From Promethearchaeota archaeon (GTDB lineage Archaea > Asgardarchaeota > Lokiarchaeia > Sigynarchaeales > SOKP01): a stretch of 7,390 nucleotides of DNA. Location of the stretch: contig JAGXNZ010000069.1 in NCBI GenBank assembly GCA_019894655.1, positions 1 through 7,390 on the forward strand, in the 5' to 3' direction. A program made the translations under genes and the position numbers. Shown here piece after piece: positions 1 through 7,390 of the stretch. Numbering within the stretch: the first letter of the stretch is position 1; the number at the start of each line of letters is the position of its first letter. Below the pieces are notes generated by a model. That model saw nothing but the letters and a program-made list of their open reading frames with translations, searched no databases and was not told the DNA's origin.

Positions 1-12
1 TATGCGTAGGGA

Positions 13-30
13 TATTAAGAAATCTTAATA
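13..30. repeat. 18-bp inverted repeat near the left edge
   Basis: TATTAAGA-AA-TCTTAATA is a perfect 8-bp inverted repeat with a 2-base spacer. It lies about 65 bases past the stop codon of the gelsolin-like gene, so it could be an operator for a gene to the left of the window or part of the 3' region. The spacer is too short for a good RNA hairpin unless the inner pairs open. Both arms are A/T-rich, so chance is a real possibility in this DNA. Confidence 0.3.
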
Positions 31-53
31 ATCTTTGGTTTTAGCTTAATTTT

Positions 54-68
54 AAAAAAAGATAAAAA
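54..68 (-). terminator. Oligo-T tract after gelsolin-like gene
   Basis: Read on the minus strand, this stretch gives TTTTTATC followed by seven T, starting about 27 bases beyond the stop codon of the gelsolin-like gene. Archaeal RNA polymerase terminates at oligo-T tracts without needing a strong hairpin, and I see none here. This is the most likely 3' end for the transcript, but such tracts are frequent in this AT-rich DNA. Confidence 0.4.
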
Positions 69-94
69 TAATATGTTTATTTAATATTTAGGAG

Positions 95-1111
95 TTATTT
101 CTCTCTCCACTCAGTTGAGCATTCTCCACAACGATACTTTTTTCCGTAAATGCGGGGATAGTCTAAAATTATATTGCTTTTATCAATACTCTCGTGGATC
201 ATCTTTTTATCTTCGATACCACACTTAGGGCATTTTCTACGGCTATCAGATTTTTCTATGGTTAAGATTGACTCATCACTAGAACCAGGAATTCCTGGAC
301 CTGCGCTAGAAGCACTGGATTCCTTAAGTTGAGCAATATCAGCTTTTATCTCATCCGCAGTTACTTCCTTTACCTCTGATTTAAATTCGGGTTGAATTTC
401 TGCTGCTTCTTTATCGGCTTCAGTTTCAGGTTCTAATATGGATTCAGCTCTTAATTGAACTGCATCTGATTCTTTGTAATCTACACCACGATCTATTGCT
501 GCTAAGAATTCAGCATCGTCTCCCTCTTCGAATATTTTCTCATTTTGCGCTCCTGCTCTTTCTGCGTCAATATTACGTGCCCATTGACCGGCTTTAACTT
601 TCTCTTTAACATTGCAAGTTCTTCCTTGCCATATATATACTTTATTACCTAAATCAGCAACGTAACAATCTTCAGAATCTAACGAATCTTTGGAAAAAGG
701 AACTTGAATCATTTTCATGGAATTAATACCTTCAAATTCTTCGGCCGAAACGCGGTAGAGAATATTGCTCCAATCTTCAAATCCTGCCCAATCCCCGGTA
801 GATACATCTTTTAGCAGTGTTTTTGCGTAATTTTTTTCAACAACCTTCATCGCACCCATCGAACTTATTATTTTCATAAAATCGGGAGTTTCTTGGTTTT
901 CATCTACCGTAATAATTTTAGCAGCTCCACCTCTTTGCTGGTCTAAAGTTCGAGCTTGAGCTGCTCCTGCTGTTTTTTCATCTACGCTACATTTGCTCCC
1001 AATCCACACATATATTGTATTACCATTATCTAGAACGTAAACATCTCCAGTAGAAAATATTGGTTTTGAAATTTCCTTAAGATTACCTTGTTCTACTAAA
1101 TGTAAAATCAA
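95..1111 (-). CDS. Two-repeat gelsolin-like protein with C-terminal zinc ribbon
   Basis: Probable actin-binding protein of the Asgard two-domain gelsolin type (338 residues). Repeat 1 (about 8-83) has the gelsolin core with GDVYVLDNG, IYVWIG and an A-rich helix; repeat 2 (about 118-208) has YVADLG, VYIWQG and a matching helix. The usual type II calcium ligands are present in repeat 1 (G22-D23, E45); in repeat 2 the Gly-Asp is E147-D148, with E170 kept. An acidic, low-complexity linker (about 211-285) leads to a zinc ribbon (C294, C297, C328, C331, then W and RE), resembling transcription-factor-S or Rpb9-type ribbons in spacing. Asgard gelsolins are known to regulate archaeal actin filaments; that this one does so is inferred. 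The start is TTG: an in-frame TGA lies three codons upstream and the next Met is about residue 79, inside repeat 1. There is no signal peptide or membrane segment, so it is probably cytoplasmic. Confidence 0.9.
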   Translation of the reverse strand: MILHLVEQGNLKEISKPIFSTGDVYVLDNGNTIYVWIGSKCSVDEKTAGAAQARTLDQQRGGAAKIITVDENQETPDFMKIISSMGAMKVVEKNYAKTLLKDVSTGDWAGFEDWSNILYRVSAEEFEGINSMKMIQVPFSKDSLDSEDCYVADLGNKVYIWQGRTCNVKEKVKAGQWARNIDAERAGAQNEKIFEEGDDAEFLAAIDRGVDYKESDAVQLRAESILEPETEADKEAAEIQPEFKSEVKEVTADEIKADIAQLKESSASSAGPGIPGSSDESILTIEKSDSRRKCPKCGIEDKKMIHESIDKSNIILDYPRIYGKKYRCGECSTEWREK

Positions 1112-1136
1112 CTTTTTTCAACACTTTTTTTAGAAA

Positions 1137-1156
1137 TTTTTATATTAATTATAAAA
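1137..1156 (-). promoter_or_regulatory. TATA-like boxes of gelsolin-like gene
   Basis: On the minus strand two TATA-like elements occur: TTTTATAA (1149-1156) and TATAAAA (1137-1143). With the usual archaeal spacing of about 27 bases to the transcription start, the first gives a leader of about 14 bases. The second would start the RNA almost on the TTG codon, making it leaderless. No Shine-Dalgarno motif precedes the TTG, which fits either case. The 118-base gap to the aminotransferase gene suggests separate transcription. Confidence 0.4.
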
Positions 1157-1229
1157 GTTAATCTTTTTAATTGCATGTAAAAACAAACAAAAGCAAATGG
1201 AGTGATATATAGAAAATATTAGAAATAAA

Positions 1230-2609
1230 TTAAAAATCTTCTAGTGCTTTGTCAATTCTACTTACGAATTCTGGAATCTTTTTTATATCAATTGAGCAGT
1301 AAGCTATTCTAATCCCATTGATATTATCATGTTGTTTTTCGATAGGAATTACGCCTACTTTATATTTTTTTAATAGATGATCCGCAAAGTCATTCGCTTT
1401 GATTACTTCTGGGTTTAAGTTAACAAATATAAAGAAACCTCCGGCATTAGAATCTACCGAAATGTTTTCATTTTTTATTTTCTTAAACTCAGCATTAATT
1501 TTTTCATATCTTTCTTTAAGAAGATTAATAACTTTTTCTCGTTTTTGTATCAGACCATCCATTCCAATATCGTCAAAGAGCTTAAGGACTAGGCTTTGGT
1601 AAAAATGGTTAGAATTTGAGATGGTAGTCCTAATTAAGCCAGAGAGTTTGTTATCGAGTTCGGCTTTTAAAGTTGTTAATTCTTGTGCGTTTTTAACCCA
1701 GTGAGGTTTTAATCCAATTGTAATGAATCCAATGCGCCCCCCATAAAGTAACAACTCTTTAGTAATTCCATCTAACTTAATTGGAATTATGTCCTCCTCT
1801 AGCTCGTGCAATGCGTAGAAGATCGAGCGATTAATGACTTCATTAGAAAAAACATAGGGTTCGTATGCGTCATCTACTAAAATTATGATCGGTTTAGAGA
1901 TATTTTTTTGTGCTTCTTTTAAAGCATCAAGTATTTCATCCAATTCTTCCTGATTAGGGATGTAACCCGTAGGATTATTAGGAAAACCCAGAATAAGAAT
2001 AATTTTTTCTTGAACCTTTGATATTTCATAAATAGCGTTTTTCATTCCAGTAATGTTGAAATTTTCACCTGATAATAAATCAAATGATTTAATTTTGGCT
2101 CCGATTAATTTCTCAACGATGTTATCATAATTTCCCCATCTCTTATTGGGTGATATAATATAATCTCCCGGATTTAGGAGCAGAGAACAGCACAAGAATA
2201 TCCCATTTGTTATTCCCGTAGTAACTACAGGTGTGGTAATATAGGATTCAAGTTTATTTAGTTTATCTTGCTCAAAATCTAAGGTATAACAAGATTTTTT
2301 GACTATCCAATTTTTCCAAGATTTTTTTAATTCCTCAAGCCCAGAAATCTGAGGATATGTTACAAATTCGTTCACGTTCAATTTAGTGTAATTTTTTATA
2401 TCTTCTAGATATAACGGAACCCATTCGGGAGCTCCTCCCTCAATAAAATCTTCCTCGAAACCAAAAGCAGCTCCGAGAGTGCCCATAATTTCTGCTTCCT
2501 TTTTTGCTCTTCCAGACCAATAAAAAACTCCTTGAGGCAAATAAATACGTTTTCCTAGTTCTGATAATGCATTATAGAGAGGGGTTTTTTTTACAACTTC
2601 AAACTCCAT
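1230..2609 (-). CDS. PLP-dependent aminotransferase, class I/II fold
   Basis: A fold-type I aminotransferase (459 residues) of the aspartate aminotransferase superfamily, transferring an amino group between an amino acid and a 2-oxo acid. The signature residues are in order: NNPTG (N212), DDAYE (D246/D247 and Y249, pyridine-nitrogen and ring contacts), TKE with K284 as the likely Schiff-base lysine, GGR with R292 (phosphate contact) and R434 as the likely substrate-carboxylate arginine. GITNGI (132-137) fits the cofactor phosphate-binding turn. It is longer than a typical 390-400-residue family member. Extra length lies in the first 80 residues, including a G/A-rich stretch (43-60), and around 100-125. 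The substrate cannot be read from the sequence, and neighbouring genes give no pathway. The ATG start is close to the expected N-terminus; no well-spaced ribosome site precedes it. It appears cytosolic, intact and unremarkable in composition. Confidence 0.92.
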   Translation of the reverse strand: MEFEVVKKTPLYNALSELGKRIYLPQGVFYWSGRAKKEAEIMGTLGAAFGFEEDFIEGGAPEWVPLYLEDIKNYTKLNVNEFVTYPQISGLEELKKSWKNWIVKKSCYTLDFEQDKLNKLESYITTPVVTTGITNGIFLCCSLLLNPGDYIISPNKRWGNYDNIVEKLIGAKIKSFDLLSGENFNITGMKNAIYEISKVQEKIILILGFPNNPTGYIPNQEELDEILDALKEAQKNISKPIIILVDDAYEPYVFSNEVINRSIFYALHELEEDIIPIKLDGITKELLLYGGRIGFITIGLKPHWVKNAQELTTLKAELDNKLSGLIRTTISNSNHFYQSLVLKLFDDIGMDGLIQKREKVINLLKERYEKINAEFKKIKNENISVDSNAGGFFIFVNLNPEVIKANDFADHLLKKYKVGVIPIEKQHDNINGIRIAYCSIDIKKIPEFVSRIDKALEDF

Positions 2610-2635
2610 GATATTTAATCTAATAATTCCTCGAA

Positions 2636-2666
2636 TAAAAATTTTTAAGCCGAATTATACAGGCTT
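2636..2666 (-). promoter_or_regulatory. Candidate promoter and operator of aminotransferase gene
   Basis: Minus-strand CTTAAAAATTTTTATT (2636-2649) looks like an A/T-rich archaeal BRE/TATA element and would start transcription within about 10 bases of the ATG. Overlapping its upstream edge is a 5-bp inverted repeat, AAGCC (2647-2651) and GGCTT (2662-2666), separated by 10 bases. That is the spacing of a dimeric repressor site one helical turn apart. The evidence is sequence pattern only. Confidence 0.3.
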
Positions 2667-2750
2667 TTATTAACCATTTAAGAATTTAGAGTATTCTGGA
2701 ACAAAATTCATAAAGAACGACCTAAATAGTGAATTTAAATAGAACTGAAG

Positions 2751-2770
2751 ATATATAATCTCATATAAAT
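2751..2770 (+). promoter_or_regulatory. TATA-like boxes for tail-anchored protein/LysE operon
   Basis: Two overlapping candidates, ATATATAAT (2751-2759) and ATATAAAT (2763-2770), lie 33-52 bases upstream of the ATG at 2803. Normal archaeal spacing predicts leaders of roughly 21 or 10 bases. There is no clear Shine-Dalgarno motif, so initiation is probably leader-poor. The rest of the 193-base divergent gap (2610-2802) holds no further gene that I can support. Confidence 0.4.
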
Positions 2771-2802
2771 AATGAAAATAATAAGAGAAGTCGCATCTAA
2801 AA

Positions 2803-3387
2803 ATGTCCGATAAAGAAGTTTCTGAACAGAATAAGGAAAAAGAAAACATTATAGTCAAAGGTTGGAACGAATTTGTTTCAAACATAACAAAGGGGTACAA
2901 TAATTTCCAGAAAAGTATTGAAGAAAGCACAAAGAAGAATACAGAATTGTGGAATCAGAATCAAGATAAGATTAATAAATTTTTTGATGATACTAAGGAA
3001 AATTGGGATGCCACTATGAAAGATTGGGGAACTGAAATAATAAAAAGACATAAAGAAAATGTAGATTCATGGGATGTTAATCTTGAAAAAATTAACGAGT
3101 TCTTTGAAAATAACCAACGATCGTGGGAGAATAAACTAAAAGAATGGAGTGCTGACTTCGAAAAAAGTCAAATAGAAACTAAAGAACAGTGGGAAGCAGG
3201 AAAAATGAAAATTAGCGAAGATATAAAGAATTGGCAAGATAAATCTAAAAGAGATTGGGAAAAAGGACTGAAGACTTTCCGACGCGAAATGATGAAAGGA
3301 TCGTATATGTTCTTGTTATTTATGATTCCTATATTGGTTGTGGTGTTTATAATCGTTGCTTTAATCACTCGATTATTTGATTATTAA
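2803..3387 (+). CDS. Tail-anchored helical protein with 40-residue tryptophan repeats
   Basis: I do not recognise a family. The 194-residue protein is a highly charged K/E/N/D-rich helix (about 1-165) followed by one hydrophobic segment (about 168-188) and a short tail, RLFDY. There is no N-terminal signal, so a tail-anchored topology with the helix in the cytoplasm is likely. Tryptophans occur at 21, 50, 68, 75, 90, 108, 115, 130, 144 and 152. W50/W68/W75 and W90/W108/W115 are exactly 40 residues apart and W130 continues the series; each unit also carries KI at +6/+7, and the first two carry FF at +10/+11. On an ideal helix these residues fall on one face, as in a coiled-coil core or a membrane-lying stripe. 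It probably shares an operon with the exporter 26 bases downstream. Possible roles are membrane scaffold, tether or envelope-stress protein; none can be proved here. Confidence 0.85.
   Translation: MSDKEVSEQNKEKENIIVKGWNEFVSNITKGYNNFQKSIEESTKKNTELWNQNQDKINKFFDDTKENWDATMKDWGTEIIKRHKENVDSWDVNLEKINEFFENNQRSWENKLKEWSADFEKSQIETKEQWEAGKMKISEDIKNWQDKSKRDWEKGLKTFRREMMKGSYMFLLFMIPILVVVFIIVALITRLFDY
2950..3300 (+). repeat. Protein-level 40-residue (120-base) repeats, three copies
   Basis: Codons 50-89, 90-129 and 130-166 of the tail-anchored protein form two complete units and one diverged unit. Units 1 and 2 share about 12 of 40 residues, centred on W, KIN, FF, W, K and W at the same offsets. Unit 3 keeps W and KI, then drifts: its next two tryptophans are 8 rather than 7 apart and come earlier. 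The DNA itself is well diverged, so the duplication is old and the register appears selected. Confidence 0.75.
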
Positions 3388-3413
3388 ACTTTCAGTTAAG
3401 GCCTGTTTGAGAC

Positions 3414-4073
3414 ATGTTAGAAATATTTTTCCTTTCCTTTCTTGTTGCTCTTACTGGAGCTTTATCTCCAGGACCACTTTTAACCTTCACAATTTATAAG
3501 TCACTAAAACAAAAAAGAGGGTATATGGCATCGATTTATATTCTTTTAGGACATGCTACTATCGAGTTTACTTTAATAATAGCCTTACTTGCTGGAGCTT
3601 CCTTGATTTTTCAAAATATTATCTTTTTAACTTTAGTCGGATTTATAGGGGGAATGTTCTTGGTTATCTATGGAATTTTTGCAATAAGGGGGGTTTTAAA
3701 ATCTGATTTTGAAACTAGTTTCACTTTCGAGAAGAATACAGTAAAAGGATATAAAGGGAATAGTTATATAGGCGGAATTTTAGTTAGTTTGTCGAACCCT
3801 TTTTGGACGTTTTGGTGGGCTGTGATAGGGCTCTCCTTGATGGTGAGTTTTGATATCACGCTTTTCATGCCTATAGAGATGCTATTATTCTTTATAGGAC
3901 ACGAGTTAGGAGATATAGTCTGGTATTTACCTATTTCTATATTCGTTTATTATGGCGGAAAATCCTTGAATCCAAGAATATACAAATATGTTTTGATAGT
4001 TTGTGGTGCTTTTATGATTATTTTTGGTATCTACCTTACCTTAAATATAGTTTTCAATCCGCCTACCATTTGA
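3414..4073 (+). CDS. LysE/RhtB-family amino-acid exporter
   Basis: A 219-residue integral membrane protein of the LysE/RhtB/CadD transporter superfamily, whose characterised members export amino acids or related small molecules by exchange with the membrane potential or protons. The N-terminal helix ends in the family motif SPGP (18-21), and a second family-like motif, GGILVSLSNPFWTFWW, lies at 120-135. About six hydrophobic segments are visible: 2-22, 40-62, 68-93, 118-145, 150-178 and 187-213. The length and topology match full-length members. The ATG start leads directly into the first helix, with only a weak purine stretch before it. It begins 26 bases after the tail-anchored protein gene, so co-transcription is likely. 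The substrate cannot be assigned. Nearby is an aminotransferase gene, but it is divergently transcribed, so a metabolic link is only a guess. Confidence 0.9.
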   Translation: MLEIFFLSFLVALTGALSPGPLLTFTIYKSLKQKRGYMASIYILLGHATIEFTLIIALLAGASLIFQNIIFLTLVGFIGGMFLVIYGIFAIRGVLKSDFETSFTFEKNTVKGYKGNSYIGGILVSLSNPFWTFWWAVIGLSLMVSFDITLFMPIEMLLFFIGHELGDIVWYLPISIFVYYGGKSLNPRIYKYVLIVCGAFMIIFGIYLTLNIVFNPPTI

Positions 4074-4141
4074 AAACCGCAGTTATTTATATTCTAATTT
4101 AACAAGCAAAAATACCCTAGTATCACATATATATAATTAGA

Positions 4142-4147
4142 TTTTTT
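4142..4147 (+). terminator. T6 tract after LysE-type gene
   Basis: TTTTTT lies about 70 bases beyond the exporter stop codon. It is part of a loose A/T-only inverted repeat (ATTTTTTGA at 4141-4149 with TCAAAAAAAAT at 4168-4178). Oligo-T is the usual archaeal termination signal, and this is the first good run after the gene. Confidence 0.35.
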
Positions 4148-4202
4148 GATAACTGAAAATTAAGAGCTCAAAAAAAATAAAGCATTTGCAAATATAAAAA
4201 GA

Positions 4203-4220
4203 AATTGCTTTAATTGCTAT
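4203..4220. repeat. Tandem 9-bp repeat upstream of zinc-knuckle gene
   Basis: AATTGCTTT and AATTGCTAT stand head to tail, matching at 8 of 9 positions. They sit just upstream of the predicted TATA box of the next gene, where an archaeal activator could bind. AAAGCA at 4179-4184 is also the reverse complement of TGCTTT at 4206-4211. The repeat is short and A/T-rich, so it may be chance. Confidence 0.25.
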
Positions 4221-4237
4221 ATCTTTGTGATATTTAA

Positions 4238-4252
4238 AATTTAAATTATAAA
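4238..4252 (+). promoter_or_regulatory. TATA-like box of zinc-knuckle gene
   Basis: AATTTAAATTATAAAA followed by GG lies centred about 26 bases before the ATG at 4272. Standard archaeal spacing would therefore start the RNA at or very near the start codon. The weak GGA at 4263-4265 could serve as a ribosome site if the leader is longer. The element supports separate transcription from the exporter gene. Confidence 0.4.
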
Positions 4253-4271
4253 AGGAATCACCGGATAAATT

Positions 4272-5138
4272 ATGGACGATAAACAAATGATCAACTGTCC
4301 TGTATGCAGGGTGAAATTCATCCCCAGAACATTTTACCCAGATGAAGCCATTTTTTCTACTCATGACGGGAAAAAATTATCCGGATTTAATGGATACATT
4401 AGTTCAAAGACAGTAAAACCTCCAGAAGTGATCTTAAGCTCTTGGGTAACTTACTGCCCTTCATGTAATTACATTTTACGCTTTGTTAAAGAAATAGTAC
4501 GAAAAGAAAAAATCGTTACTCAACAGTCGAGTCCATCGGAAGTCAGCGAAAAATATAATAGCTATTATTACGGGTTTCCATACGGAGACTATTCACAACA
4601 CTTAAAGGAAATAATAACTAAAGTAAAAAATAAAATAGAAAACGAACTTAAAGAATTGAATTTTAACATATGGGAAGACTTATACGAAATTGACGATAAC
4701 TTTAAGTTCCTCGTGAGGTTTTTTGCTAGTTTAGAAAATTATTGCAACCGTAATTTGGGAATGGTAAATGACAAAAACATGGCAAATAAAATAAAAAAGT
4801 TAAATTTGCCAAAAGAAATAGAGATACCTATGTTACAGCTTAACAATATCAAGGATGGTATTGTGAAAGGAGATTATGAATTATCGAGTGATGATGAAGA
4901 TAATATTGACAATATATTAGTAGTGTTTGTTTTACATCTAATTAGTAAACACATCCAACCACTCATCGATAAAAAACAATTGGAAAAAGGATATGAATTC
5001 ATCAAATTTGAAGATTTTGAACTTCAAATCAAATCATACTTAGGTAACTATCTCTATACAAACTTCAACAACGACCCAAACTCAGCTAAACAAATTCGAC
5101 TATTTTTAAGCGAACTCTATAAGGAAATTGATGTTTAG
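4272..5138 (+). CDS. Zinc-knuckle protein, possibly DUF2225-like
   Basis: A 288-residue soluble protein. Its N-terminus carries two CPxC knuckles about 50 residues apart (C9/C12 and C62/C65), which can form a single zinc-ribbon-like site. The layout, CPVC followed by K-F, a long polar stretch and then W-V-T-Y-C-P-S-C, resembles the uncharacterised DUF2225 family of bacteria, but I cannot confirm membership by eye. A Y/G-rich linker (about 95-107) leads to a helical C-terminal region (108-288) with an acidic patch (SSDDEDNID, 205-213). There is no signal peptide or membrane segment. The ATG fits the knuckle closely, since only eight residues precede C9. It converges with the RING-finger gene. 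Function is unknown; a zinc-dependent nucleic-acid or protein-binding role is possible. Confidence 0.85.
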   Translation: MDDKQMINCPVCRVKFIPRTFYPDEAIFSTHDGKKLSGFNGYISSKTVKPPEVILSSWVTYCPSCNYILRFVKEIVRKEKIVTQQSSPSEVSEKYNSYYYGFPYGDYSQHLKEIITKVKNKIENELKELNFNIWEDLYEIDDNFKFLVRFFASLENYCNRNLGMVNDKNMANKIKKLNLPKEIEIPMLQLNNIKDGIVKGDYELSSDDEDNIDNILVVFVLHLISKHIQPLIDKKQLEKGYEFIKFEDFELQIKSYLGNYLYTNFNNDPNSAKQIRLFLSELYKEIDV

Positions 5139-5153
5139 CGTCGTTTAACCTTT

Positions 5154-5158
5154 ATTTT
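5154..5158 (+). terminator. T5 tract after zinc-knuckle gene
   Basis: A TTTATTTTT stretch lies about 15 bases past the stop codon of the plus-strand gene and is a plausible archaeal termination signal. On the opposite strand, five T at 5296-5300 serve the same purpose for the converging gene. The two would make the gap bidirectionally terminated. Confidence 0.3.
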
Positions 5159-5209
5159 TGCCGTTAATTGTTGGCTTGTATATTTCGTACATTGTCATTC
5201 TTATTATCA

Positions 5210-5265
5210 ATTCTCGAACCAAGCATTGATTCTATATATAGATTCAGATATATCAGTTCGAGGTC
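5210..5265. other. Imperfect long stem-loop in convergent intergenic gap
   Basis: CTCGAAC (5213-5219) and GTTCGAG (5256-5262) are perfect inverted repeats, extendable to ten pairs in RNA with two G-U pairs. Inside them TGATTCTATATATAGATTCA (5227-5246) is a palindrome with one mismatched pair, containing a perfect 12-bp core at 5231-5242. The result is a two-tier hairpin between the 3' ends of two converging genes. It may be a 3'-end structure, a protein-binding palindrome or a remnant. It is not a tRNA: the GTTCGAG is not flanked by a T-arm stem. Confidence 0.45.
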
Positions 5266-5295
5266 AAGAAGTATCTGATTTTATCAAATTCGAAG

Positions 5296-5300
5296 AAAAA
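5296..5300 (-). terminator. T5 tract after RING-finger gene
   Basis: On the minus strand, five T follow the stop codon of the RING-finger gene by about 30 bases (ATTTTTC). This is a plausible archaeal oligo-T terminator with no convincing hairpin immediately before it. Confidence 0.3.
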
Positions 5301-5329
5301 TAGAATGGTAATTACGGATCACATCTTTG

Positions 5330-6556
5330 TTATTCGCTCTCAAATATCTTCAAATTTGGGTCTAAAAAGTTATTTTGGCACATAGGACATGAATTATGTT
5401 TAAAAAGCCAGTCTGCTACGCACAAGTAATGGTATGTACTCCCACAAAAAGGACAAGTAATCAGCTTATCTTTAACGAAGTTTATATATTTATGGCATAC
5501 CGTACACTGGACGTTAGATATTGAGACGCCTTGCCTTATTTTAACTTTATTAGTTAAAATTTCTTCTAATTTTGAACGTTCGAGTTCATAAAGGCCTAAG
5601 CTTGAGGTAATTTGATTTGTTTTTGAGGTAATTTCGGATATTCGTTCTTTTAGTTCATCCTCTGATAATCTGGTTGCTAAAAATGATGATAACGCAAAAT
5701 TAAAGGGTAATCCTTCGAAATTTTCTGTCTGCTTAGTTATTTCTGTTATTTCTGCGAATAAAATAGATTCCGTGTCTATTAAGTCCTTAAAACTTTTAAA
5801 AATTTTATTCATTAAGACAGTTAATAAAAAGGAAAGCTGATTTTTCTTGCGATTAAAGTTATCTTCCCAATGTTTTATAGTGGCATAGATATCAATGTCG
5901 CTTTCTTTATACGCATCTAACTTGTTGTACACTTCAGTTTTAATTTCGTCTAATTTTAATTTATAATTACTTAGAAGGTCTCTAATTTGTTTTAATTGAG
6001 GTAATTCTTCTTTAATTATCATGGAAGTCTCATTTTCGTAAGAGTTTATCATTTTATTTACCTCGGCAATCTTAGTGTCCACGAAACTTCTTACATCTAC
6101 CCGAAAACTCTCGTCCTTAATGTTATTCAAATAATTTACATACTCTTCTTTACGTCGAATTACCTCAGAAATAATATTTGCTAGCGTTTTCTTTAGATTT
6201 GCGGTAATGTTTGTATAGGGTTTTATTATTATATCAAAATTGATTATCCAAGTATCGATTTCGTCTATTTTTGCTGCGAAATCATCAACTTTATCGTAAT
6301 TTAAATTAATTATTTTTACAAATTCCTCGGGATCGCTTATGTCATTTATCCCTCCCTGAAATTGTTTATCTAAACCCTTAAAATATAAATCGACTATTTT
6401 AGGGAGAATTTCTGTAATTTTCTGAGACATTATACTCTCTAAATTTAGTTTTCCAATTCCATGACCGTTTAAATCGTATTTTTGATCTAACTCTTCTATT
6501 TCTTGAAAAGTCTCTCCTAATATATCTTTGATTAACTCAATAACAACTGGACGCAT
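5330..6556 (-). CDS. Helical/coiled-coil protein with C-terminal RING-like zinc finger
   Basis: The 408-residue frame is almost entirely helical (about 1-340), with K/E/I/L-rich stretches of coiled-coil character, and ends in a binuclear zinc finger. The ligands are C351, C354, C368, C371, H376, C379, C390 and C393 (C4HC3), with W383 in the usual position before CPMC. The CGSTYHYLC...WLFKHNSCPMC stretch closely resembles RING-H2 fingers, whose common role is to recruit a ubiquitin-conjugating enzyme. Asgard archaea are known to carry ubiquitin, E1, E2 and RING-like components, so an E3-like function is a reasonable inference, but no E2 or ubiquitin gene is in this window. The listed ATG is preceded directly by ten A and has no ribosome site. 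It overlaps the upstream gene by 25 bases in the -1 frame, so it may really be the second half of one longer protein. Coiled coil plus C-terminal RING recalls Bre1-type ligases in layout only. Confidence 0.85.
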   Translation of the reverse strand: MRPVVIELIKDILGETFQEIEELDQKYDLNGHGIGKLNLESIMSQKITEILPKIVDLYFKGLDKQFQGGINDISDPEEFVKIINLNYDKVDDFAAKIDEIDTWIINFDIIIKPYTNITANLKKTLANIISEVIRRKEEYVNYLNNIKDESFRVDVRSFVDTKIAEVNKMINSYENETSMIIKEELPQLKQIRDLLSNYKLKLDEIKTEVYNKLDAYKESDIDIYATIKHWEDNFNRKKNQLSFLLTVLMNKIFKSFKDLIDTESILFAEITEITKQTENFEGLPFNFALSSFLATRLSEDELKERISEITSKTNQITSSLGLYELERSKLEEILTNKVKIRQGVSISNVQCTVCHKYINFVKDKLITCPFCGSTYHYLCVADWLFKHNSCPMCQNNFLDPNLKIFESE

Positions 6557-7365
6557 TTTTTTTTTAAATTCTCAATTGTTTCTTTCCTTTCCAAGACGTT
6601 TACGAACTTATCCCCCTCATATTCTTCAAATATCTCATTATAATAGAACAAATATATGAAATCGTTATAAATCGCTGTCTTGTCGTCAAATTTGCTTAAG
6701 AAAAAATTAAGCAACTCGTTAAAATGAAAGGATAGCATAACATCTTTACGAGATTTAATTTTTTTAGTTGATTTAGCATCGAATAAGCTTTGTAAATAAG
6801 CTTTCAGTTCTTCTATTTCTTCCCATATCCCTAAATTGCTCGGGATATCGTTTAATTTAAAGCCCAGATTTTTAATTTTATTTGCTTCAATCCATAAATA
6901 TGTATTGTTGTTGTAGAGGTTATCTGTCTTTTGAATGTTTTTCTCGAGAATAGGAGTAAATTCATTAATGTCAGTTTGTAATTCTTTACTAATTTTTAAA
7001 AAATCATCTAGAAATTTGTTATTCTTTATGATTCGTTTAACATTTCTCCCATTAGAATTTAAATTTGTTAAGTTGCTTGAGACCAGCTTTAATTCGCTTA
7101 TGATTTCCTGTTTCAACGCGATATAATCTCTTTTTGAACCAGAAAATAAGTAATTTTCACTAAAGCTTTTAATCTCCTTGTAATACTTTAAATATAACTT
7201 AAAAACATCAATCTTGAATTCAGTTATAAGAAATTCGTCGATTTCTTGCGAATCAACTTTCTCAGATTTAATGATTGTTATTTTTTTTTTCAAGTTTAAA
7301 ATTTCATTTTTACTGTATCCTTTTACCTCTCTGTAACCTTCAAAAGAATTGTTGATCAGACGCAA
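6532..7365 (-). CDS. Helical protein of unknown function, upstream partner of RING gene
   Basis: I do not recognise a family. The 277-residue frame is rich in K, E, N, L, I and F, and mostly helical. It lacks cysteine clusters, a signal peptide and membrane segments. Its single Cys lies in the last seven residues (CVQLLLS), which are read only because the frame continues past an A10 run. The start is TTG, supported by an excellent ribosome site, AAGGTGA, six bases upstream. The gene overlaps the RING-finger gene by 25 bases, and a shift at A10 would join LKKK directly to MRPVVIELIKD, continuing a helix smoothly. A long helical domain followed by a C-terminal RING is the layout of Vps18/Vps11-type tethers without the propeller, and of Bre1, but no residue-level similarity is claimed. 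It could be an independent subunit translated in step with the RING protein, or the N-terminal half of that protein. Confidence 0.8.
   Translation of the reverse strand: MRLINNSFEGYREVKGYSKNEILNLKKKITIIKSEKVDSQEIDEFLITEFKIDVFKLYLKYYKEIKSFSENYLFSGSKRDYIALKQEIISELKLVSSNLTNLNSNGRNVKRIIKNNKFLDDFLKISKELQTDINEFTPILEKNIQKTDNLYNNNTYLWIEANKIKNLGFKLNDIPSNLGIWEEIEELKAYLQSLFDAKSTKKIKSRKDVMLSFHFNELLNFFLSKFDDKTAIYNDFIYLFYYNEIFEEYEGDKFVNVLERKETIENLKKKCVQLLLS
6556..6565 (-). other. A10 slippery run at the gene overlap
   Basis: On the minus strand, TTT is followed by ten A and then TGCG. The upstream gene reads TTA AAA AAA AAA TGC and stops seven codons after the lysines. The downstream gene uses the last A as the first base of its ATG. 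Slippage back by one base, or one added A in the transcript, fuses the two reading frames. Long A runs are known sites of both ribosomal -1 shifting and RNA-polymerase slippage, and also of sequencing or assembly errors. Confidence 0.6.
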
Positions 7366-7371
7366 AGAAAA

Positions 7372-7378
7372 TCACCTT
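7372..7378 (-). promoter_or_regulatory. Shine-Dalgarno site of the helical protein gene
   Basis: AAGGTGA on the minus strand matches the archaeal anti-Shine-Dalgarno sequence and ends six bases before the TTG at 7365. It is the only strong ribosome site in this window and decides the non-ATG start. The promoter must lie to the right of the window. Confidence 0.75.
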
Positions 7379-7390
7379 AATAACAATAAA

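Follow-up and report, generated by a model that had tools for sequence, protein, structure and literature searches.

Gene content of the window

The window (the whole stretch of 7,390 nucleotides that was analysed) has its nearest DNA relatives among Lokiarchaeota MAGs, at ~84-89% identity in the longer matches. The block at positions 95-7365 contains the genes for a gelsolin-repeat protein, an aminotransferase, a helical protein of 194 aa that has a single hydrophobic stretch in its C-terminal part, a LysE-type transporter and a RING finger protein; other Lokiarchaeal loci, L005 and L010 among them, show the same order from gelsolin to RING. The gelsolin-repeat protein (95-1111, minus strand) matches PF00626 in two stretches (E 1.1e-28) and carries paired CxxC motifs at the C-terminus, and its gene has a TTG start at a position where relatives have TTG or ATG. 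A 288-aa protein, also with paired CxxC motifs and with no Pfam family above cut-off, is encoded at 4272-5138 on the plus strand, convergent with the RING gene. It is present in the loci of nearer relatives, at 58-91% identity along most of the protein, and has no match at E 1e-8 in L018-L023, L025 and L026.

The RING gene appears as two overlapping open reading frames that meet at a run of ten A:

7365-6532, minus strand: putative N-terminal part of the gene, 277 codons, with a TTG start preceded by AAGGTGA; residues 1-270 correspond to residues 1-270 of the homologue P0001
6556..6565, minus strand: A10 tract (ten T on the plus strand), proposed site of frame loss
6532-6556, minus strand: overlap of the 277- and 408-codon frames, 25 bases, a likely by-product of the frame loss
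6556-5330, minus strand: putative C-terminal part of the same gene, 408 codons in the -1 frame, with long helices and a C4HC3 RING
5375..5509, minus strand: RING finger, residues 350-394 of the 408-codon frame

An earlier, sequence-only reading had drawn attention to the ten-A run, the two frames overlapping in -1 and the missing ribosome site of the second frame, all of which we confirmed on the sequence. The AAGGTGA before the TTG start of the 277-codon frame is a plausible ribosome site, and this frame ends in LKKKCVQLLLS followed by a stop, the last 7 residues (CVQLLLS) being an out-of-frame tail. The inner ATG of the 408-codon frame consists of the last A of the tract plus TG. There is no clear Shine-Dalgarno-like stretch in the 20 bases preceding this ATG, the frame is closed by a TGA 5 codons upstream of it, and it corresponds to Met271 of P0001, a 678-residue homologue; this ATG is unlikely to serve as an independent start. 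At a second ten-A tract of the same gene (7281-7290), the frame is intact.

Relatives encode one unbroken chain

A search with the joined 678-residue protein as the query yielded 387 homologues, the best 120 of which were listed. One of these, P0001, is a single 678-residue chain that is 99% identical to the joined window protein, with differences at 7 of 678 positions. The full-length homologues listed are 59-99% identical, with similarity on both sides of the junction and the same RING. Pooling of overlapping lists (the best 120 of 387, 14 of 14 and the best 120 of 422) gave 140 distinct proteins; 117 of these are full length compared with P0001. The other 23 are partial, and not one of them terminates in the tail found in the window. 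The proposal of the sequence-only reading that the two frames could be one split 678-residue RING protein, for which it had recommended exactly such a search for single-gene homologues, is thereby supported. A few of the listed homologues are named 'RING finger domain-containing protein' or 'E3 ubiquitin protein ligase' in their source; the full-length homologue P0007 is named there 'tRNA isopentenyl-2-thiomethyl-A-37 hydroxylase MiaE', probably a misannotation.

We also searched 65 genomes around G001 with the C half as the query, taking as complete any open frame of 662-727 codons around the match. A complete copy, in each case one open frame without an inner stop, was found in 54 genomes, and none of these 54 showed a frame break at this place. 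Four of the 65 contain only pieces running to contig ends (G051, G057, G009 and G013), and no clear copy was detected in the remaining seven (G019, G024, G037, G053, G055, G061 and G063). A second, short match, at a contig start in G056, contains one TAA. Given that the sets of copies used for the tract and codon counts below admit only long open frames, this genome search provides the unbiased count.

The A tract in relatives

For the comparison of the tract, we used 67 of 105 loci, many of the others being repeats of the same genes or loci with a small RING frame. The gene was obtained from 66 of the 67 (the exception was the contig-end fragment L048), and removal of duplicates left 52 copies, including that in L015, which is cut by the contig start. 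The contig-end pieces L014 and L024 were left out, as was L027, where 26 residues matched within a frame of 39 codons and the genome of which also carries a complete copy.

In the five copies nearest at the DNA level, the sequence at the site is A11 (L001, L002 and L005), A9G (L004) or A5TA5 (L003). Counting the run in related genomes, as had been suggested, thus shows it to be one base longer in three of the five and interrupted by G or T in two. In the other 47 of the 52 distinct copies, the longest A run within the 20 codons around the site is at most 9 and, in 37 of the 47, only 4-6; altogether, 39 of the 52, L003 included, have no A run of 7 or more there. Such variation in length, interruption and frequent absence indicate that the tract is not a kept signal; rather, it seems to be a side effect of encoding Leu-Lys-Lys-Lys-Met in DNA this rich in AT. 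AAA accounts for 77% of the Lys codons in 53 complete copies of the family, and, from this usage, any Leu-Lys-Lys-Lys-Met has a probability of ~28% of being encoded with an 11-A tract. A tract of at least 9 A occurs somewhere in the gene in 22 of the 53 complete copies, and intact copies, in a set that admits only unbroken frames, include in-frame tracts of 11, 12 and 16 A. The 16-A tract lies inside the intact RING gene of L008.

Selection and predicted structure across the junction

Both halves of the window gene are under purifying selection, much as in the intact relatives: compared with five near relatives, dN/dS is 0.23-0.36 in the N half and 0.11-0.13 in the C half, and the values among those five relatives are 0.24-0.33 and 0.07-0.24, respectively. 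The window reaches its highest N-half value, 0.36, in the comparison with L002, and this slightly exceeds the values that the relatives give among themselves. Residues 268-271, at the junction, lie inside one predicted helix (257-282), so that truncation at the tract would cut this helix.

The RING finger and its possible function

The eight zinc ligands (C621, C624, C638, C641, H646, C649, C660 and C663 in P0001 numbering) are invariant in 68 aligned sequences and follow the cross-brace order of a RING fold, in the C4HC3 arrangement; zf-RING_2 scores 26.9 bits in the C half of the window gene, just under the cut-off of 27.3. The protein is probably E3-like. The ligand order differs from that of RING-H2 E3 ligases such as RNF165/Arkadia (PDB 5ulk, 7p2k), and the helical body shows no clear match. 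Active E3s usually carry a basic 'linchpin' residue after the last Cys; this position is Gln in both the window protein and P0001. A literature search found no publication on a Lokiarchaeota RING E3 ligase together with gelsolin.

A second, small frame (~77-170 codons), with a RING 35-61% identical to that of the window gene, is present in at least 41 of the 65 genomes, at loci that include L035, L036, L037 and L108 (4575-4886, minus strand). In L108, the genes near the small RING frame include those for an alpha/beta hydrolase and for an oxidoreductase that contains a hydrogenase delta-subunit domain; among the six L108 frames tested, there was no ubiquitin-pathway match other than the RING.

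Origin of the frame break

All complete relatives examined have a single frame, the break is, among them, private to this copy, and purifying selection acts on both of its halves. We therefore consider it very likely that the two frames are one Lokiarchaeal gene split by a one-base contraction of an A homopolymer. The intact gene would encode a mostly helical protein of ~678 residues with a C-terminal RING finger; a single base would have been lost from the long A tract, either in sequencing or assembly or by a recent slippage mutation, and, with the tract one base out of register, translation would stop 7 codons after the lysines. The sequence-only reading had named a recent indel and a homopolymer error as alternatives to recoding, and the single-chain homologues of ~678 residues favour these two.

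The kind of contraction can be judged from its setting, and here our estimates are matters of judgement and not of computation. Long A tracts mutate readily, so a real variant of the strain is quite possible; we give a real recent slippage mutation in the lineage or strain roughly one chance in three, and consider a sequencing or assembly error more likely than not. The break, seen in one copy, sits at one of the two longest homopolymers of the window. None of the window's other five genes is interrupted; each can be aligned with relatives along its length in a single frame. With no second frame break, and with the ten-A tract at 7281-7290 in frame, a generally indel-prone assembly is not indicated, and the intact relatives with 11, 12 and 16 A indicate that such tracts can be assembled correctly. 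A survey of prokaryotic frame transitions expects sequencing error, and not a genuine indel, to lie behind single cases validated by BLASTp (Antonov et al., PMC3711429). The present break, being single, located at a homopolymer and validated by full-length homologues, belongs to that class.

Programmed or selected recoding, by -1 frameshifting on A-AAA-AAA or by transcriptional slippage, would yield products of 277 and 678 residues in a set ratio. The frames do overlap in -1, and a permissive all-A heptamer of the X-XXY-YYZ type lies in the 0 frame within TTA AAA AAA AAA TGC, but extended runs of A are frequent in this AT-rich RING family and the frame transition is not conserved, the split being absent from all 54 genomes in which the copy is complete. 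The 106 bases of window RNA from the tract fold somewhat more stably than shuffled versions, with a z of -1.65 (13 of 200 shuffles were as good), but the downstream fold differs in the seven relatives folded of the 52 copies (z -1.26 to 1.28), and no conserved RNA stimulator was seen downstream of the tract in the window and these seven. Moreover, relatives keep the full chain, through the predicted helix that truncation would cut. The idea, raised in the sequence-only reading, that slippage is programmed and yields both products at a fixed ratio hence finds no support in the family, and we regard it as highly improbable. Even less probable, to the point of being negligible, is a pair of separate, translationally coupled genes: the frames overlap and an ATG stands at the junction, but the second frame has no clear ribosome site of its own, the Met is replaced by Ile in L008 and by Ala in L010, and complete relatives are single chains, with no separately encoded pair among them, which already refutes this arrangement family-wide.

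Slippage that is not programmed deserves somewhat more weight. If the ten-A tract is real and recent, unprogrammed slippage might restore some full-length protein, an unlikely case that forms part of the share given above to a real indel. Slippage on A/T runs has been reported to rescue indel mutants, and to occur with an enterobacterial polymerase on runs of at least 9 A or T; against this, poly(T) is said to induce slippage of the E. coli polymerase more easily than poly(A) does (PMC6260861). The C half shows no relaxed selection, as would fit a very recent break or rescue, but the same lack of decay is also predicted by an error. Very unlikely, in our estimate, is that the genome truly has ten A and that slippage of polymerase or ribosome produces a RING-less 277-residue protein together with a minority of full-length RING protein.

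Under the favoured reading, a one-base contraction in a single gene, the annotation should be corrected such that the 277- and 408-residue frames become one RING protein, and the break should not count as recoding.

Comparison with known systems

A comparable case is fucA1 of Saccharolobus solfataricus, which, according to PMC8211752, is the only -1 programmed case reported in archaeal cells, archaeal viruses adding others. If slippage were real in the window gene, it would be a second case of archaeal cellular recoding beside fucA1, and one from Asgard. The two genes share a split at an A tract, an overlap in -1 and full-length homologues elsewhere, a likeness that speaks for recoding. They differ in that fucA1 has measured products (its break is read through at ~5% in E. 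coli and ~10% in vitro), a putative stem-loop and tandem rare codons (PMC8211752), whereas the window gene is known from sequence, with no conserved element found. In the uncharacterised Lokiarchaeal RING proteins of ~678 residues (P0001-P0120), to which the joined window protein belongs in all likelihood, the chain is unbroken, and it is the break that sets the window copy apart.
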